64,000 bases of DNA from Micromonospora sp. Llam0 (GTDB lineage Bacteria > Actinomycetota > Actinomycetes > Mycobacteriales > Micromonosporaceae): positions 1,116,001 through 1,180,000 of the forward strand of contig NZ_RJJY01000001.1 in the NCBI RefSeq assembly GCF_003751085.1. The letters are read 5' to 3'. Below the pieces are notes generated by a model. It was not told the DNA's origin. It worked only from the letters and a program-made list of their open reading frames with translations, and made no database searches. Shown piece by piece: positions 1-64,000 of the stretch. A program made the position numbers and the translations under genes. Each line of letters starts with the position of its first letter. Positions within the stretch are counted from its first letter, which is position 1.

Positions 1-1616
1 CCCTGGAAGCGGCGTTCGGCATCGAACCGGCGTACGACTATCCGCTGTCGCGGGCCGACGCGCAGGCCCTCGCCGACCACTTCGTCGACGTCTACGCCCC
101 GGCCCGCAGTGCCCGCAACAACCTGCGCGCGTTCGAAGGCTTCATCGTCGACGGCCCCGAGTACCTCACCGTGTTCGACGGCGCCAGCGGGCGGGAGCTG
201 CAGACCGTCCGGTACCAGCCCGGCCGGCACGACGACGGCCTGATGTGGGGCGACTACGCGATGTCGCGCATCGAGCCGGGCAACCGGGTCGACCGGTTCC
301 TCGCCGCGGTGGCCTATCTGGACGGCCGTCGGCCGTCGGCGGTCTTCGCCCGCGGCTACTACACCCGATCCACCCTGGTCGCCTACGACTGGGACGGGCG
401 CCGGCTCACCGAGCGGTGGTACGTCGACAGCGGCTGGACGCCGATGACCAACCCGTTCGACGACTCGCCGCACGGCCGCGACGGCACCGACGACGAGTTC
501 GCCACCATCACCACCCAGGGGCAGCACTCGATCAGCGCGGCCGACGTCGACGGCGACGGCCGGCACGAGATCGTCTACGGTGCGGCCACCATCGATGACG
601 ACGGGAGCCTGCTGTACAGCGCGTTCGCGCAGCTGCCACCGGGCAGCGCGGCACCGGGCACGATGGCCCGGCTCGGTCACGGTGACGCCATGCACGTCAC
701 CGACATCGACCCGCACCGCCCCGGCCTGGAGGCGTACCTGGTCTTCGAGGGCGGGCGGTGGGCGCCGTACGGGCACGGCCTGCTCGACGCCGCCACCGGT
801 GAGGTGATCTTCGGCGCGTACTCCGGAGTGGACACCGGCCGGGGAATGGTCGGGGACGTCGACCCGGAGCGCCCCGGCCACGAGGTGTGGGCGGTCAGCG
901 GACTCGGTCTGCACACCGCCACCGGCGAGCCGCTCGGCCCGCAGATCCCCGGCACCAACATGAGCATCCGGTGGGCGGCCGACGGCACCACCCAGATCGT
1001 CGACGGCGCCATCGACCAGACCCCGACGATCGACGACTGGCGCCGGGGTCGGCTGCTCACCGCCGAGGGCACCCGGACCAACAACCACACCAAGGGCAAC
1101 CCGGGCCTGGTCGCCGACGTTTTCGGCGACTGGCGGGAGGAGTTGTTGCTACGGACGGTCGACAGCACCGCGATCCGGATCCACCTGAGCACCGAGGTGA
1201 CCGACCGCAAGATGTACACCCTGATGCACGACCCGCAGTACCGCGCCGAGGTGGCCCGCCAGCAGACCACCTACAACCAGCCGTCGTACCCCGGCTTCTA
1301 CCTGGCCGCCGACACCGACTTCGGCCAGGTGCCGGTGCCGGATCTCTGGGCACCGGGCAGCCTGCCCGCGCTGCGGACCGCGTACGACGGATTCCGCCGC
1401 GACGGCGCGATCACCGGACCGGTCACCCACCGGCTGTCCGCCGCGCTGCATCAGGCGCAGTGGCACCTCGACCGGGGCCGCACCGGCCAGGCGACGCGGG
1501 CCCTGCAACGCTTCGTGCACCATCTGGCGCATCCGCACCGGCGCGACCGGGTCGACGCGACGGCGCAGGCCGCGCTGACCCACCAGGCCCGGACCGTCCT
1601 CGGCATGCTCGGCTGA
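1..1616 (+). CDS. Rhamnogalacturonan lyase, PL11 family (5' end outside the window)
   Basis: The reading frame is open from base 3 and runs to the TGA at 1614-1616, so the N-terminus and signal peptide are missing. The visible protein has the beta-propeller repeats of PL11 (YesW/YesX-type) rhamnogalacturonan lyases, with calcium-binding type DxDGDGxxE loops (ADVDGDGRHEIVYG near base 540) and related MVGDVDPERPG and HVTDIDP turns. Family knowledge: these enzymes cleave the rhamnose-galacturonate backbone of pectin by beta-elimination, outside the cell. After the propeller, about 80 residues form an Ala/His/Arg-rich helical tail (from about base 1370) that looks like a FIVAR-type carbohydrate-associated extension. 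A strong hairpin follows the stop. Family assignment is by recognition of the propeller motifs; substrate detail is inferred. Confidence 0.85.
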   Translation, partial: LEAAFGIEPAYDYPLSRADAQALADHFVDVYAPARSARNNLRAFEGFIVDGPEYLTVFDGASGRELQTVRYQPGRHDDGLMWGDYAMSRIEPGNRVDRFLAAVAYLDGRRPSAVFARGYYTRSTLVAYDWDGRRLTERWYVDSGWTPMTNPFDDSPHGRDGTDDEFATITTQGQHSISAADVDGDGRHEIVYGAATIDDDGSLLYSAFAQLPPGSAAPGTMARLGHGDAMHVTDIDPHRPGLEAYLVFEGGRWAPYGHGLLDAATGEVIFGAYSGVDTGRGMVGDVDPERPGHEVWAVSGLGLHTATGEPLGPQIPGTNMSIRWAADGTTQIVDGAIDQTPTIDDWRRGRLLTAEGTRTNNHTKGNPGLVADVFGDWREELLLRTVDSTAIRIHLSTEVTDRKMYTLMHDPQYRAEVARQQTTYNQPSYPGFYLAADTDFGQVPVPDLWAPGSLPALRTAYDGFRRDGAITGPVTHRLSAALHQAQWHLDRGRTGQATRALQRFVHHLAHPHRRDRVDATAQAALTHQARTVLGMLG

Positions 1617-1642
1617 CCGGACCCCGACTGACCGGAAGCCGG

Positions 1643-1683
1643 CCAGCGGTGCGCGGCGGGGTGAGCCTGTCGCGCACCGCTGG
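1643..1683. terminator. Factor-independent-type hairpin after the PL11 gene
   Basis: Positions 1643-1655 and 1671-1683 form a perfect 13-bp inverted repeat (arm CCAGCGGTGCGCG) with a 15-nt loop. It lies 27 bases after the lyase stop and before the next promoter. There is no T-tract, as is common in high-GC actinomycetes. Confidence 0.6.
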
Positions 1684-1696
1684 TGTCGCCTACCGA

Positions 1697-1702
1697 TAGG
1701 GT
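1697..1702 (+). promoter_or_regulatory. -10 box TAGGGT for a leaderless transcript
   Basis: TAGGGT fits the actinobacterial -10 consensus TANNNT and ends 8 bases before the GTG at 1711. Transcription would start at or next to the start codon, so the mRNA is probably leaderless, and no ribosome-binding site is visible. Inference from spacing only. Confidence 0.45.
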
Positions 1703-1710
1703 CGTCGGTC

Positions 1711-2193
1711 GTGGGAAGACTGTGGCAGGGCGTGACCGCGACGGTGGGCCGGCTGGCCGGTCAACGCGTACCGGCGCAACGGCACCCGACACCGGCGAAG
1801 CTGGCCCGGCGCCGGCAGGTGGCCGCGTTGCAGCGGCGGCAGCTGTCGTACGCCCCCGAGCTGGACGGACACGCTGATCCCGGCGAGATCGTCTGGACCT
1901 GGGTGTCGTACGAGGATGACCCCCGGCAGGGCAAGGACCGCCCGGTCCTGGTGGTGGGCCGGCGCAGCCGCACCCTGTTCGGGCTGATGCTGTCCAGCCA
2001 GTCCGACCGCGACGGGCAGCGGCACTGGCTGTCGCTGGGCACCTGGGGCGACGACGGCCGGCCGAGTTGGATCCGGCTCGACCGGGTGCTCACCATGCGG
2101 GAGGACAGCATCCGGCGTGAGGGTGCCATCCTCGACCGGGGCCGGTTCGACCGGGTGTGTCAGGCGTTGCGTGCCGGTTACGGCTGGTCCTGA
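1711..2193 (+). CDS. PemK/MazF-like toxin-family protein, solitary
   Basis: The 160-residue protein carries the MazF/PemK-type core: PGEIVWTWVSYEDD near residue 60, then GKDRPVLVVGRR, which matches the beta-barrel entry and 'RPvlVi' strand of the family. An N-terminal basic extension of about 50 residues precedes the core. MazF proteins are usually ribosome-independent mRNA endoribonucleases neutralised by a small antitoxin. No antitoxin-sized frame lies directly upstream, where the only features are the lyase terminator and a promoter. The GTG start is chosen because the -10 box at 1697 implies a leaderless message. This lone, extended form is widespread in actinobacteria and may not be a toxin; function is inferred. 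Confidence 0.75.
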   Translation: MGRLWQGVTATVGRLAGQRVPAQRHPTPAKLARRRQVAALQRRQLSYAPELDGHADPGEIVWTWVSYEDDPRQGKDRPVLVVGRRSRTLFGLMLSSQSDRDGQRHWLSLGTWGDDGRPSWIRLDRVLTMREDSIRREGAILDRGRFDRVCQALRAGYGWS

Positions 2194-2322
2194 CCGGGCC
2201 ACCGCCCGTCGGTGACCGGCGACGACGAAGCTTGCCGTCGGGCACAATTCGCCGACACGTCATGATCGTGTGCCCTGCCCGCCGCTCGGCGGTTGCCATG
2301 CTGGCCGGATGGTGACGGCATC

Positions 2323-3606
2323 ATGAGGATCGTTCGGCTGGCGAATTTCATCACCGGCAGCTCCGGTGGGTTACGGACCGCGCTGCGGGAACTCGGCACC
2401 GGCTACCTGGCCGCCGGCCACCAGCCGGTGCTGGTGGTGCCGGGGGCGGCCGACGCGGATGAGGACACCGCGCAGGGGCGGGTGATCACCGTCGCCGGGC
2501 CGGTGGTGCCCGGCACCGGCGGCTACCGGGTGCTGCTCGGCCGTTCCCGGGTACGCCGCCTGCTCACCGAGCTCGCCCCGGACCGGCTGGAGGTCTCCGA
2601 CCGCACCACGCTGCGGTGGACCGGACAGTGGGCGCGGCAGCACGGCGTACCCGCGTTGATGGTCTCCCACGAGACGCTCGACGGCCTGTTGCGGTTGCCG
2701 TTCGGCGTCCGATCCGCCGGCCCGGCGAAGCTGACCGACCGGATCACCGAGCGGATCGCCGACCGGCTCAACGCGGCGACCGCCGCCGCGTACGACCGGG
2801 TGGTGTGCACCACCGAGTGGGCAGCGCGCGAGTTCACCCGCATCGGGGTGGACAACCTGGCCCGGGTGCCGCTCGGGGTGGATCTCGACCAGTTCCATCC
2901 CCGTCGGCACGACGAGGCGGTACGCGAGCGGTACGCGCCCAACGGTGAACTGCTGGTGTTGCACTGCGCCCGGCTGTCCGCCGAGAAGTGCCCGGAGCGG
3001 GTCCTCGCGGCGCTGGCCGCGCTGCGCGACCGGGGCGTACCCGCCGTCGGGGTGATCGTCGGCACCGGCCCTCGTCAGGCGGGTCTGCGCGCACACGCCG
3101 TCGAGGCCGGGCTGACCGTGCACTTCGCCAACTACGTCGGCGATCGCGACGAGGTCGCCCGGCTGCTGGCCAGTGCCGACGTGGTGATCGCACCCGGGCC
3201 GGTGGAGACCTTTGGGCTGGCCGCCCTGGAAGCCCTGGCCAGCGGAACCCCGGTGGTGGTCGCCGCGGAGAGCGCGCTACCGGAGGTGATCGGAGACGCC
3301 GGGCTGGCGGTGGCCGGCGGCGGGCAGGAGTACGCGGACGCGATCTGCGAACTGGCCGGCCGACCGGTGGCGGCGCGCCGCGCGGCGGCCCGTCGCCGGG
3401 CGGAGGGCTTTCCCTGGTCGGCGGCTGTCGACGGCTTTCTCCGCGCCCACCGGGTCGCCGCCGGCGCTGACCAGACTGCCCGCGCTGACCAGTTCGCCGG
3501 CGCTGACCGGACTGCCCGCGCTGCTCGCTCCGGGTTCGAGCCCGAGTCCGGCACCGCGTACGACAGCGCCGGGCGTGGGCATCGATCTGCCCGCGCCCGG
3601 CGCTGA
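2323..3606 (+). CDS. Glycosyltransferase family 4 (GT-B fold)
   Basis: The 427-residue protein starts MRIVRLANF and shows the GT4 layout: an N-terminal Rossmann half with a Gly-rich loop (GSSGGLRTAL), a linker, and a C-terminal nucleotide-sugar half. The C-terminal half has RLSAEKCPERVLAAL, GTGPRQ and the retaining-GT E-x7-E signature in VETFGLAALEALASGTP (bases about 3200-3250). It resembles actinobacterial mannosyltransferases of the PimB/MgtA kind acting on cell-envelope glycolipids, but donor and acceptor cannot be read from sequence. I prefer the ATG at 2323 to the upstream TTG at 2293 because MRIVRLANF is the expected first strand. The last 45 residues are a low-complexity tail built from repeated (A/G)ADQ/ADR-TARA units (3463-3531). 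Confidence 0.8.
   Translation: MRIVRLANFITGSSGGLRTALRELGTGYLAAGHQPVLVVPGAADADEDTAQGRVITVAGPVVPGTGGYRVLLGRSRVRRLLTELAPDRLEVSDRTTLRWTGQWARQHGVPALMVSHETLDGLLRLPFGVRSAGPAKLTDRITERIADRLNAATAAAYDRVVCTTEWAAREFTRIGVDNLARVPLGVDLDQFHPRRHDEAVRERYAPNGELLVLHCARLSAEKCPERVLAALAALRDRGVPAVGVIVGTGPRQAGLRAHAVEAGLTVHFANYVGDRDEVARLLASADVVIAPGPVETFGLAALEALASGTPVVVAAESALPEVIGDAGLAVAGGGQEYADAICELAGRPVAARRAAARRRAEGFPWSAAVDGFLRAHRVAAGADQTARADQFAGADRTARAARSGFEPESGTAYDSAGRGHRSARARR
3463..3531 (+). repeat. Short imperfect tandem repeat in the glycosyltransferase tail
   Basis: Units around GCGCTGACC repeat three to four times, alternating with ACTGCCCGC or AGTTCGCCG spacers. They encode the Ala/Asp/Arg-rich C-terminal tail. 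This is probably a slippage expansion. Confidence 0.5.
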
Positions 3607-3622
3607 TCCGCTGGCGGATCAG
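3603..3622. terminator. Bidirectional hairpin between convergent genes
   Basis: CTGATCCGC (3603-3611) and GCGGATCAG (3614-3622) form a perfect 9-bp inverted repeat. It overlaps the glycosyltransferase stop and lies 4 bases from the stop of the convergent DUF4360 gene. Confidence 0.5.
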
Positions 3623-3626
3623 GTGG

Positions 3627-4277
3627 TCAGCACCTGACCCAGTCCAGGTTGAACAGGGTGTCGACGTTGCCTTCGGTCGTGATCATCGACATGCTGGCCT
3701 GGCCGTTGGAGGTGCCGGCGTCCACTCGCAGCTCGGTGTTGATGTTCAGCACCCGCTGTTGCCCACAGGGGAGGTACAACAGCACCGGTGCGTGATCCGC
3801 GGTGGCCCAGAAGCCGTTGTACGGTCCGCCGAACGTGGCGTCGGTACGGCTGTTGTCGGACGAACCCTGCCAGTAGTAGTTCGTCCGCTGCCGGCCGGTC
3901 GCCCCGCTGGGGATCCGGGCCCTGCCCCGGTAGTCCGCGGTGGCGACCGCGAAGGTCCAGCCGGCCGGCACCTTGACGAGCACACCGAGTTGGCAGTTCT
4001 TCCGGCTGTCCGTCGGGTCGGCCCCGTCACCGACGGTGGCGAGGAAGTCGTAGTAGCGGATCCGGAACCCGGTGTTGTCGGGGTTGGCGACGACCCTGGC
4101 CGTGCCGGGCGCGCAGCCCGAACCGCTGGCGGCCACCACCTCCACGGTGATGTCGCTGTCCGGCACGGCGCTCGACGTCGCCGGAGAGGCATGGGCCGGA
4201 GCGGTCAGGGTCAGCGCGAGAACCGTGCCGAGTGCGGCGAACATTCCGTGTCTCGCGCCGGTGAGGCTTCTTTTCAT
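3627..4277 (-). CDS. Secreted DUF4360-type protein (copy 1)
   Basis: The 216-residue product has a classical signal peptide (MKRSLTGARHGMFAALGTVL, cleavage after AHA) and a mature domain with paired cysteines. It has the DUF4360 pattern seen in secreted actinobacterial and fungal proteins: SGSGCAPGTARVVANPDNTG, then SRKNCQLGVLVKVPAG, TADYRGRARIPSG and a C-terminal LNINTELRV strand. The ATG at 4277 is preceded by GAGGGGA at good spacing; upstream in-frame starts lack both an RBS and the signal peptide. It is homologous to the divergent gene at 4760, so the two are diverged paralogues read from a shared 480-bp intergenic region. The biochemical role of DUF4360 is unknown; the protein is presumably extracellular. 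Confidence 0.8.
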   Translation of the reverse strand: MKRSLTGARHGMFAALGTVLALTLTAPAHASPATSSAVPDSDITVEVVAASGSGCAPGTARVVANPDNTGFRIRYYDFLATVGDGADPTDSRKNCQLGVLVKVPAGWTFAVATADYRGRARIPSGATGRQRTNYYWQGSSDNSRTDATFGGPYNGFWATADHAPVLLYLPCGQQRVLNINTELRVDAGTSNGQASMSMITTEGNVDTLFNLDWVRC

Positions 4278-4759
4278 TCCGTTCCCCTCGGGGTTCAGGT
4301 TATGACGGCTGGGGCACACACGACTTTGCGGAACAACCGCGCCGTTGATCTTTGTCCGCTGGACCCTTTGGATCATGGGGGATTGGGTCCAGGGTTTTTC
4401 GGCGGGGCGTCCTGCGAAAGGATGATAGCGACGAGCATCGATTCATGCAAGCATCTGCCAGAGTCGATGTGTTGATATTGGTTCTGCCCAGGTCGCGTGC
4501 CGTGTGCCCGTTTCGGTGGGATCAACTAGCCGGTCATTGGAGGCAATTGGGTCGACCTTTTGGGATGTTTGTGGATGATTTGCGCGGTTGGTGCGGTCGC
4601 CGCCTGCTCCGCCGACTGGGTCGGGATGGTCGGTGGCGAGACGGCATGCGATCAATTTCTGAAACTCTCCGTGGCAATTAAATTTACGTTGACAACCATC
4701 AATGTCTGTACGTAGATTGTTGCGCACGCATCGTCGCATCACACATCGGAGGAGGTTTC
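4278..4759. other. Divergent intergenic region of the DUF4360 pair, AT-richer than its surroundings
   Basis: No convincing gene is present. The region holds a hairpin at 4359-4392 (CTGGACCC/GGGTCCAG) followed by GGTTTTT on the + strand, and a sigma-A-like promoter at 4689-4718. Base composition from about 4400 to 4740 is clearly less GC-rich than neighbouring coding DNA, as expected for a regulatory region that Lsr2 might bind. Confidence 0.5.
4689..4718 (+). promoter_or_regulatory. Sigma-A-like promoter of DUF4360 copy 2
   Basis: A perfect TTGACA -35 (4689-4694), an 18-bp spacer and TAGATT (-10, 4713-4718) lie 42 bases before the start codon. A strong GGAGGAGG Shine-Dalgarno (4750-4757) follows. 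Confidence 0.65.
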
Positions 4760-5407
4760 ATGCGCAAACTGCTGACGCGTGGCGGCGTGGTGCTTGCGTT
4801 GCTCGCCTCATCGTTGATCTCGGGCGCACCCGCGTCCGCCAAGGGGATCCTGGATGACCCACCGGATGACCATGTCGTGATCGATCTGGTCGCGATGGCG
4901 GGTTCCGGTTGTCGGCCGGGTACCGCCGACGTCGCCGTCTCGCCGGACAACACCGCCTTCACCACCATCTACAGCGACTACCTGGTACAGGCGGGTCCGG
5001 GTATCTCGGTCACCGAAGGTCGCCGGAACTGCCAGCTCAACGTGCTGGTGCACGCGCCGGCGGGCTACACCTTCGCGATCGTGAAGGTGGACTACCGCGG
5101 CTACGGGCTGCTCAGCCCGGGTGCCATCGCCACGCAGCGGGCCAACTACTACTTCCAGGGAATGACTCAGGGCACCTTCAGCAGCCATCCGATTCCGGCT
5201 CCGCTGGACGACAACTGGATGGTGAGCGACGAGGTGCCGATCGCCTCCGTGGTCTGGCATCCGTGTGGCGAGATCCGCAACCTCAACATCAACACCGAGT
5301 TGCGCCTGAGCAAGGGATCGTCGACGGACGTCAGCTTCCTGACCATGGACTCGACGGACGGCAGCATCGAGACGATGTACCACCTGGCCTGGCAGCCCTG
5401 CCCGTGA
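4760..5407 (+). CDS. Secreted DUF4360-type protein (copy 2)
   Basis: The 215-residue product starts with a signal peptide (MRKLLTRGGVVLALLASSL, cleavage near ASA). The DUF4360 core follows: AGSGCRPGTADVAVSPDNTA, GRRNCQLNVLVHAPAG, VDYRGYGLLSPGA, RANYYFQG, HPCGEIRNLNINTELRL. The four cysteines sit at positions equivalent to copy 1, suggesting conserved disulfides. An unusually strong RBS (GGAGGAGG) and a TTGACA-type promoter suggest high expression. The function of DUF4360 is not established; it may be a surface or secreted structural protein. Confidence 0.82.
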   Translation: MRKLLTRGGVVLALLASSLISGAPASAKGILDDPPDDHVVIDLVAMAGSGCRPGTADVAVSPDNTAFTTIYSDYLVQAGPGISVTEGRRNCQLNVLVHAPAGYTFAIVKVDYRGYGLLSPGAIATQRANYYFQGMTQGTFSSHPIPAPLDDNWMVSDEVPIASVVWHPCGEIRNLNINTELRLSKGSSTDVSFLTMDSTDGSIETMYHLAWQPCP

Positions 5408-5427
5408 ACTGACTGACCCCTACCCGA

Positions 5428-5458
5428 CGAGGGTGGCCGGTGTGACCGGCCACCCTCG
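5428..5458. terminator. Strong hairpin after DUF4360 copy 2
   Basis: A perfect 14-bp inverted repeat (5428-5441 with 5445-5458, arm CGAGGGTGGCCGGT) with a 3-nt loop. Outer bases add a second short helix (CCCGAC/GTCGGG). It lies between convergent genes and probably works in both directions. Confidence 0.7.
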
Positions 5459-5479
5459 GTCGGGCACGTCGGCGCCGGC

Positions 5480-6088
5480 CTACCCGGCGACGACCGCAGG
5501 TGTCCGACGCGCAACGTGGACGCCGGGCCTCAGCCGGGCGGCGACCCGGGTCAGAGCCCGGCCACCGGGCCGGGCCGTGACGTGAAAGTGCGAGGCCGTC
5601 GCTGGCGACAGGTCACCGCCCCAGGCCACGGTGCCCTCGCAGTCGGCGAGAATGTCCCGCACGACCGCCTCCTGATGCGGCCACAGCGACTCGCTACCGC
5701 CCAGTGGAAAGGCGGCCGGGTGCAGGGCGATCGCGGTGCCGGAGAGGTAGTTGGACTCGAAGGCGATGCGTGCCGCCCGGTCGGCAGCGTAGCCGGCGAC
5801 GCCGCCGCCTTCGCCGGTGTCGACCGGGCCGATCTCGTAGTGCCAGCGGCGGGCGACGTGCAGCAGCACCACGGCGGTGAGACCGTGACGCAGCGCCACC
5901 GAGGCGGTGGAACCCTCGATCCGGTGGACACCGATGGCAGCCGGATCGATCCGCCAGCCGTTCGCGGACACGCCGTGAATCTCGTTTCGCGCCTCGGCGA
6001 CATCGGTCGCGTGGGCGGCGCCGGTGGGCGTCAGGGCGAACACGCCGGTGCCGACAGCGCCGCCGAGCAGGACACGTCTGCTGATCAT
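5480..6088 (-). CDS. Tat-exported M15 (DD-peptidase)-like protein with degenerate zinc site
   Basis: The 202-residue protein begins MISRRVLLGGAVGTGVFAL, a twin-arginine signal. The body resembles the M15 D-Ala-D-Ala carboxypeptidase / L-Ala-D-Glu endopeptidase fold, with a segment SNYLSGTAIALHP and later VAWGGDLSPATASHFHV. In active M15 enzymes the first motif is SxHxxGxAxD, supplying His and Asp zinc ligands; here these positions are Tyr and Ala. Only the late His region is kept, so catalysis is doubtful and a peptidoglycan-binding role is more likely (inference). The start is set by the signal peptide and a GGAG at suitable spacing. It lies 10 bases downstream of the glycoside-hydrolase-like gene on the same strand, so they form an operon. 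Confidence 0.65.
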   Translation of the reverse strand: MISRRVLLGGAVGTGVFALTPTGAAHATDVAEARNEIHGVSANGWRIDPAAIGVHRIEGSTASVALRHGLTAVVLLHVARRWHYEIGPVDTGEGGGVAGYAADRAARIAFESNYLSGTAIALHPAAFPLGGSESLWPHQEAVVRDILADCEGTVAWGGDLSPATASHFHVTARPGGRALTRVAARLRPGVHVARRTPAVVAG

Positions 6089-6098
6089 GTCGGGCTCC

Positions 6099-7706
6099 TC
6101 ACTCACTGCCGGGTACGAGCGCGGCGACACCCGGATCGGCTCCGTCCCGCCAGACGTCGTGGTCCAGCCCCCAGCCGGGCGCGAACTGGTACTCGCGGAT
6201 CTGGTTGAACGACCAGTTCGCCGGCAGCGGGAAGCCGAGATTGCCGGAGTAGCCCCAGGACATCCCGGAAACCAGCGACCATCGGGCGCCGACCTCCTGC
6301 GAGACGCGGCTGCAGACGTTGCGCGAGCCGTAGACTCCGAACTGGTAGCGGTCGCCCAACTCGGCGAGCGCCGCCCTCACCCCTTGGAAGTACGGCTTGA
6401 CCCCGCTGTCGATGTCGACGTCCAGGGCGTCGAAGTCGACCGCGAAGTAGATGCAGGTACCGGCGGGGATCCGGTGCTCGACGGCCTTCTGATGGGCGAT
6501 CCGGCCCTGGTCGTACCCTTTGGGGTAGGTGAAGTTGACCAGCTGGGTGCCGTTGTACTGGAAGATCGGGAAGAACCGCAGCCCGGCGTCCAGGATGGTC
6601 TGCGGCTCACCGGGCTTGAGTGCCTTGTCCAGGAAGTACGGGTCCGACGGCGGCAGGTGCTCGTCGAGGTACCGCCCGACGATCCGGTAGCCGGCTGCGG
6701 CGAGCTGCTCGCCGCGGGCCGCGGTGATCTCGGTGATGCAGTCGCAGCCGGTGGCGGACCGGCCGGTGTCGCCGCAGGAGACGAGCAGCTGGGCCCAGGT
6801 GGTGTAGTCGTTGGTGCCGCTCTCGGGGATCTGCGAGAAACGCTGGAAGGCGCGCAGCCACGCCAGGTGGGTGGCGGTCTCCACATCGGTGTCGATGTCC
6901 TGCGGGTGGTACGCCAGCGGCAGTTGCGGATCGCCCGGCAGCAGGGTCGGCGAGTTGACGTAGCAGGCCGACCGGAACAGGTACCGAAGATCACCGGTGA
7001 GCCGGCCGGAGCCGACCCCACGCAGCCCGGCCTGGGTACCCGGGCCGAAGTTGCCGTTGATCGAGCCCAGCGGGATGCCGACCTCGTACTGGATGGCCAT
7101 CATCAGCCCTTGCTGCACGTCCCGGGAGTAGATCCCGTCGCAGGGCACCAGGCTCATCGCCGGAATGCCGACGCCGGCCACGTAGCGCGAGTTCAACCGC
7201 TGCTGGATGCCCCGGACGACGCTGTCCCCCTGCGGCACCAGATGGAACTGGTCCATCCGCAGCATCGCCCGCGCGACATGCGGCCACATCGCCCGACGAG
7301 CCGACAGCCCGGCGTACGACAGCCCGGCGTCGGCGTAGAGCTGACTGAACGAATCCTCCGAGTCGGCGGTCCAGATCCCCTGGTCGGTGGCGGCCCAGTA
7401 ACCCTTGCACCACAGCGCGGCGTTGTAGATGCGGACCAGGTTGGTGTTGGTCTCCTCGGCCGGTAGCCGGTTGCGCGTGCGGACCGCGGCGAAGGTGCCG
7501 GGCCCGAAGTTCTGCACCGTCGGCGAGATGCCGAGCTCGTACTGCAGCCCCTGGGTCAGCGACAGCACGGTCGGCCAGCCGGTGCGCCCGTCCTCCGGGC
7601 AACTGAGGTATCCCGGCGCGCCGGCATAGGTGGCGTTGACCCACTGCTGGGCCGCGAGTACATGGCTGTCCGCCAGGCTGGTCCATGGCGTGCCGGAACT
7701 AATCAT
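6099..7706 (-). CDS. Rv2525c-like glycoside-hydrolase-domain (DUF1906) protein with peptidoglycan-binding-type repeats
   Basis: About 535 residues. The N-terminal 330 residues contain two helical repeats of the peptidoglycan-binding kind (LTQGLQYELGISPTVQNFGP and QGLMMAIQYEVGIPLGSING share a Q..L.YE.GI....FGPGT pattern). The C-terminal 210 residues match the DUF1906/Rv2525c TIM-barrel: YRIVGRYLDEHLP, FFPIFQYNG, GTCIYFAVDFDA, YQFGVYGSRNVCSRV, and a terminal DHDVWRD. This fold is related to GH25 lysozymes and is thought to act on the cell wall. I chose the ATG at 7706 because GGGGGA lies 8 bases upstream; an ATG at 7715 is the alternative. No signal peptide is visible despite the likely envelope role. 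It is followed after 10 bases by the M15-like gene. Confidence 0.78.
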   Translation of the reverse strand: MISSGTPWTSLADSHVLAAQQWVNATYAGAPGYLSCPEDGRTGWPTVLSLTQGLQYELGISPTVQNFGPGTFAAVRTRNRLPAEETNTNLVRIYNAALWCKGYWAATDQGIWTADSEDSFSQLYADAGLSYAGLSARRAMWPHVARAMLRMDQFHLVPQGDSVVRGIQQRLNSRYVAGVGIPAMSLVPCDGIYSRDVQQGLMMAIQYEVGIPLGSINGNFGPGTQAGLRGVGSGRLTGDLRYLFRSACYVNSPTLLPGDPQLPLAYHPQDIDTDVETATHLAWLRAFQRFSQIPESGTNDYTTWAQLLVSCGDTGRSATGCDCITEITAARGEQLAAAGYRIVGRYLDEHLPPSDPYFLDKALKPGEPQTILDAGLRFFPIFQYNGTQLVNFTYPKGYDQGRIAHQKAVEHRIPAGTCIYFAVDFDALDVDIDSGVKPYFQGVRAALAELGDRYQFGVYGSRNVCSRVSQEVGARWSLVSGMSWGYSGNLGFPLPANWSFNQIREYQFAPGWGLDHDVWRDGADPGVAALVPGSE

Positions 7707-7855
7707 TTCAGACATCCCCCGCGCTGTCGTCCGATGAAATGGACGATACGGCGCACCGACCGGGTTGTAAATTGTCTGTCGTCGATCAACATTCCGGCCG
7801 GACGTGAGCTGAGGGGGACGGTGCCGGAGCCCCGCCGTGGCGTATCGTCCCGGCC

Positions 7856-8818
7856 GTGCCCAGGACACGCCTCGATCTCGACCGGATCCACGCCGCACGC
7901 CAGGTGATCGACCCCGTGTTCCTCGATACGCCGATGTACCGGTGCGACGCGTTGGGACGCCAGCTCGGCTGCACCGTGAGCATCAAACTGGAAACCGCGA
8001 ACCCGGTCCGCAGCTTCAAGGCCCGGGGCGCCGAACTGGTGGCGAGCGGGCTGGCCGGGCAGGGCCGGACCGACGTGGTGTGCGCCAGCGCCGGTAACCT
8101 CGGTCTGGCGCTCAGCTGGTCCGGACGCCACCGCGGTTTGGACGTCACGGTCGTGGCGTCGCGGTCGGCGCCGGTGGCCAAGCTCGACCGGATCCGCGCG
8201 CTGGGATCCGCGCTGGAGTTGGTCGACGGCGACTTCGAAGCGGCTCGTGAGCGGGCTGCGCGTGTCGCGCGACGGCGCCGCGCCCGGCTGGTCGAGGACA
8301 GCTTGGACGTCGAGACCTGTGAGGGCGCCGCGACGATCGGCGTTGAGCTGGTCGGCGGCGTACCCGACTTCGACACTGTGCTGCTTTCCCTGGGCGGCGG
8401 TGCGCTGGCCAGCGGTGTCGGCTACGTTCTGAAGGCCCTGGCCCCCGGCGTCGAGGTGATCTGCGTGCAGCCCGCAGGCGCGTCGGCGATGACCCGGTCC
8501 TGGCATGAACGGCGGGTCGTTACCACCGAGTCGGTCGACACCATCGCCGACGGTGTCGCCGGCCGGCTCCCCATCCCAGCGGTCCTGGCCGACCTCGTCA
8601 CGGTGGTTGACGACGCCGTACTCGTTCGCGAGTCGTCGATCGTCGCGGGCATGCGGCTGCTGCTCGAGCATCCGGGACTGATCGTCGAGCCGTCAGCCGC
8701 ACTCGGCGTCGCCGCCGTGCTGGAGGACCGCGACCGCTTCGCCGGGCGGCACGTCGTCACGGTCGTCTGCGGCAGTAACGTCGATCTGGGTGCCTATCGA
8801 CGCTGGGTCCACCGGTGA
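7856..8818 (+). CDS. PLP-dependent threonine/serine dehydratase-like enzyme
   Basis: The 320-residue protein has the fold-type II PLP architecture: SFKARGAE near residue 55 supplies the Schiff-base lysine, CASAGNLGLALSW is the substrate-binding loop, and SLGGGALASGVGY is the phosphate-binding glycine loop. The C-terminus has VVCGSNVD. Family knowledge: these enzymes dehydrate L-threonine or L-serine to 2-oxo acids plus ammonia; some relatives are racemases or ectoine utilisation enzymes. It lacks the ACT regulatory domain of IlvA, so a catabolic type is likely. The GTG start at 7856 lies 7 bases after TATCGT (7843-7848), which suggests a leaderless transcript. Confidence 0.8.
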   Translation: MPRTRLDLDRIHAARQVIDPVFLDTPMYRCDALGRQLGCTVSIKLETANPVRSFKARGAELVASGLAGQGRTDVVCASAGNLGLALSWSGRHRGLDVTVVASRSAPVAKLDRIRALGSALELVDGDFEAARERAARVARRRRARLVEDSLDVETCEGAATIGVELVGGVPDFDTVLLSLGGGALASGVGYVLKALAPGVEVICVQPAGASAMTRSWHERRVVTTESVDTIADGVAGRLPIPAVLADLVTVVDDAVLVRESSIVAGMRLLLEHPGLIVEPSAALGVAAVLEDRDRFAGRHVVTVVCGSNVDLGAYRRWVHR

Positions 8819-8835
8819 CCCGGTCAGGGTATGGC

Positions 8836-8868
8836 GAGGCCCGGAGAGCTGTCCTGTCTCCGGGCCTC
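8836..8868. terminator. Hairpin shared by the dehydratase gene and the convergent ncRNA
   Basis: A perfect 12-bp inverted repeat (8836-8847 with 8857-8868, arm GAGGCCCGGAGA on the minus strand) with a 9-nt loop. It lies 17 bases after the dehydratase stop and about 20 bases beyond the last paired element of the minus-strand structured RNA. Confidence 0.7.
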
Positions 8869-8928
8869 TGGGCTGCCGCCCATTTGCTGTCGTCAGCACG
8901 TTTAAAAGGGACGGATCACTCTTCATGA

Positions 8929-8990
8929 CGCCGGGTTTTGCCCTTAAACTACCGCGCCGCGTTGGAGGCGCGAGCTGGAATCGAACCAGC
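8929..8990 (-). ncRNA. Permuted tRNA-like domain 2
   Basis: In minus-strand order: T-stem GCTGG (8990-8986), T-loop TTCGATT, T-stem CCAGC (8978-8974), 3' acceptor strand TCGCGCC (8973-8967), discriminator T and CCA (8966-8963), a 4-nt linker, 5' acceptor strand GGCGCGG (8958-8952, pairing with one G-U), TA, then a perfect 4-bp D-stem GTTT/AAAC around a GG-containing loop AAGGGCA. Elbow nucleotides (U8, D-loop GG, TTCRA T-loop) are canonical. No normal anticodon stem closes it; the 9-bp helix 9014-9006 / 8915-8907 takes that place. Confidence 0.75.
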
Positions 8991-9071
8991 ATCCAGCTGT
9001 CCCTGTCCGTCCCTCCTCGACCTGACGACCGGCGGCGAATGCTGAGCGTGGAGCGAGAGCCTGAGTGTGTG

Positions 9072-9147
9072 GCGGCTGCCTCTGCCAGTTGGGCCACCCC
9101 GGTGTGGCTGGTACCGGGGGCGGGGCTCGAACCCGCACTGGGACCGC
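9072..9147 (-). ncRNA. Permuted tRNA-like domain 1
   Basis: In minus-strand order: 3' anticodon-stem strand GCGGT (9147-9143), 6-nt variable loop, T-stem GCGGG, T-loop TTCGAGC, T-stem CCCGC, 3' acceptor CCCCGGT (9119-9113), discriminator A and CCA (9112-9109), 5-nt linker GCCAC, 5' acceptor ACCGGGG (9103-9097, perfect 7-bp pairing), TG, D-arm GCCC-AACTGGCAGA-GGC, A, and 5' anticodon-stem strand GCCGC (9076-9072). Every piece of a 76-nt tRNA is present, but the chain opens at the anticodon loop. The bases where an anticodon loop would be (CACACAC / TGACGAA) lack U33, so decoding is unlikely. Confidence 0.8.
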
Positions 9148-9187
9148 TTCGTCAGATTCGTCGTCAGCTTCAGCTTGGTGCTCCTCT

Positions 9188-9242
9188 GCCGTCAGCCGGT
9201 GTGAACCCGGCTGACGGCCACCCCCGGGGCTCAGTCCGGGGG
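9188..9242 (-). ncRNA. Two hairpins upstream of the tRNA-like domains
   Basis: Hairpin A pairs CCCCCGG (9242-9236) with CCGGGGG (9227-9221). Hairpin B is a perfect 12-bp stem, GCCGTCAGCCGG (9218-9207) with CCGGCTGACGGC (9199-9188), loop GTTCACA. The junction reads CCGGGGG-TG-GCC...GGC-AGAGGAGC, which mirrors the acceptor-D-arm junction of domain 1 with the D-loop replaced by a long hairpin. It lacks a T-arm and may be a degenerate third module. Confidence 0.55.
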
Positions 9243-9278
9243 AGACTGTGATGGTATCCAACAGCAGGTGTTCCGCGA

Positions 9279-10019
9279 CTACCCGAACAGGTAACCGAAG
9301 ACCGTGTCGCCGATGCGCTGGTCGGTGACCTCGGCGCCGTTGGCCTCCTCGCGGGCGAACTTGACCGCGGTCTGCAGCGCCGCGATCCGGTCCAGCAACT
9401 CGTTGACCCGCCGGGCCGGCAGCGCACCGGAGAACTTGACCGTCGTCCAGTAGCCGACCGGTACGTCCTCGTAGTAGACCTCGACCTGCGCCGGGTGTTT
9501 GTCGGTCGCCTCGGCCTTGACGTGGTTGCGGGGCACCTTCTTCGTCTTGACCGTACGCACCGGTTCGGTACGCCAGGAGTCGGTCGACTCGTCGCGGCTC
9601 CACGACTCGGCCGCGTCCAGCACCGGCAACTTCTTGACGAAGGTGTGCAGGTCGACCAGCTGCTTCTCCAGGAACAGCAGGTACGACACCGGCGCGGCGG
9701 TGACCAGGGTCCGGCCGTCGACCACGACATCGGCGGTGGCCCGGGTGTTCGCCCAGTCCTTGGTGGCGGTCACGTCGAACAGCCGGGTCAGGGTCTTCGC
9801 CACGTCCCGCAGCACCTGCTCGGCGTGTACCTGCACCCGGGTCGACTCGGGCGGGAACTGCTCACCCTCCTCGTCCTTCGGCTGGTAGGTGCGGGAGATG
9901 CCGGACAGCAGCGGCTGCTTCTGCACCACGTGGTGCGCCTCGGTCAACTCCGCGAAGGACTTGCTCTTGACGCCCTTCTCCACCGCGATGATCTGGTTCA
10001 GCTTGGTCACGGCGATCAT
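9279..10019 (-). CDS. Conserved actinobacterial protein of unknown function (DUF7873-like)
   Basis: The 246-residue soluble protein begins MIAVTKLNQIIAVEKGVKSK. It contains long conserved blocks typical of a widespread actinobacterial family I recall as DUF7873, including GISRTYQPKDEEGEQ, RLFDVTATKDWANTRA, KKVPRNHVKAEAT, VEVYYEDVPVGYWTTVKFSG and a C-terminal LLDRIAALQTAVKFAREEAN coiled helix. No catalytic motif is recognisable. There is no signal peptide or membrane segment, and charge is mixed with several Lys/Arg-rich patches compatible with RNA binding (inference). The start at 10019 is preferred by family N-terminus; an in-frame ATG at 10034 is possible. Its stop is 37 bases from the structured RNA with tRNA-like domains, which strongly suggests a protein-RNA unit. 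Confidence 0.7.
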   Translation of the reverse strand: MIAVTKLNQIIAVEKGVKSKSFAELTEAHHVVQKQPLLSGISRTYQPKDEEGEQFPPESTRVQVHAEQVLRDVAKTLTRLFDVTATKDWANTRATADVVVDGRTLVTAAPVSYLLFLEKQLVDLHTFVKKLPVLDAAESWSRDESTDSWRTEPVRTVKTKKVPRNHVKAEATDKHPAQVEVYYEDVPVGYWTTVKFSGALPARRVNELLDRIAALQTAVKFAREEANGAEVTDQRIGDTVFGYLFG

Positions 10020-10336
10020 GCTCGCAGACGACATCAACCCGGTCGAGCGGATTCGCTGCGGCCGGTGCCGGCTGAACCGGTGATTGTATCGATCATTGTC
10101 GCGTGCCAGAATTCGCCTCAGCCGCACCGGGAGCCAACGCGAGCGGCTCGTTTCAGACCGAGGGGACAGCCGGGGGTGACCACCGTCCGGCGCCGGGCAC
10201 TCCTCTCCCCAGCCCACCACGTCGACCGTCCTCGACCCGTGTGACCCGCACCGTCCGACCCAGACCGGGCCGGACCCGGTCGACAGTCGACACGTCGGCC
10301 CGTGGTGGCAGCCCTGCGGATCTGTAGGAGAACGCG
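10020..10336. other. Divergent promoter region between the DUF7873-like gene and the cellulase
   Basis: No gene is visible. On the minus strand TACAAT (10088-10083) is a good -10 candidate about 65 bases before the DUF7873-like start. On the plus strand the only clear signal is the cellulase Shine-Dalgarno GGAG (10327-10330). I found no copy of the CebR/CelR operator TGGGAGCGCTCCCA here. Confidence 0.4.
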
Positions 10337-12145
10337 ATGTCATCCGTCCCGAGACGCACCGTACGCCGTAGTCTGCTGGCCGCCGCCGGTGCCGCCGTGC
10401 TGGTCGCCGCAGCCCTGATCATCCCCACCACCGCTGCCCACGCCGCAGTGGTCTGCAACGTCACCTACCAGGCCAACACCTGGAACGAAGGCTCCGGCGC
10501 GGGCGGGTTCACCGCCAACATCACCATCAACAATCGGCAGGATCCGGTCAACGGCTGGAGCCTGCGCTTCACCCTGCCGTCCGGTCAGACCCTGACTCAG
10601 GGCTGGTCGGCCAACTGGAGCGGCAGCTCTGGCGCGATTACCGCGACCAACGCCTCGTGGAACGGCAACCTGGGCACCGGGGCGTCCACCTCGATCGGCT
10701 TCAACGGGCGGTGGACCGGCAGCTACTCCAGCCCCACCGCGTTCACCCTGAACGGGGTGGCGTGTAACGGGGGCACCGGCCCGACGACTCCGCCGCCGGT
10801 CACCACGGCACCTCCGCCGGTCACCACGGCACCTCCGCCGGTCACCACCGCGCCGCCGCCGGTCACCACGCCGCCGCCGACGGGTGGGCCGCGGGTGGAC
10901 AACCCGTACGTGGGTGCGGATGTGTACGTGAACCCGATCTGGAGTGCGAACGCGGCGGCGGAGCCGGGTGGTAGCCGGATCGCGGATCAGCCGACCGCGG
11001 TCTGGCTGGACCGGACGAGTGCGATCTACGGCAACAACAGCCCGACGACCGGTGACATGGGTCTGGCCGACCACCTGGACGAGGCGGTGGCGCAGGACGC
11101 GGCGAACGGCAGCCGGTCGTTGGCGATCCAGATCGTGATCTACAACCTGCCGGGTCGGGACTGTTCGGCGTTGGCGTCCAACGGTGAGCTGGGTCCGGAT
11201 GAGATCGACGCGTACCGGGACGACTACATCGATCCGATCGCGGAGATCATGGGTCGGGCGGAGTACCGGAACCTGCGGATCGTGTCGGTGATCGAGATCG
11301 ACTCGCTGCCGAACCTGGTCACGAACGTGAGTGGTCGGGAGACCGCTGTTCCGGAGTGTGACGTGATGCTGGCCAACGGCAACTACGTCAATGGTGTCGG
11401 CTACGCGCTGGCGCAGCTCGGTGCGGTGCCGAACGTGTACAACTACGTGGACGCGGGTCACCACGGCTGGCTCGGTTGGGACAGTAACTTCGGTCCGAGC
11501 GCGCAGATCATCGCGGAGGCTGCGAACGCGTCGGGTGCCTCGCCGTCGGACGTGCACGGTTTCGCCACCAACACGGCGAACTTCTCGGCGTTGCAGGAGC
11601 CGTACATCACGGTTGACGGCACCACCCGGCAGTCGAACTGGATCGACTGGAACTACTACAACGACGAGTTGTCGTTCGCGCAGGCGTTCCGGCAGCGGCT
11701 CGTGCAGGAAGGCTTCTCCTCTAGCGTGGGGATGTTGATTGACACGTCGCGGAACGGGTGGGGTGGTGCGTCTCGGCCGACCGGGCCGAGCAGTGCCAGT
11801 GATCTGAACACCCGGATCGACGAGTCGCGGGTCGACCGGCGGATCCACAAGGGGAACTGGTGCAACCAGTCGGGTGCGGGTCTGGGTGAGCGTCCGACCG
11901 CGGCGCCCGCGTCGGGTATCGACGCGTACGTGTGGATCAAGCCGCCGGGTGAGTCGGACGGTTCGAGTTCGGAGATCCCGAACGACGAGGGTAAGGGCTT
12001 CGACCGGATGTGTGACCCGACGTACACGGGTAACCCGCGGAACAACAACAACATGAGTGGTGCGCTGCCGGACGCGCCGGTTTCCGGGCACTGGTTCTCG
12101 GCTCAGTTCCAGGAGCTGATGGCCAACGCGTACCCGCCGCTGTGA
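10337..12145 (+). CDS. Secreted GH6 cellulase (cellobiohydrolase type) with N-terminal CBM2
   Basis: 602 residues. Signal peptide with a long Ala-rich core (about 1-37), then a CBM2 cellulose-binding module (about 38-138, flanked by cysteines in VVCNVTYQ and GVACNGG, with surface Trp residues), a PPPVTTA repeat linker (about 150-180), and a GH6 catalytic domain from about 190 to the end. GH6 hallmarks are LAIQIVIYNLPGRDCSALAS, YNYVDAGHHGWLGWDSNFG, SSSVGMLIDTSRNGWGG and DAYVWIKPPGESDG. Long active-site loops suggest an exo-acting, tunnel-forming enzyme releasing cellobiose from the non-reducing end (inverting mechanism, family knowledge). RBS TAGGAGA precedes the ATG. A strong hairpin separates it from the next CBM2 gene. 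Confidence 0.9.
   Translation: MSSVPRRTVRRSLLAAAGAAVLVAAALIIPTTAAHAAVVCNVTYQANTWNEGSGAGGFTANITINNRQDPVNGWSLRFTLPSGQTLTQGWSANWSGSSGAITATNASWNGNLGTGASTSIGFNGRWTGSYSSPTAFTLNGVACNGGTGPTTPPPVTTAPPPVTTAPPPVTTAPPPVTTPPPTGGPRVDNPYVGADVYVNPIWSANAAAEPGGSRIADQPTAVWLDRTSAIYGNNSPTTGDMGLADHLDEAVAQDAANGSRSLAIQIVIYNLPGRDCSALASNGELGPDEIDAYRDDYIDPIAEIMGRAEYRNLRIVSVIEIDSLPNLVTNVSGRETAVPECDVMLANGNYVNGVGYALAQLGAVPNVYNYVDAGHHGWLGWDSNFGPSAQIIAEAANASGASPSDVHGFATNTANFSALQEPYITVDGTTRQSNWIDWNYYNDELSFAQAFRQRLVQEGFSSSVGMLIDTSRNGWGGASRPTGPSSASDLNTRIDESRVDRRIHKGNWCNQSGAGLGERPTAAPASGIDAYVWIKPPGESDGSSSEIPNDEGKGFDRMCDPTYTGNPRNNNNMSGALPDAPVSGHWFSAQFQELMANAYPPL
10791..10880 (+). repeat. 21-bp tandem repeat encoding the PPPVTTA linker
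   Basis: About four copies of a 21-bp unit encode Pro-Thr-rich linker between the CBM2 and GH6 domains. Such linkers are flexible and probably O-glycosylated. Confidence 0.8.
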
Positions 12146-12160
12146 CCTGACCTCACGACC

Positions 12161-12201
12161 CGGGCGTCGGCCGCCGTCAGGACGACGGTGGCCGACGCCC
12201 G
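12161..12201. terminator. Long hairpin between the cellulase and CBM2-like genes
   Basis: Positions 12161-12178 and 12184-12201 form an 18-bp stem with a single G-U pair and the 5-nt loop AGGAC. It starts 15 bases after the cellulase stop and ends 22 bases before the next start codon, so it may terminate or attenuate read-through. Confidence 0.65.
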
Positions 12202-12223
12202 ACCAGATCAAAGGAGTTCTCTG

Positions 12224-12958
12224 ATGCTGCACCGGATCGGTGCCATGCTCGCCGTCTCGATCGTGACCATCGCCGGCTGGGCCGGCCCGGCGCAGGCGGA
12301 GCCCCGGCCCGCGACCGTTCCCACCCTGACACCGACCCCGGTGTGCCCGCCCGCACTGCCGCTGACGGGTTTGGTCGCCGGTGTGACCCAGACCAGCGTG
12401 ACCGTGAGCTATTTCATGCTTCTGGTCGGCCCGCCGTGTGGCTACCTTCCGCCGGTCACGGTGACTCTGTTCACCAGTCGGACGGACGCGCAGCAATGGC
12501 GCGACCCGGTGGCGGAAAACGTGTCCGGGCCGGAACACAACGGCGACGTCACGATCGACGGGCTGACGCCGGACACCGAATACTGGTTCCGGTTCACCGA
12601 CGCCGACGGTCGGCGAGACACCTACGTGCTCGGTGGACCCGCTCGAACCCTGCCGGTGACGGGTTGCGTCGCGTCCACCGTGGTGGACGCCAGTTGGATC
12701 GGTGGGTTCATCGCCACGGTCACGGTTCGCAACATCGGCACCGAGTCGATCGATGGCTGGCAGGTGTCCTGGCAGTGGCCGGGCGACGAGCGGATCCAGT
12801 CGATCTGGGGTGGACAGGCCGGCGACGACAGGTTTGCCGTCGAGGTGCGGAACGCGCCGTACAACGGCATGGTCGAACCGGACGGGACCACCACCTTCGG
12901 CCTGTTGGTGGCGACCAGCCGGGCCCCGACGGCGATCAGCCCGGACTGCACCGTCTGA
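12224..12958 (+). CDS. Secreted Fn3-like plus CBM2-like protein
   Basis: The 244-residue product has a signal peptide (MLHRIGAMLAVSIVTIAGWA, cleavage at AQA), then a fibronectin-III-like domain (about 40-145: TGLVAGVTQTSVTVSYFM ... DGLTPDTEYWFRFTD), and a C-terminal CBM2-related domain (about 150-244: GCVASTVVDASWIGGFIATV ... GWQVSWQW ... FGLLVATS). No catalytic domain is present, so it may be a cellulose-binding accessory protein acting with the upstream GH6 enzyme. The ATG at 12224 is fixed by AAAGGAG at good spacing and by the signal peptide. The binding specificity of the shortened CBM2-like domain is uncertain. Confidence 0.7.
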   Translation: MLHRIGAMLAVSIVTIAGWAGPAQAEPRPATVPTLTPTPVCPPALPLTGLVAGVTQTSVTVSYFMLLVGPPCGYLPPVTVTLFTSRTDAQQWRDPVAENVSGPEHNGDVTIDGLTPDTEYWFRFTDADGRRDTYVLGGPARTLPVTGCVASTVVDASWIGGFIATVTVRNIGTESIDGWQVSWQWPGDERIQSIWGGQAGDDRFAVEVRNAPYNGMVEPDGTTTFGLLVATSRAPTAISPDCTV

Positions 12959-13074
12959 CCGGTAGGTGAACTCGTCCTAGGATGCTCTGCAGGCGGTGTG
13001 CCGGCTCACCCTGCGCGGCGGCGGCCCGCCCTTCGGGCGGCACCGGTGAAGCAGCCGCAGTCCGCGAGCAGAGC

Positions 13075-13106
13075 AGGAGCCGGGCGGCCTGGGCCGCCCG
13101 GCTCCT
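13075..13106. terminator. Bidirectional terminator hairpin between convergent genes
   Basis: A perfect 15-bp inverted repeat (13075-13089 with 13092-13106, arm AGGAGCCGGGCGGCC) lies 21 bases from the protease stop on the minus strand. A second small hairpin with a TTC loop (CCGCCC/GGGCGG, about 13026-13040) lies just before it. Confidence 0.65.
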
Positions 13107-13126
13107 GATTACCAGTTACCTGCTGG

Positions 13127-15073
13127 TCAGGGCTGGCTACGTGGGCTGTCCGGGCCCAACGTGTCGATGAACTCGTGCGGTCCGGTCACCTCGGCAGCTG
13201 CCCGGGTCTGCTGCGCCCGGGCAGACATCTGCTCGGCCACGGTCCCGGCCGGCACTCCGGCCCGTCCAGCGGCGTCGACGACCTTCCCGTACGCCTGCTC
13301 GGCGAGGACCAGCGCGCGCCGGTAGTCGTGCCGGGCGAGCGCGTGCTCGGCGGCACCGATCAGCCGGTCGGCGGCCCGCAGGTCACGGTGGGCCCGGCCG
13401 GGGTGCGGACCGTCCAGCACCGACTCGGCGAGCCGGTTCGCCGCCTCGTTGTACGCGGCGGTGAGGAACCGGTCGCTGTTGTCCCGGTCGAACTGGCTGA
13501 AGTCCCAGTTCAGGTCGATGTAACTCATCATCGAGTTGACCTGGTCGCCGGACCAGGCGAAGAAGAAGTCGTCCTCCGGGCCGTAGTCGACGCCGGTCTC
13601 GCTGTCGTAGCCGTCGTGCGGGTGGCTCATCCCCAGGTGGTGTCCCACCTCGTGGATCAGCGTGGTGGTCAGACCGTAGCCGGCGTCGACGATCTCCGGG
13701 GAGACGAACGCGAAGACGTACGACTGCGTACCGTCGGTGTAGTTGTCGTCGGCGAAGCCCAGCGCCGGCACCGGGGTGCCGGCCGGCAACGCGTAGCTGA
13801 ACACCGGCAGTTCGTAGTCGACCCGGTCCTGATCGTCGAGCACCCGGTCGAGTTCGAAACTGTTCTGCAGATAGAAGTTGGCGAACGGCGGGTAGCCCAG
13901 CTCCGGGTAGCAGGACTCGTCGTCGATCATCACCGCGTAGTAGCAGCGTTCGGCGTCACCTTCGAACGCGAGGTTCTGGCCGTCGTAGTCCAGCACGTTG
14001 CGCCACCGCAGTTTTCGCAACTCCAGCTGCAGCAGCTCCTCGTCGATGTAGCGGACGGACGCGTCGACGCCGTCCCAGCCTTCGTAGACGTTGCTGTCGA
14101 TGTTGATCGACTTCGGCGGTTCGGTGCTCGGCAGCTCCGCCGGGTACAGCGGCGACGTGGTGAACAGCAGGTTGATCGCCACGTACCGGGTGATCAGGCC
14201 GAGGTCGCCGGCGAGCGCGTCGGGGGAGCGGTAGCCGTCGGCGGCGTACTCCCAGACCGGCGGCATCCGGTAGTCCTCGACGCCATTGCCGTCGAGGTCG
14301 GGATCGTCGACGTTCCAGTTCTCGGTCCACGATTCCGGCCCGGCCGACAGGTCGTGGAACCACACCCGGCGGGTGGAACCGAGGCCGTTCTCCTCGTCGT
14401 CGGCGGTGGTGCCGCCCCACGCGGAGATCTTCCGACTGTCCCGCTCGGCGCCGAAGTTGTGCCCGGTGTCCGGGTCAGGTTCGTCGGTCTTGGTGTAGAC
14501 GTGGAACTTGAAGTCCGACCGGCCGAACCAGTTGATGAAGAAGATGGTGTTGCGCCGGGTGTCGACGCCGGCCGGTGGGTTGAGCGCCAGCCACCGCTCC
14601 ACGCTCGGTGCGTCGATGTGGTGGTTGTCGGTGATCGTGGCGACGTTGCCCTGCTGCTCGTTGTAGAGCTCCTGGTAGGCGGTGAGCGGCGCGGGCGTGG
14701 CCAGCCGCTCCAACTCGGCGAAGAACCGGTCCTCGTACCACTTGTTCGCGTACCGGACGTGGTAGTCGTAGGTGTAGGTCAGGCCGAGCTTCTCGACCTG
14801 GTCGTACCACAGCCGGGAGCGGACCACCGGCTCGTAGCGCTGCGGCAGTTCGTCGAGGTACGTCGACCGGTCCACCTGCGTCCGGCTGTAGCCGAGGAAG
14901 ACCACGTTGACCGGGACCTTCTCGGTGAGTGCCGGCGCGCCGCCCGGGTCGAGGTGCGCGAAGTGCGGCGTCGCCGCCTGACTGGCGGGTGCCGCCGCGA
15001 CGATCATCAGCAGTGCCGCTGCCGCCGCTATCAGGGTTGCCGCTGTGGACCTCGTCGTTGTCCTTGTCGACAT
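13127..15073 (-). CDS. Secreted zinc metalloprotease, metzincin type
   Basis: 648 residues with a signal peptide (MSTRTTTRSTAATLIAAAAA, cleavage near SQAA). The zinc-binding motif HEVGHHLGMSH (about residue 473) is the full metzincin HExxHxxGxxH, and a Met-turn candidate (NSMMSYIDL) follows about 45 residues later. The 450-residue N-terminal part is rich in Tyr, Asp and Trp and holds an FFINWFGRSDFKFHVYT segment; it does not match a pro-domain I can name. The C-terminal 120 residues are helical and Ala/Arg-rich. The start is fixed by GGAGGGA and the signal peptide. It is probably an extracellular peptidase; substrate unknown. Confidence 0.75.
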   Translation of the reverse strand: MSTRTTTRSTAATLIAAAAALLMIVAAAPASQAATPHFAHLDPGGAPALTEKVPVNVVFLGYSRTQVDRSTYLDELPQRYEPVVRSRLWYDQVEKLGLTYTYDYHVRYANKWYEDRFFAELERLATPAPLTAYQELYNEQQGNVATITDNHHIDAPSVERWLALNPPAGVDTRRNTIFFINWFGRSDFKFHVYTKTDEPDPDTGHNFGAERDSRKISAWGGTTADDEENGLGSTRRVWFHDLSAGPESWTENWNVDDPDLDGNGVEDYRMPPVWEYAADGYRSPDALAGDLGLITRYVAINLLFTTSPLYPAELPSTEPPKSINIDSNVYEGWDGVDASVRYIDEELLQLELRKLRWRNVLDYDGQNLAFEGDAERCYYAVMIDDESCYPELGYPPFANFYLQNSFELDRVLDDQDRVDYELPVFSYALPAGTPVPALGFADDNYTDGTQSYVFAFVSPEIVDAGYGLTTTLIHEVGHHLGMSHPHDGYDSETGVDYGPEDDFFFAWSGDQVNSMMSYIDLNWDFSQFDRDNSDRFLTAAYNEAANRLAESVLDGPHPGRAHRDLRAADRLIGAAEHALARHDYRRALVLAEQAYGKVVDAAGRAGVPAGTVAEQMSARAQQTRAAAEVTGPHEFIDTLGPDSPRSQP

Positions 15074-15312
15074 CCAGTTTCCCTCCGTTGACGACAGGTG
15101 GCCGCCGGTCCGGCCGTCCACCCGTGGCAGGGGCGGGCGCCCTCCGCTGTGGACACGGTGTCATCGATCATCGGCGCTGTAAATCCGCCGCCGGTAAAAC
15201 CTGGCGGACCCGCCGGGGGTGTGTGCCCAGTCGGTTGAACCGGGCATCCGTCCGAGCCGTATCCCGGGTTGACGGCGGGTGGTCCGCCGAGCACGGCGAT
15301 TCGGGAGGCCAC

Positions 15313-15702
15313 GTGGGGGAGCGGGAGCTGGGGCTGCGACGGGTCACGATGATCACCGGCGGGCTGGCCGTGGCGAGCATCGCCGGCACGCTCGGCGTCG
15401 CCGTGGTGGCGCACGCCGATCACACAGCGGACCAGGACGCGAACACGCCAGCGGGCAGCGTACAGGGCGGCACCGCGCCGCAACCGGCCGGCGCCGACGG
15501 GCAGCCTGACCCGGACGAGGCAGGTACCGATCCGGGCGAGGCAGGTACCGATCCGGCGGCGACGGCCGGCGACGGGCAGGCCGCCCCGGGCGGCGCGACC
15601 GAACCGGACCAGCCGGTCGACCAGGCCCCGCCGACGGCGGAGTTTCCGCCGGTGACCGGCGGTGGTGGCGAACCCGGCCAGGCCACCTCCGGCGGGTCGT
15701 GA
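15313..15702 (+). CDS. Membrane-anchored low-complexity protein of the ApbE operon
   Basis: 129 residues from the GTG at 15313 (GGAGG at 15304-15308, short spacing). One N-terminal membrane segment (MITGGLAVASIAGTLGVAVV) is followed by a disordered, acidic, Pro/Gly/Ala-rich extracytoplasmic tail with a short tandem duplication (GTDPGEAGTDP). The tail does not contain a clear FMN-binding domain or the usual D-G-x-S/T-G-A-T flavinylation motif, although it sits directly before the flavin transferase gene (4-base gap). It may be a spacer or anchor in the electron-transfer complex; function unknown. Confidence 0.5.
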   Translation: MGERELGLRRVTMITGGLAVASIAGTLGVAVVAHADHTADQDANTPAGSVQGGTAPQPAGADGQPDPDEAGTDPGEAGTDPAATAGDGQAAPGGATEPDQPVDQAPPTAEFPPVTGGGGEPGQATSGGS

Positions 15703-15706
15703 GGCG

Positions 15707-16645
15707 ATGCCGCTGCTGGAGACCCTCCCGGTCGGGCCCGACTGTGCACAGTGGCAGGTGTGGGGGACGCTGGCCCGGGTGGTGGTGAGCGACCCTGCGG
15801 CGGTACCGGCGGCCCGGACGATCGTCGAGGACGTGTTGGCCGCCGTCGACGCCGCCTGCAGCCGGTTCCGCGCCGACTCCGAACTGGTCCGGGCGTGCCG
15901 CAGTGGAGCAACGCCGGTGCGGATCAGCCCGCTGCTCGCCGGCCTGGTGTCGGTGGCGCTGCGGGCGGCCCACGAGACCGACGGCGACGTCGACCCGACC
16001 GTGGGGTCGGCACTGTGCCGGCTGGGCTACGACGCGGATCTGCGCTGGGTGACCCTGCACGGCCGGCCCGCCGTGACACGGACCGTCCCGCCGCCCGCGG
16101 ACTGGCGTCAGGTCCGGCTCGACGAGACCGAGCTGACCGTACCGGACGGGGTGCAGCTGGACCTGGGCGCGACCGCGAAGGCCTGGGCGGCCGACCGCGG
16201 TGCCCGGGACGTCGCCCGCCGGTGTCGGGTCGGTGTGCTGGTCGCCCTCGGCGGCGACATCGCCACTGCGGGGCCGGCCCCGGGCGGGCGCTGGCGGATC
16301 CGGGTGCAGGACCGTCCATCGGATCCGGCGTGCGTGATCGGTCTGCCGGCCGGCGGCGCGGTGGCCACCTCGAGCACGGTGAGCCGGCAGTGGACCGCCG
16401 GAGACGCCACGATGCACCACATCGTCGACCCACGCACCGGCACCCCGGCGGGCCGGGTGTGGCGCAGCGTCTCCGTGGCGGCGTACAACTGCGTGCGGGC
16501 GAACACGCTGAGCACCGCGGCGCTGGTACGCGGTGCGACCGCCGACCGGTGGCTCGCAGGTCTCGGGGCACCGGCCCGGCTGGTGGCCGGGGACGGCACG
16601 GTGCGGACCGTCGGAGGCTGGTCTGCGGAGGAGGAGACACAGTGA
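15707..16645 (+). CDS. apbE: FAD:protein FMN transferase (ApbE family)
   Basis: The 312-residue protein follows the ApbE pattern: a central substrate-binding block (DVDPTVGSALCRLGYD), LDLGATAKAWAADRG, ALGGDIATAGPAPGG, a SSTVSRQW segment, and the catalytic HHIVDPRTGTPAG with the metal-binding DxxT. ApbE enzymes transfer FMN from FAD onto Thr/Ser of extracytoplasmic electron carriers. No signal peptide or lipobox is evident from the ATG at 15707, which is unusual because ApbE usually acts outside the membrane; a cytoplasmic or Tat-independent form is possible. It overlaps the ferric-reductase-like gene by GTGA, implying translational coupling. Confidence 0.85.
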   Translation: MPLLETLPVGPDCAQWQVWGTLARVVVSDPAAVPAARTIVEDVLAAVDAACSRFRADSELVRACRSGATPVRISPLLAGLVSVALRAAHETDGDVDPTVGSALCRLGYDADLRWVTLHGRPAVTRTVPPPADWRQVRLDETELTVPDGVQLDLGATAKAWAADRGARDVARRCRVGVLVALGGDIATAGPAPGGRWRIRVQDRPSDPACVIGLPAGGAVATSSTVSRQWTAGDATMHHIVDPRTGTPAGRVWRSVSVAAYNCVRANTLSTAALVRGATADRWLAGLGAPARLVAGDGTVRTVGGWSAEEETQ

Positions 16646-17667
16646 CGGAGGCAGGGTGGTTCGTCGCGCGCGGCACCGGGGTGACGGCGCTCGTCCTGTT
16701 GTCGGTGGTCGTGGTGCTGGGGGTGGGCAGCAGGTCGGGCCGACCGGTGTTCGGCCTGCCCCGGTTCGCGGTGAGTCTGGTCCACCGCAACGCGGCGCTG
16801 CTGGCGGTCGGGCTGCTGACGGTCCACGTGGTCACGTTGCTCTTCGACCCGTACGCCAAGCTCCGGGTGTACGACCTGTTCGTGCCGTTCGGCGCCGAGT
16901 ACCGGCCGCTGTACATGGGGTTGGGCACCCTCGCCAGTGACGTGATGCTGGTGCTGGTGGTGACCAGTCTGCTGCGTCGGCGGATCGGCGTGCGGCTGTG
17001 GCGGGTGCTGCACTGGCTGGCGTACGCCGCCTGGCCGGCCGCGCTCGGCCACTCGGTCGGAACCGGCACGGACAGCGGCGAGACCTGGATGGCGGCGGTC
17101 AACGCCGGATGTCTGGCGGCCGTGCTGGGCGCGCTCGGCTGGCGGGTGCTGCTGTGGGTGCGGCCCCGGTCGCGTCGGCGGGCCACCGACGACGCTGCTC
17201 GACCAGCGCGGCGGGCCCCCGGCGGCTCGCACCGGCGGTCGGGATCCGCAGCCGGCGAGGCGGCCGTCCGTACGCCGAGCGACTGGCACCGCGCCGACCC
17301 GCCGGGCGCCCACGCGCCTGCCGGTTATCCGTCGGCCGGTCCTGCCGGTCACCCACCTGACGAGTACCGGCCGCCCAGGGGGGCGGTGTGGGACCGCCCG
17401 CCTGCGGCGGCAGGTCAGGCAGAGCACCCGGTCGGTACCTACGTCGGCGGGCGGGCCACCGCCTCCGTACCGTCCAGCCTGCTGGACATGTACCGCAAGC
17501 CGGGATCGGTCTTCCAGCCGGCGGACCCGCCGGGCTGGCCGCCCGACGTCGGCGGCAACTTCGTCGACCAGCGATCGCCCGACGCCGGTGCCATCCCGCC
17601 GTACGGTGACTCCGGCGGCTATCGTGAGGATGACCCACACACGGTCTTCACCGGGTGGCGCCGTTAG
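16642..17667 (+). CDS. Ferric-reductase-like transmembrane heme protein with long Pro-rich tail
   Basis: 341 residues from the GTG in the GTGA overlap with apbE. The N-terminal 190 residues carry about five or six membrane helices, with histidines in RFAVSLVHRNAALL, LLTVHVVTLLFD and VLHWLAYAAWPAALGHSVG spaced as in heme-b-ligating ferric-reductase-like (FRE/NOX-type) domains. The C-terminal 150 residues are a soluble disordered tail rich in Pro, Gly and Arg with no NAD(P)H or FAD domain, so electrons must come from or go to partners. Neighbouring ApbE and ferredoxin point to a trans-membrane electron-transfer chain. Confidence 0.75.
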   Translation: MTEAGWFVARGTGVTALVLLSVVVVLGVGSRSGRPVFGLPRFAVSLVHRNAALLAVGLLTVHVVTLLFDPYAKLRVYDLFVPFGAEYRPLYMGLGTLASDVMLVLVVTSLLRRRIGVRLWRVLHWLAYAAWPAALGHSVGTGTDSGETWMAAVNAGCLAAVLGALGWRVLLWVRPRSRRRATDDAARPARRAPGGSHRRSGSAAGEAAVRTPSDWHRADPPGAHAPAGYPSAGPAGHPPDEYRPPRGAVWDRPPAAAGQAEHPVGTYVGGRATASVPSSLLDMYRKPGSVFQPADPPGWPPDVGGNFVDQRSPDAGAIPPYGDSGGYREDDPHTVFTGWRR

Positions 17668-17679
17668 GAGTGACGACAG

Positions 17680-17925
17680 GTGAACGATCCGCACGGTGCA
17701 CGGCTGCAGATTGACTGGGCTCGCTGTGACGGTCGCGGTCTCTGCATCGAGTTGCTGCCCGAGTTGTTGACCCGTGACGACTGGGGCTTCCCGATCTCCC
17801 GGGACGGCAGTCGGGAGCCGGCGGTGCCTGCCGAGCTGCGCCGGCACGCCGACCGTGCGGTGGCGAACTGTCCAGAGCTCGCGTTGCGGCTGACATCCGC
17901 CGAGCCGGTGCGTCGGCGGCGCTGA
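17680..17925 (+). CDS. Small ferredoxin ([3Fe-4S]/[4Fe-4S] type)
   Basis: 81 residues from the GTG at 17680 (GGAG 12 bases upstream). Cysteines in WARCDGRGLC (C-x5-C) and ANCPEL (C-P) reproduce the three-cysteine pattern of actinobacterial 3Fe-4S ferredoxins that feed P450s or other reductases. The residue usually giving the fourth ligand is Gly/Arg here. It lies 12 bases after the ferric-reductase-like gene and is probably the cytosolic electron carrier of that operon. Confidence 0.8.
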   Translation: MNDPHGARLQIDWARCDGRGLCIELLPELLTRDDWGFPISRDGSREPAVPAELRRHADRAVANCPELALRLTSAEPVRRRR

Positions 17926-17989
17926 CCCCGTACGGTTGTCGCCGCGCTGACCGCGTACCGCCGCCGTCCGTCGCTGGCCGGCGGGCGTC

Positions 17990-17995
17990 TAGCAT
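17990..17995 (+). promoter_or_regulatory. -10-like TAGCAT before the DUF2726 gene
   Basis: TAGCAT overlaps an in-frame ATG at 17994. If it is the -10 box, the transcript begins near 18002, so that ATG would not be transcribed. This favours the TTG start at 18045, which has AAGGA upstream. Confidence 0.35.
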
Positions 17996-18044
17996 GGTCA
18001 GGCCTCGCCGGTCGCGGCGTGACGAGGAAGCCAAGGACACGACC

Positions 18045-18947
18045 TTGATCAACGACGACGGCGGCCGGGAGCCCTGGCTGCGCCCAATTCTCAGCTGCGC
18101 GGATCACGCTGCGGGCGTTCGACGCGGCGAGTTGTTCGACCGTGCCGGCTGTGTCATCGCGCCGGGCCGGCGGCTCGGGCAGCTGGTGGGTGGACGTCCG
18201 CCGGGCGTCACCACCCGGCAGTGGAGTGTGGCCACCCGGGCCCGGTTCGATTTCGTGGTCTGTGGCGCCGACGACTACCGTCCGGTCTTCGTGGTCGACT
18301 TCGTCGACCCCGCCGACCGGACCGCCGAGCAGCGACGCGACGAACGGATGACCGAGGCCGTATGTGAGGCGGTGGGCCTGGCGGTGCTGCGGGTCGAGTC
18401 GGCGGCGCTGACAGCGACCGGTCCGGGCCGGCGGGTGGTGGAGTACGTGCTCGACGCACGGACGTTCCAACAGAGCACGGCCGGGTTGCGGTCCGGCGAG
18501 ATCGTCGGGGAGATCAGCTACCGGGACATCGTCGGCCGGTTGCCGGACGGTCGGACCGGCCAGGTCAACGATCTGGGCGCGGTGGCACGCGTCCGGGCGG
18601 TGGAGGCCTTCGTCAGCCGGCAGCTGTCCGATCCGCTCCTGCGTGGCCTGCACGTCGAGTGGAAGGACGGTGTCGCGGAGGGCTGGGCCTGGCTGACTGC
18701 CGGCGAGGGCGGGCTGCTGTTCGAAAGGGTACGGATCTGGCCGCAGCGGCTGCACTGCGGGATAGCGCCCGGACGATTCGCTGAGGACCTGGCGGCGGCG
18801 GCCGTCGGGGAGCGGTTGACCACCCTGGAGCTCGGTGAGCCGCAGTTGCGTAAGCGTCACGAGCTAGCTGGCGAGTTGCGTGCCTTGCTGTCCCGCCGTG
18901 CCGAGATGAGTGGTGAGTTCGCGTTCGACCATGTGTCGTTCGACTGA
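18045..18947 (+). CDS. DUF2726-domain protein (nuclease-like fold)
   Basis: 300 residues from TTG 18045. The core at about residues 60-125 (FDFVVCGADDYRPVFVVDFV ... RDERMTEAVCEAVGLAVLRVES) matches DUF2726, a domain related to the restriction-endonuclease-like/VSR fold with the order D, FVVDF, then K/R-rich helix and LRVES. The rest (about 140-300) is an alpha/beta region without a motif I recognise. Family members are suspected DNA-processing proteins, but no activity is established. An alternative ATG start at 17994 would add 17 basic residues and lies inside a -10-like hexamer. Confidence 0.6.
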   Translation: MINDDGGREPWLRPILSCADHAAGVRRGELFDRAGCVIAPGRRLGQLVGGRPPGVTTRQWSVATRARFDFVVCGADDYRPVFVVDFVDPADRTAEQRRDERMTEAVCEAVGLAVLRVESAALTATGPGRRVVEYVLDARTFQQSTAGLRSGEIVGEISYRDIVGRLPDGRTGQVNDLGAVARVRAVEAFVSRQLSDPLLRGLHVEWKDGVAEGWAWLTAGEGGLLFERVRIWPQRLHCGIAPGRFAEDLAAAAVGERLTTLELGEPQLRKRHELAGELRALLSRRAEMSGEFAFDHVSFD

Positions 18948-18983
18948 TCGCGTGCCTCCCGGTCATCCGACCAGGAGGGCGGT

Positions 18984-19043
18984 GGCGCCGGCGGATGTCC
19001 GCCCTGCCGCTGGACGAAATCGTCCGGCGGCGCCGCCGGCGCC
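18984..19043. terminator. GC-rich inverted repeat between convergent DUF2726 and lsr2 genes
   Basis: GGCGCCGGCGG (18984-18994) and CCGCCGGCGCC (19033-19043) are exact complements separated by 38 bases that can form smaller hairpins (GGCGGA/TCCGCC). It is a likely termination region for both genes, but less clean than other terminators in the window. Confidence 0.4.
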
Positions 19044-19104
19044 GATAACCTAGCTGCCCGAGTGACGCGTGGGCACCTCTGCCGGGAATGTACCCGACGG
19101 GTGG

Positions 19105-19449
19105 TCAGCCCTTGTGGTAGGCGGCGATCACGTTTGCCGGGATGCGGCCGCGTTCGGAGACCGGGTAGCCGTTCTTGGCCGCCCATTCGCGGATGGCGCG
19201 GTTCTGCTCGCGGTCGGAGCGGGCCGGCGCGGCCGAGTAGCTCCCGCGGCCGCCGCGACCGCCGGCGCTGCTGCGGCTCACCCGGGTGCCGGCGGCGATG
19301 TACGTGTCCAGGGCTTTGCGCAGCTTGCCGGCGTTCTTCTCGGACAGATCTATGGTGTAACTGACACCGTCCAGCGAGAACTCGACCGTCCGGTCGGCCT
19401 CGCTGCCGTCGAGGTCGTCGGTCAGCAGAGTAATGACTTTCTTGGCCAC
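19105..19449 (-). CDS. lsr2: Lsr2 nucleoid-associated protein
   Basis: The 114-residue protein begins [20 protein letters not shown] and has the Lsr2 N-terminal oligomerisation domain ([20 protein letters not shown]), a basic Gly/Ser/Arg linker, and the C-terminal DNA-binding domain. The latter contains [20 protein letters not shown], whose RGR is the AT-hook-like motif inserted into the minor groove of AT-rich DNA. Lsr2 is the actinobacterial H-NS analogue; it silences horizontally acquired and secondary-metabolite genes. Its length is typical. A 500-bp non-coding region lies upstream. Confidence 0.95.
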
Positions 19450-19748
19450 AGATGCTCACTCCTCGGGATACGGCCGTGTTCGGAATTGAGTCTGACGCAT
19501 TGGCCATCGATTCCGCAACACTTCGGCCATTGTCGGTGGTCCGGCGGCCGGCGTTCGCCGGGTCCGGATCTCGTTCCGGACACCATTTGGCGCTGGCCAG
19601 GGGGGTGGCCGGTCGAGGAAAACCAGCATCCGGGCGCGGCGGTCAATGCCTGTCCCGGCGGGGTCACTGATCATCCGGTCTGTGGCACTGGGCGCCCACC
19701 GCCACGTGGGATGGCCCACAATCCATTACCGAACCGACGGCGGCTCTC

Positions 19749-19754
19749 TAGGAT
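19749..19754 (+). promoter_or_regulatory. Consensus actinobacterial -10 box TAGGAT
   Basis: TAGGAT matches the actinomycete housekeeping -10 consensus exactly; TTACCG (19726-19731), 17 bases upstream, is a weak -35. The expected start of transcription is near 19761. Confidence 0.5.
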
Positions 19755-19763
19755 AGAGGAGCA

Positions 19764-19805
19764 GTGACGATCGCCTGGTTCAGGCGACGACCGCAGGAGC
19801 GGTGA
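19764..19805 (+). CDS. Candidate leaderless micro-ORF (13 aa)
   Basis: GTG at 19764 lies 9 bases after TAGGAT and would be the first or nearly first codon of the transcript. It encodes VTIAWFRRRPQER and then stops. The following 75 bases form small hairpins (TCGCCTG/CAGGCGA with loop GTT inside the ORF, TCCG/CGGA, CGGTA/TGCCG) and end in a perfect 28-nt palindrome. No downstream gene lies on this strand, so this could be a tiny peptide gene or a small regulatory RNA. Speculative. Confidence 0.3.
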   Translation: MTIAWFRRRPQER

Positions 19806-19851
19806 GTGTCCGGTTCGGACGCTCGGTAGCTGCCGTTTGATGGACGTGGGT

Positions 19852-19879
19852 GCCGGCTGCGGTGATCACCGCAGCCGGC
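19852..19879. terminator. Perfect 28-nt palindromic terminator
   Basis: Positions 19852-19865 and 19866-19879 are exact reverse complements (arm GCCGGCTGCGGTGA). It would end the short + strand transcript starting near 19761. Confidence 0.55.
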
Positions 19880-19921
19880 GCTCATGTACATTCCCTGCCG
19901 TCGAACTGCGCGGACAGCGGT

Positions 19922-19951
19922 CGGCCCCGCTGAGTGAACTCAGCGGGGCCG
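19922..19951. terminator. Terminator hairpin downstream of doxX
   Basis: CGGCCCCGCTGAG (19922-19934) pairs perfectly with 19939-19951 around a TGAA loop, 25 bases beyond the stop of the minus-strand DoxX-like gene. Confidence 0.65.
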
Positions 19952-19975
19952 TGACGGTCGACTGACCCGGGCGGG

Positions 19976-20524
19976 TCAGCGGAGCCAGGCGTTGCGCCGT
20001 ACCAGCGGCAGGTTTCGCCACCAGCCGGCCAGGCCGTACCGTAGGCCGGCGCCGGTCGCGGCCAGACCGAGCAGTACCAGGCCGTAGACCAGGTGGTCGT
20101 CCAGGAACGGGTTGGTGGCGATCGGCAGCGCCGCCAGCCACATCAGGGTCAGCAACAACGAGCCGGATACTGCGGCGACCCACATCCCGACGCCCAGGAT
20201 CAACGCCACGCCGATGCCGAGCAGGCCGACCATGAACAACCAGTCGGCCCAGGCCTGACCGGCCATGCCGCTGAAAAATCCGCTGAACGGGCCCTCCACG
20301 TTGCTGAGGTACCCGGTGGTCGGGGATCCGCCGTTGATCCAGGCGCGCTCACTGGGGGTCGACTTGCCGAGGCCGGCGAGTTTGTCGAGGAAAGCCCAGA
20401 GAAAGACGAATCCGAGGGCCAGTCTGGTCACTGCCCAGACCACCTCGCCGAACCGGGCTGCGGCGGGCGTGGCGGCGGATCCCCTGTCGGTCGTGGCTGG
20501 TGCCGGGTGCGTGGTGCGTGCCAT
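19976..20524 (-). CDS. DoxX-family integral membrane protein
   Basis: 182 residues with four predicted membrane helices: VTRLALGFVFLWAFLDKL, WLFMVGLLGIGVALILGVG, VSGSLLLTLMWLAAL and LVYGLVLLGLAATGAGL. An extracytoplasmic loop contains WINGGSPTTGYL and the family-typical DKL after helix 1. DoxX-like proteins are linked to thiosulfate/quinone oxidation or membrane redox stress in other bacteria, but the precise role here is unknown. GGGGAGGGA precedes the ATG. It is convergent with the micro-ORF and separate from the conservon. Confidence 0.75.
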   Translation of the reverse strand: MARTTHPAPATTDRGSAATPAAARFGEVVWAVTRLALGFVFLWAFLDKLAGLGKSTPSERAWINGGSPTTGYLSNVEGPFSGFFSGMAGQAWADWLFMVGLLGIGVALILGVGMWVAAVSGSLLLTLMWLAALPIATNPFLDDHLVYGLVLLGLAATGAGLRYGLAGWWRNLPLVRRNAWLR

Positions 20525-20661
20525 CTCGATCCCTCCCCTGTCGTTGATCGGTGTCGGTGTCCGGCGCTCTGTCCGACACGATAATTGTCAGGGTCTTCCC
20601 AGGCAGGGCGGCAGGGCCGGAAGTCCCGCCGGCCGGTGCCGGAGGTCGGTCGAGCCGGCGG

Positions 20662-21264
20662 CTATCCGACGGCGGCCGACCGGCGCGAGTGATCCCGGGC
20701 GTGTTCGAGTAGCTTCACCAGGACTTCCTTGCCGGACTTCCGTTGCCGGGCGTCGCAGAGCACCACCGGCACGTCCGGATCGAGGTTCAGCGCCAACTGG
20801 ACCTCGCCGAGCGCGTACTGCCGGGCACCGTCGAAGCAGTTGACCGCGACGATGAACGGGGTGCCCCGTTGCTCGAAGTAGTCGATGGACGGAAAACAGT
20901 CGGCCAGCCGTCGGGTGTCGGCGAGAACCACCGCACCGAGCGCGCCCATCGCGAGTTCGTCCCAGACGAAGAGGAAGCGCTCCTGGCCGGGCGTGCCGAA
21001 CAGGTAGAGAACCAGGTCTTCGCTGATGGTGATTCGGCCGAAGTCCATCGCCACCGTGGTGGTGGTCTTCTCCTCCACGCCGGAGACGTCGTCGACGGCG
21101 ACCCCGACCTCGGTGAGCAGTTCTTCGGTGCGTAGTGGCCGGGTTTCGCTGACCGAGCCGACCAGGGTCGTCTTGCCCACCCCGAAACCGCCGGCGATGA
21201 GCACCTTCACCGCAGTCGGCGCGATCGGCCTGTTGCCGGCCGGATCAGAGCGCTCGTAGTCCAT
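20662..21264 (-). CDS. cvnD: Conservon GTPase CvnD
   Basis: 200 residues with a small-GTPase fold: P-loop GGFGVGKTTLVGS near residue 25, the TTTTVAMDFG switch I region and LFGTPGQERF switch II. The base-specificity motif NKxD is replaced by NCFDG, as usual in Cvn GTPases. Conservon GTPases act with the CvnA kinase-like sensor, roadblock CvnB and DUF742 CvnC in a eukaryote-like signalling complex at the membrane that controls development and secondary metabolism in streptomycetes. The start overlaps the cvnC end by 20 bases, so translation is coupled. Confidence 0.92.
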   Translation of the reverse strand: MDYERSDPAGNRPIAPTAVKVLIAGGFGVGKTTLVGSVSETRPLRTEELLTEVGVAVDDVSGVEEKTTTTVAMDFGRITISEDLVLYLFGTPGQERFLFVWDELAMGALGAVVLADTRRLADCFPSIDYFEQRGTPFIVAVNCFDGARQYALGEVQLALNLDPDVPVVLCDARQRKSGKEVLVKLLEHARDHSRRSAAVG

Positions 21265-21631
21265 TGATAACCGCCTCGAATACGCTGTCGTCAGTCGGGT
21301 TCGACGCCGAACGGGGTTCCTGTACCTCGACCAGCGCGTGTTCGAGCAGGTCGCCGAGGAGGACCCGGACGGTGCCGAGGGGCAGATCCAGGTAGGCCGC
21401 GACTTCGGCCACCGACAGCGGCTCGCGGCAGCGGTCCAGGATCGCCAGGTGCTCGGGGCCGAGACCGGCTTCCCCCGGTGGGGTCCGTGGCCTGGCCAGC
21501 ACCAACGAGATGAGGTCGAACCGGCCGCGGCGTGGCCGGGTGCGGCCGCCGGTCATGGCGTACGGCCGGACCACCGGCCCGGCGTGGTCGTCGATCCACC
21601 GGTCCTCACCGGATTCGTCGGACTGGCTCAT
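21245..21631 (-). CDS. cvnC: Conservon DUF742 protein CvnC
   Basis: 128 residues with the DUF742 pattern: VVRPYAMTGGRTRPR near residue 20, then a winged-helix-like body (LDRCREPLSVAEVAAYLDLP, TVRVLLGDLLEHALV) ending EAVINGLRAL. It links the sensor to the GTPase in conservons. It sits 10 bases after cvnB and overlaps cvnD. Confidence 0.92.
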   Translation of the reverse strand: MSQSDESGEDRWIDDHAGPVVRPYAMTGGRTRPRRGRFDLISLVLARPRTPPGEAGLGPEHLAILDRCREPLSVAEVAAYLDLPLGTVRVLLGDLLEHALVEVQEPRSASNPTDDSVFEAVINGLRAL

Positions 21632-21641
21632 CGTCGCCGGG

Positions 21642-22058
21642 TCACTTCTCTGTGTGGTTCTCGGCCGGGCGGGTGCGGGAGGCCAGGTACTTGCCGGCCC
21701 TGGTCACCAGCATCGCCATCTCGTAGGCGATCAGTCCCACGTCGGTCTCCTCGCTGGCCAGTACGGCGAGACAGGCACCGTGGCCGGCCGCCGTGACGAA
21801 CAGGAACGAGGACTCCATCTCGATGATGGTCTGTCGGACCGGTCCACCGCGAAACCGTTTGCCGGCGCCGCGGGCGAGGCTCTGAATTCCGGCGGCCAGC
21901 GCCGCGAGGTGCTCGCCGTCGTCGCGTCCCAGGCCGGCCGAGGAGGCCATCAAAAGGCCGTCCACGGAAAGCACGATCGCATGCTCGGCCTGCTTGACCC
22001 GACCGACCAGATCGTCGAGCAACCAGGTGAGGTCCGCGATCGAGGCGGTCTGCTGCAT
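21642..22058 (-). CDS. cvnB: Conservon roadblock/LC7 protein CvnB
   Basis: 138 residues of the roadblock/LC7 fold: LTWLLDDLVGRVKQAEHAIV, LSVDGLLMASSAGL, LAALAAGIQSLARGAG, and the strand FLFVTAAGHGACLAVLA. Roadblock proteins are GTPase regulators or scaffolds. It is the second gene of the cvnABCD operon, 39 bases after cvnA. Confidence 0.92.
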   Translation of the reverse strand: MQQTASIADLTWLLDDLVGRVKQAEHAIVLSVDGLLMASSAGLGRDDGEHLAALAAGIQSLARGAGKRFRGGPVRQTIIEMESSFLFVTAAGHGACLAVLASEETDVGLIAYEMAMLVTRAGKYLASRTRPAENHTEK

Positions 22059-22097
22059 CAGTGGTTCTCCTGTTCGTGCCAGCCCTAGCGCTGAGGC

Positions 22098-24632
22098 TCA
22101 CGCCGATGGTGGGTTCCGGTCGTCGCTGACCGGTGCGGTGGCCGGTGACTGTCGTTGCGGCGCTGTCGCGGAATCCTCCGGCGGCGGCGCGTCAGGCAGT
22201 CGCGCCGCGTCCGACCGACCTTGTCTCGTCCCGCTCTGGTATGCGCTCATCATCCGCAGTACCTGCTCGGCCGGGCGGGCGGGCGGATCGGCCGGCCCGT
22301 CGTCCGGGTGCCTGTCCCGCTGGGACCTGTCGGGCGGGTTCGCGCCCGGTCCACCGGCGGACCCGGCGGCTGTGGAGCGTACCCGGACCGGTAGCCCGGA
22401 CGGGGTGTACGTCGAGGTGTGCGGACCGGCTGTCGGGGCGGACCGGACCTGGTCAGACTCGGGCTCCACCGACCCGGCCGGACGATCCGCAGATGCCGCA
22501 GTCGGCAGTGCCGCACCTGTCGCCGTCGTCGGTGCGGTCGGCGGGTCGCCGTCCGGTGGCGGTACGGGCTCGGAGCGGGCGGTGGCGGCCACCTGGGCGA
22601 CCGCCCGCACCGTGGAACGTCGCTCGGCGGCCCGACCCGGGCCGGTTGCGGCGGTCAGGGGCAGCGTCTCGGCGGCGTCGGACGCGGCGAGAGCAGCAGG
22701 CACCGCCGCTGGGAGCCGGCCGCTGGAGCGCAGATCCGGGTCGGTGGCTTCGTCGCCCGGCACCACCAGTTCCCGTGGGATCAGCACGACAGCGGTGGAC
22801 CCGCCGTACGGCGACTCCTTCAGATGCACCCGGATGCCGGTGCGTTCGGTCAGCCGGCTGACCACGTACAGGCCGAGCCGGACGGTGCTGGACAACCGGA
22901 ACTCCGGATGCTCGGTGATCCGTTCGTTTGCGGCGGCCCGCTCGTCGTCGCTCATGCCCAGCCCGCGGTCCTCGATCTCCACCACGTAGCCGTTGGCGAC
23001 GAACTGCCCCTTGACCTGGACGGTGGTGTGCGGCGGGGAGAACGACAACGCGTTCTCGATGAGTTCGGCGAGTAGGTGGATCACGTCGGCGACGGCCCGG
23101 CCGGCCAACGAGACCTGCCCGATCGGAGCGACAGTCACCCGGGTGTAGTCCTCGACCTCGGCGATGGCGCCACGGACGACGTCCACCATCGGCACGTCGC
23201 GGCGCCAGGTCCGGCCGGGTGTCGAGCCGGAGAGCACGATCAGGTTCTCCGCGTTGCGCCGCATCCGGGTGGCCAGGTGGTCGACCCGGAAGAGCTCCTC
23301 CAGCTTGTCCGCGTCCTCCTCCCGGCGTTCCATCGAGTCGAGCAGGGTGAGCTGCCGGTGGACCAGCGCCTGGGTCCGGCGGGCCAGGCTGAGGAACACG
23401 TCGCGTACGCTGCGCCGCAGCTCGGCCTGTTCCACGGCGGTGCGGACGGCGGTTTCCTGCACCCGGTTGAACGCGCGGCCGACCTGCCCGATCTCGTCGT
23501 TGCCGAACTCCAGCGGCGGTGCCTCGGCCGCCACGTCGACCTCCTCGCCCCGGCCGAGCCGGTCGACCACGCCCGGCAGCCGCTCCTCGGCCAGCCGGTG
23601 CGCCGCGTCCCGGAGCCGTTCGAGTTGGGCGACGATCGCCCGTGCGGTGGTGATCGACATGATGATCGACGCGACGACCGCGAGCATGCCGAGACCGGCC
23701 GCGAGCAGCAGCCGGAGCAGCACCAGCAGCGCCACCGGCACGGCCCGGTCGACGAGGTCGTCGCCACCAGCCAGCACGATCGTGTGCAGATCGGACATGG
23801 TCGCGTCGGCCGCGGGCCGCCACTGCGCCTCGGTCAAGGGTGCCGACGAGGAGGACGGCCCGCTCGCGACGATCCGTTGCTGCGCGTCCCGGAAACGTTC
23901 GTAGCTGTCGCTGTCGACCAGTTCCGCGTACCGGGCCCGGTCCGGTTCCGGCAGGTTCACCACGGTGGCGTCGACGAGGAATTCCTGTGCGCCGACCAAC
24001 TGCACGAACCGGGTGTGCTCGGCTGCGGTGAACCGCTCGGCGACGATCACCCCGGCGATCAGCGCATCCTGCTGGGCGACCAGTTCCTGGCTCCGGTTGA
24101 GATCGGTCAGGGTCGCCGTGTCGTCGGCGATGTCGCGTTCGTCGAGGTTGCCCAGCGCACCGAACAGTTGGAAGAACGCGGCGATCGTGTTGGTGTAGGC
24201 CCCGTGTGCGCTGCCCCGGTCGACTTCCCGTGCCTCGACGGCGTCGCGGGTGACGCGCAGCTCGGTCAGCCACCGTACGGTGTCGGTGACCTGTTGTTCC
24301 AGGTCGGCGCCGGCCGCGAGGTCCGCCCACCAGTGCTGGGCGGATGCCTGGAATTCGTCCGCGAGCCGTTCGTTCGCCTCGCGGAGCTCGACCAGTTCGC
24401 TACGGCGTTCGTCAGTCGGCCCGGCCAGGTATTCCATCGCCAGCCGTCGCTCGGACTGCAGCCCGAGCAGCAACGGCTCGCTCGGCTGGTAGATCTGGCT
24501 GTCATAGGTCTGCACCCACAACAAATTCAGGCCGTCGCGCAGGGTCACCCATGCGGCGAATGCCCACAGCGCGCTGAGTGACAGCAGCAGCGCGACAATC
24601 TTGGTACGCAGGTGAAATCCGCGTGACACCAT
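22098..24632 (-). CDS. cvnA: Conservon sensor histidine-kinase-like CvnA with NIT domain
   Basis: 844 residues. Membrane helix 1 (about 10-30) is followed by a large extracytoplasmic helical NIT-type (nitrate/nitrite-sensing) domain to about residue 290. Helix 2 (LLVLLRLLLAAGLGMLAVVA) comes next, then HAMP and coiled-coil segments, and an HATPase_c domain with N-box LIENALSFSPPHTTV and G-box EDRGLGMSDDERAA. The dimerisation region has no obvious phospho-acceptor His in a standard H-box, as usual for CvnA proteins. The last 200 residues are Pro/Ala/Thr-rich and probably disordered. It is the promoter-proximal gene of cvnABCD and starts 134 bases downstream of the terpene operon on the same strand. 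Confidence 0.9.
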   Translation of the reverse strand: MVSRGFHLRTKIVALLLSLSALWAFAAWVTLRDGLNLLWVQTYDSQIYQPSEPLLLGLQSERRLAMEYLAGPTDERRSELVELREANERLADEFQASAQHWWADLAAGADLEQQVTDTVRWLTELRVTRDAVEAREVDRGSAHGAYTNTIAAFFQLFGALGNLDERDIADDTATLTDLNRSQELVAQQDALIAGVIVAERFTAAEHTRFVQLVGAQEFLVDATVVNLPEPDRARYAELVDSDSYERFRDAQQRIVASGPSSSSAPLTEAQWRPAADATMSDLHTIVLAGGDDLVDRAVPVALLVLLRLLLAAGLGMLAVVASIIMSITTARAIVAQLERLRDAAHRLAEERLPGVVDRLGRGEEVDVAAEAPPLEFGNDEIGQVGRAFNRVQETAVRTAVEQAELRRSVRDVFLSLARRTQALVHRQLTLLDSMERREEDADKLEELFRVDHLATRMRRNAENLIVLSGSTPGRTWRRDVPMVDVVRGAIAEVEDYTRVTVAPIGQVSLAGRAVADVIHLLAELIENALSFSPPHTTVQVKGQFVANGYVVEIEDRGLGMSDDERAAANERITEHPEFRLSSTVRLGLYVVSRLTERTGIRVHLKESPYGGSTAVVLIPRELVVPGDEATDPDLRSSGRLPAAVPAALAASDAAETLPLTAATGPGRAAERRSTVRAVAQVAATARSEPVPPPDGDPPTAPTTATGAALPTAASADRPAGSVEPESDQVRSAPTAGPHTSTYTPSGLPVRVRSTAAGSAGGPGANPPDRSQRDRHPDDGPADPPARPAEQVLRMMSAYQSGTRQGRSDAARLPDAPPPEDSATAPQRQSPATAPVSDDRNPPSA

Positions 24633-24766
24633 TACACCGTCCCCGGCCTGACCTGCGAATGTCTTGTCATCTGCCTGCTACTCCTGGCCGTACATACGCG
24701 GACTGTGCCGCGCCTGTTCATGAGCGCATGGGCACGGCGCACGCTAGCAGCGTCGCGGTCCGGTGC

Positions 24767-26488
24767 TCAAGCGTGCCTGTTGGCGCCGGTGACGCGTGCC
24801 CGGTGAGCGAGTTTCCCGGCGGCCACGATCTCCGCCGCGACCACTGTGACCGGTTGGTAGAGATCCTTGTCGTGCCAGAGGGCCGGCCCCTGGTCGGCGG
24901 TGGACGGTACGAGATGGGCGGCGCCCCGACGGGCGGCCCGCAGCATCCGGTCGCTGGGCGGGTCGGTGGTGGCGAGCAGGGTCCGTACCGCGTACGCGGT
25001 CTCCTCGGCGGTGCCGTGCCAGCGCCCCCAGGAGCCGTCTGGCCGTTGGGTGCGCAGCACCCAGTCCACCGCCCGCAGTACGGCGGCAGCCGGCCGGGCC
25101 CCGGTGCCGGCGGCGGACAACGCCAACGCGCAGGCGGCGGTCGCGTAGTACGGCGAGGCGTGCCAGCGGTCCTGCCAGGAGCCGTCGGGCTGCTGCTGGT
25201 CGCACAGCCATGCGCTGATCGACCGGCGGAGTGCGTCCAGGTCGGCGGCGCGGCGTCCACCACCGAGCGCCAGGAGGGTGTCGAGGGCGTGCGCGTTGGT
25301 GGTCACCGAGGCGCCGTCCTCACCCGGCCAGGTGGCGATGTGGTCGCCGGCCCGGAAGTCGAGCAGCACCGCCGGATCGGCCGGCTGCCCGAGCAGCGCC
25401 AGACAGTGCAGGACCACGGCGGTGGTGTCGGCGTCCGGCGGCAGGCCTGCCCCGGTCGCCGCTCCGGCCGGGGTGAGCGCCGCACGCAGGGACCCTGGCA
25501 GTTCGGGCGGCACCAGCACGGCGACGTCGGCGCGTAGCAGAGTGGTCAGGACCCAGGCTCGCTCGAACACGGCGACCGGCGTGGCACACGGCACCGGGCC
25601 GTGGTGTTCGTGTACCACCGTTTCCAGGTAGCGGCGCGCGGGCGCCGGGTCGACCTCGGTGCGGACCGGGTCGATGGTGGTGAGCCAGGCCGCGGTGGCG
25701 GCGGGCGAACCGCCGACCGTACCGGCCGGTCGACCTGTCCCGGACCCCACGAGCGGGTGGGCCGGCACGGGCGCCACCGCTGGACGGCCCAGCGGTGCCG
25801 CCTGGTGGGCGAAGGTCTCGTACGCGTGCAGCAGCTTCGTCGGCACCGGCCGGCCACCGGCGGACAGCCGGCGCACCGAGTCCAGCCGGCCGGTGCCGAG
25901 TTCACCCCGCAGCCGTAGTGGGGCGTCGGCGGCCGGGTCGCTCGCTGGCGGGCCGGGGCGGCGTAGCCGTTGGTTGATCCGGTCGACCAGCGCCGGCACG
26001 ATCAGGTCGGCGGCGGGGGTGTCGGGCAGTGTCCCGCCGGTCGTCGCGGCGAGGATCCGGTGCGCGGCGGTCAGCCCCCGCGCCGTCGCGGCGGGCAGCG
26101 GCGTGGTGGCCGGCAGCGGCGTGGTGGCGGACCGGAGCGTCGGTACGGCCGTGACGCCGAGCAGCGCCTCGACGGCGCTCAACGTCGGGACCAGCGCGTA
26201 GCCGCCCGGACCGCCCCAGCTGCCGTCCGGCTGCTGGCTGGCCAGCAGATGACGCACCCGGGCCCGGTGCCCGGTCAGCCAGGGGGCGAAACTGACCAGT
26301 CGGGCGGTCTCGTAGACGGAGACGTCGGTGCGGCCCCAGGGCTGACCGGGCAGCCGGTCCACGATCTCCTGCGCCGCCCGGTCCCAGCTGTCCGTGACGT
26401 GGCCGGCGTACCGTCGGGCACGGGCCGGGACCGGGCCGGTCGTGGCGGGTCCGCCACCGGGCGCGGCCCGGCTTCCGGTGACCGTCAC
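24767..26488 (-). CDS. Class II diterpene cyclase (copalyl-diphosphate-synthase type)
   Basis: 573 residues with the alpha-alpha barrel repeats of class II terpene cyclases: QQPDGSWGGPGGYALVPT near residue 90, QQQPDGSWQDRWH and QRPDGSWGRWHGTAEETAYA towards the C-terminus. The protonating motif is PDADTTAVVLH (about residue 350), that is DxDTT rather than the usual DxDD; DxDTT is known from the mycobacterial cyclase Rv3377c. Predicted reaction: protonation-driven bicyclisation of geranylgeranyl diphosphate to a labdane-type diphosphate; stereochemistry cannot be predicted. The GTG at 26488 overlaps the class I synthase stop as GTGA; a later GTG (VTDSWDRAA) is possible. Third gene of the P450-class I-class II operon. 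Confidence 0.85.
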   Translation of the reverse strand: MTVTGSRAAPGGGPATTGPVPARARRYAGHVTDSWDRAAQEIVDRLPGQPWGRTDVSVYETARLVSFAPWLTGHRARVRHLLASQQPDGSWGGPGGYALVPTLSAVEALLGVTAVPTLRSATTPLPATTPLPAATARGLTAAHRILAATTGGTLPDTPAADLIVPALVDRINQRLRRPGPPASDPAADAPLRLRGELGTGRLDSVRRLSAGGRPVPTKLLHAYETFAHQAAPLGRPAVAPVPAHPLVGSGTGRPAGTVGGSPAATAAWLTTIDPVRTEVDPAPARRYLETVVHEHHGPVPCATPVAVFERAWVLTTLLRADVAVLVPPELPGSLRAALTPAGAATGAGLPPDADTTAVVLHCLALLGQPADPAVLLDFRAGDHIATWPGEDGASVTTNAHALDTLLALGGGRRAADLDALRRSISAWLCDQQQPDGSWQDRWHASPYYATAACALALSAAGTGARPAAAVLRAVDWVLRTQRPDGSWGRWHGTAEETAYAVRTLLATTDPPSDRMLRAARRGAAHLVPSTADQGPALWHDKDLYQPVTVVAAEIVAAGKLAHRARVTGANRHA

Positions 26489-27393
26489 AGCTCGCCCCAG
26501 AAGTCGGTGACCCGGTAGAAGCCGCTGGTGTACCCCAGCTGCCGGGACAGGTAGGCGGCCTGGTTGGGGCAGCGGATCTCCAACGGCCGCAGCAGGTCGC
26601 GGCACCGGTCGACCAGATGTCCGATCTGGTCCTCCACCACACCCCGGTCGGCGGTCAGCAGCAGCGCGTTGAGATCACCCCAGGCGGTGTCCCGCTTGAT
26701 CGAGGCGAGGTCGTTGACCAGCCGGAGCACCCGCTGCACCTCCCGACTGACGGTGATCAGCTCGGTCAGGTGCGCCAGGGTCGGGCCGTCGCCGAGCCGC
26801 AGCCAGTGCGTCACGTTGACAAAGGTCGACCCGAAGTTGTCCGCGTTGTCGAGGTAGTCGGCGAAGGTCGGGCCGGCTTCCGCCGGGGCGGCGCGGCGGG
26901 CCGCCTTCCACCGCCATTCCCGGTGCATCGCGGTGAGCGTCCGGTCCAGTTCGGCCCACCAGCGGTCCCGCCGGGAGGCGAAGGCGGGTGCCTGGTCGAG
27001 TTCGGCGACGATGTCGGCGAGGAACCGGCCGAGTTCGTCGTCGGGTCCGGCCGCGGCGCCGTACGCCACCGCACGGCACCGGTCGACGAGGGCGACGATC
27101 TCGTCGTCGGTCGTCGCCCGGTAGTCGATCAACCAGTCGGCGGCGAACACCCACAGCGCGGTCCGGTTGGCCAGCCGTAGCTGCTCCGGGGTGCACCAGG
27201 GCGCGGCGAACGCGGTGGCCAGCGAGACTGCGGCGCTGACCGCCGGGTCGAACGGGCGGGCCGGGAACAGACCGGGGTAGGCCCGGGTGTGTTCGGTCAG
27301 GTCACGCTGACCGTGGATCGCGACAGCGCAGATCCGTCCGTTTTCGGCCGCGCTCTGCAGGTTCGCTGCGGCCGATGAGGACACCGTGTGCAT
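26485..27393 (-). CDS. Class I terpene synthase
   Basis: 302 residues with the all-alpha class I fold. The first metal-binding motif is non-canonical: FAADWLIDYRATTDDE (about residue 86) offers DxxxD plus a following DDE rather than DDxxD. The second is a good NSE-type motif, VNDLASIKRD (about residue 226). An RxYP-like FYRVTDFW near the C-terminus could stand for the RY pair. Its likely substrate is the diphosphate made by the class II cyclase, giving a tricyclic diterpene such as a kaurane or pimarane type (inference). Start ATG 27393 overlaps the P450 stop as TGATG. Confidence 0.8.
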   Translation of the reverse strand: MHTVSSSAAANLQSAAENGRICAVAIHGQRDLTEHTRAYPGLFPARPFDPAVSAAVSLATAFAAPWCTPEQLRLANRTALWVFAADWLIDYRATTDDEIVALVDRCRAVAYGAAAGPDDELGRFLADIVAELDQAPAFASRRDRWWAELDRTLTAMHREWRWKAARRAAPAEAGPTFADYLDNADNFGSTFVNVTHWLRLGDGPTLAHLTELITVSREVQRVLRLVNDLASIKRDTAWGDLNALLLTADRGVVEDQIGHLVDRCRDLLRPLEIRCPNQAAYLSRQLGYTSGFYRVTDFWGEL

Positions 27394-28814
27394 CAGACCG
27401 TCCGGGAGAGGGCGGCCGGTTCGATCCGAACCCGTACCGGGGCGTCGGTCCGTACCGACGCCCCGGCCTGCGGCGTGGGTATCCGGCCGTCCGGCACCCG
27501 CACCCGGAACCGGCTCAGGATCGTGGCGACGATCAGCGACGCCTCCAGGTAGAACAGGTGCTGGCCGAGGCACTGATGCGGCCCGCCGCCGAACGGGAAG
27601 TGGGCGTACCGGTGCCGACGCCGTGCCGTCGTCGACGGATCGGTGCCGGTGTCGTCCGTCGCGTCGGGGTTGAACCGGTCGGGGTGGAACCGGTCCGGAT
27701 CCGGCCAGACCGTGGGTAGCCGGTGGGTCAGGTACGGACTCGCTACCAGTTGCGCACCGGCCTCGATGCGGACGCCGTCGATCACGTCGTCGGCGTGCGC
27801 GGTACGGGGGATCAGCCAGGCCACCGGGTACAGCCGCAGCAGTTCGTCGAGCACCATCCGGGTGTAGCGCAGTCGTGGCAGGTGCTCGCGGCGGACCGGT
27901 CCGGCACCGACCACCTCGTCGATTTCCCGGTACAGCCGGTCGGCAACCGCCGGGTGCCGGTGCAGCAGCGGCCAGAGCCAGGTCAGTACGCCGTAGGTGG
28001 TTTCGGTGCTGGTGGCGAACATGGCCACCGTGTCGTTGCGAATCTGCGCCTCCTCGTACGCGCGGCCGTCGCGGGCGGCGGCGCGGACCAGGGTCCCGAC
28101 GACATCGTCGGTGTCGTCGCCGTCGGCCCGGGCCTGCCGTACCACCGGCAGCACGATGTCGTCGATGGTCTGTACGGCCTGGCGGAACGCGCGGTCGCGG
28201 GGCAGCGGGACCGAGTTGGGTACAAACGGCAGGAGCAGCCTCGGCAGTACGGCGGTGGCGATGGTGTCCTGGGCCGCGGCGATCCGTAGGGCCTGATCGG
28301 TGGTGAACCGGTCGGCGAACATCACCCGGACGATGGCGCGGCAGACCAGCCGGGACAGTTCCTCGCCGATGTCGACGGTGCGTCCGTGGCGGGCCGCGTC
28401 GGCCAGCGGCCCGGTCGCGTCGGCGATCGCCGTGGCCAGGTCGTCGGTGAGGGCGTCCAGCCGTCGTGCGGTGAACAGCGGCTGCAGCGTACGGCGGCTG
28501 TCCGACCAGACCGGACCCTCGCTGAGGATGCCGTCGCCGAACAACCGCAGGATGGGCCGCCAGAGCAGGCCACGGCCGTCGCGTAGGTAGTTGGCCGCGT
28601 TGTCACGCAGCACGTGCGCCACCTGGGCGGGGTCACTGACCAGGTAGAGCCGGACCGGTCCGGCGGAGAGCCGGACGATGCCGCCGTCGGCGTCGGCGGC
28701 GAGCCCGACGAGGGTCCGCAGCGGGTCGCGGACCAGCCCGGGCAGGACGCGTAGCGCCGCGACCGGACGCATCGGGGCGGGAGAGGCACCCGGTCGGGGT
28801 GTCGGACCCGTCAT
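27393..28814 (-). CDS. Cytochrome P450 of the diterpene operon
   Basis: 473 residues. The heme-binding loop FPFGGGPHQCLGQHL has Cys near residue 414; the K-helix ExxR is in VLDELLRLYPVAWL; the I-helix segment is MFATSTETTYG, where the usual AGxDT is replaced by ATSTETT. Nearby PDRFHPDRF is the PERF-type motif. It is most like the long actinobacterial class related to CYP102/CYP135-type enzymes. First gene of the operon with AGGTGA upstream of the ATG. Probable role: oxidative tailoring of the diterpene. No ferredoxin is encoded in this operon; the ferredoxin at 17680 is 10 kb away. Confidence 0.88.
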   Translation of the reverse strand: MTGPTPRPGASPAPMRPVAALRVLPGLVRDPLRTLVGLAADADGGIVRLSAGPVRLYLVSDPAQVAHVLRDNAANYLRDGRGLLWRPILRLFGDGILSEGPVWSDSRRTLQPLFTARRLDALTDDLATAIADATGPLADAARHGRTVDIGEELSRLVCRAIVRVMFADRFTTDQALRIAAAQDTIATAVLPRLLLPFVPNSVPLPRDRAFRQAVQTIDDIVLPVVRQARADGDDTDDVVGTLVRAAARDGRAYEEAQIRNDTVAMFATSTETTYGVLTWLWPLLHRHPAVADRLYREIDEVVGAGPVRREHLPRLRYTRMVLDELLRLYPVAWLIPRTAHADDVIDGVRIEAGAQLVASPYLTHRLPTVWPDPDRFHPDRFNPDATDDTGTDPSTTARRRHRYAHFPFGGGPHQCLGQHLFYLEASLIVATILSRFRVRVPDGRIPTPQAGASVRTDAPVRVRIEPAALSRTV

Positions 28815-29047
28815 GCGATCACCTGCACACGATCTCCGTTCCGCCACCTGACCGCAGGGTCCACCGGGTCGACTGGTGACTGATTGGAAGCAAAAGACAA
28901 CGTTCGGCTGATCATGCCATGGTGATCACCGGCAATCTAGATTCATAGATGTTAAGTTCTCCTTTGGTTCGCGCGCCTTTCTGCACAACCAGCCGTACGG
29001 TCGTCTGCGCTGGCAGTCGACGCGGCCCGGTGTGGTATGAGTGCACG

Positions 29048-31153
29048 GTGACCCAGACGAAGCCCGGCGCCGGTGCCGACGACCCGAAGCCGGACTCCCG
29101 ACGGGTGTCCGGCTGGTCCGCCCTGGTGGAGCTGATCGCACTCTGCGGGCTCGTGGTGGCCCAGCCGCTGCTCGACGTGATCGGTCGCAGCCCGGACTTC
29201 TTCTTTTTCCACGGTGCCGGACCGGCCGCCGTACTCACCCTGGTCGCGGTGATCGTGCTGGTTCCACCGGTGCTGTTGTGGGCTCTCGGCTGGTTGACCG
29301 GGCTGGCCGGGCCGGCGGTGCGGCGATGGACTCATCTGGTCGTACTCGGCGGTCTGACCGTGTTGCTCATGGTGCAGATCGGTAAGGCGTTGATCGATGT
29401 GCGGGGCCCGCTGCTGGTGGTGCTCGCCGCTGTCGTCGCCACGGTGCTGCTGGCCGGGTACGCCCGGTCGCCGGTCGCCCGGCAGGTGCTGCGGGTCGCC
29501 GCGGTCGGTCCGCTGGCGTTCGTGTCGCTGTTCGTCTTCGCCTCGCCGTCGTCGGCGGTGCTGCTCGGCCGGGAGACGTCCGGCGCGCCGGTGCGTAGCA
29601 TCGGTCCCCACCCGCCGGTCGTCATGATCATCCTCGACGAGTTCCCGCTGATGTCGCTGCTCGACGAGCGGGGTGAGATCGACGCCGGGCTGGTGCCGAA
29701 CTTCGCCCAGCTGGCCGCCGGCTCGACCTGGTACCGCAACGCCACCACGGTGAGCGGTAAGACCGTCAACGCGGTGCCGGCGATGCTGACCGGACGGTAC
29801 CCGACCGGGGAGTTGACCCCGCACTACTCGCAGCACCCGGACAACCTGTTCACCCTGCTCGGACCGGCCTACCAGATCGAGGCCTGGGAGAACGTCACCC
29901 AGCTCTGCCCGCCGCAGCACTGCCGGGGACGTCCCGGGCAGGACCGGGGCAGCCTGCCGGTGATGCTGCGGGAAACCGCGGCACTGTACGGCCAGTTGAT
30001 CTCACCGGACGATTCGCTGGACGATCCGGCGGCGAGTTTCCGCGAGCCGACGGTGGCCGACGACATCCGGGCCAACGACAAGTCCCCGGACGCCGGCCCG
30101 GAGTTCCGGATGAGCCGGCTGAAGGAGAACCAGCCGGCCCGGTTCACCGATTTCCTCGGTTCGTTGCAGCCCCGGGACACCCCGACGCTGCACTTCCTGC
30201 ACCTGCTGATGCCCCACTCGCCGTGGACCTATCTGCCGAGTGGGATGCGGTACGACGGTCCGGGCGGGTTGCCGTACGACGGACCCTGGTGGGCCCGACT
30301 CACCCATCAGCGGCACCTGCAGCAGGTCGGCTACACCGACCTGCTGATCGGCGAGGCGTTGCGTACGTTGCGCGCGAACGGCCTCTACGACGACGCGCTG
30401 ATCGTGGTGACCTCCGACCACGGGGGCAGCTTCAGCGAGGGGATCACCGGCCGGGAGATGGACGACCAGTTCACCGCCGCCGCCGAACTCGCCTGGGTGC
30501 CGCTGTTCGTCAAGGAGCCCGGCCAACAGGCCGGGCGGATCGACGACCGCAACTGGGAGCAGGTCGACCTGCTGCCGACCGTCGCCGACCACGCCGGGGT
30601 GCAGATGCCGTGGCGTACCGACGGCATCTCCGCGCTGCACGGCGAGCGGGAGACCACCGACAAGCGGTTCGACCCGCGACCGGGTGAGCCGGTGACGATC
30701 GACGGCCCGGCCCACTTCGCCGCCGTACGGGCGGGTTCCAGCGCCCGGCCGGTGTTCCCGCCGCTGCCGGCGGTGGACCTGATCGGCGCGGCGGTCGACG
30801 ATCTGACGGTGGTCGGCACCGGCCCGCCGGCGACCGTGACGAATCTTTCCGAGTACCAGGACGTCCGGGCCGAGCGCGGCAAGATCCCGGCGCTGGTGCA
30901 CGGCACCCTGCCGGAGTCGGTGCCGGTCGGCGCCCCGATCGCGGTCGCGCTGAACGGGCGGGTCGGCACCGTGGTCCAGACAGCCCGCGACGGTGCCGGT
31001 CAGCTCCGGTTCGTCGGCCTGATCCCGGACGAGCGGCTGTTCGTCGCCGGCGCCAACCGGTTGGAACTGTTCCTGGTGGTCGACCCCGATCCGGCCGGCG
31101 ACGAGCCGACCGGATCGGCGTCGACCGTGCGGCGTCTGCCCACCACCGGCTGA
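29048..31153 (+). CDS. Membrane sulfatase-like protein (alkaline phosphatase superfamily)
   Basis: 701 residues. The N-terminal 175 residues carry about four membrane helices (LVELIALCGLVVAQPLLDV, VLTLVAVIVLVPPVLLWALG, LVVLGGLTVLLMVQIG, LLVVLAAVVATVLLAGYA). The extracytoplasmic part starts with the metal-binding PVVMIILDEFPLMSLL and shows NATTVSGKTVNAVPAMLTGR at the nucleophile position, where sulfatases have C/S-x-P-x-R and LTA-synthases have Thr. It also has HFLHLLMPHSPW and IVVTSDHGGSF. Such proteins hydrolyse or transfer phospho- or sulfo-groups at the envelope; here the Thr/Ser nucleophile hints at a phosphotransferase-like enzyme. It is divergent from the P450 operon, so a link to terpene metabolism is positional only. 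GTG 29048 is chosen for frame and N-terminus. Confidence 0.7.
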   Translation: MTQTKPGAGADDPKPDSRRVSGWSALVELIALCGLVVAQPLLDVIGRSPDFFFFHGAGPAAVLTLVAVIVLVPPVLLWALGWLTGLAGPAVRRWTHLVVLGGLTVLLMVQIGKALIDVRGPLLVVLAAVVATVLLAGYARSPVARQVLRVAAVGPLAFVSLFVFASPSSAVLLGRETSGAPVRSIGPHPPVVMIILDEFPLMSLLDERGEIDAGLVPNFAQLAAGSTWYRNATTVSGKTVNAVPAMLTGRYPTGELTPHYSQHPDNLFTLLGPAYQIEAWENVTQLCPPQHCRGRPGQDRGSLPVMLRETAALYGQLISPDDSLDDPAASFREPTVADDIRANDKSPDAGPEFRMSRLKENQPARFTDFLGSLQPRDTPTLHFLHLLMPHSPWTYLPSGMRYDGPGGLPYDGPWWARLTHQRHLQQVGYTDLLIGEALRTLRANGLYDDALIVVTSDHGGSFSEGITGREMDDQFTAAAELAWVPLFVKEPGQQAGRIDDRNWEQVDLLPTVADHAGVQMPWRTDGISALHGERETTDKRFDPRPGEPVTIDGPAHFAAVRAGSSARPVFPPLPAVDLIGAAVDDLTVVGTGPPATVTNLSEYQDVRAERGKIPALVHGTLPESVPVGAPIAVALNGRVGTVVQTARDGAGQLRFVGLIPDERLFVAGANRLELFLVVDPDPAGDEPTGSASTVRRLPTTG

Positions 31154-31370
31154 CCCGAGCTGCCAGCAATCACAAGACGTCTGAGCTACGGGTCAATATG
31201 TCGCGTGTCGTATTCCCGTTACGTCAAATCGTGTTGAGCTGGATCACGCCACCCGGCATCCTCATCATTTCGTGAGAACTTCCTCAAGTTTCGGGCGAAT
31301 CGGTTTCGTAGTCTGCTCCTGCCGTCGAGGGACGGGGCCGCAGCGTCGACCAACCGAGGAGGAGCCCGCC

Positions 31371-32450
31371 GTGCGAGGAATCACGGATCCGCCACCGACG
31401 TACGAGGCGCTGTCAGCGCAGCGGGCGCACGTCGTCGAGCAGACGACCGCGTTCGTCGACGAGGTGTGCAAGGACAACCCGCAGCTCGCGGGTTCGGTGA
31501 TCCGGCTGCTGGAGGCCGACTACAAGAACGTCAGCATTCATCGGCTGCTTCCGTTGCCGGTGCTCGGAGCCATCACCGGCGATCCCCTTCCCGCGGTGCC
31601 GGTCTGCGTCCTGGCACGGCTGTGGTGGACCGGTGCCGACATCTTCGACGACCTCAACGACGGTCATTTCGATGCCGAGCGGGTCGGCATGTCCCCGAAC
31701 GAAGCCATGATCGCGAGTATCGCCTGCCTGACCCTGCTGCCATTGGCGTTGATCGCGCGGCAGGACCTGACGGCGGAGGTGCGGATGGCGTGGATCGGTC
31801 ACCTCACCGACGGCAACCTTGATGCCGCCAACGGCCAACTGGCCGATATTTCCTCGGTCATCGACGCGGATTCCCTCACCGATGTGATGCGCAGCTATTC
31901 CGGCAAGTCCGGTTCCGCGTGTGGCCGGGACCTTGCGATGACCGCCCTCCTGGCGGGCGTCGACGCTGCGGCGGTGACCAGCTGGCGGGAGTTCGGACGC
32001 CGGTACGGTGTACTGCGGCAGTTGGCCAACGACCGTAGGTCGGTGCTGAAAGACGTCCGCGACGACGAGGATCTCGCCAACGGCACCCGGACACTGCTGC
32101 TCGCCCACGCGCTCGCCGGCGCGCCAGGCGACCACCAGGAACACATCCGCCGGCTGAGCGAGCGGGCCCGCCTCGACCTGGACGCCCGCACCGAACTGCG
32201 GGGCGAGCTGACGCGCACGGCCGTAGCCGAACGGTACGACTCGCACGTCACCGAACTGGGCCGGCACGCGAACCGGATGCTGTTCGACCTGGCCGCGCCG
32301 TCACCGTTCCGAGCGGCGGTCGAATGGATGGTCGACGTCTCGGTCGAGTCGGCCCTCATCGCGGTGGACTCGCCGACGGATGACCGGGCGCAGCGGGGTC
32401 CCCGACCGGCCCGGTCAGGCCGGCTCCTTCGTCGAGACCGCTGTGCGTAG
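31371..32450 (+). CDS. Polyprenyl-diphosphate-synthase homologue with altered second Asp motif
   Basis: 359 residues from GTG 31371 with a strong GAGGAGGAG RBS. It has the all-alpha isoprenoid-synthase fold: first Asp-rich motif FDDLNDGHFD (DDxxD, about residue 92), the conserved Lys in SYSGKSGSACGRD, and a second motif reading LANDRRSVLKD where trans-prenyltransferases have GQxxDxxxD. The loss of the first Asp of the second motif and the chain-length region differ from standard GGPP synthases. It could supply geranylgeranyl diphosphate to the adjacent cyclases or be a diverged prenyltransferase. It converges with and overlaps the FAD oxidoreductase gene by 36 bases. Confidence 0.7.
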   Translation: MRGITDPPPTYEALSAQRAHVVEQTTAFVDEVCKDNPQLAGSVIRLLEADYKNVSIHRLLPLPVLGAITGDPLPAVPVCVLARLWWTGADIFDDLNDGHFDAERVGMSPNEAMIASIACLTLLPLALIARQDLTAEVRMAWIGHLTDGNLDAANGQLADISSVIDADSLTDVMRSYSGKSGSACGRDLAMTALLAGVDAAAVTSWREFGRRYGVLRQLANDRRSVLKDVRDDEDLANGTRTLLLAHALAGAPGDHQEHIRRLSERARLDLDARTELRGELTRTAVAERYDSHVTELGRHANRMLFDLAAPSPFRAAVEWMVDVSVESALIAVDSPTDDRAQRGPRPARSGRLLRRDRCA

Positions 32451-33764
32451 CTGGCGCGCTGCGGCCAGGCCACTGCGTACGGCACCATCCAGGTAGGGCC
32501 CACCGAGGTAGTCGCCCGCGAACGCCAGGCCCGGCAGGGCCGGCTGCGCGTCGGTGAACTCCCGGGTACGACGGACGTGACCCACGTCGAAACGTGGCAG
32601 GGCGCGCTCCCACCGCTGCACGTTGCGCAGTTCGGCACCGCGCAGCCATTCGGCCGGGCCCAACACCTCGCGGATACGGCCGACCACCGCCTCTGCCAGG
32701 ATGTCGTCGGGCCGGTCGGCGTGCCGATCGAAACCCTCGCCCGACAGGTACACGTGCACGAGCCTCTCCTCGTCCGCGCCGTCGGCCGGGGCGAGCCTGA
32801 GATAGGCGTTGACGGCCACGACCTCGGGCGCCTCGGCGGCGGGGAACAGCACGGAACCATCGGGAAAGGCCGCGCCGGCCGCCCTGACCGCGAATGTCAG
32901 TACGGCGGTGCGACCGTAGGAGATGGACCGGAGGTAGGCGAGGTCCGGCTCGGGCAGGTCCGGTATGATCGTCGCCGCCGCGCCCGCCGTGGTGGCACAG
33001 ACGACCGCGGGCGCCCGGTACGTCGTGATCCCACCGCCGGTGTCGGCCTCGATGCTGAAGTCTCCCGAGGCCTTGCGCCTGATCCGCCGGACAGTGGTAC
33101 CCGTTCGGACCTCCACCCCGGCGGCCAGTGCCTGCGGGAACCGGGCCAGGCCACCACGCATGCGACGGGAGGCACCGGCGGTCGCGTGGGCCTTGAGGAT
33201 CGCCAGCAGGACCGGATAGCTCGTCGTCTCCGCGTCCCAGTAGAGCATGCCCCGCAGCAGCGGCCCGAACAGGTATTCGAGATTCTCGCTGCCGACCCGC
33301 CGACGTAGGAAGTCCGCGCAGGACATCACGTCCAGGTGGTCGGCGCGGGCCAGGTCGGCGATGTCGAGGGCCCGCCACCGGGCCGCGAGCCCGCCCGCGA
33401 AGCGGCACAGACGGAGCTTGGCCGACGCGCCGACGGCGCTGCCCGCCAGCAGCTTCGAGCCGGGGAGGATGGGGCGCAGCCTACCGTCGCGCACGACGTA
33501 GGTGCCCTGGTCGTGCTCGGACAGCTGCCCTGACACCCCGAGCTCATCCATCAGACGCAGCGTCGATACGTAGAAGGGCGTCACAAAGGCAGCCCCGGCC
33601 TCGATCACATGGCCGTCGACGGTCACACTCCGGACCCGCCCGCCGATCTGCTCGCCACCCTCCAGAACCAGCACCCGCTGGACGGACCGACGGAGATCGT
33701 GTGCCGCAGTCAGGCCTGCGACCCCACCGCCGACCACCACGACGTCGGCGGATGTTGCGTGCAT
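32415..33764 (-). CDS. FAD-dependent amine-oxidase/desaturase-like oxidoreductase
   Basis: 449 residues. The N-terminus has the dinucleotide-binding fold VVVVGGGVAGLTAAHDL followed by the VLVLEGGEQIGGRVRS RhG-type motif. The C-terminus has the FAD-binding LAFAGDYLGGPYLDGAVRSG, as in protoporphyrinogen oxidase, phytoene desaturase and monoamine oxidase families. Substrate is unknown. Placed tail-to-tail with the polyprenyl-synthase homologue, it may desaturate an isoprenoid (inference). The start is the second of two adjacent ATGs (33767 and 33764). Confidence 0.75.
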   Translation of the reverse strand: MHATSADVVVVGGGVAGLTAAHDLRRSVQRVLVLEGGEQIGGRVRSVTVDGHVIEAGAAFVTPFYVSTLRLMDELGVSGQLSEHDQGTYVVRDGRLRPILPGSKLLAGSAVGASAKLRLCRFAGGLAARWRALDIADLARADHLDVMSCADFLRRRVGSENLEYLFGPLLRGMLYWDAETTSYPVLLAILKAHATAGASRRMRGGLARFPQALAAGVEVRTGTTVRRIRRKASGDFSIEADTGGGITTYRAPAVVCATTAGAAATIIPDLPEPDLAYLRSISYGRTAVLTFAVRAAGAAFPDGSVLFPAAEAPEVVAVNAYLRLAPADGADEERLVHVYLSGEGFDRHADRPDDILAEAVVGRIREVLGPAEWLRGAELRNVQRWERALPRFDVGHVRRTREFTDAQPALPGLAFAGDYLGGPYLDGAVRSGLAAARQLRTAVSTKEPA

Positions 33765-33994
33765 CACCAGATGTCTCCCGTGTGAGTCCGTGTCGACCAG
33801 TGTGCACTGCCCGGTACGTCGGACACCGCAGTGTCGCCCGGCGACCGGCCTCTGTCGATGTCCAACCTATAGCGGGGCCAGCTCACCCGGGCGTTTGGGT
33901 GACCGCCGGTCATCGGGTCCGGGTCAGGCTTAGCGGAGCGGACTGCTGGGTATGTGTCTGCCGGGTGTCGACGCCCGACCGCAAGGAGGCGACC

Positions 33995-34171
33995 ATGGTC
34001 GGCAGGATGATCAAGCGCTGGGCGGTCGTCGCGGTCGCCGTGCCGTTGGTGGCGGCCGGGGCGCGCAAGCTCAGCTCGGTGGTGGAGTCCCGTAGGGGCC
34101 CGTCGTCGCGTACCTCGAAGCTGCTGCGGCAGGCCGGGGACGCGCTGCACCGGAACAAGCGGCGCCGCTGA
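33995..34171 (+). CDS. Small single-span membrane protein
   Basis: 58 residues with a nearly perfect AAGGAGG 5 bases upstream of the ATG. Sequence: MVGRMIKRWA, then a hydrophobic stretch VVAVAVPLVAAGA and a very basic C-terminal half ending HRNKRRR. One membrane segment with a cytoplasmic basic tail is likely. Similar small basic proteins occur in actinomycetes without known function. A long inverted repeat follows the stop. Confidence 0.6.
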   Translation: MVGRMIKRWAVVAVAVPLVAAGARKLSSVVESRRGPSSRTSKLLRQAGDALHRNKRRR

Positions 34172-34189
34172 CGGCGGTGAGCCGCGACA

Positions 34190-34241
34190 GGTTGCCCGGT
34201 CCGGAGCACGGTCGGGGTCCGCGCCACCGGACCGGGCAACC
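34190..34241. terminator. Inverted repeat after the small membrane gene
   Basis: A perfect 15-bp inverted repeat (34190-34204 with 34227-34241, arm GGTTGCCCGGTCCGG), 22-nt loop. Its right arm sequence GGGCAACCGCCT is repeated once more at 34254-34265, just before the stop of the convergent lipoprotein gene. Confidence 0.6.
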
Positions 34242-34271
34242 GCCTCTCAGATCGGGCAACCGCCTATCGGG

Positions 34272-34787
34272 TCAGGACGGGCAGTTGCCGGCCGCCCGGC
34301 GTTTCTCGATCGCGTCGGCGGCACCCGAGGCGTACTCGACCAGCACGCCGCCGCCCGGGTCGAACCGCCAGGTGTCCTGCTCCAACCGCAGTGAGCTGTT
34401 GCCCACGGTGTCGTCACGGCGCCAGGTCAGGTCGACGGCCGTCTCGTCGACCGGTGTGACCTCCTGCAGTTGGAACTCGACGCCGTCCTGCACCGGGCAC
34501 GTCTCGTTGGTCTCGACGAACACGTCCTCCGGCACCGACTGCTGGGCCTCGGCGGTCCACAGCTGCCAGGCACCCGACCAGTCGCCGCCGGCGATCAGGT
34601 CGAACTCCTGCTGAGCGACGTCGAGTGCTTCGGCGACGTTGACCTGGATCGGCTCGCGGGTCTCGGTCGGCGTGTCGACGCCCGGGACCGACGGGGTGCC
34701 GGGGGACCCTGACGGGGGCGGGGTGCAGGCGGCGATGAGTGTCAGGGCGGCCACCCCGACGAGTACGCTCGCGGTAGAGCGGCGCAT
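34272..34787 (-). CDS. Putative lipoprotein
   Basis: 171 residues with a lipoprotein signal (RRSTASVLVGVAALTLIAAC, lipobox IAAC) and a Pro/Thr-rich linker, then a small domain (EALDVAQQEFDLIAGGDWSG ... SVPEDVFVETNETCPV ... VDLTWRRDD ... WRFDPGGGVLVEYAS). The fold resembles NTF2/DUF4878-like lipoprotein domains, but I cannot name the family. Cysteines in ETCPV and GNCPS may pair. The ATG at 34787 has GAGAGGAGG upstream. A CebR-like palindrome (34829-34842) lies 42 bases before the start. Confidence 0.65.
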   Translation of the reverse strand: MRRSTASVLVGVAALTLIAACTPPPSGSPGTPSVPGVDTPTETREPIQVNVAEALDVAQQEFDLIAGGDWSGAWQLWTAEAQQSVPEDVFVETNETCPVQDGVEFQLQEVTPVDETAVDLTWRRDDTVGNSSLRLEQDTWRFDPGGGVLVEYASGAADAIEKRRAAGNCPS

Positions 34788-34828
34788 GACCGTTCCTCCT
34801 CTCGGTGCGCCTCCGGCAGGGGACGGCT

Positions 34829-34842
34829 TGGGAGCGCTACCA
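34829..34842. promoter_or_regulatory. LacI-type (CebR/CelR-like) operator candidate
   Basis: TGGGAGCGCTACCA differs at one base from the 14-bp actinobacterial CebR/CelR cellulose-utilisation operator TGGGAGCGCTCCCA. It lies upstream of the lipoprotein gene, not of the GH6 cellulase. Confidence 0.4.
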
Positions 34843-34923
34843 GAGGTCAATCTGGCAGCTTAGGCCCAGCATCAACTTTTGTCGATCACCTGCGGGTGGT
34901 CGGAGCGGTGCTGTGTATCAGGT

Positions 34924-35038
34924 GTGTGAAACCTTGTGAACAAGTTGCGCTGGTGGCCTCGGCCTTTTGGCTGCTCTACCCCGCCACATGCCGAGAAAGT
35001 CACGGTGAACTGGTTTCACCTCTTGTTCACGAACGTTC
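34924..35038. promoter_or_regulatory. Cluster of repeated GTGAA-type half-sites upstream of the ABC/hydantoinase operon
   Basis: CTTGTGAACAAG (34933-34944) is an imperfect palindrome preceded by GTGTGAAACC. GGTGAAC...TTTCACC (35004-35020) is a second palindrome, followed by CTTGTTCAC (35022-35030) and GAACGTTC (35031-35038). The two clusters are inverted copies of the same two words and lie 130-240 bases before the binding-protein gene, which fits a dimeric regulator's operators. Confidence 0.45.
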
Positions 35039-35164
35039 AGCCTGATAGAACACGGAGGTGGTGCGCCGTACTTCGCGGCCCGCTCGCCGCTCCACCCGCT
35101 ACCTGAACGCACAGCTACCTGAATGCAAGGTCACCCTCGCCGTTCACGACGGAGGACTTCTCCC

Positions 35165-36823
35165 ATGGCTGGTACCTCTCCGCGGGGCGGATCCGCCCCG
35201 CCCGCCCTCTCCCGCCGGTCGGTGCTCCAGCTCGGGGGCATCGGCGCGTTCCTGTTCGCCACCGGCGCCTGTGCCTCCGGCTCGGGCACCGACGGATCCG
35301 ACGACGCCTCCCCGGGCGCCTCCGCCGACACCCTGCGGATCGCCGTCTCCAGCTACCTGAGCAGCTGGGACCAGGACTTCGTCGGCTTCGACCCGGTCGC
35401 GCTCATGCTGTACAAGAACGTCTTCCCGTACATGATCGACTACGGGGTGACCGAGGTCGACGGCTCCCGGATCCTCGACACCGAGAACGTCATGGCGACC
35501 TTCGCCGAGTCGTTCGAGCCGAACGCCGACCAGACCGTCTGGACCCTCAAGCTGCGCCAGGGCGTCACCTTCGCCAGCGGCAACGAGATGACCGCCGCCG
35601 ACGTCAAGTGGTCCAAGGACCGGGCGTTCGCCGCCCAGGCCAACGTCGCCGGCATCTACCGGACCATCGGCCTGACCGAACCGGACCAGGTCACCGTGGT
35701 CGACGACTACACCGTCCAGTTCACCCAGGCGTTCCCCAGCGCGCTGACCCGGCAGATCCAGGCGATCTCGCTGTACGTCTTCGACTCCGAAGAGGCGAAG
35801 AAGCACGCCACCGACGCCGACCCGTGGGCCGCCGAGTGGTTCGCCAACAATGCCCCGACCGGCGGCTACTTCAACGTCGAGCGGGCCGTGCAGGGCCAGG
35901 AGATCGTGCTCGCCGCCAACGAGCAGTACCCCGGGCCGGACCCGGCGCAGACCAAGACCATCCGGATCTCCGTGGTCCCGGCCGCCGCCAACCAGCGACT
36001 CCAGCTGGAGGCCGGCGACATCGACGTGGCGTTGGGCATCGGCCAACGTGACATCGCGGATCTGAAGAACACCGACGGCGTCAAGGTCATCTCTGCGGCC
36101 AGCAACGAGCAGGTCGCCATCCAGATGTCGGTGACCACCGCGCCGTTCGACAACGTCGACGTCCGCAAGGCCCTCGCCCACGCGGTGCCGTACGACCAGA
36201 TCATCAACAACGTGTACGGCGGCGACGCCCGCCCGACGAAGAGCCTGGTGCCGCTGGACATGCCCGGCTACGACGAGCGCGGCTACCCGTACGGCTACGA
36301 CCCGGACGCCGCCCGCGCCGCGCTCGCCGCCGCCGGGGTCGACCAGATCAGCTCCGAGCTGGTCTACGCCACCGACAACGACACCCAGCAGCAGATCGCG
36401 GTCCTGGTGCAGAGCGAGGCCCGCAAGGTCGGCATCGAGCTGGAACTGGTCCCGCTGGACCCGGCCACCCTGGCCGAGCGGCGGCAGCAGAAGAACATCC
36501 CGCTGCAGATCACCGCCGGCCAGCTGTGGGTCAACGACGTCGAGTACATGCTGGCCACCAGCTTCGTCGAGGGCGCCAACCTCAACTACTCCAACTACGT
36601 GAACCCGGAGCTGGAGGAGATCTACGAGCGGTCGCACACCGTCGTCGACCCGGCCGAGCGCAACGAACTCTGGCTGCGGGTACAGGAGATCCTGGCCGCC
36701 GACGTGCCCTGGGTGATCCTCTGCCAGCCCAACTTCAACCTGCCGGTACGCGAGGCGGTCAGCGGCTGGGTCCAGCCCATGGACGGGCTGGCCCGGCTGC
36801 GCTACCTGAGCGCCTCGGCCTGA
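35165..36823 (+). CDS. ABC-importer substrate-binding lipoprotein (SBP family 5)
   Basis: 552 residues. The N-terminus has a twin-arginine lipoprotein signal (SRRSVLQLGGIGAFLFATGAC, Cys about residue 36). The body has SBP_bac_5 features: LRIAVSSYLSSWD, FEPNADQTVWTLKLRQGVTF, GNEMTAADVKWSKDRAF, NVDVRKALAHAVPYDQIINN. Such proteins capture oligopeptides, opines, glycosides or other small organics and deliver them to DppBC-type permeases. The ATG at 35165 has GGAGG 9 bases upstream. First gene of a long operon with two permeases and a fused ATPase; the following catabolic genes suggest an amide-containing ligand rather than ordinary peptides. Confidence 0.9.
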   Translation: MAGTSPRGGSAPPALSRRSVLQLGGIGAFLFATGACASGSGTDGSDDASPGASADTLRIAVSSYLSSWDQDFVGFDPVALMLYKNVFPYMIDYGVTEVDGSRILDTENVMATFAESFEPNADQTVWTLKLRQGVTFASGNEMTAADVKWSKDRAFAAQANVAGIYRTIGLTEPDQVTVVDDYTVQFTQAFPSALTRQIQAISLYVFDSEEAKKHATDADPWAAEWFANNAPTGGYFNVERAVQGQEIVLAANEQYPGPDPAQTKTIRISVVPAAANQRLQLEAGDIDVALGIGQRDIADLKNTDGVKVISAASNEQVAIQMSVTTAPFDNVDVRKALAHAVPYDQIINNVYGGDARPTKSLVPLDMPGYDERGYPYGYDPDAARAALAAAGVDQISSELVYATDNDTQQQIAVLVQSEARKVGIELELVPLDPATLAERRQQKNIPLQITAGQLWVNDVEYMLATSFVEGANLNYSNYVNPELEEIYERSHTVVDPAERNELWLRVQEILAADVPWVILCQPNFNLPVREAVSGWVQPMDGLARLRYLSASA

Positions 36824-36845
36824 CCGTCGGCGGCGACCACCCCTC

Positions 36846-37856
36846 ATGCGCATCGCCCGCTTCGTCGCCCGCCGGCTGCTGCAGCTCGTACCGGTGCTGC
36901 TCGGCGTGGTCGTCGCGACCTTCGTCCTGGTCCGGGTGCTCCCCGGGGACCCGATCCGGACCATCCTCGGCCCCAACGCCACCGAGGCCGAGGCCGCCGC
37001 CGCCCGGGCCCGATTCGGACTGGACCAGCCACTGTGGAAACAGTTCCTGGACTACCTGGGCGGGCTGCTCACCGGCGACCTCGGCACGTCGATCCAGAGT
37101 GGCAACGCGGTCGCCGGTGAGCTGGCCCTGCGGGTCGGGCCCACCCTGCAACTGGTGGTGCTGGCGGTCGCCGTGGCGGTGCTCATCGCCGTGGTCGGCG
37201 GCATCTGGTCGGCGCGCCGCGCCGACCGGGCCGCCGACCACGGCATCCGGGTGCTGGCCCTGATCGGCAACTCGGTGCCGGAGTTCTGGCTCGGCCTGGT
37301 GCTGGTGCTGGTCGGCTACAGCATGCTCGGCTGGTTTCCGGCCCCCAGCGGCCGGGTCGACCCGGACACCAACCTCACCCCGATCACCGGCGCCGAGCTG
37401 ATCGACGCCGCGCTGACCGCCAACGGACCGGCGTTCACCTCCGCGCTGGCCCACCTGGCGCTGCCGGTGGCCACCTTGGCGATCGTGGTGGTCGCCCCGC
37501 TGCTGCGCAGTGTGCGCGCCTCCGCGCTGGAGGTGCTGCACTCCGAGGCGTACACCGCCGCCGCCGCGCACGGGCTGCGCGACCGGCTGCTGCGCCGCGG
37601 CTACCTGGTGCGCTCCGCCCTGGTCCGGCTGCCGTCGCTGGCCGCCCTGGTCTTCGGCACCGCGATCGGGTCGACCGTGCTGATCGAGTACGTCTACTCG
37701 TGGCAGGGCTTCGGCCAGTGGGCGCTGCGCGGGCTGCTCTACCGCGACTTCCCGGTGGTGCAGGCCTCCGTACTGCTCATCGCGGTCTGCTACGTCCTCG
37801 TCTTCCTGATCGCCGACGTGGTGCACGCGATCCTCGACCCGAGAGTGAAGATCTGA
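36846..37856 (+). CDS. ABC-importer permease, DppB-type
   Basis: 336 residues with six membrane helices and the typical N-terminus RFVARRLLQLVPVLLGVVVA, the VRVLPGDPIRTILGPNAT segment and the EAA loop (AAAAHGLRDRLLRRGYLVRS). Stop and next start overlap as TGATG. Confidence 0.92.
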   Translation: MRIARFVARRLLQLVPVLLGVVVATFVLVRVLPGDPIRTILGPNATEAEAAAARARFGLDQPLWKQFLDYLGGLLTGDLGTSIQSGNAVAGELALRVGPTLQLVVLAVAVAVLIAVVGGIWSARRADRAADHGIRVLALIGNSVPEFWLGLVLVLVGYSMLGWFPAPSGRVDPDTNLTPITGAELIDAALTANGPAFTSALAHLALPVATLAIVVVAPLLRSVRASALEVLHSEAYTAAAAHGLRDRLLRRGYLVRSALVRLPSLAALVFGTAIGSTVLIEYVYSWQGFGQWALRGLLYRDFPVVQASVLLIAVCYVLVFLIADVVHAILDPRVKI

Positions 37857-38752
37857 TGGTTGACCTGCGCGCGGCCGGCGGACCGGCGGACAGCGCCGAC
37901 GACGCCGCCCCGGTGGTGGCCGCCGGCACCGCCCGGGGCGGCCGGTTCGCGACCGTACTGATCTCGGTCGGCGCGACGATCCTCGCGGTCGTGGCGCTGG
38001 CCGCGATCGCCGCACCGCTGCTGTCGTCGTGGGGCCCGCAGGAGATCGACCCGGCCGGCACCCTGCTGCCGCCCGGCGGCAGCCACCCGCTCGGCACCGA
38101 CATCAACGGGATGGACGTGTGGAGCCGGCTGCTGCACGCCGGCCGGCTCGACCTGGGCATCGCGGTCGCCGCGGTCGCCCTCGCCGTGCTCGCCGGCACC
38201 ACCCTCGGCCTGGTCGCCGGCTACTTCGGTGGCTGGGTCGACGACGTGCTGATGCGGCTGCTCGACATCTTCCAGGCGTTCCCCACCTTCATCCTGGCCC
38301 TCGCGGTGGCCGCCCTGCTCGGCGGCGGCACGGTCAACCTGATCCTGACCATCGCCCTGGTCAACGCCCCCGGCTACGCCCGGCTGGTGCGGGCCGAGGT
38401 CCGCTCGGTACGGGAACTGCCGTTCATCGACGCCGCGGTCACCTCCGGCGCGTCGCACCTCGGGGTGCTGTGGCGGCACGTGCTGCCGAACAGCCTCACC
38501 CCGGTACGGGTGATCGCCCCGCTCGGCTGCGGCTGGGCGATGCTCACCCTCGCCGGGCTGTCCTTCCTCGGGCTGGGCATCTCGGTACCGACCGCCGAAT
38601 GGGGGTCGATGATCAGTCTCGGTTCGCCGGACGTGGTAGCCGGCCGCTGGTGGACTTCGGTGCCACCCGGCCTGTTCCTGCTGATCAGCGTGTTCGGCTT
38701 CAGCCTGCTCGGCGAAGGGCTGCAGGAACGCGCGGAAGCGAAACGGCGGTGA
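37856..38752 (+). CDS. ABC-importer permease, DppC-type
   Basis: 298 residues. Helix 1 near residue 35, then HPLGTDINGMDVWSRLLHAG, a conserved DppC signature, and the EAA loop INAPGYARLVRAEV-like segment (VNAPGYARLVRAEVRSVREL). Translation is coupled to the DppB-type gene (TGATG) and to the ATPase gene (GTGA). Confidence 0.92.
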   Translation: MVDLRAAGGPADSADDAAPVVAAGTARGGRFATVLISVGATILAVVALAAIAAPLLSSWGPQEIDPAGTLLPPGGSHPLGTDINGMDVWSRLLHAGRLDLGIAVAAVALAVLAGTTLGLVAGYFGGWVDDVLMRLLDIFQAFPTFILALAVAALLGGGTVNLILTIALVNAPGYARLVRAEVRSVRELPFIDAAVTSGASHLGVLWRHVLPNSLTPVRVIAPLGCGWAMLTLAGLSFLGLGISVPTAEWGSMISLGSPDVVAGRWWTSVPPGLFLLISVFGFSLLGEGLQERAEAKRR

Positions 38753-40938
38753 CCGCGATGGACCCGACTACGATCACCCGGGACCTGCTCGCCATCGAGA
38801 ACCTGTCGGTGCTGATCCGCCGACCCGGTCGGCAGGTCGCCGCGCTCAGCGGGGTCAGCCTGCACGTCGACCGGGGCGAGGTGGTCGGCCTGGTCGGTGA
38901 GAGCGGCGGCGGCAAGTCGATGGTGGCCCGCTCGATCGTCGGCCTGCTGCCCGGTGGCGCGCAGGCCACCGGCCGGGTCCGCTTCCACGGCGGCGACGCC
39001 ACCGGCGACTCCGCCGACGGGCGGGATGCCGGTGCCGACGGTGGCGGCGACACCGGCGCCCCGGTCGACGTGCTGCGGCTCGGCCCGGAGCAGCTGCGCC
39101 GCCACCGCGGCCACGGCGCGGCGATCTGCTTCCAGAACCCGCGCGGCGCGCTCAGCCCCACCCGTACCGTCGGTCGACAGTTGACCGACCGGCTCACCAC
39201 CCATCAGGGCATGACCCGGCAGCAGGCCCGCGAGACGGCCCGGGAGCTGTTCGCGGCGGTCGGCATCCGCAGCCCGCAGCGGCGGCTCGACGCGTACCCG
39301 CACGAACTGTCCGGCGGGATGGCGCAGCGGGTGATGATCTCGCTGGCCACCGGCTGCGCGCCCGGCCTGCTGATCGCCGACGAACCCACCACCGGCCTGG
39401 ACGTCACCCTGGCCCGGGAGATCCTGCGGCAGTTCCGCCAGGCCGCCGACACCGACCGGCGCGGGGTGCTGCTCATCTCGCACGACCTGGCCTCGATCGC
39501 CGAGGTCTGCGACCGGGTGGTGGTGCTCTACGCCGGCACCGTCGTGGAGAGCGGCCCGGCGGCGCAGGTGCTGCGCGCCCCGGCCCACCCGTACACCCGG
39601 GCGCTGCTCGCCTCGGTGCCCGACGTGGACGGCCGCCCGGTGCGGGCCACCGCCGGCGGGATGCCGCTGCTGACCGCCCCGCCCGACGACTGCCCGTTCG
39701 TCTCCCGGTGCGCGCACGCCACCGACCGCTGCGCCGCGCAGCGTCCGCCGACCGGCGCCGTGCCGGCAGCCGCGTCGGACCGCGCCGCCGGCCGTACGAC
39801 CGCGTCGGATCCGGCCGCTGGCGGTACGGCCGGTTGGACGCTGGCCTGCTTCCACCCGCAGACCGGGCCGTTGGTCACCGACCCGGCCGTCGTCGCACCG
39901 TCGACTGGTACCGGGTCGACCGGCACCGCGACGAGGGTCGCCCCCGACCCGGTCGGCGCAACCGAGCGGACGGTGCTGCGCATCGACGACGCGCACGTGG
40001 TCTACCGCAGCCGGTTCGGTCGCGGCGGGCACCACGCGTTGCGCGGCGTCGACCTGACCGTCGCCGCCGGCGAAACGCTCGGCGTGGTCGGAGAGAGCGG
40101 CTGCGGCAAGTCGACCCTGGCCAAGCTGATCCTCGGGCTGGTCGAGCCGGCCAGCGGCACCGTGGAGATCGGCGGCGCCCGGATGGCCGAGCTGCGCGGC
40201 CGGGCGCTGCGCACCCTGCGGACCCGCGCCCAGATGGTGTTCCAGGATCCGTTCGGCGCGCTCAGCCCGCGCCGCACCGTCGCCGACGCCATCGCCGAAC
40301 CGCTGCGCGCGCTCGGCGTACCGGCCCAGCAGCGGGCCGAACGGGTCGGTGCCGCGCTGGACCGGATGGAGCTGGACCGGTCGATCCTCGGCCGCCGCCC
40401 GCACGAACTCTCCGGCGGGCAGGCGCAGCGGGTCGGCATCGCCCGCGCCCTGGTCGGCGACCCCGACCTGATCGTCTTCGACGAGCCGACGTCGGCGCTG
40501 GACGTCACCGTGCAGGCGCAGATCCTGGAAGTGATCCGCGACGTCGCCGCCGACCGGGACCGGGGCAGTGTGTTCATCTCCCACGACCTGGCCACGGTAC
40601 GCGGCTTCGCCGACCGGGTCATCGTGCTCTATTTGGGCCGGATCGTGGAGGAAGGGCCGGTCGACGAGGTCTTCACCAGCCCGGCGCACCCGTACACCCG
40701 GGCGTTGCTGTCCAGCGCGCCGAGCCTCGGCGCCGGGTTCGGCGGCGGCCGGGTCGAGCTGCTCAAGGACCTCGACGAGTCGGACGCCGCCGCCGGTTGC
40801 CCGCTCGCCGCCCGCTGCCCGTTCGTCACCGGCCGGTGCCGCACCGAACAGCAGCAACTGCGGCCGTACGGGCGCAGCCGGGCGGCCTGCTGGCGGGCCC
40901 CGGAGATCCCCGACCTGCTGACCGAATCCGAAAGGTGA
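38749..40938 (+). CDS. Fused double ABC ATPase (DppD-DppF type)
   Basis: 729 residues from the GTG that overlaps the permease stop (ATG 38758 is an alternative). Domain 1 has Walker A GESGGGKSMVARS, signature LSGGMAQRV and Walker B LLIADEPTTGLD. Domain 2 (after about residue 400) has GESGCGKSTLAK, LSGGQAQRVGIARAL and LIVFDEPTSALD. Each is followed by the oligopeptide-transporter C-terminal region with a four-Cys pattern (CPFVSRCAHATDRC, CPLAARCPFVTGRC). A low-complexity Ala/Gly/Thr linker joins them. It energises the DppBC-type permeases. Confidence 0.92.
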   Translation: MTAMDPTTITRDLLAIENLSVLIRRPGRQVAALSGVSLHVDRGEVVGLVGESGGGKSMVARSIVGLLPGGAQATGRVRFHGGDATGDSADGRDAGADGGGDTGAPVDVLRLGPEQLRRHRGHGAAICFQNPRGALSPTRTVGRQLTDRLTTHQGMTRQQARETARELFAAVGIRSPQRRLDAYPHELSGGMAQRVMISLATGCAPGLLIADEPTTGLDVTLAREILRQFRQAADTDRRGVLLISHDLASIAEVCDRVVVLYAGTVVESGPAAQVLRAPAHPYTRALLASVPDVDGRPVRATAGGMPLLTAPPDDCPFVSRCAHATDRCAAQRPPTGAVPAAASDRAAGRTTASDPAAGGTAGWTLACFHPQTGPLVTDPAVVAPSTGTGSTGTATRVAPDPVGATERTVLRIDDAHVVYRSRFGRGGHHALRGVDLTVAAGETLGVVGESGCGKSTLAKLILGLVEPASGTVEIGGARMAELRGRALRTLRTRAQMVFQDPFGALSPRRTVADAIAEPLRALGVPAQQRAERVGAALDRMELDRSILGRRPHELSGGQAQRVGIARALVGDPDLIVFDEPTSALDVTVQAQILEVIRDVAADRDRGSVFISHDLATVRGFADRVIVLYLGRIVEEGPVDEVFTSPAHPYTRALLSSAPSLGAGFGGGRVELLKDLDESDAAAGCPLAARCPFVTGRCRTEQQQLRPYGRSRAACWRAPEIPDLLTESER

Positions 40939-40947
40939 CCTGAGACG

Positions 40948-43017
40948 ATGCCCGCACCGCACATCCGGCTCGCCGTCGACATCGGCGGCACCTTCGTCGA
41001 CGCGATGGAGCTGGACACCCGCACCAACCAGGTCCGGTTCCGCAAGGCGTCGACCACCCCGGCCCGCCCCTGGGAGGGCGTGCTGGACGCGGTGACCGCG
41101 CTCGGCACCGACCTGTCCCAGGTGGAGCTGTTCATCCACGGCACCACGCTCGGGCTCAACGCCGTGCTGGAGCGTCGGGGCGGGGCCACCGGCATCATCA
41201 CCAACGAGGGTTTCCGGGACGTCTTCCTGCTCGGCCGGGGCAACGTGCCCGCCGACCACATGTACGACTTCCAGTACGAGCGGCCGGAGAGCCTGGTCAA
41301 GCGGCGGTACACCGCCGGGGTGACCGGCCGGCTCGACTACCAGGGTCGGGTGGTGACCGAACTCGACCCGGACAGTGTCCGGGCCGCCGCCCGCACCCTG
41401 GTCGAGGAGCACGGGGTCGGGTCGATCGCGGTCTGCTTCCTGCACTCGTTCATCGACCCCAGCCACGAACGCGCCGCCGCAGCGCTCATCCGCGAGGCGT
41501 ACCCGCAGGTCAGCGTCTCGGTGTCGACGGACATCGTGCGCGAGCACCGCGAGTACGAGCGGACCAGCACCACCGTGCTGGAGGCGTACATCCGGCCGAT
41601 CTTCGAACGCTACGTCGACGAACTGGAGTCCGGGCTGGCCGACCGGGGCTTCGCCGGCCGGTTCCTGATCATGCGCTCCGGCGGCGGCTCGATGACCTCG
41701 ACGACGGCCAAGAAGTCGCCGACGCACACCGTGCTGTCCGGCCCGGCCGGCGGCATCGTCGGCGCCGCCTACCTGGCCGGCGCGCTGGGCCGGGACAACC
41801 TGCTCACCTTCGACATCGGCGGGACGTCGCTGGACGCCTGCGTGATCGAGGCCGGCAGCCCGGTCGCCGCGTACGAGGCGCAGCTGGAGCACTTCCCGCT
41901 GCTGATCCCGACCTACGACATCCGCACCATCGGCGCCGGCGGCGGCTCCATCGCCTGGCTGGACCGGGGGCTGCTGAAGGTGGGACCGCAGAGCGCCGGC
42001 GCCGACCCGGGGCCGGTCTGCTACGGCCGGGGCGGGCAGCGGCCGACCGTCACCGACGCCTCGGTGGTGCTCGGCTACGTCGACCCAGACCGGTTCCTCG
42101 CCGGCACCATGGGTCTGCAGGCCAAGGCGGCGCGGGCGGCGCTCGACGAGCAGATCGCCACCCCGCTGGGGCTGAGCCCGACCGCCGCCGCAGCCGGCGT
42201 CTACGACGTGCTGCTGGCCCGTACCGTCGGCGCGGTCCGGCAGATCACCGTGGAACGCGGCCACGACCCCCGGGTGTTCTCACTGCTCGCGTTCGGCGGC
42301 GCCGGGCCGCTGCTGGCCCCGCTGCTGGCCCGCGAGATGGGCATCCGAGAGGTGGTGGTGCCGTTCGCCCCGTCCGGCTTCTCCGCCTGGGGGATGCTGT
42401 CGGCCGACATCGTCGACGACTTCTCCCGTACCGTGCTGGCCACCCTGGACGCCGACGCGCCGGAGGGCAGCGTCGACCTGGCCGCGCTGGAGGCGATGTT
42501 CGGCGAGGTCGAGGCCGAGGCGGTCGGCTCCCTGGTGGAGCAGGGCGTCGACGCCGGCTCGGCGGTGCTGGAACGCCAGCTGGAACTGCGCTACCTCGGG
42601 CAGGAACACACCCTGATCGTCACCGTCGGCGCCGAGCTGGACCGCGACGCGATCCGGGACGCGTTCGAGCAACTGCACCGCACCCGGTACGGGCACGCGA
42701 TGAGCAACCGACTGCAGATCCTCAACCTGCGGGTACGCGGCATCGGCCGGACCACCCGCCCGGAGCTGGTCCGCCCGCCGGCCGGCGACGGTGACCCGAC
42801 GCGGGCGCTGCTCGGCCACCGCGACGCGTTCGACTTCGGCACCCGCGAGGTGGCGTCGTTCGCCGTCTACGACCGGGCGAAGCTGACACCGGGGGACCGG
42901 TTCGCCGGCCCGGCCCTGGTCGACGAGGGCACCTCCACCACGGTGGTGCCCAGCGGCCAGTACGTCGAGGTCGACCCGCACGGCTACCTGCTGGTGACCC
43001 TGGAGGAGGCGAAGTGA
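40948..43017 (+). CDS. hyuA: Hydantoinase/oxoprolinase A-subunit (HyuA)
   Basis: 689 residues. The N-terminal ATP-grasping motif LAVDIGGTFVDAMELD and HGTTLGLNAVLERRGG, then LLTFDIGGTSLDACVIE with GAGGGSIAWLD, are the actin-like ATPase motifs of the HyuA family; the C-terminal domain is the acetophenone/acetone-carboxylase-type beta region. Family enzymes use ATP to open cyclic amides (N-methylhydantoin, 5-oxoproline) or carboxylate ketones. It begins 9 bases after the ATPase stop and overlaps hyuB1 by GTGA. Confidence 0.92.
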   Translation: MPAPHIRLAVDIGGTFVDAMELDTRTNQVRFRKASTTPARPWEGVLDAVTALGTDLSQVELFIHGTTLGLNAVLERRGGATGIITNEGFRDVFLLGRGNVPADHMYDFQYERPESLVKRRYTAGVTGRLDYQGRVVTELDPDSVRAAARTLVEEHGVGSIAVCFLHSFIDPSHERAAAALIREAYPQVSVSVSTDIVREHREYERTSTTVLEAYIRPIFERYVDELESGLADRGFAGRFLIMRSGGGSMTSTTAKKSPTHTVLSGPAGGIVGAAYLAGALGRDNLLTFDIGGTSLDACVIEAGSPVAAYEAQLEHFPLLIPTYDIRTIGAGGGSIAWLDRGLLKVGPQSAGADPGPVCYGRGGQRPTVTDASVVLGYVDPDRFLAGTMGLQAKAARAALDEQIATPLGLSPTAAAAGVYDVLLARTVGAVRQITVERGHDPRVFSLLAFGGAGPLLAPLLAREMGIREVVVPFAPSGFSAWGMLSADIVDDFSRTVLATLDADAPEGSVDLAALEAMFGEVEAEAVGSLVEQGVDAGSAVLERQLELRYLGQEHTLIVTVGAELDRDAIRDAFEQLHRTRYGHAMSNRLQILNLRVRGIGRTTRPELVRPPAGDGDPTRALLGHRDAFDFGTREVASFAVYDRAKLTPGDRFAGPALVDEGTSTTVVPSGQYVEVDPHGYLLVTLEEAK

Positions 43018-44708
43018 CCACGCTGGACGGAGCCACCGCCGAGGTGGTGCGCAGCTACCTGATCTCGGCCGCCGAGGAGATGCGGGCCACGTTGATCCGC
43101 ACCTCGTTCAACCCGGTGATCTACGAGGTGCACGACTTCGGCATGTCGATGTACGACGCCGACCTGCGGCTGATCGCCGAGGCGACCGGGTTGACGTTCT
43201 TCCTCGGCGCCAACGACTTCTCGCTCGCCAAGGGGGTCGCCTACGTCGGCCGGGAGAATCTGCACCGCGGCGACATCGTGCTGCTGAACTACCCGTACTG
43301 GAACGCCGCGCACGCCTCGGACGCCACCCTGTTCGCCCCGGTGTTCATGCCGGACCCGGCCGACGCCGATCCGGACGCCGACGGCGACCTGGTCGGGTTT
43401 CTCTGCGTGCGGGCGCACTGGATGGACCTGGGTGCCAAGGACCCGGGGTACGTGCTCGACTCCACCGACATGCACCAGGAAGGGCTGATCTTCCCGGGTA
43501 CGAAGGTGGTGTCCCGGGGCGAGCCGGTGCACGAGATCCACGAGCTGATCCGCTTCAACTCGCGGATGCCCGCCGAGGTGCTCGGCGACCTGCACGCCCA
43601 GATCGCCGCGCTGCGTACCGGTGAGCGGCGGTTCCTGGAGATCCTGGCGAAGTTCGGCCGGCCCACGGTGGCCGCCGCCGTCGAGGCGATCATCGCCGAC
43701 GGCGAGGCCCGCAGCCGGGCCGCCCTCGCCGCCCTGCCGCAGGGCTCGTGGACCGCCACCGACTGGGTCGACGACGACGGCATCACCGAGGACCCGGTGA
43801 AGATGCAGGTCACCGTCACCATCGCGGACGGCACCTTCACCGTCGACTTCGCCGGCTCGTCACCGGCGGTGCCCGGCCCGATCAACATGCCGTACGGGGC
43901 GACCGAGGCGATCTGCAAGGTCATCCTGAAATCGTTGACCTCGCCCGACCAGCCGTCGAACGCCGGCACCATCGCGCCGCTGCAAGTCAGGGCCGAGCCG
44001 GGCACCCTGTTCCACGCCGTCTACCCGCAGCCGACGTTCACCTTGTGGACCGGCATCGTCGCCGTCGAGCTGATCCTCAAGGCACTCGCCCAGGGCATGC
44101 CGGACCGGTTGCCGGCCTCGTCCGGCGGCGACGTGCCCGGGTTCATGATGGTCGGCATCCATCCGGACACCGGGCAGCTCTTCGCGGTCAGCAACAACGA
44201 CCCGGTGGGCTGGGGCGGCACCCGGGAGCACGACGGGATGAACGCCGCCACCCACGTCTCCGGCAGCACCGGCCGGATGACCCCCATCGAAGTTCTGGAA
44301 GCCCGGACCGGGATGTTCTTCGAACGGTTCGAGATGCGCACCGACTCCGGCGGCGCCGGCCGGCACCGGGGCGGCGTGGGGCTGCGGCGCGACATCCGGT
44401 TCGTCACCCCGGGTGAGTTCCTGTCGGTGATCAAGAAGACGAAGTCGGCGCCGTGGGCGCTCGACGGTGGCGCGCAGCCGGACCCGAACCAGGTGATCGT
44501 GCACCCGGGCACCGACCGGGAACGGCGGGTCAGCACGAAACGGACACCGGTGGTGCCCGGTGACCGGGTCACCCTGCTCACCGCCGGTGGCGGCGGGCAC
44601 GGCGACCCGCGTCGGCGCGACCCGGCGGCGGTACGCGAAGACGTCGCCGAAGGCTACGTGTCGCCGGCCGCCGCCCGCGAGGTGTACGGGGTCGACGTCG
44701 ATGACTGA
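43014..44708 (+). CDS. hyuB: Hydantoinase/oxoprolinase B-subunit, copy 1 (HyuB)
   Basis: 564 residues matching HyuB: AEEMRATLIRTSFNPVIYEV, GDIVLLNYPYWNAAHASDAT, FNSRMPAEVLGDLHAQIAAL, GSWTATDWVDDDG and the C-terminal DSGGAGRHRGGVGLRRDIRF. It partners HyuA in ATP-dependent amidase or carboxylase complexes. It overlaps both neighbours (GTGA with hyuA, 8 bases with copy 2). Confidence 0.92.
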   Translation: MTTLDGATAEVVRSYLISAAEEMRATLIRTSFNPVIYEVHDFGMSMYDADLRLIAEATGLTFFLGANDFSLAKGVAYVGRENLHRGDIVLLNYPYWNAAHASDATLFAPVFMPDPADADPDADGDLVGFLCVRAHWMDLGAKDPGYVLDSTDMHQEGLIFPGTKVVSRGEPVHEIHELIRFNSRMPAEVLGDLHAQIAALRTGERRFLEILAKFGRPTVAAAVEAIIADGEARSRAALAALPQGSWTATDWVDDDGITEDPVKMQVTVTIADGTFTVDFAGSSPAVPGPINMPYGATEAICKVILKSLTSPDQPSNAGTIAPLQVRAEPGTLFHAVYPQPTFTLWTGIVAVELILKALAQGMPDRLPASSGGDVPGFMMVGIHPDTGQLFAVSNNDPVGWGGTREHDGMNAATHVSGSTGRMTPIEVLEARTGMFFERFEMRTDSGGAGRHRGGVGLRRDIRFVTPGEFLSVIKKTKSAPWALDGGAQPDPNQVIVHPGTDRERRVSTKRTPVVPGDRVTLLTAGGGGHGDPRRRDPAAVREDVAEGYVSPAAAREVYGVDVDD

Positions 44709-46440
44709 CAATGCCACTGTGGATGGCGCGGCGACCGAGGTGGTGCGCAGCTACCTGGTGGCCGCCGCCGAGGAGATGCGCTCCGCGCTGGTGCGCACCG
44801 CGTTCAACCCGGTCATCTACGAGGTGTACGACTTCGGCATCTCCATCTACGACGCCGGGCTGCGGCTGGTCGCCGAGTCGACCGGGCTGAGTCGGTTCCT
44901 CGGTGCCAACGACTACTCGATCCGCAAGGGCGTCGAGTACGTCGGCCGGGAGAACCTGCACCCCGGTGACATCGTGCTGCTCAACTACCCGTACTGGAAC
45001 GCGGCGCACGCCTACGACGCCACCCTGTTCGCCCCGGTCTTCCTGCCAGAAAGTTCCGGTGGGGACGGCACGCTCGTCGGGTTCCTGTGCGTGCGGGCGC
45101 ACTGGATGGACCTGGGGGCCAAGGACCCGGGCTACGTGCTCGACTCCACCGACATGCACCAGGAAGGCGTCATCTTCCCCGGCACCAAGGTGTTCCGCCG
45201 GGGCGAACCGGCGCCCGAGATCATCGAGTTGATCCGCTTCAACTCGCGGATGCCGGAACTGGTCATCGGCGACCTGCACGCCCAGGTCGCGGCGCTGCGC
45301 ACCGGTGAGCGCCGGCTGATCGAGCTGGTCGAACGGTTCGGCCTGGCCACCGTGACCACGGTCGTCGACACCGCGATCGCCGCCGCCCAGGAGTCCACCG
45401 CCGACGCGCTCGCCGCGCTGCCGCAGGGCTGCTGGACCGCCGTCGACTGGCTCGACGACGACGGCATCACCGACGAGCCGATCAAGATGCAGGTCACCGT
45501 CACCATCGCCGACGGCACCTGCACGGTGGACTTCACCGGGTCGTCACCCGCCGTCGCCGGTCCGGTGAACCTGCCGTACGGGTCGACCATCGCCACCGCC
45601 CGGGTCGCGTTCAAGGCGCTCACCACGCCGACCGAGCAGACCAACGCCGGGCACTTCACCGCGCTGCGGGTGGTCGCCGAGCCGGGCAGCCTGTTCCACG
45701 CCGTCTACCCGGCCGCCACCTTCACCCAGTGGACCGGCACGGTGGCGATGGAGCTGATCTACCGGGCGTTGGCCCAGGGCATGCCGGACCGGCTTGCCGC
45801 CTCGTCCGGTGGCGACGTACCCGGGTTCATGATGGTCGGCACCCACCCCGACACCGGGCAGCTGTACGCGGTCAGCAACAACGACCCGGTCGGCTGGGGC
45901 GCCTCGCCCGACCACGACGGCATCGGCCCGGCCAACCACCTGTGCCAGACCCAGGCCCGCAACACCCCGGTCGAGGTGCTCGAGGCCCGCACCGGGATGT
46001 TCTTCGAACGGCTGGAGATCCGCACCGACTCCGGCGGCGCCGGCCGGCACCGGGGCGGACCCGGACTGCGCCGCGACATCCGGTTCGCCACCGCCGGCGA
46101 ATTCCTGTCCGTGGTGAAGAAGACCAGATCGGCGCCGTGGGCGTTGGACGGTGGCGGGCAGCCGGACCCGATCCAGGTGATCGTCCACCCCGGCACCGAC
46201 CGGGAACAGCGGGTCAGCACCAAACGCACGCCGGTCGCACCCGGTGACCGGGTCACCCTGCTCACCGCCGGTGGCGGCGGGCACGGATACCCGCGCCGAC
46301 GCGACCCCGAGGCGGTACGCGAAGACGTCGCCGAAGGCTACGTGTCACCGGACGCCGCCCGCGACGTCTACGGCGTACCCGTCCCCGCACCCGCAGAGAG
46401 GCCCGCGATGACCACCTCCGCTGACCGGACGCCGACATGA
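44701..46440 (+). CDS. hyuB: Hydantoinase/oxoprolinase B-subunit, copy 2 (HyuB paralogue)
   Basis: 579 residues, strongly similar to copy 1 along its whole length (same blocks AEEMRSALVRTAFNPVIYEV, NYPYWNAAHAYDATLFAPVF, CVRAHWMDLGAKDPGYVLDS). The two genes are clearly a tandem duplication, yet each has its own substitutions in motif positions (HDFGMSMYDA versus YDFGISIYDA) and no frameshift, so both appear maintained. A heteromeric complex with one A and two B subunits is possible, recalling multi-subunit ketone carboxylases. The start ATG lies in the 8-base overlap with copy 1. Confidence 0.9.
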   Translation: MTDNATVDGAATEVVRSYLVAAAEEMRSALVRTAFNPVIYEVYDFGISIYDAGLRLVAESTGLSRFLGANDYSIRKGVEYVGRENLHPGDIVLLNYPYWNAAHAYDATLFAPVFLPESSGGDGTLVGFLCVRAHWMDLGAKDPGYVLDSTDMHQEGVIFPGTKVFRRGEPAPEIIELIRFNSRMPELVIGDLHAQVAALRTGERRLIELVERFGLATVTTVVDTAIAAAQESTADALAALPQGCWTAVDWLDDDGITDEPIKMQVTVTIADGTCTVDFTGSSPAVAGPVNLPYGSTIATARVAFKALTTPTEQTNAGHFTALRVVAEPGSLFHAVYPAATFTQWTGTVAMELIYRALAQGMPDRLAASSGGDVPGFMMVGTHPDTGQLYAVSNNDPVGWGASPDHDGIGPANHLCQTQARNTPVEVLEARTGMFFERLEIRTDSGGAGRHRGGPGLRRDIRFATAGEFLSVVKKTRSAPWALDGGGQPDPIQVIVHPGTDREQRVSTKRTPVAPGDRVTLLTAGGGGHGYPRRRDPEAVREDVAEGYVSPDAARDVYGVPVPAPAERPAMTTSADRTPT

Positions 46441-47705
46441 GCGCAGCCACCCGCCCCGGGCCGGTCGACACCGTCCTGACCAACTGCACCGTCGTCGACG
46501 CCCGCATTCTTGACGGCGTTGGCCCGGTCACCGACGCCGCCGTCTGGGTACGCGGCGACCGGATCGCCGCCGTCGGCCCGGCCACCGAGGTGACCGCCGC
46601 CGCCCGCGCCGAGGCCGACGTCACCGAGGTCGACCTCGGCGGGGCGTACCTGACGCCCGGGCTGACCAACATGCACACCCACCTGTCGCTGTCGCTGCCC
46701 GGTGCCGGCGGGCAGAGCGTCAAGGACATGACTTCGCACGAGCTGGCCCTCTACATGGCCGACGGGGCCCGGCGCACCCTGCTCTGCGGGGTGACCACGG
46801 TCCGCTGCGTCGCCGAGAAGGACCACGCCGACTTCGCGCTGCGCCGGGCGATCACCGCCGGCCGGGTCACCGGGCCACGGATCTTCACCGCCGGCCGGGC
46901 GCTGGTCTGCACCGGCGGGCACGGCCACGAGAGCACCGACACCCTGGAATGCGACGGGGCCGACGGGTTCCGGCGCGGCGTGCGCAGCCAGATCAGGGCC
47001 GGCGCCGACCTGATCAAGGTGATGATCTCCGGCGGGATCGCCGGCGAGCACGAGTCGATCCACACCCGGCAGCTGTTCCCGGACGAGATGGCCGCCGTCA
47101 TCGACACCGCGCACGCCTGGGGCCGCAAGGTCACCGCGCACGCCGGCCCGGCACCGGTCATCGGCGAAGCCGTCGAGCTGGGCCTGGACTGTGTCGAGCA
47201 CGGCTACCAGCTCACCGAGGAGGTGGCCGCCCGGATGGCACGGCGCGGCACCGCGCTGGTGCCGACCCTGCTGGTCACCCGGTGCAAGGAGTTCTTCGAC
47301 GAACTCGGCGTACCGCAGTGGATGCAGTGCCGGTCGCTCGGTGCCGGACCCCGGCACCTGGAGAGCTACGCGATGGCCCTGGCCGCCGGGGTGGAGGTGC
47401 TGCTCGGCAGCGACATGCCGCCGTTCTGGCAGTTCGAGGGCACCAACGCCTCGGTGCGGGAGCTGGAGTACCTGTCGGAGAGCGGCATCGGCCCGGCCCG
47501 CGCCCTGTACGCCGGCACCCTCGGCCCGGTCCGCTGGCTCGGTGCCGAGGCCGACCTCGGCACCGTCGAGACCGGCAAGTACGCCGACCTGGTGGCGATG
47601 GACGCCGACCCGGTCGCCGACACGTCCGCGTTTCGGGGCGTGCGCTGGGTGATGTCCGGCGGCCGGGTGGTCCGCGACGATCGCACCGGCTGGACCGCCT
47701 GGTGA
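46437..47705 (+). CDS. Metal-dependent amidohydrolase (imidazolonepropionase-like)
   Basis: 422 residues of the amidohydrolase superfamily: TNMHTHLSLSLPG gives the HxH motif, LIKVMISGGIAGEHES holds the strand-4 region, then KVTAHAG and DCVEHGYQ for further metal-binding His, and VLLGSDMPPF the catalytic Asp. N- and C-terminal beta-sandwich strands (VDTVLTNCTVVDARILDG, YADLVAMDADPVADTS) are complete. It would hydrolyse a cyclic or linear amide downstream of the Hyu step (inference). It overlaps hyuB2 by ATGA. Confidence 0.88.
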   Translation: MSAATRPGPVDTVLTNCTVVDARILDGVGPVTDAAVWVRGDRIAAVGPATEVTAAARAEADVTEVDLGGAYLTPGLTNMHTHLSLSLPGAGGQSVKDMTSHELALYMADGARRTLLCGVTTVRCVAEKDHADFALRRAITAGRVTGPRIFTAGRALVCTGGHGHESTDTLECDGADGFRRGVRSQIRAGADLIKVMISGGIAGEHESIHTRQLFPDEMAAVIDTAHAWGRKVTAHAGPAPVIGEAVELGLDCVEHGYQLTEEVAARMARRGTALVPTLLVTRCKEFFDELGVPQWMQCRSLGAGPRHLESYAMALAAGVEVLLGSDMPPFWQFEGTNASVRELEYLSESGIGPARALYAGTLGPVRWLGAEADLGTVETGKYADLVAMDADPVADTSAFRGVRWVMSGGRVVRDDRTGWTAW

Positions 47706-47770
47706 ACGCGGTGCCCGTCCACCGTCCAGACGCCGCACCACGCCGGCCGGAAACTGACTGGAGGATCAGC

Positions 47771-48214
47771 ATGTCCGAGCAGGAGACCGCCGAGATCGCG
47801 GCCGCGATCGGCGACATGTACGACGCGTTCCTCGCCGGCGACCGGGTCCGCTTCGACCGGCACCTGCACGCCGACGTGACCACCTGGGAGACCCACCTGC
47901 CCGGCCCGCTGCGCACCCGCGACCAGCTGGACGCCTACCGGTCCCAGCGCGACGCCGCCGGGGCCCGGCCGGTACTGGACCGGCTGGCCCCCGAGGACCT
48001 GCGGATCGACGTGTGGGGCGACGCTGCGGTGGCCCGCTACGTGCTGGTCGCGGTGCCAGCCGGCGGCGGGCCGGCCGAACACAGCCGGGTCACCGACGTA
48101 CTGCGCCGCACCGGCGACGGCTGGCGGATCGTGCACCACCACTCCGAACTGGTCCGCCACCCGGCGGGACCGGCCCGCGAAGCGGCCCTCGAACCGGCCG
48201 GCGGCCCGGCATGA
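47771..48214 (+). CDS. SnoaL/NTF2-like protein
   Basis: 147 residues, start fixed by GGAGGATC. Pattern typical of NTF2-like folds: AAAIGDMYDAFLAGDRVRFD, THLPGPLRTRDQLDAYR, RYVLVAVPAGGG, VTDVLRRTGDGWRIVHHHSE. Such proteins are small isomerases, hydrolases or binding proteins; role here unknown. It ends in an ATGA overlap with the oxidoreductase gene. Confidence 0.8.
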   Translation: MSEQETAEIAAAIGDMYDAFLAGDRVRFDRHLHADVTTWETHLPGPLRTRDQLDAYRSQRDAAGARPVLDRLAPEDLRIDVWGDAAVARYVLVAVPAGGGPAEHSRVTDVLRRTGDGWRIVHHHSELVRHPAGPAREAALEPAGGPA

Positions 48215-49209
48215 GACGCCTCATCGCCACCGGGTACGGCGAACCCGACCAGGTGCTCACCGTCGCCGACCTGCCCGACGACCCACCACCCGGCCCCGGC
48301 CAGATCCGGATCGCCATCGCCACCGTCGGGCTGAACTTCCTCGACGTGATGCTCTGCCGGGGCAGCTACCCGGTCCGCCCGGCGCCGCCGTTCACCCCCG
48401 GCGTCGAACTGGCCGGCCGGGTGGTGGCCACCGGCACCGGCGCCGAAGCGCTCGCCGACGCCGACGTGGTGGCCTGCCCGGCGTTGCCGCACGGCGCGCT
48501 CGGCGAGACCGTCACCATCGACGCGGCGCTCGCCGTACCGCGTCCGGCGGGCATCGACCCGGTCGTCGCCGCCGCCGTCCCGGTCACCTACCAGACCGCC
48601 TGGTTCGCGCTGGAGCGGGCCGCGGTCCGGCCCGGTGAGACGGTGCTGGTGCACGCCGGAGCCGGCGGCGTCGGCATCGCCGCCACCCAGCTGGCCGCCG
48701 CCCGGGGCGCCCGGGTGATCTGCACCGCCGGCGGGCCGGCGAAGACCGCGCTGTGCCGCGACAACGGCGCCGACGTCGCCATCGACTACCTGGTCGGCGA
48801 CTTCGTCGAGGCGGTACGCGACGCCACCGGCGGCGCCGGCGTGGACGTGATCGTCGACCCGGTCGGCGGGGACGTGTTCACCCGGTCGCTGGACTGCCTG
48901 GCGTTCGAGGGCCGGCTCGTCGCGGTCGGTGCGGCCGGAGGCGACCCGCCGCCGGTGGACCCGATGCGGCTGATCGCCGGCAACCACACTCTGATCGGGC
49001 TCTCCTGGGGCTCGGCGTACCCGTGGACCCGGCCGGACGCGGTCGCCCAGGCGTACCAGCGGATCTTCGACCTGATCACGGCCGGCACGGTCCGGCCCCC
49101 GGTGAACCGGGTCGTCGACCTGGCCGGCACCCCGGCCGCGCTCGCCGACCTGGCCGACCGGCGCACCACCGGAAAGATCATCGTCCGGATCGACCCGAGG
49201 GAGCAGTGA
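48211..49209 (+). CDS. NADPH:quinone-oxidoreductase-like enzyme (MDR superfamily)
   Basis: 332 residues with a GroES-like N-terminal domain (VGLNFLDVMLCRGSYPVRPA) and a Rossmann domain with VLVHAGAGGVGIAATQLAAA. Zinc ligands of classical alcohol dehydrogenases are absent, so it belongs to the zinc-free quinone-oxidoreductase/enoyl-reductase branch. It overlaps the TIGR04076 gene as TGATG. Confidence 0.88.
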   Translation: MRRLIATGYGEPDQVLTVADLPDDPPPGPGQIRIAIATVGLNFLDVMLCRGSYPVRPAPPFTPGVELAGRVVATGTGAEALADADVVACPALPHGALGETVTIDAALAVPRPAGIDPVVAAAVPVTYQTAWFALERAAVRPGETVLVHAGAGGVGIAATQLAAARGARVICTAGGPAKTALCRDNGADVAIDYLVGDFVEAVRDATGGAGVDVIVDPVGGDVFTRSLDCLAFEGRLVAVGAAGGDPPPVDPMRLIAGNHTLIGLSWGSAYPWTRPDAVAQAYQRIFDLITAGTVRPPVNRVVDLAGTPAALADLADRRTTGKIIVRIDPREQ

Positions 49210-49565
49210 TGAGCGACCAGAGCACCGGTGCCGCCAGCGAAGGTGTCGCCGGCGGCGACATGGAGGTTTACGACCTGCGGGTCAGCGTGGACCGGATCAC
49301 CGGCCGGTCGGTGTGCGGGATGGCCGTCGGCGACCACTTCGACCTGACCGACAGCGCGCATCTGAAGATCCCGGAGGGGAAGCACTTCTGTGTGTACGCG
49401 CTCGCCTCGGTGCTGCCGTTCCTGGCCGCCAAGCAGCGCGACATGCCGCCGGGGGACTGGCTGGAACGCGACACCCTGTTCGCCTGCCCGGACCCGGAGG
49501 AGGGCCTGGTCATGCGGGTCGAACGGACCTGCAAGCGGCGGATGAACTCGGCCGACCTGACCTGA
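49209..49565 (+). CDS. TIGR04076-family protein
   Basis: 118 residues with the TIGR04076 signature: VYDLRVSVDRITGRSVCGMA, VGDHFDL, GKHFCVYALASVLPFLAA, PGDWLERDTLFACPDPEEG. The conserved cysteines (VCGM, HFCVY, FACPDP) may bind metal or stabilise the fold. The family is linked with redox enzymes in many bacteria, without a defined function. Confidence 0.82.
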   Translation: MSDQSTGAASEGVAGGDMEVYDLRVSVDRITGRSVCGMAVGDHFDLTDSAHLKIPEGKHFCVYALASVLPFLAAKQRDMPPGDWLERDTLFACPDPEEGLVMRVERTCKRRMNSADLT

Positions 49566-49581
49566 ATCATCGGAGGTTCGC

Positions 49582-50592
49582 GTGGCTGTGGAAATTGGAC
49601 TCGGACTGCAGAGCGACAAACGCGCCGGCGACTACGCCCGGCTGGCCCGCGCCGCCGAGGCGTACGGCTTCGACGTGCTGAGCGTCTTCGGTGACCTGAT
49701 GTACCAGCCGCCGATCTTCCCACTGCTGGAGATGGCCGCCGCCACTGATCGGGTCCGGCTCGGCACCGCCTGCCTCAACCCGTACTCGATGGCGCCGTAC
49801 GAGATCGCCGGCCAGCTCGCCGCGCTCGACCTGGCCTCGCACGGGCGGGCCTACCTGGGGCTGGCCCGCGGCACCTGGCTCGGCGCGGTCGGCATCGAGC
49901 AGCCGCGCCCGCTGACCGTGCTCGCCGAGGCCGCCGAGGTGATCCGTCGGCTGCTGCGCGGCGACCGGTCCGGATTCGACGGCAAGGTGTTCCGGCTGGC
50001 CCCGGACACCGCCCTGCGGTACGCGGTGCACCGTCCGGATCCGCCGCTGCTGCTCGGCGCGTGGGGGCCACGCGGTGCCGCGCTCGCCGGCCGGATCGCC
50101 GACGAGATCAAGGTCGGCGGCAGCGCCAACCCGGACATGGTGCCGGTGATCCGCGACCGGCTGCGTCCCGGCGCCGACGCCGCCGGCCGCTCCGTCGACG
50201 ACGTCGGCATCGTGTTCGGCGCGGTGACCGTGGTGGACACCGACGGCGACGCGGCGCGGGCGAAGGCCCGCACCGAAGTGGCGATGTACCTGGCGGTGGT
50301 CGCCGACCTGGACCCGACCGTGACCGTGCCGGACGAGTTGCTGGCACAGGTCAAGTCGCTGGTGGCGGCCGGCCGCGACGTCGACGCCGGCCGGCTGGTG
50401 CCCGACGACCTGCTGGACCGGTTCGCCTTCTCCGGCACCCCGGAGCAGGTGGCCGCCCAGGCACAGGGGCTGATCGACGCCGGGGTGCGCCGGGTCGAGT
50501 TCGGCACCCCGCACGGGCTCACCGACGATCGTGGCGTGGAGCTGCTCGGCAGCGCGGTGCTGCCGCTGCTACGTAGGGAGGCTTCCCGATGA
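49582..50592 (+). CDS. LLM-class flavin-dependent oxidoreductase (probably F420-dependent)
   Basis: 336 residues of a luciferase-like TIM barrel: EIGLGLQSDKRAGDYARLAR at the N-terminus, VRLGTACLNPYSMAPYEIAG, ASHGRAYLGLARGTWLG (a typical F420-binding region in methylene-H4MPT-reductase-like enzymes), LLLGAWGPRGAALAGRIADE. The GTG at 49582 has CGGAGG 5 bases upstream. It overlaps the hydrolase gene by 4 bases. F420 is abundant in actinomycetes, so an F420 reductase or monooxygenase step is likely; substrate unknown. Confidence 0.85.
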   Translation: MAVEIGLGLQSDKRAGDYARLARAAEAYGFDVLSVFGDLMYQPPIFPLLEMAAATDRVRLGTACLNPYSMAPYEIAGQLAALDLASHGRAYLGLARGTWLGAVGIEQPRPLTVLAEAAEVIRRLLRGDRSGFDGKVFRLAPDTALRYAVHRPDPPLLLGAWGPRGAALAGRIADEIKVGGSANPDMVPVIRDRLRPGADAAGRSVDDVGIVFGAVTVVDTDGDAARAKARTEVAMYLAVVADLDPTVTVPDELLAQVKSLVAAGRDVDAGRLVPDDLLDRFAFSGTPEQVAAQAQGLIDAGVRRVEFGTPHGLTDDRGVELLGSAVLPLLRREASR

Positions 50593-51749
50593 CAGTCGAC
50601 GGTGTACTCGTCGTCGCCGGCCCGGGGCTGGCCGTCGACCCGGAGCTGCTGCGTGGCCTGGTCGTCGCCGAAGCGGCCGGGCTCGGCGTGGTCGGTGACT
50701 TCGTGGTCGCCGCCGACGCCGACGAGATCCGCGGCCTGCTCGACGGTGTCGGCAGCGTCGGCGGGCGCGCGGTGGTGCTGCTGCCCGGCCCGGACCCGGC
50801 GGTACGGGCACTGCTGACCGCCGACGGCCGCTGGGCGGGACGCACCGTCCACTACGACCCGCAGGTGACCGACCCGCAGCCGACCGGTCCTGGCTCGGTC
50901 CATCTGTCCGGTCGGGGAGTGTGGGGGCTGGCCTGGGCGATCCGGCACGCCGTGCACCGGCTGCGCCGCCCGGCGCTGCGGATCGCGTACGGCCCGGACC
51001 CGGAACAATGGGGCGAGCTGCGGCTACCGGCCGATCCGCCTGATGTGTCCGCCGGGCCGTTGCCGGTGGCGGTGCTGCTGCACGGTGGCTTCTGGCGGTC
51101 GATCTGGGCGGCGGACCTGATGGACGCGCTCGCCGTCGACCTGGCCGATCGGGGCTACGCGGCGTGGAACCTGGAGTACCGCCGGCCGGACCGGCATGGC
51201 TGGCCGGCGACCACCGCCGACGTGGCGACCGGGCTGGCGGTGCTGGCCAACCTGCCGGAGCTGACCGGCGGCGCGGTGCCGGACGGTCTGCTCGACCTGG
51301 ACCGGGTCGCGGTGTTCGGCCACTCGGCCGGCGGGCAGTTGGCGGTGCGGCTGGCCGCCGACGGCGGCCCGGTGCCGGTGGCGTTGGCGGTCTCCCTGGC
51401 CGGGGTGCTGGACCTGGCGGAAGGGGACCGGCGGCAGGTCGGCACCGGTGCGGTCGCCGCCGCGCTCGGCGGTGGCCACGACATCGTGCCGCAGGTGTAC
51501 GCCGCCTCGGATCCGATGGCCCGGCTGCCGATCGGGGTGCCACAGCTGATCGTCCAGGGTGCCGGTGACGACCTGGACCTGATCGACTTCAACCGCCGGT
51601 ACGTAGCGGCGGCGCGGGCCGCCGGGGAGGACCCGGGCTGGCTGGAGCAGCCGGGTGACCACTTCTCGGTGATCGACCCGGCTGCACCGATCTGGCAGGC
51701 GACGATGACGCAGGTGGACCGGATCCTGGACCGGGTCCCGGGCCGGTGA
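50589..51749 (+). CDS. Kynurenine-formamidase-like alpha/beta hydrolase with degenerate AroQ-like N-terminal domain
   Basis: 386 residues in two domains. Residues about 5-135 look like a type II dehydroquinase (AroQ) fold: GVLVVAGPGL first strand, VVLLPGPDPAVRALL where AroQ has NPGAYTHTS, and a closing helix GVWGLAWAIRHAVHRL; the catalytic Tyr and His are not visible. Residues about 140-386 are an alpha/beta hydrolase with oxyanion HGGFW (about 165), nucleophile GHSAGG (about 243), acidic GAGDD (about 324) and GDHF His (about 357), closest to arylformamidase/KynB-like enzymes. It probably hydrolyses an N-formyl or amide product. Last gene of the operon. Confidence 0.75.
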   Translation: MTVDGVLVVAGPGLAVDPELLRGLVVAEAAGLGVVGDFVVAADADEIRGLLDGVGSVGGRAVVLLPGPDPAVRALLTADGRWAGRTVHYDPQVTDPQPTGPGSVHLSGRGVWGLAWAIRHAVHRLRRPALRIAYGPDPEQWGELRLPADPPDVSAGPLPVAVLLHGGFWRSIWAADLMDALAVDLADRGYAAWNLEYRRPDRHGWPATTADVATGLAVLANLPELTGGAVPDGLLDLDRVAVFGHSAGGQLAVRLAADGGPVPVALAVSLAGVLDLAEGDRRQVGTGAVAAALGGGHDIVPQVYAASDPMARLPIGVPQLIVQGAGDDLDLIDFNRRYVAAARAAGEDPGWLEQPGDHFSVIDPAAPIWQATMTQVDRILDRVPGR

Positions 51750-51807
51750 CGGGCCGGTGACGGGCCGGACCCGGTCAGCTGACCCGAAATTATGACGTGT
51801 CAGTGAA

Positions 51808-51833
51808 CATGTTGCCCACTAGTGGGCAACATG
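51808..51833. terminator. Perfect 26-bp palindrome between convergent genes
   Basis: Positions 51808-51820 and 51821-51833 are exact reverse complements (arm CATGTTGCCCACT, centre ACTAGT). It lies 59 bases after the hydrolase stop and 5 bases before the regulator stop. A bidirectional terminator is the simplest reading; a protein-binding operator is an alternative. A triple GGGCCGGTGAC-like repeat directly follows the hydrolase stop. Confidence 0.5.
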
Positions 51834-51837
51834 GCGG

Positions 51838-52455
51838 TCAGAACAGCCGCGGGGTGACCACCGACACCACGGTGGTCACCTGGTCGGTGTCGTTGTACAG
51901 CCGGTGTGGGGTGCTGGACCGCAGGTGCAGGCTGTCGCCCGGGTAGAGCCGGTGCTCCACCCCGTCGACCTCGTACAGCAACTCGCCGCTGACCACGTAG
52001 GCGAACTCCTCACCGAAGTGCCCGTACGCCTCCTCGCGGCGCCCGCCCGGCGCGATGTGCACCAGCATCGGCTCCAGCACCAGGTTGGGGCCGCGGTCGG
52101 AGAGCATCCGGTAGGTCTGCTGGCCGGAGACGTACTCGGTGGCACCGTTGTCGGCCCGGGTGAGGGTGAAGTGCACCGGCAGGCTGCCCTGCGGGTCCTC
52201 GGCGGTTTCGGTCGGCTCCGCGCTGAAGAACTCGGCGACCGGCCGGTCCAGGGCGGCGGCGACGCTGTTGAGCGCGGTCAGCCCGATCGACGAGACACCC
52301 CGCTCGACCTGGGACAGGAACCCGATCGACAGGTTGGCGCGGCTGGCCAGACCGCGCAGGGTCAGCCCCTGCTCCTTGCGGAACTGGCGCATCCGGGCGC
52401 CGACCAGATCCTGGCGTGCGTCGCCGTCGGCGACGACGCGATCAGACCTGCGCAC
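51838..52455 (-). CDS. XRE-family regulator with C-terminal cupin
   Basis: 205 residues. The helix-turn-helix spans about 20-72 (MRQFRKEQGLTLRGLASRAN, SIGFLSQVERGVSS) and a cupin_2 sensor domain about 120-200 (EEAYGHFGEEFAYVVSGELL, LYPGDSLHLRSSTPHRLYN). This PuuR/SinR-type architecture usually controls catabolic genes for amines, amino acids or related compounds, with the cupin sensing the ligand. It is convergent with the hydantoinase operon and is its likely regulator. A perfect GTTCGAT-GGT-ATCGAAC operator lies 54 bases upstream of the ATG. Confidence 0.88.
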   Translation of the reverse strand: MRRSDRVVADGDARQDLVGARMRQFRKEQGLTLRGLASRANLSIGFLSQVERGVSSIGLTALNSVAAALDRPVAEFFSAEPTETAEDPQGSLPVHFTLTRADNGATEYVSGQQTYRMLSDRGPNLVLEPMLVHIAPGGRREEAYGHFGEEFAYVVSGELLYEVDGVEHRLYPGDSLHLRSSTPHRLYNDTDQVTTVVSVVTPRLF

Positions 52456-52508
52456 CGGACCTCCCGAGACCCCCCGCGCGGACCGCCCGCCGGGCCGCGC
52501 CGATTCTT

Positions 52509-52525
52509 GTTCGATGGTATCGAAC
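52509..52525. promoter_or_regulatory. Operator-like inverted repeat upstream of the XRE-cupin gene
   Basis: GTTCGAT and ATCGAAC (7 bp, perfect) are separated by GGT. Position in the regulator's own promoter suggests autoregulation. A weaker GTTC-AC-GAAC element sharing the preceding TCTTGTTC lies upstream of the ABC operon (35021-35034). Confidence 0.5.
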
Positions 52526-52617
52526 TAACTGCCCCAACCGGAACCCCGACCGGACCTCGTGGAGGAGGGCTACGGGGTCGTAGCGCTGAGTAGTTGTTCG
52601 TTGTGCTCACTGTTCGT

Positions 52618-52640
52618 TACCCGTTGGCGTCGAACGGGTA
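52618..52640. other. Hairpin in the leader region before the giant surface-protein gene
   Basis: TACCCGTT (52618-52625) pairs perfectly with AACGGGTA (52633-52640), 7-nt loop, about 40 bases upstream of the predicted promoter. Regulatory meaning unknown. Confidence 0.35.
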
Positions 52641-52678
52641 CGCCGTGTCCGCTTTGTGGTTGCAGGTTGTGACGGGCA

Positions 52679-52708
52679 TTTACGCCGATCGTTCAGGGCC
52701 CTTATAGT
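52679..52708 (+). promoter_or_regulatory. Promoter of the giant surface-protein gene
   Basis: TTTACG (-35, 52679-52684), 18-bp spacer and TATAGT (-10, 52703-52708), 36 bases before the ATG at 52745. Confidence 0.5.
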
Positions 52709-52744
52709 TCGGGCACTGACTGGCGTCAATCACGGGGGTGCCGG

Positions 52745-55504
52745 ATGGCAGGCGTGCGCATGGGCGGTTCGCGGCGCTACTGGGCCGCGACAATGGCCGC
52801 ATCGGTAGCCCTGACAGGACTGGCGGTGCCGGCACGCGTGGCCGCTGCTCCCACCAGCTCTCCGCCACAGGCCTGTGTGGATGAGCAGGCAGACGCAGCC
52901 TCGGCGACGCGAATGGTTGAGATCTGTGGCCGGCGGGTCGAGCTTCTCGCCGAGCGTACGGAGTGGACACAGACCTTCGTCAACGTCGACGGTTCGCGGA
53001 CCTTGGAGCAGACCATCGAGCCGGCCCGGGTCCGTAAGGGAAGCGCATGGGTGCCAGTCGACACCACCCTCAAGATGACGGCCAACGGCCCGGCGCCACG
53101 GTCAACGGTGCTGCCGATGGTCTTCTCCGGAGGCGGCGATGCCCCACTTGCCCGGCTCCGGGACGGCGAGCGAGAGCTGGCGATGATCTGGCCGTCTCGG
53201 CTGCCGAAGCCCGAGCTGGCGGGTGCGACCGCAATCTACCGGGACGTACTGCCTGACGTCGATCTACAGGTGACCGCGCAGCCGTTGGGCTTCTCCGAGG
53301 TGCTGGTGGTACGTTCCCGCGAGGCAGCGGCGGATCCGGACCTCGCGTCACTGCGGTTCGGGCTGGAGACGAAGGGCGTCACGGTGGGCGCAACCGCCTC
53401 GGGCGGGCTGGCCGCCCGCGACGACAAAGGCGCCGTCGTATTTGCCGCGCCTGCACCTCTGATGTGGGACTCCACTGAGTCCGCGGAGGCCGAAACCGAC
53501 GCGGCACCGGAGAGGGCCACCCGGGAGAAGGACACGCAGGAGTCCGCACCGCAGCGCAAAACTGACTCAGCAGAGCAGCAGCAGCTGGATCAGTCGTCGA
53601 CCGCGGAGGTCGCACCCGACCAGCCCGCCATCCCCGAGGCCGCCCATCGGGCGGTGATGCCGGTCCGCGTCAACGGGGACTCGATGACCATCCTGCCGGA
53701 CAAGACGATGCTGACCGACCCACGGACAAAGCTACCGATCTATATCGACCCGTCCTGGACCGGTGGGATCGTCAGCAACGCGTGGACGACGGTGTGGAGC
53801 AAGTACAAGTCGAGCTCGTTTTGGCAGAACTCGTCGGCGTTGTACAACGGTTCGACATACGGATCGGCGGGTGCCGGGCGGACCGAAGACTGCTCCGGGT
53901 GCAGCGACTACATCATCCGGTCGTTCTTTCGGATGAATACATCAAAGGTTGCAGGGAAGAACATCGTCAAGGCTGAGTTTCGGGTCGAGCAGCGGCACGC
54001 GTGGACATGCAGCCCGAAGAGCAATGCGAAATTGTGGCTGACCGGGGCGATCTCGTCGAGCACGACGTGGAACAACCAGCCCACCTGGAACGGCAGCTAC
54101 ACGGCACAGACCTCGGGAAACCGCAAGCATGGGGCTGCGCACGGCTGCCTCGGCACCGGCACCATCGAGTTCAACGTGACGTCAATGGTGGCGAAGGCCG
54201 CGTCCAGTAAATGGTCGAACCTGACCGTAGGTCTGCGGGCTGTCGACGAGGGCACCAAGAACCAGTGGAAGCGGTTCAATCACTCCTCACCGAAGCTGGC
54301 GATCACCTACAACACCGACCCGAACGCACTGACGGACCGCAAGTCCGATGGAAAGGCCTGCGCCACCGGGGCGTCACGGCCGTACGTGTTGACGACCACG
54401 CCGATCCTCGCGGCCAAGCACTCCGACCCGGACTCTGACCAGCAGTCGCTGACAACCGACTTCTACTGGTGGCCGGTCGGCGGTGCCCGTAGCGAGACGA
54501 ACAAGGTCTCCCAGTCGGCGGGGAACCCGTCGACGGTGTCACGGGCGATCCCGTCCGGGCGATTGACTGACGGCACGAGCTACGTGTGGCAGGCCCGCAC
54601 CTGGGACGGTTCACGTCATGGGGTGTGGTCCGGGACCTGTGAGTTCACCGTAGACGCGACACCGCCGCCACCGCCGGCGAGCGTCGACTCCACGAACTAC
54701 CCCGATGACGGCGTGCCGCGCGGCGGCGTAGGTCTGCCTGGCACGTTCACCGTGACCGCGCCGACTGTCCGCCCGTTCGAGGTCAAAGAGTACGCGTACA
54801 GCTTCGACCCAGCTGTGATGACGGCGGCGAAGACTATGTCGGCACGAACGACAGACTACGGCGCGTCGGTCACCGTGGTGCCGCCGCACGACGGCGTGAA
54901 CGTGCTGTACGTGTGGTCGAAGGACCACGCTGGCCGATTCTCCACGCCCGTGTCGTATACATTCAGCGTTCGGGCCGGCGCCGGCCCTGCCGCCGAGTGG
55001 ACGTTCGAGGAGACCGGGGCAACCGCTACCGACGTCTCCGGCCACGGCAACACCCTGACCGTCGGCGCATTGGCGACCCGGGTGGCCGGCCGGTCCGGGA
55101 CCGGTACGGCACTGTCGCTGCCGGGCACCGCAGCGGCCACCAAGGCCGGCGCGCTCAGCACGCCGCACCCCGACACCGGTGTCTCGACACAGGTCCGCAC
55201 CGATGTGAGCTTCACCGTCGCAGCCTGGGTCAGGATCAACTCCACCGCGGGAACTGGCCTACAGACCGTGGTCAGTGCGAACGGCTCCCGGACGTCCGCG
55301 TACCACCTCGGCTACGCCGGCGGCAACCAACGCTGGCGATTCACCATGGCGGCGGCCGACGTCGACAACCCCACGCTGTACAGCGTGCTGTCCAACGAGG
55401 CACCCACCGCAGGCAGGTGGACTCACCTCGCCGGGGTCTACGACGCCTCGACCAAGCAGATGACGCTCTACGTCAACGGTGTGCTCCAGACCGCACTGAC
55501 CTAA
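52745..55504 (+). pseudogene. Giant secreted DNRLRE/LamG protein, 5' fragment (interrupted by IS)
   Basis: The first 919 codons of a much larger gene. Signal peptide near residues 10-35, then an N-terminal region with acidic low-complexity segment (about 240-300). A DNRLRE-type beta-sandwich domain follows (about 345-530, including SFFRMNTSKVAGKNIVKAEF and SSSTTWNNQPTWNGSYTAQT), then an Fn3-like domain with WQARTWDGSRHGVWSG, and a LamG/concanavalin-like domain starting near residue 740 (AAEWTFEETGATATDVSGHG). The frame ends at a TAA created inside the left end of the IS element, in the middle of the LamG domain (LYVNGVLQT). Removing the IS and one target copy restores the frame to 57140 onwards, giving about 2178 codons in all. 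A truncated secreted product is still possible. Confidence 0.8.
55483..55493. repeat. IS target-site duplication, left copy
   Basis: GCTCCAGACCG, 11 bp, identical to 57130-57140. Confidence 0.9.
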
Positions 55505-55571
55505 ACTTTGGTCGTTTTGTGGGTAATAGCGCCGGTTTCGGGGTGGGTGTGGGTCGGGTGCGGGACGTGAA

Positions 55572-55627
55572 GAAGCTCCTGGTAGGACATGGATTGACTA
55601 GATCAACATGTTCCAACCAGGAGCTTC
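55572..55627 (+). promoter_or_regulatory. Start-region hairpin that can hide the transposase ribosome-binding site
   Basis: GAAGCTCCTGGT (55572-55583) pairs perfectly with ACCAGGAGCTTC (55616-55627). The right arm contains AGGAG, the Shine-Dalgarno for GTG 55629. Transcripts entering from the host gene include both arms and would mask the RBS, a known way for IS elements to avoid read-through activation. Confidence 0.55.
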
Positions 55628-55628
55628 G

Positions 55629-57122
55629 GTGTCGAATTCTGCCATGCTGTCCGCCAGCGCGGTGCGACAGGCCGCCGATCAGCGGGAGACGCTGCGGGCA
55701 GCGGTGATCGCCGGGCCCGCCGGTGTCGGGACCCTCGACGAGCAGGTGACCGGCCGGTTGTGGCCACTCCTGGCCGATGCCGCACTGATCGAACGGGCGC
55801 GGGCCACGGTCGGGCACGTCGACGCCCGGCGGCGGGTGCTGACCGGAGCGGTCACGGTGATGATCGTGCTCGGGCTGTGCCTGTTCCGGCGGGAGAGCAC
55901 ATCGGTGGTGACCGCACGGGTGACCTCACGGCTCCCCCGGACCCGGGTGGAGGGCGCACCGACCGCCGCGGCGGTGTCGAAAGCCCGGGGCAGACTCCCC
56001 GCAGCGGTGCACCAGCGGGTGTTCACCGACGCCGCCCGGTCCACACCGACGTTCGGGCCCGAGTCGTACGCGTTCGGTCTGCTGGTCACCGCGATCGACG
56101 GCACCGTGTTCGACCTGGCCGACACGACACGGACACGGGCCGGGTTCACCACCCCGACCGGCGGCCGGTTCCCCCAGGCCCGGATGGTCGCCCTGGTCGC
56201 CTGCGGCACCCGCTGGATCCTCGCCGCCCGCATCGCCTCCTCCGGGACCAGCGAACAGGCCCTCGCCGACGACCTGATCGGCGAACTCCAACCCGGCACC
56301 ATCAACCTCGCCGACCGGGGCTTCTTCTCCATGGACCGCTGGACGCGGGCGGCCGCCACCGGGGCGCACCTGCTGTGGCGGGTCAAGAACGGCGCCCGGA
56401 GCCTGCCCGCCCGACTGGTCGAGGTCCTCCCCGACGGCTCCGCGCTCGTGCAACTCGCCGAGTCCGACGCGATGCTGTCCCGCCGCCGCACCACCCGCGC
56501 CGACCGCACCCTGCCCCGACTCCGTCCGACACTCGCCCGTCTGGTCGAGTTCACCGTCACCACCCGCGACCGCGCCGGCCGCACCACCCACAGCCGCTAC
56601 CGCGTCCTGACCACCCTGCTCGACCACCACCGTCACCCCGCCACCACACTCGCCGCGCTCTACGCCGAACGATGGCAGATCGAACTCACCTACGGACGAC
56701 TGAAGACCACCCTGCGGGGACCCCGCACCCGACCACGCGGACACACCCCCGAACTCGCCTACCAGGAACTCTGGGCGCTACTGACCGTCTACAACGCCCT
56801 CGTCCGACTCGCCGTGACCACCGCCGTCGACCTGAACATCGACCCCGACGCGGTCAGCTTCGCCACCGTCCTCGCCCTGACCCGCGCACACCTCGCAAGC
56901 CAGGACCCCGCACCCTGCGTCAACTGCGGACACGACGACCCCGACCCCACCACCACCCTGCTCACCGCGATCGCCGCCCAACCCCACAACCGACACACCC
57001 GCACCCGCACCGGCCCCCGCACCAAACGACAACGACGAACACAACGCACCCGCGACGTCACCTACGAGATAACCATCACCCAGACCGACCTACCCAAAGC
57101 CAGCAAAACGGCCAAAGTTTAG
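55629..57122 (+). CDS. IS4-family DDE transposase
   Basis: 497 residues from GTG 55629 (AGGAG at 55619-55623); an upstream in-frame ATG at 55608 would add 7 residues but has no RBS. Catalytic residues: first Asp in VTAIDGTVFDLADT, second in NLADRGFFSMDRW, and Glu in the IS4 signature Y-x2-R-x3-E-x6-K (YAERWQIELTYGRLK, about residue 345). The C-terminus carries a CVNCGHDDPDP segment and a basic tail. The frame is intact. It ends inside the right inverted repeat. Confidence 0.92.
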   Translation: MSNSAMLSASAVRQAADQRETLRAAVIAGPAGVGTLDEQVTGRLWPLLADAALIERARATVGHVDARRRVLTGAVTVMIVLGLCLFRRESTSVVTARVTSRLPRTRVEGAPTAAAVSKARGRLPAAVHQRVFTDAARSTPTFGPESYAFGLLVTAIDGTVFDLADTTRTRAGFTTPTGGRFPQARMVALVACGTRWILAARIASSGTSEQALADDLIGELQPGTINLADRGFFSMDRWTRAAATGAHLLWRVKNGARSLPARLVEVLPDGSALVQLAESDAMLSRRRTTRADRTLPRLRPTLARLVEFTVTTRDRAGRTTHSRYRVLTTLLDHHRHPATTLAALYAERWQIELTYGRLKTTLRGPRTRPRGHTPELAYQELWALLTVYNALVRLAVTTAVDLNIDPDAVSFATVLALTRAHLASQDPAPCVNCGHDDPDPTTTLLTAIAAQPHNRHTRTRTGPRTKRQRRTQRTRDVTYEITITQTDLPKASKTAKV

Positions 57123-57129
57123 GTCAGTG

Positions 57130-57140
57130 GCTCCAGACCG
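57130..57140. repeat. IS target-site duplication, right copy
   Basis: GCTCCAGACCG, identical to 55483-55493. Confidence 0.9.
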
Positions 57141-60100
57141 CGACCGCGACCCTCGTCGGGGGGTTCAACGCCACGACAGATGTCGCCGTTGGCAAACGCA
57201 AGTGGAACGGCGGCGACGACAGCTTCTTCACTGGTCTCGTCGACAACGTGCGCTTCTACAACTTCGTCGAGACCCCGGCGAATCTCGCTGAGCTCGCCGT
57301 ACCGCTGCCGCCGACAGTCACCTTTCCCAACGGCAGCGACGTCAGTGCTGGCGGCCAGCTCACCGTCCAGCTTGACGCGGGTGGGGACACGAATGTCACC
57401 TCGTTCCAGTACAGCATCGACGGTACTGGGCTGGGCAGCACGGTGAACGCGACCGTTGCAGGCGGCAGCGCGACGGTGACCGTCAACGTTGGCAGCGTCA
57501 TGGGGGAGCGGCCCGTCTACGCGGTCGCGGTCGACGGCGGCGGCCGGGTCAGCTCTGTGAACGAAGGCATTTTCACGGTGACGTCCGCAGCGAGTCTGTC
57601 CGGCACGGTGTGGAACGCATTCTTTCTCCCACAGGCCGGCGTCGTCGTCCAGCTGCAGCCTGGTGGCCACCAGGCCACCTCGGGGTCCGACGGCAGCTAC
57701 GCGGTGACCGGGTTCGCTCCCGGCTCATACACCATCACCGCAACCTTCGGCGGCCGATGCGGCGAGGTGTTTAGCGGACCAATTACGATCAGCGGTCAGG
57801 ACGAAACGTTCGACATTTTCCTCTCCGCGTTCAGCGACGATCTCGGCCACACCTGCGCCGAGCAGACCACCGCGTTCACCGCCGCATCCAGCGCACTAAC
57901 CTTGACCGGCGACGACGCCGTTGCCACCGTGGAACTGCCGTTCGCGTTCCCGTTCTACGGCGGTGCCTACCTAAGCGCGTGGGTGGACACCAACGGGTTG
58001 CTCTCCTTCACCGACCCCGGTGGCTCGCACCCGTACAGCGGCCAGCAGCCGGCTCCGGTCGCGCCGGCTGCGGCGGTCGCCCCGTTCTGGGACGACCTGG
58101 TCGTTGACGCCTCAGCGAGCGTGCGTACCGCGACCACCGGAAGCGGCACCGGAGAACGGTTCGTCGTCGAGTGGCGCAACGTCCACCGCAAGGGCAACAC
58201 CGCGCAGCGGCTGTCCTTCCAGGCGATCCTCGCCCCCAACGGCACCGTGACCACCAACTACGACCAGATCGACAACGCCGCCGAACAGGGCGCCCACGCG
58301 GTCGTCGGCATCGAGGCACCCGAAGGCCAGGACCGGCTGCACTACTCCGTCGCCGAGCCGGTACTGGCGAGCGCCAAGGCGATCACCTTCACCCGCCCCG
58401 ACGCCGTCGGTGAGCTGGAGCTGCACAGCCTGTCCGGTACGTTGACCAACGCCGTCGGCGCAGCGGTGGTCGGTGCCACGGTCATCCTGGACCCGACCGG
58501 GGTCAGTACCACGACCGGTGCCGGTGGCGCGTACAACTTCACCGGCCTGGTGGCGGACAGCTACACCGTCGAGGTGCGGATGGCCGGACGGTGCGGCGCA
58601 GTCGTCCGCGAGCAGGTGGAGCTCTTCGCCGACCTGGTGTCTGACCTGCAGCTGGGTCCGGACTATGGCGGCCTGGGCTACGCCTGCAGCACCGGGTCGT
58701 CCGGGTTCGTCGCCGCGTCTACAGCGCTGGCGCTGACCGGCGACGACGCGGCGACCATGGTCACCCTGCCGTTCCCGGTACGCTTCCACGGCGAGACGTA
58801 CACCAGCGGACGGGTACACACGAACGGTTTGGTGAGTTTCGGCAGCGTGTCCGGTGAGCCGGACACCTGGGCGAACCCGACGATGCCGACGACGGCGGCG
58901 CCGAACGCCGTGGTGGCCCCGTTCTGGGACGATCTGGAGGTCGACGCGTCGGCCAGCATCCGTACCCAGACGCTGGGCAGCGCACCGAATCGGTCGTACG
59001 TGGTCGAGTGGCGCAACGTCGGATTCCGACCGACCAACGCCCAGCGGATCACCTTCGAGGTGATCTTCCACGAGGACGGAAGGATCGCATTCCACTACGG
59101 GGCCATGTCGACCCCGATCCAGCAGGGCTCGGCTGCGACGGTCGGCCTGGAGAACGCCTCCGGCACGGTGGCGGCGCTGTACTCCTTCCACGAGGCCGCG
59201 CTGACCGCTAACAGTTCGATCACCTACACCCCGGCGCCGGCCGGAACGGTTCAAGGGGTGCTGACCACGGCAGTCACCGGTGCCCCGGTGGCCGGGGCGA
59301 CGGTGACGTTGAACCCGGGCAACCGCAGCGCCACCACCGCCGCCGACGGCAGCTATCAGTTCGCCACCGTTCCAGTGGGCGAATACAAGGTCGTCGCGTC
59401 CACCGGCGACAACCGGTGTGCCGGCCAGTACGCCCGAGAGACGATGAACCACCCCGGCGGCACCTCCGACGTGGACCTGTCGGTGATGGTCGACGGCGAC
59501 GAGTTCGGCTACAAGTGCACCACCGCAGCGCAGACCTTCATCCCCGGTGACGTCGTCGAGGCCTGGCAGGGCGACGAGACGGTATGGCAGAAGAACCCGC
59601 CATTCCCGGTCAAGCTCTACGGTGAGTCGTACACGTCGGCGTGGATCAGCGCCAACGGCCTGATCAGCTTCAAGGACCCGGCGTACTTCGGCTGGATCGG
59701 TTCCTGGCCGGGCCCGATCCCGTCGCCGGCGGTGGATGGCTCACCGAACGCGGCGGTCTACGTGCTGTGGGACGACTGGGTGGTCGACGCCCAGGCCCGG
59801 ATTGCGACCAGGATCAGCGGCACCGCCCCGAACCGGCAATGGGTCGTGGAGTGGCGCAACGTCCACATCTACGGCGACACGAACACGCGGGCCACCTTCG
59901 AGGTCGTCTTCTCCGAGAACGGCCAGATCATGCTCGCATACGCCGACATCGACCCAGCGAAGTCGATCGAACGCGGCGGTGAGGGCACCGTCGGGATCGA
60001 GAACGGCGACGGCTCCATCGGCTTCCAGTACCTGTTCCGTGAGCCGTGGCTTGCCTCCGGCCAGGGCATCACGTTCACCCCCAACCCGCCCGGACTGGGC

Positions 60101-60928
60101 AGCGTCGCCGGCACCGTCACCTGTGCGGGAACACCGGTCGCCGGAGCCACCGTGGCGGTCGCGGACAAGACGACCACCACCGCTCCCAACGGCACCTACC
60201 AGGTCACAGCGGTGCCTGCCGGCACTTGGGCCGCGATCGCCACCGTGCCGAGCGGCGCCTGCCGCGGGTCGGACGCGCGCCAAGTGGTGGTCGGCACCAA
60301 CACCCAGGTAACCGCCGACTTCGGCCTAGCCGTCACCGCTACCGGCGGCGGCTACCAGTTGGCCGAGCAACCCGTCGCCTACACCGCCGCCAACGGCACC
60401 CTATTGTCCCTGACCGGTGACGACGCCTACACCTCGGTCGCACTTCCCTTCCCAGTGACCCTCTACGGCCAGACGTACTCCACCGGTTGGGTGGACAGCA
60501 ACGGACTGGTCAGCTTCATCAACCCCGGCGAGCCCGCACCGGACGCGTGGCCGATCCCGTCACCCGCCGGCGCTGAGCAACCCAACGCCGCGCTGTACCC
60601 GTTCTGGCACGACTGGGTCGTCGATGCCAATGCCAGCGTCCGCACTGCTGTCCGTGGCACGGCGCCCAACCGGCAGTTCGTCATCGAGTGGCGCAACGTC
60701 CACTCGTACGAGGACCCCCGTACCCGCGTCACCTTCCAGGCCATCATCGACGAAGCCGGCGGCTACAGCTTCGCCTACACCGACAACGACGGCACGTTCC
60801 TCGAACGTGGCGGCGGCGCCACCATCGGCATCGAAAACGCCGACGGCACCGCCGCGATCCAGTACACGTACCGGCAACCCGTGCTCCGGCCCGGAGTGGG
60901 CCTGCGGTTCACCGCTCCCACGTCCTGA
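57141..60928 (+). pseudogene. Giant secreted protein, 3' fragment with four repeated modules
   Basis: Continuation of the interrupted gene (codon frame starting GCG at 57140). The end of the LamG domain (VGGFNATTDVAVGKRKWNGG) is followed by a bacterial Ig-like strand block. Four modules of about 270 residues come next (about 57880-58425, 58720-59240, 59540-60090, 60390-60920). Each contains a nidogen-like segment LTGDDA.....LPF.F.FYG..Y and FWDDLVVDASASVRT..VVEWRNV, and is separated from the next by carboxypeptidase-regulatory-like beta domains (for example VAGATVTLNPGNRSATTAAD). Signature residues WDDL and EWRN recur in all modules. The fragment has no start of its own; without its signal peptide it would not be secreted even if translated. 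Confidence 0.8.
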
Positions 60929-60980
60929 TCGCACTGACCTGACTCGTATGATCCATCCCTCTGAGGACCCGGAGGTCGCG

Positions 60981-63900
60981 GTGCAGGAAGACCTGCTCCC
61001 ATTTTCGCTGCCACTGGTCCGGCGCAGCCCGGCCCAGAAACTTCGGTGGATCGTCGCTACTGCACTGGCGGGTGTACTGGCCGCGAATCTACTGGTGCAG
61101 GCGCCGTCGGCCACGACTGCGCAGGCGGCCCACGCCGCCCAGCCCCCGGCGGTCGAGGAAGTGCCAAGTGTTCCGGTCGCCGCAGTTGCGGCCAACGAAC
61201 CGGACCCGGTCAAGCCGTTGCCGCCAGCCAGCAACAAACCGGCACCGGTCTGGCCAGACGGCGGCGTCGCCTTCACGGACTTGGTGGCGGCCCGAGGCGG
61301 TATGACGGTGCGACCCGGCGGTCTGCCGGTGCAGGTGACCGCGTCCGACGACGGGTCGGCCCGGTCGGCGGGCAATCGGCCCGAGCGGCGGCCCGAGCGG
61401 GTGCGGGTCGAGGTGCTGGACCGAGCGGCGACCGTGCAGGCAGGTGTCCGAGGAGTGCTTCTTCGGCTCGCACCGGAAGGGGACGCAACCGACGGTGAAG
61501 TGTCGGTCAGCGTCGACTACGGTGCGTTCGCCACAGCGTACGGCGCTGACTGGGCGAGTCGGCTGCGGCTGGTCAGCATGCCGGACTGTGCGATGACCTC
61601 CGCAGCGGGGGATTGCGCCGGCAATGCCTTGCCTGGCCGCAACGACCTGGCCGCTACGACGGTGACAGCAACGGTACCGCTGGCGGCGAGCGGCAGTCTG
61701 GTCGCCCTGGTAGCGGGACCTTCAGGCCCAGCCGGGGACCTGGCCGCGACCTCGCTTCTGCCGTCGTCGACCTGGGCAGTCGGCGGCAACTCCGGCACCT
61801 TCAGCTGGTCGCATCCGATGCGGGTGCCGCCTGCGGCCGGCGGTCTGGCTCCGTCGGTGTCGCTTGCGTACTCGTCGCAGTCAGTCGACGGTCGTCACGC
61901 GGCGTCCAACAACCAGCCGTCGTGGATCGGTGAAGGATTCGACACATCAGGTGGCGGGTTCATCGAGCGGCGGTACCGGGCGTGCGCCAACGACATGGGC
62001 GGGCAGGCCAACAACACCGTCAAGACCGGCGACCTGTGCTGGGAAACCGACAACGCCGTCCTGTCGATGTTCGGCCGCGGCGGAGAACTGATCTACAACG
62101 CGCAGGAGAGCCGTTGGCACCTGCGCAACGACGAGGGCTCCCGGATCGAACGGAAAACCGGCGCGACCAACGGTGACAACAACGGCGAGTACTGGGTGCT
62201 CACCACGACAGACGGGGTCCAGTACTGGTTCGGGGTCAACCGGCTGCCGGGCTGGGCGTCGGGTAACCCGGTCACGAACTCAGCCTGGAACGTTCCAGTC
62301 TTCGGCAACGACCCGAACGAGCCGTGCCGTGCCGCCACCTTCGCCAACTCACACTGCATGCAGACCTGGCGGTGGAATCTCGACTACATCGTCGATCTGC
62401 ACGGGAACTCAGTCTCCTACTGGTACAGCAAGGAGGCCAACCAGTACGGGCGTAACCTCGTCGCCACTGACGCGGCGAGCTATGACCGGGGCGGCTGGCT
62501 CGACCGGATCGACTACGGTACCCGTCGGGTCAGCGGGGTCGACTCAGTGTTTGCGACCCCGGCCCCGGCGCGAGTCGACTTCGCGGTGGCGGATCGCTGT
62601 CTGAGCAATTGCGGCGTGCACGACGAAGCGCACTGGCCAGACACGCCCTGGGATTCGGAGTGCACGGGCTCATCGTGTAACGAGGTGCTCTGGCCGACAT
62701 TCTGGAGCACCAAGCGACTGGCCAGTGTTACGACCCAGGTCCGCTCCGGCGGAGCGTACGACAACGTCGAGCGGTGGACACTCACCCACACATTCCCGGA
62801 TCCGGGTGATGGTACCCGGGCAGGACTTTGGCTGTCCACGATCACTCAGACGGGTCTTGTCGGTGCGGCCATCAGCATGCCGGCGATCGAGTTCACCGAG
62901 GTGCAGCTCGCAAACCGGGTCGACACCAACGACTTCGCACCGGCAATGAACTGGCTGCGCATCACGCGGATTCGTCATCAGAGCGGCGGAACCACCAACA
63001 TCACGTACTCCGGAGAGGACTGTGTCGCGGGGCAGACGCCGACGCCGCACACCAACACCCGGCTTTGCTACCCGGTGCTCTGGACACCGGAGGGCTACCA
63101 GCAGCCGGTGACCGACTGGTTCCAGAAGTACGTTGTGACCAAGATCTACGAGACTGACCACACCGGTGGCGGACCACCTCAGGGCAGCCCACCCACGGTT
63201 TACTCGTACAGCTACCTCGATGGAGCGGCCTGGCGATACAGCGATGACGACGGGCTGATCGATTCGGACAGCCGCACCTGGTCGGGCTACCGTGGCTTCA
63301 AGCGGGTGGGCGTCACGGTCGGCGACCCCGGTGAGCAGACCTACACCGAGACCCGATTCTTCCAGGGCATGCACGGCGACCGGGCCGGCCCGGCCGGCGG
63401 GACCCGGACGGTCACTATCGACGGCATCAACGATGAGGACTGGTACGTCGGGCTGGCCAGGGAGACCAGGTCGTTGAACGGGCCTGGCGGTGCGGTGGTG
63501 TCCCGGCAGGTGAATGATCCGTGGGCATCGCCGGTCACTGCGTCGCGGACCGTCAACGGGCAGACGGTGACGGCCCGGTTTACCCGGGTGGGCTCGGTCC
63601 GCTACTACACGGCGTTGGACGCTGGCCGGGGCGAAAGGTCAACCCGAGTGGTGGCGACCTACGACCTGCACGGCATGGCGGCAACCGTCGATGATCACGG
63701 TGACGTGAACATCAGCGGCGACGAGCAGTGCACCAAGCTCGACTACACGCCCCGCAACGAGTCGAACTGGCTGATGGACCGTCCACACCGGGTGCAGTCC
63801 TACGCTGTCGGCTGCGCAGTCACCAGCGGCACCCTCGCTGAGGCTGACGTGCTGGGGGAGATGCGCACTCTATACGACGGCAACGCGTTTGAGACGGTAC

Positions 63901-64000
63901 CGACCCGGGGGCTCGCGACCCGGGCCGACGAGATGTCGGCCTGGAACAACGGTGCATCGACTTTTGTCACGGTGAGCCAGTCGAGCTATGACGCCCATGG
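60981..64000 (+). CDS. RHS/YD-repeat-type large secreted protein (3' end outside the window)
   Basis: Open to the window end (over 1000 codons). GTG 60981 has GGAGG 5 bases upstream; an ATG at 60948 is a weaker alternative. A hydrophobic export segment (RWIVATALAGVLAANLLVQA) is followed by a low-complexity Pro/Ala linker, then the N-terminal core found in actinobacterial RHS/polymorphic-toxin proteins: SWSHPMRVPPAAGGLAPSVS, LAYSSQSVDGRHAASNNQPS, WIGEGFDTSGGGFIERRY. Later strands (TLYDGNAFETVPTRGLATRA) lead into the YD-repeat region. The expected C-terminal toxin or HINT domain is not in view. It follows the interrupted giant gene by 52 bases and probably formed one operon with it. Confidence 0.8.
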   Translation, partial: MQEDLLPFSLPLVRRSPAQKLRWIVATALAGVLAANLLVQAPSATTAQAAHAAQPPAVEEVPSVPVAAVAANEPDPVKPLPPASNKPAPVWPDGGVAFTDLVAARGGMTVRPGGLPVQVTASDDGSARSAGNRPERRPERVRVEVLDRAATVQAGVRGVLLRLAPEGDATDGEVSVSVDYGAFATAYGADWASRLRLVSMPDCAMTSAAGDCAGNALPGRNDLAATTVTATVPLAASGSLVALVAGPSGPAGDLAATSLLPSSTWAVGGNSGTFSWSHPMRVPPAAGGLAPSVSLAYSSQSVDGRHAASNNQPSWIGEGFDTSGGGFIERRYRACANDMGGQANNTVKTGDLCWETDNAVLSMFGRGGELIYNAQESRWHLRNDEGSRIERKTGATNGDNNGEYWVLTTTDGVQYWFGVNRLPGWASGNPVTNSAWNVPVFGNDPNEPCRAATFANSHCMQTWRWNLDYIVDLHGNSVSYWYSKEANQYGRNLVATDAASYDRGGWLDRIDYGTRRVSGVDSVFATPAPARVDFAVADRCLSNCGVHDEAHWPDTPWDSECTGSSCNEVLWPTFWSTKRLASVTTQVRSGGAYDNVERWTLTHTFPDPGDGTRAGLWLSTITQTGLVGAAISMPAIEFTEVQLANRVDTNDFAPAMNWLRITRIRHQSGGTTNITYSGEDCVAGQTPTPHTNTRLCYPVLWTPEGYQQPVTDWFQKYVVTKIYETDHTGGGPPQGSPPTVYSYSYLDGAAWRYSDDDGLIDSDSRTWSGYRGFKRVGVTVGDPGEQTYTETRFFQGMHGDRAGPAGGTRTVTIDGINDEDWYVGLARETRSLNGPGGAVVSRQVNDPWASPVTASRTVNGQTVTARFTRVGSVRYYTALDAGRGERSTRVVATYDLHGMAATVDDHGDVNISGDEQCTKLDYTPRNESNWLMDRPHRVQSYAVGCAVTSGTLAEADVLGEMRTLYDGNAFETVPTRGLATRADEMSAWNNGASTFVTVSQSSYDAH

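Follow-up and report, generated by a model that had tools for sequence, protein, structure and literature searches.

A DUF7873 gene in Micromonospora is followed by an RNA with two circularly permuted tRNA-like domains and is probably part of an RNA-protein machine resembling the Ro60/Y-RNA system

In the 64,000-nucleotide stretch of the Micromonospora sp. Llam0 genome analysed here (the window), a DUF7873 (PF25283) protein gene at 9279..10019 on the minus strand (246 aa, stop codon counted in) is followed downstream by two circularly permuted tRNA-like domains, both on the minus strand like the gene. They are part of a conserved structured RNA at about 8837..9206 on the minus strand, seen from a 25-sequence alignment (A5) and RNAalifold, which has two arms, each tipped by one of the permuted domains. 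The structure of this RNA is conserved, it is coupled to DUF7873, and it resembles the YrlA Y RNA. The gene and the RNA are probably a new RNA-protein machine, one that resembles the Ro60/Y-RNA system and does not use it.

A preliminary description of this DNA had noted two inside-out tRNA-like domains, and these are present at the place and on the strand that were given for them. In each domain the order is T-arm, 3' acceptor, short linker, 5' acceptor, U8 and D-arm, read along the minus strand. In domain 1 the T-arm (9120-9136) is followed by the 3' acceptor strand CCCCGGT (9113-9119), the linker ACCAGCCAC (9104-9112), the 5' acceptor strand ACCGGGG (9097-9103), U8 (9096) and the D-arm (9078-9094). 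The same elements of domain 2 are the T-arm (8974-8990), the 3' acceptor strand TCGCGCC (8967-8973), the linker TCCAACGC (8959-8966), the 5' acceptor strand GGCGCGG (8952-8958), U8 (8951) and the D-arm (8935-8949). Both of the acceptor pairings that had been proposed, ACCGGGG with CCCCGGT and GGCGCGG with TCGCGCC, are located at these coordinates.

On both strands of the 64 kb window, a pattern scanner (score of 13 or more) based on a TTCRA T-loop, at least 4 of 5 T-stem pairs, at least 6 of 7 acceptor pairs, U8, at least 3 of 4 D-stem pairs and GG in the D-loop identifies these two domains and nothing else. The background of the scanner is 1 off-target against 144 on-target matches in 1.31 million strand-bases from 80 named loci. 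A covariance model of domain 2, with the window among its training rows, likewise returns both domains and no others from the window at E<=1. That a conventional tRNA finder would miss the permuted order had been predicted, and ARAGORN indeed reports no tRNA in the window, and matches to Rfam families there all fall short of the gathering score.

Compensatory changes in the two permuted acceptor stems had been proposed as a test of the domains, and double changes are present in 7 of 7 pairs of each stem. The alignments of domain 1 (A2, 45 sequences) and domain 2 (A3, 32 sequences) contain 44 and 31 of the 100 eligible loci, respectively, plus the window, each row having two scanner matches, linkers of no more than 12 nt and a similarity below 86%. 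Because these rows were picked by the scanner, with its 6 or more of 7 acceptor pairs, the pairing percentages are inflated, while double changes are not built in: the acceptor stem is paired in 99.7% of cells in domain 1 (9097..9119) and 99.6% in domain 2 (8952..8973), both T-arms are paired in 100% of cells with double changes in 4 of 5 pairs, the D-arm of domain 2 is paired in 96.1% with double changes in 3 of 4 pairs, the D-stem of domain 1 is paired in 75% of cells, and domain 2 as a whole is paired in 98.8%. The fourth scanner position of the domain 1 D-stem is unpaired in 45/45 rows, and RNAalifold on A5 pairs this D-arm in a way that is unlike the tRNA pattern (columns 129-131/139-141). 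Over the whole structure there are 170 double-change cells in domain 1, compared with 58.8 in shuffles, and 132 in domain 2, compared with 30.6, with a covariation score for domain 2 of 0.832 against 0.223. Domain 2 has 14 pairs with a double change where the shuffle mean is 12.0, and 36 of 500 shuffles reach 14; this is the one of the five domain 2 covariation measures that is not far above the shuffles. The tests that are free of row selection are the coupling counts at 161 and 78 loci, given below, and the scanner background count.

The residues of the tRNA elbow are also kept. In a tRNA numbering that is our own assignment, U8, A14, G18, G19 and A21 are invariant in 45/45 rows of domain 1 and 32/32 rows of domain 2; U8 and the D-loop GG had been noted earlier in both domains. 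A14 and A21 are invariant though the scanner does not require either of them, and they complete the elbow set with U8, G18, G19, U54, U55, C56 and A58.

Two details of the preliminary description hold in the window and less well among its homologues. The CCA that follows the 3' acceptor strand is there, but it is not conserved, being found in only 30/78 domain-1 and 12/78 domain-2 linkers, and the linker therefore resembles a capping loop, not a tRNA 3' end. Judged by these counts, the heads look like closed tRNA mimics. The anticodon-stem halves of domain 1 are likewise present, but they pair in only 62.2% of alignment cells. In domain 2 no anticodon stem closed by a 7-nt loop was found, as the stem runs on into the helices Pc, Pb and Pa described below.

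Circularly permuted tRNA genes occur in algae and in one archaeon. The possibility that the two domains are genes of this kind, joined up to give functional tRNAs as happens in red algae, is very remote. The domains do keep the elbow residues and run 3' half then 5' half, which is the order of permuted tRNA genes (PMC3978253, in excerpt). Unlike such genes, they have no anticodon loop, and in domain 2 the anticodon-like stem lengthens through Pc, Pb and Pa into a rod; the genome, furthermore, already has 45 ordinary tRNA matches.

The predicted RNA, at about 370 nt, is larger than its two domains. Its predicted fold has two rods, with a tRNA-elbow mimic at the tip of each, and then a terminator-like hairpin, all on the minus strand. 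The 25 sequences of A5 are 24 of the 30 listed loci (domain-1 linker of no more than 20 nt) and the window, and from these RNAalifold predicts 84 pairs, with at least one double change in 49. At the 5' side an 11-bp inverted repeat, CCGTCAGCCGG/CCGGCTGACGG, read directly at 9189..9217, would form a leader hairpin; the 5' part of the predicted RNA varies between species. Arm I, which carries head 1, is held by a basal helix of GCUGA (9170..9174) with UCAGC (9041..9045), at A5 columns 33-37/184-188. As this helix is nearly invariant and has no double change, it is without covariation evidence. Arm II is a rod (8875..9036) that carries head 2 and is made of helices that the scanner does not select for: Pa (9031-9036/8875-8880), Pb (9022-9027/8891-8896) and Pc (9006-9014/8906-8915), with double changes in 3/6, 4/6 and 7/8 pairs, respectively, and the anticodon-like stem (8994-9000/8927-8933), with double changes in 5/7 pairs and pairing at 4/7 positions in the window. 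The RNA ends with a 12-bp terminator-like hairpin (8837..8867; A5 columns 371-382/391-402), in which there are double changes in 10/12 pairs; it has no T-run and is not called by a T-run-based scan. The preliminary description did not include the single two-armed RNA of about 370 nt predicted here, nor the copies in phages, some of them in tRNA arrays.

The presence of the permuted domains is tied to that of the DUF7873 gene. At least one domain is found no more than 500 nt downstream of the DUF7873 stop codon in 100/100 bacterial loci (22 with one, 78 with two) and in 50/61 viral loci (21 with one, 29 with two), in a scan that includes one viral contig with 0 nt and one with 245 nt downstream. 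The controls for these 161 close loci gave 0/161 in the 500 nt upstream, 0/161 on the reverse strand and 1/3200 in dinucleotide shuffles. A covariance model, R1, was made from domain 2 and trained on A3. Because 15 viral rows from L101-L161 were in this training, R1 matches in that set are not independent; with this in mind, the 11 viral misses include L125, where the linker is longer and the model matches twice, and seven loci (L116, L121, L134, L136, L137, L138, L146) with downstream model matches of 34-55 bits. The contig of L139 stops at the DUF7873 gene, and L114 and L115 keep DUF7873 with no model match, L114 having also been read directly. Of the bacterial loci, 22 had a single scanner match; when 21 of these were re-searched with the model, 5 gained a domain (L006, L011, L060, L077, L079) and 16 have one domain only by both scanner and model.

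A similar result is seen in a more distant viral set from alignment A4, which has 80 loci (L225-L304) with 31–50% identity to a Klebsiella phage query, the query itself being the 100% row. With 2 of the 80 left out for having less than 300 nt downstream, 71/78 have a permuted domain within 800 nt downstream (61 with one, 10 with two), while the controls gave 2/78 upstream, 0/78 on the reverse strand and 5/1560 in block shuffles. Four of the misses (L244, L249, L250, L268) have downstream R1 matches of 35-51 bits, and in the other three (L261, L266, L297) the R1 matches are weak, at 14-17 bits; in this set, as in the 61 related genomes apart from the window, R1 matches are independent. Since 16 bacterial loci and 61 of the 71 distant viral loci are single-headed, two heads are not essential. 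Among named phage regions, from 73 phage records, 9/10 have a domain within about 620 nt, in Arthrobacter phage Mimi, Gordonia phages Phendrix and Ziko, Rhodococcus phage NiceHouse, Klebsiella phage KpLz-2_45, Rhizobium phages Y65 and Y1_11, Vibrio phage K479 and Pseudanabaena phage PA-SR01. In a Microcoleus phage the model matches are only about 1.8-2.1 kb off, beyond the next ORF.

The covariance-model search beside DUF7873 genes that had been suggested at the outset has thus been run and passed, and there is strong support for the idea that the protein and the RNA are a dedicated, tRNA-mimicking pair, the two being co-conserved to about 30% protein identity and the stems covarying. As the preliminary description proposed, the pair may also compete with tRNA or recruit RNase P. 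There is no constant neighbour family at DUF7873 loci, the commonest being present in 14/80 named bacterial loci, and no partner enzyme gene is found at the locus.

Spurious stems arise in high-GC sequence, and the domains could on that ground be put down to chance or to decayed tRNA genes. This is next to inconceivable given the upstream, reverse-strand, shuffle and background controls and the covariation of the stems, and the control counts refute it.

The same counts bear on whether the structure acts in cis, as a 3' UTR element for the processing, stability or autoregulation of the DUF7873 mRNA, in which the tRNA-like folds would be RNase P-type cleavage sites. Where they are found at the 161 close loci, the domains are downstream and on the same strand (150/161 loci, with 0/161 upstream or on the reverse strand), and there is no sigma-70-like promoter in 8780-10150, although this is a weak test in a high-GC genome. 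A covarying two-armed architecture of about 370 nt that is shared from the genome of the window to Actinoplanes, Actinomadura and Streptomyces nevertheless exceeds what a processing site needs, and neither the CCA nor the linker length is conserved. A purely cis-acting role is accordingly quite improbable.

The protein of the window matches DUF7873 with 397.9 bits over residues 5-245, where the Pfam cut-off is 27 bits, so that the earlier assignment of the neighbouring gene as DUF7873-like is confirmed. Searches of NCBIfam, PHROG and PADLOC with this protein gave nothing at E<=1, and a Pfam scan gave DUF7873 alone at E<=1, with no TROVE domain. AlphaFold2 models of the window protein (pLDDT 91.7, pTM 0.67) and of a second DUF7873 protein that is about 30% identical (pLDDT 89.2, pTM 0.64) have the same secondary structure, which is a long helix, a long helix, a beta hairpin, a helix, a long beta hairpin and a long helix. 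Comparison of this fold did not indicate a known function or find a recognised RNA-binding fold, and the protein is not basic (pI 6.6). In a distant alignment (A6), of which 43/43 members match PF25283 at E<=0.1, the invariant residues include P-A-Q, just ahead of the final long strand, and A-R-..-A-N, which is part of the final long helix. DUF7873 is named in no paper within the literature searched, the coverage of which was limited. Solely from the coupling of the gene and the RNA, we infer that DUF7873 may bind this RNA.

There are at least 7427 DUF7873 homologues in the databases at E<=0.001 (7999 candidates scored), and the best 80 named bacterial loci among the matches listed are mostly from Streptomyces, with others from Actinoplanes, Actinomadura, Kitasatospora and further genera. 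DUF7873 is present in 7/396 genomes of a broad phylum sample, with a match also in the control genome of Deinobacterium chartae, and it is carried by four plasmid-collection records. Among the 61 related genomes it is found in 20, TROVE in 12, and both in 7. The pair of gene and RNA occurs in Streptomyces and as far afield as phages of Klebsiella, Rhizobium and cyanobacteria. There are at least five tRNA genes near DUF7873 in 20/61 close viral loci (flanks of up to 6 kb) and 8/80 distant viral loci (3 kb), and at least three in 0/80 bacterial genome loci (4 kb).

It is this setting that bears on the main rival explanation, a decoy against tRNA-cutting enzymes. The permuted elbows would mimic tRNA, resist nucleases and keep anticodon nucleases or other defence enzymes that attack tRNA occupied. 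DUF7873 would stabilise the decoy, and the pair would be a counter-defence of phages that actinobacteria afterwards retained. The pair is inside tRNA arrays in part of the phages, the mimics are without the anticodon that such nucleases cut, and the discussion of PMC7790460 (in excerpt) suggests that the tRNA-like domain of YrlA competitively inhibits an anticodon nuclease. The bacterial copies in Streptomyces, Actinoplanes and others are, however, outside arrays, with three or more tRNA genes nearby in 0/80 loci, and an RNA that lacks an anticodon loop would be a poor trap for an enzyme that recognises this loop. A decoy of this kind is possible, though on the unlikely side.

Bacterial tRNA-mimic Y RNAs are known partners of Ro60. 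The nearest known relative of the new RNA is one of these, the YrlA Y RNA (Rfam RF02553), with which it shares a closed, circularly permuted module of T-arm, acceptor and D-arm on a long stem. The Y RNA in structure 6CU1 is circularly permuted relative to tRNA (PMC11472068, in excerpt). In YrlA the basal stem binds Rsr and the tRNA-like domain binds PNPase, and YrlA is a substrate of DusA and TruB (PMC8394870, section 3.3, in excerpt). The permuted module that is typical of the YrlA class is evident here from the scanner, from the covariation and from the finding of TROVE-adjacent RNAs by R1. The 31 R1 matches of 50 bits or more in the 61 related genomes comprise 23 beside DUF7873, in all 20 of the DUF7873 genomes, 6 upstream of TROVE/Ro60 and 2 within arrays of ordinary tRNA genes. 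For five of these six TROVE loci the region was fetched, and TROVE was confirmed in each in an ORF of 507-544 aa just downstream of the module. Genome G056 has an ORF with both TROVE and the Ro60 vWA domain, and the called 5' end of this ORF is overlapped by the module (R1 44.9 bits). Weaker R1 matches are present in 61/61 relatives at E<=0.001, and those inspected are largely ordinary tRNA genes. The matches beside DUF7873 and beside TROVE mean that one kind of module accompanies two different proteins; the new RNA and the TROVE-adjacent RNAs may be homologous, or they may have converged, both imitating tRNA.

There are also differences from YrlA. There are two modules in one RNA of about 370 nt in the window and in 78/100 bacterial loci, and the RNA adjoins DUF7873, not Ro60, being downstream of its protein gene, whereas in the five re-examined Ro60 loci the module is upstream of the gene. 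At a permissive Rfam threshold both domains match YrlA, with 26.5 bits (E 0.0018) and 19.8 bits (E 0.16), far below the RF02553 gathering score of 69, although this score discriminates poorly, being reached by no match in the 61 relatives, the TROVE-adjacent ones included. The preliminary description had found no Ro60 gene in the window; a search of the whole genome gives 0 matches to TROVE/Ro60, so that a Ro60/Rsr neighbour is lacking.

Two other RNAs invite comparison. Two-piece tmRNA is likewise a permuted tRNA-like RNA in bacteria (PMC3978253, in excerpt). The new RNA differs from it in having two tRNA-like domains and a dedicated neighbour protein, no tmRNA match at gathering score is found in the window, and an ordinary one-piece tmRNA is present in the same genome (130.1 bits at G000:C1:5221252-5221625). 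This RNA is thus almost certainly not a two-piece tmRNA, and a two-piece tmRNA as the only tmRNA of the genome is refuted by the one-piece tmRNA. GOLLD is a large structured RNA tied to tRNA clusters, in phage and mycobacterial tRNA arrays (PMC9569102, in excerpt), and the new RNA is like it in being large, structured and associated with such clusters; neither the window nor any of 11 viral DUF7873 loci matches GOLLD at the Rfam gathering score.

Somewhat better than even confidence is placed in the reading that DUF7873 and the downstream RNA form a dedicated ribonucleoprotein, which works like the Ro60 (Rsr)-YrlA particle and is distinct from it. By analogy with that particle, DUF7873 most likely stands in the place of Ro60, with the heads holding tRNA-recognising enzymes. 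The RNA would fold as two rods, the outer end of each being a closed, circularly permuted tRNA elbow with T-loop, D-loop and loop-capped acceptor stem, and with neither an anticodon nor a free CCA end. DUF7873 would bind to the rods themselves or to the loops inside them, and the heads may hold an enzyme that recognises the tRNA elbow, either PNPase, which YrlA also binds, or an enzyme of tRNA modification or processing. The locus encodes no partner enzyme, so this tethering step is argued from analogy. The particle could then direct whether structured RNA, probably tRNA, is degraded, repaired or protected. Phages, some of which have the pair inside tRNA arrays, would presumably use it to manage tRNA in infection, and that some jumbo phages encode TROVE proteins (PMC7824862, in excerpt) is a precedent for phage use of such platforms. 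The actinobacteria would retain the pair as a stand-alone gene pair.

The balance of the evidence tips slightly towards a second, Ro60-independent class of Y-RNA-like ribonucleoproteins, in which DUF7873 and tandem or single permuted tRNA-elbow RNAs would manage or shield tRNA in infection. If so, this class is common to the actinobacteria and to phages of actinobacteria, proteobacteria and cyanobacteria. A tRNA-mimic module of the kind known from the Y RNAs that partner Ro60 is here found with a different protein family, DUF7873, which thereby gains a testable biochemical role, in a structured RNA that conventional tRNA and Rfam annotation misses. This points to mimicry of the tRNA elbow as a platform that can be reused, and the locus gives a way into the question of why tRNA arrays are carried by some large phages.

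Only one permuted tRNA-like domain is present at 16 bacterial DUF7873 loci, where the scanner, a pattern search for the T-arm, acceptor and D-arm in permuted order, and the covariance model of domain 2 are in agreement. Examples of these include L023, L015, L016, L020, L032, L043, and L062. In the case of L023, a shorter stretch is visibly in the place of domain 1.

Permuted tRNA-like domains, either one or two, are present immediately upstream of the Ro60 (TROVE) genes at loci L196, L197, L199, L200, and L202 in relatives. Among the 61 related genomes searched, there are no matches to the bacterial Y RNA YrlA at the Rfam gathering score, which means that RF02553, when used at this score, misses the Ro60-adjacent RNAs of these relatives.

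Elsewhere in the window, two secreted-looking paralogues are encoded by adjacent genes on opposite strands, 3627-4376 on the minus strand and 4760-5407 on the plus strand, with 40% identity over 206 alignment columns.

The viral contig of L123 carries a tmRNA gene of its own (4476-4873), found by ARAGORN with a tag peptide and scoring 108.7 bits against Rfam; it lies upstream of the contig's DUF7873 gene, at a distance of approximately 1.1 kb. Near two other viral DUF7873 genes ARAGORN predicts tRNAs whose anticodon is CTA and which carry the label tRNA-Pyl, at 4748-4821 of L125 and at 3295-3363 of L126, the latter directly past domain 2.

Frequently there is an additional tRNA-like element, in the ordinary order, 3' of the permuted domains and 250-700 nt past the DUF7873 stop (L018, L020, L126, and others). 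Across 241 loci, ARAGORN makes 37 same-strand tRNA calls within this distance, some loci being counted more than once, and there are annotated tRNAs downstream of DUF7873 in the phage regions L213 (6097-6169) and L218 (5960-6035). These ordinary-order elements have a wide variety of anticodons. The element may be a third mimic, or it may be just an adjacent tRNA gene.
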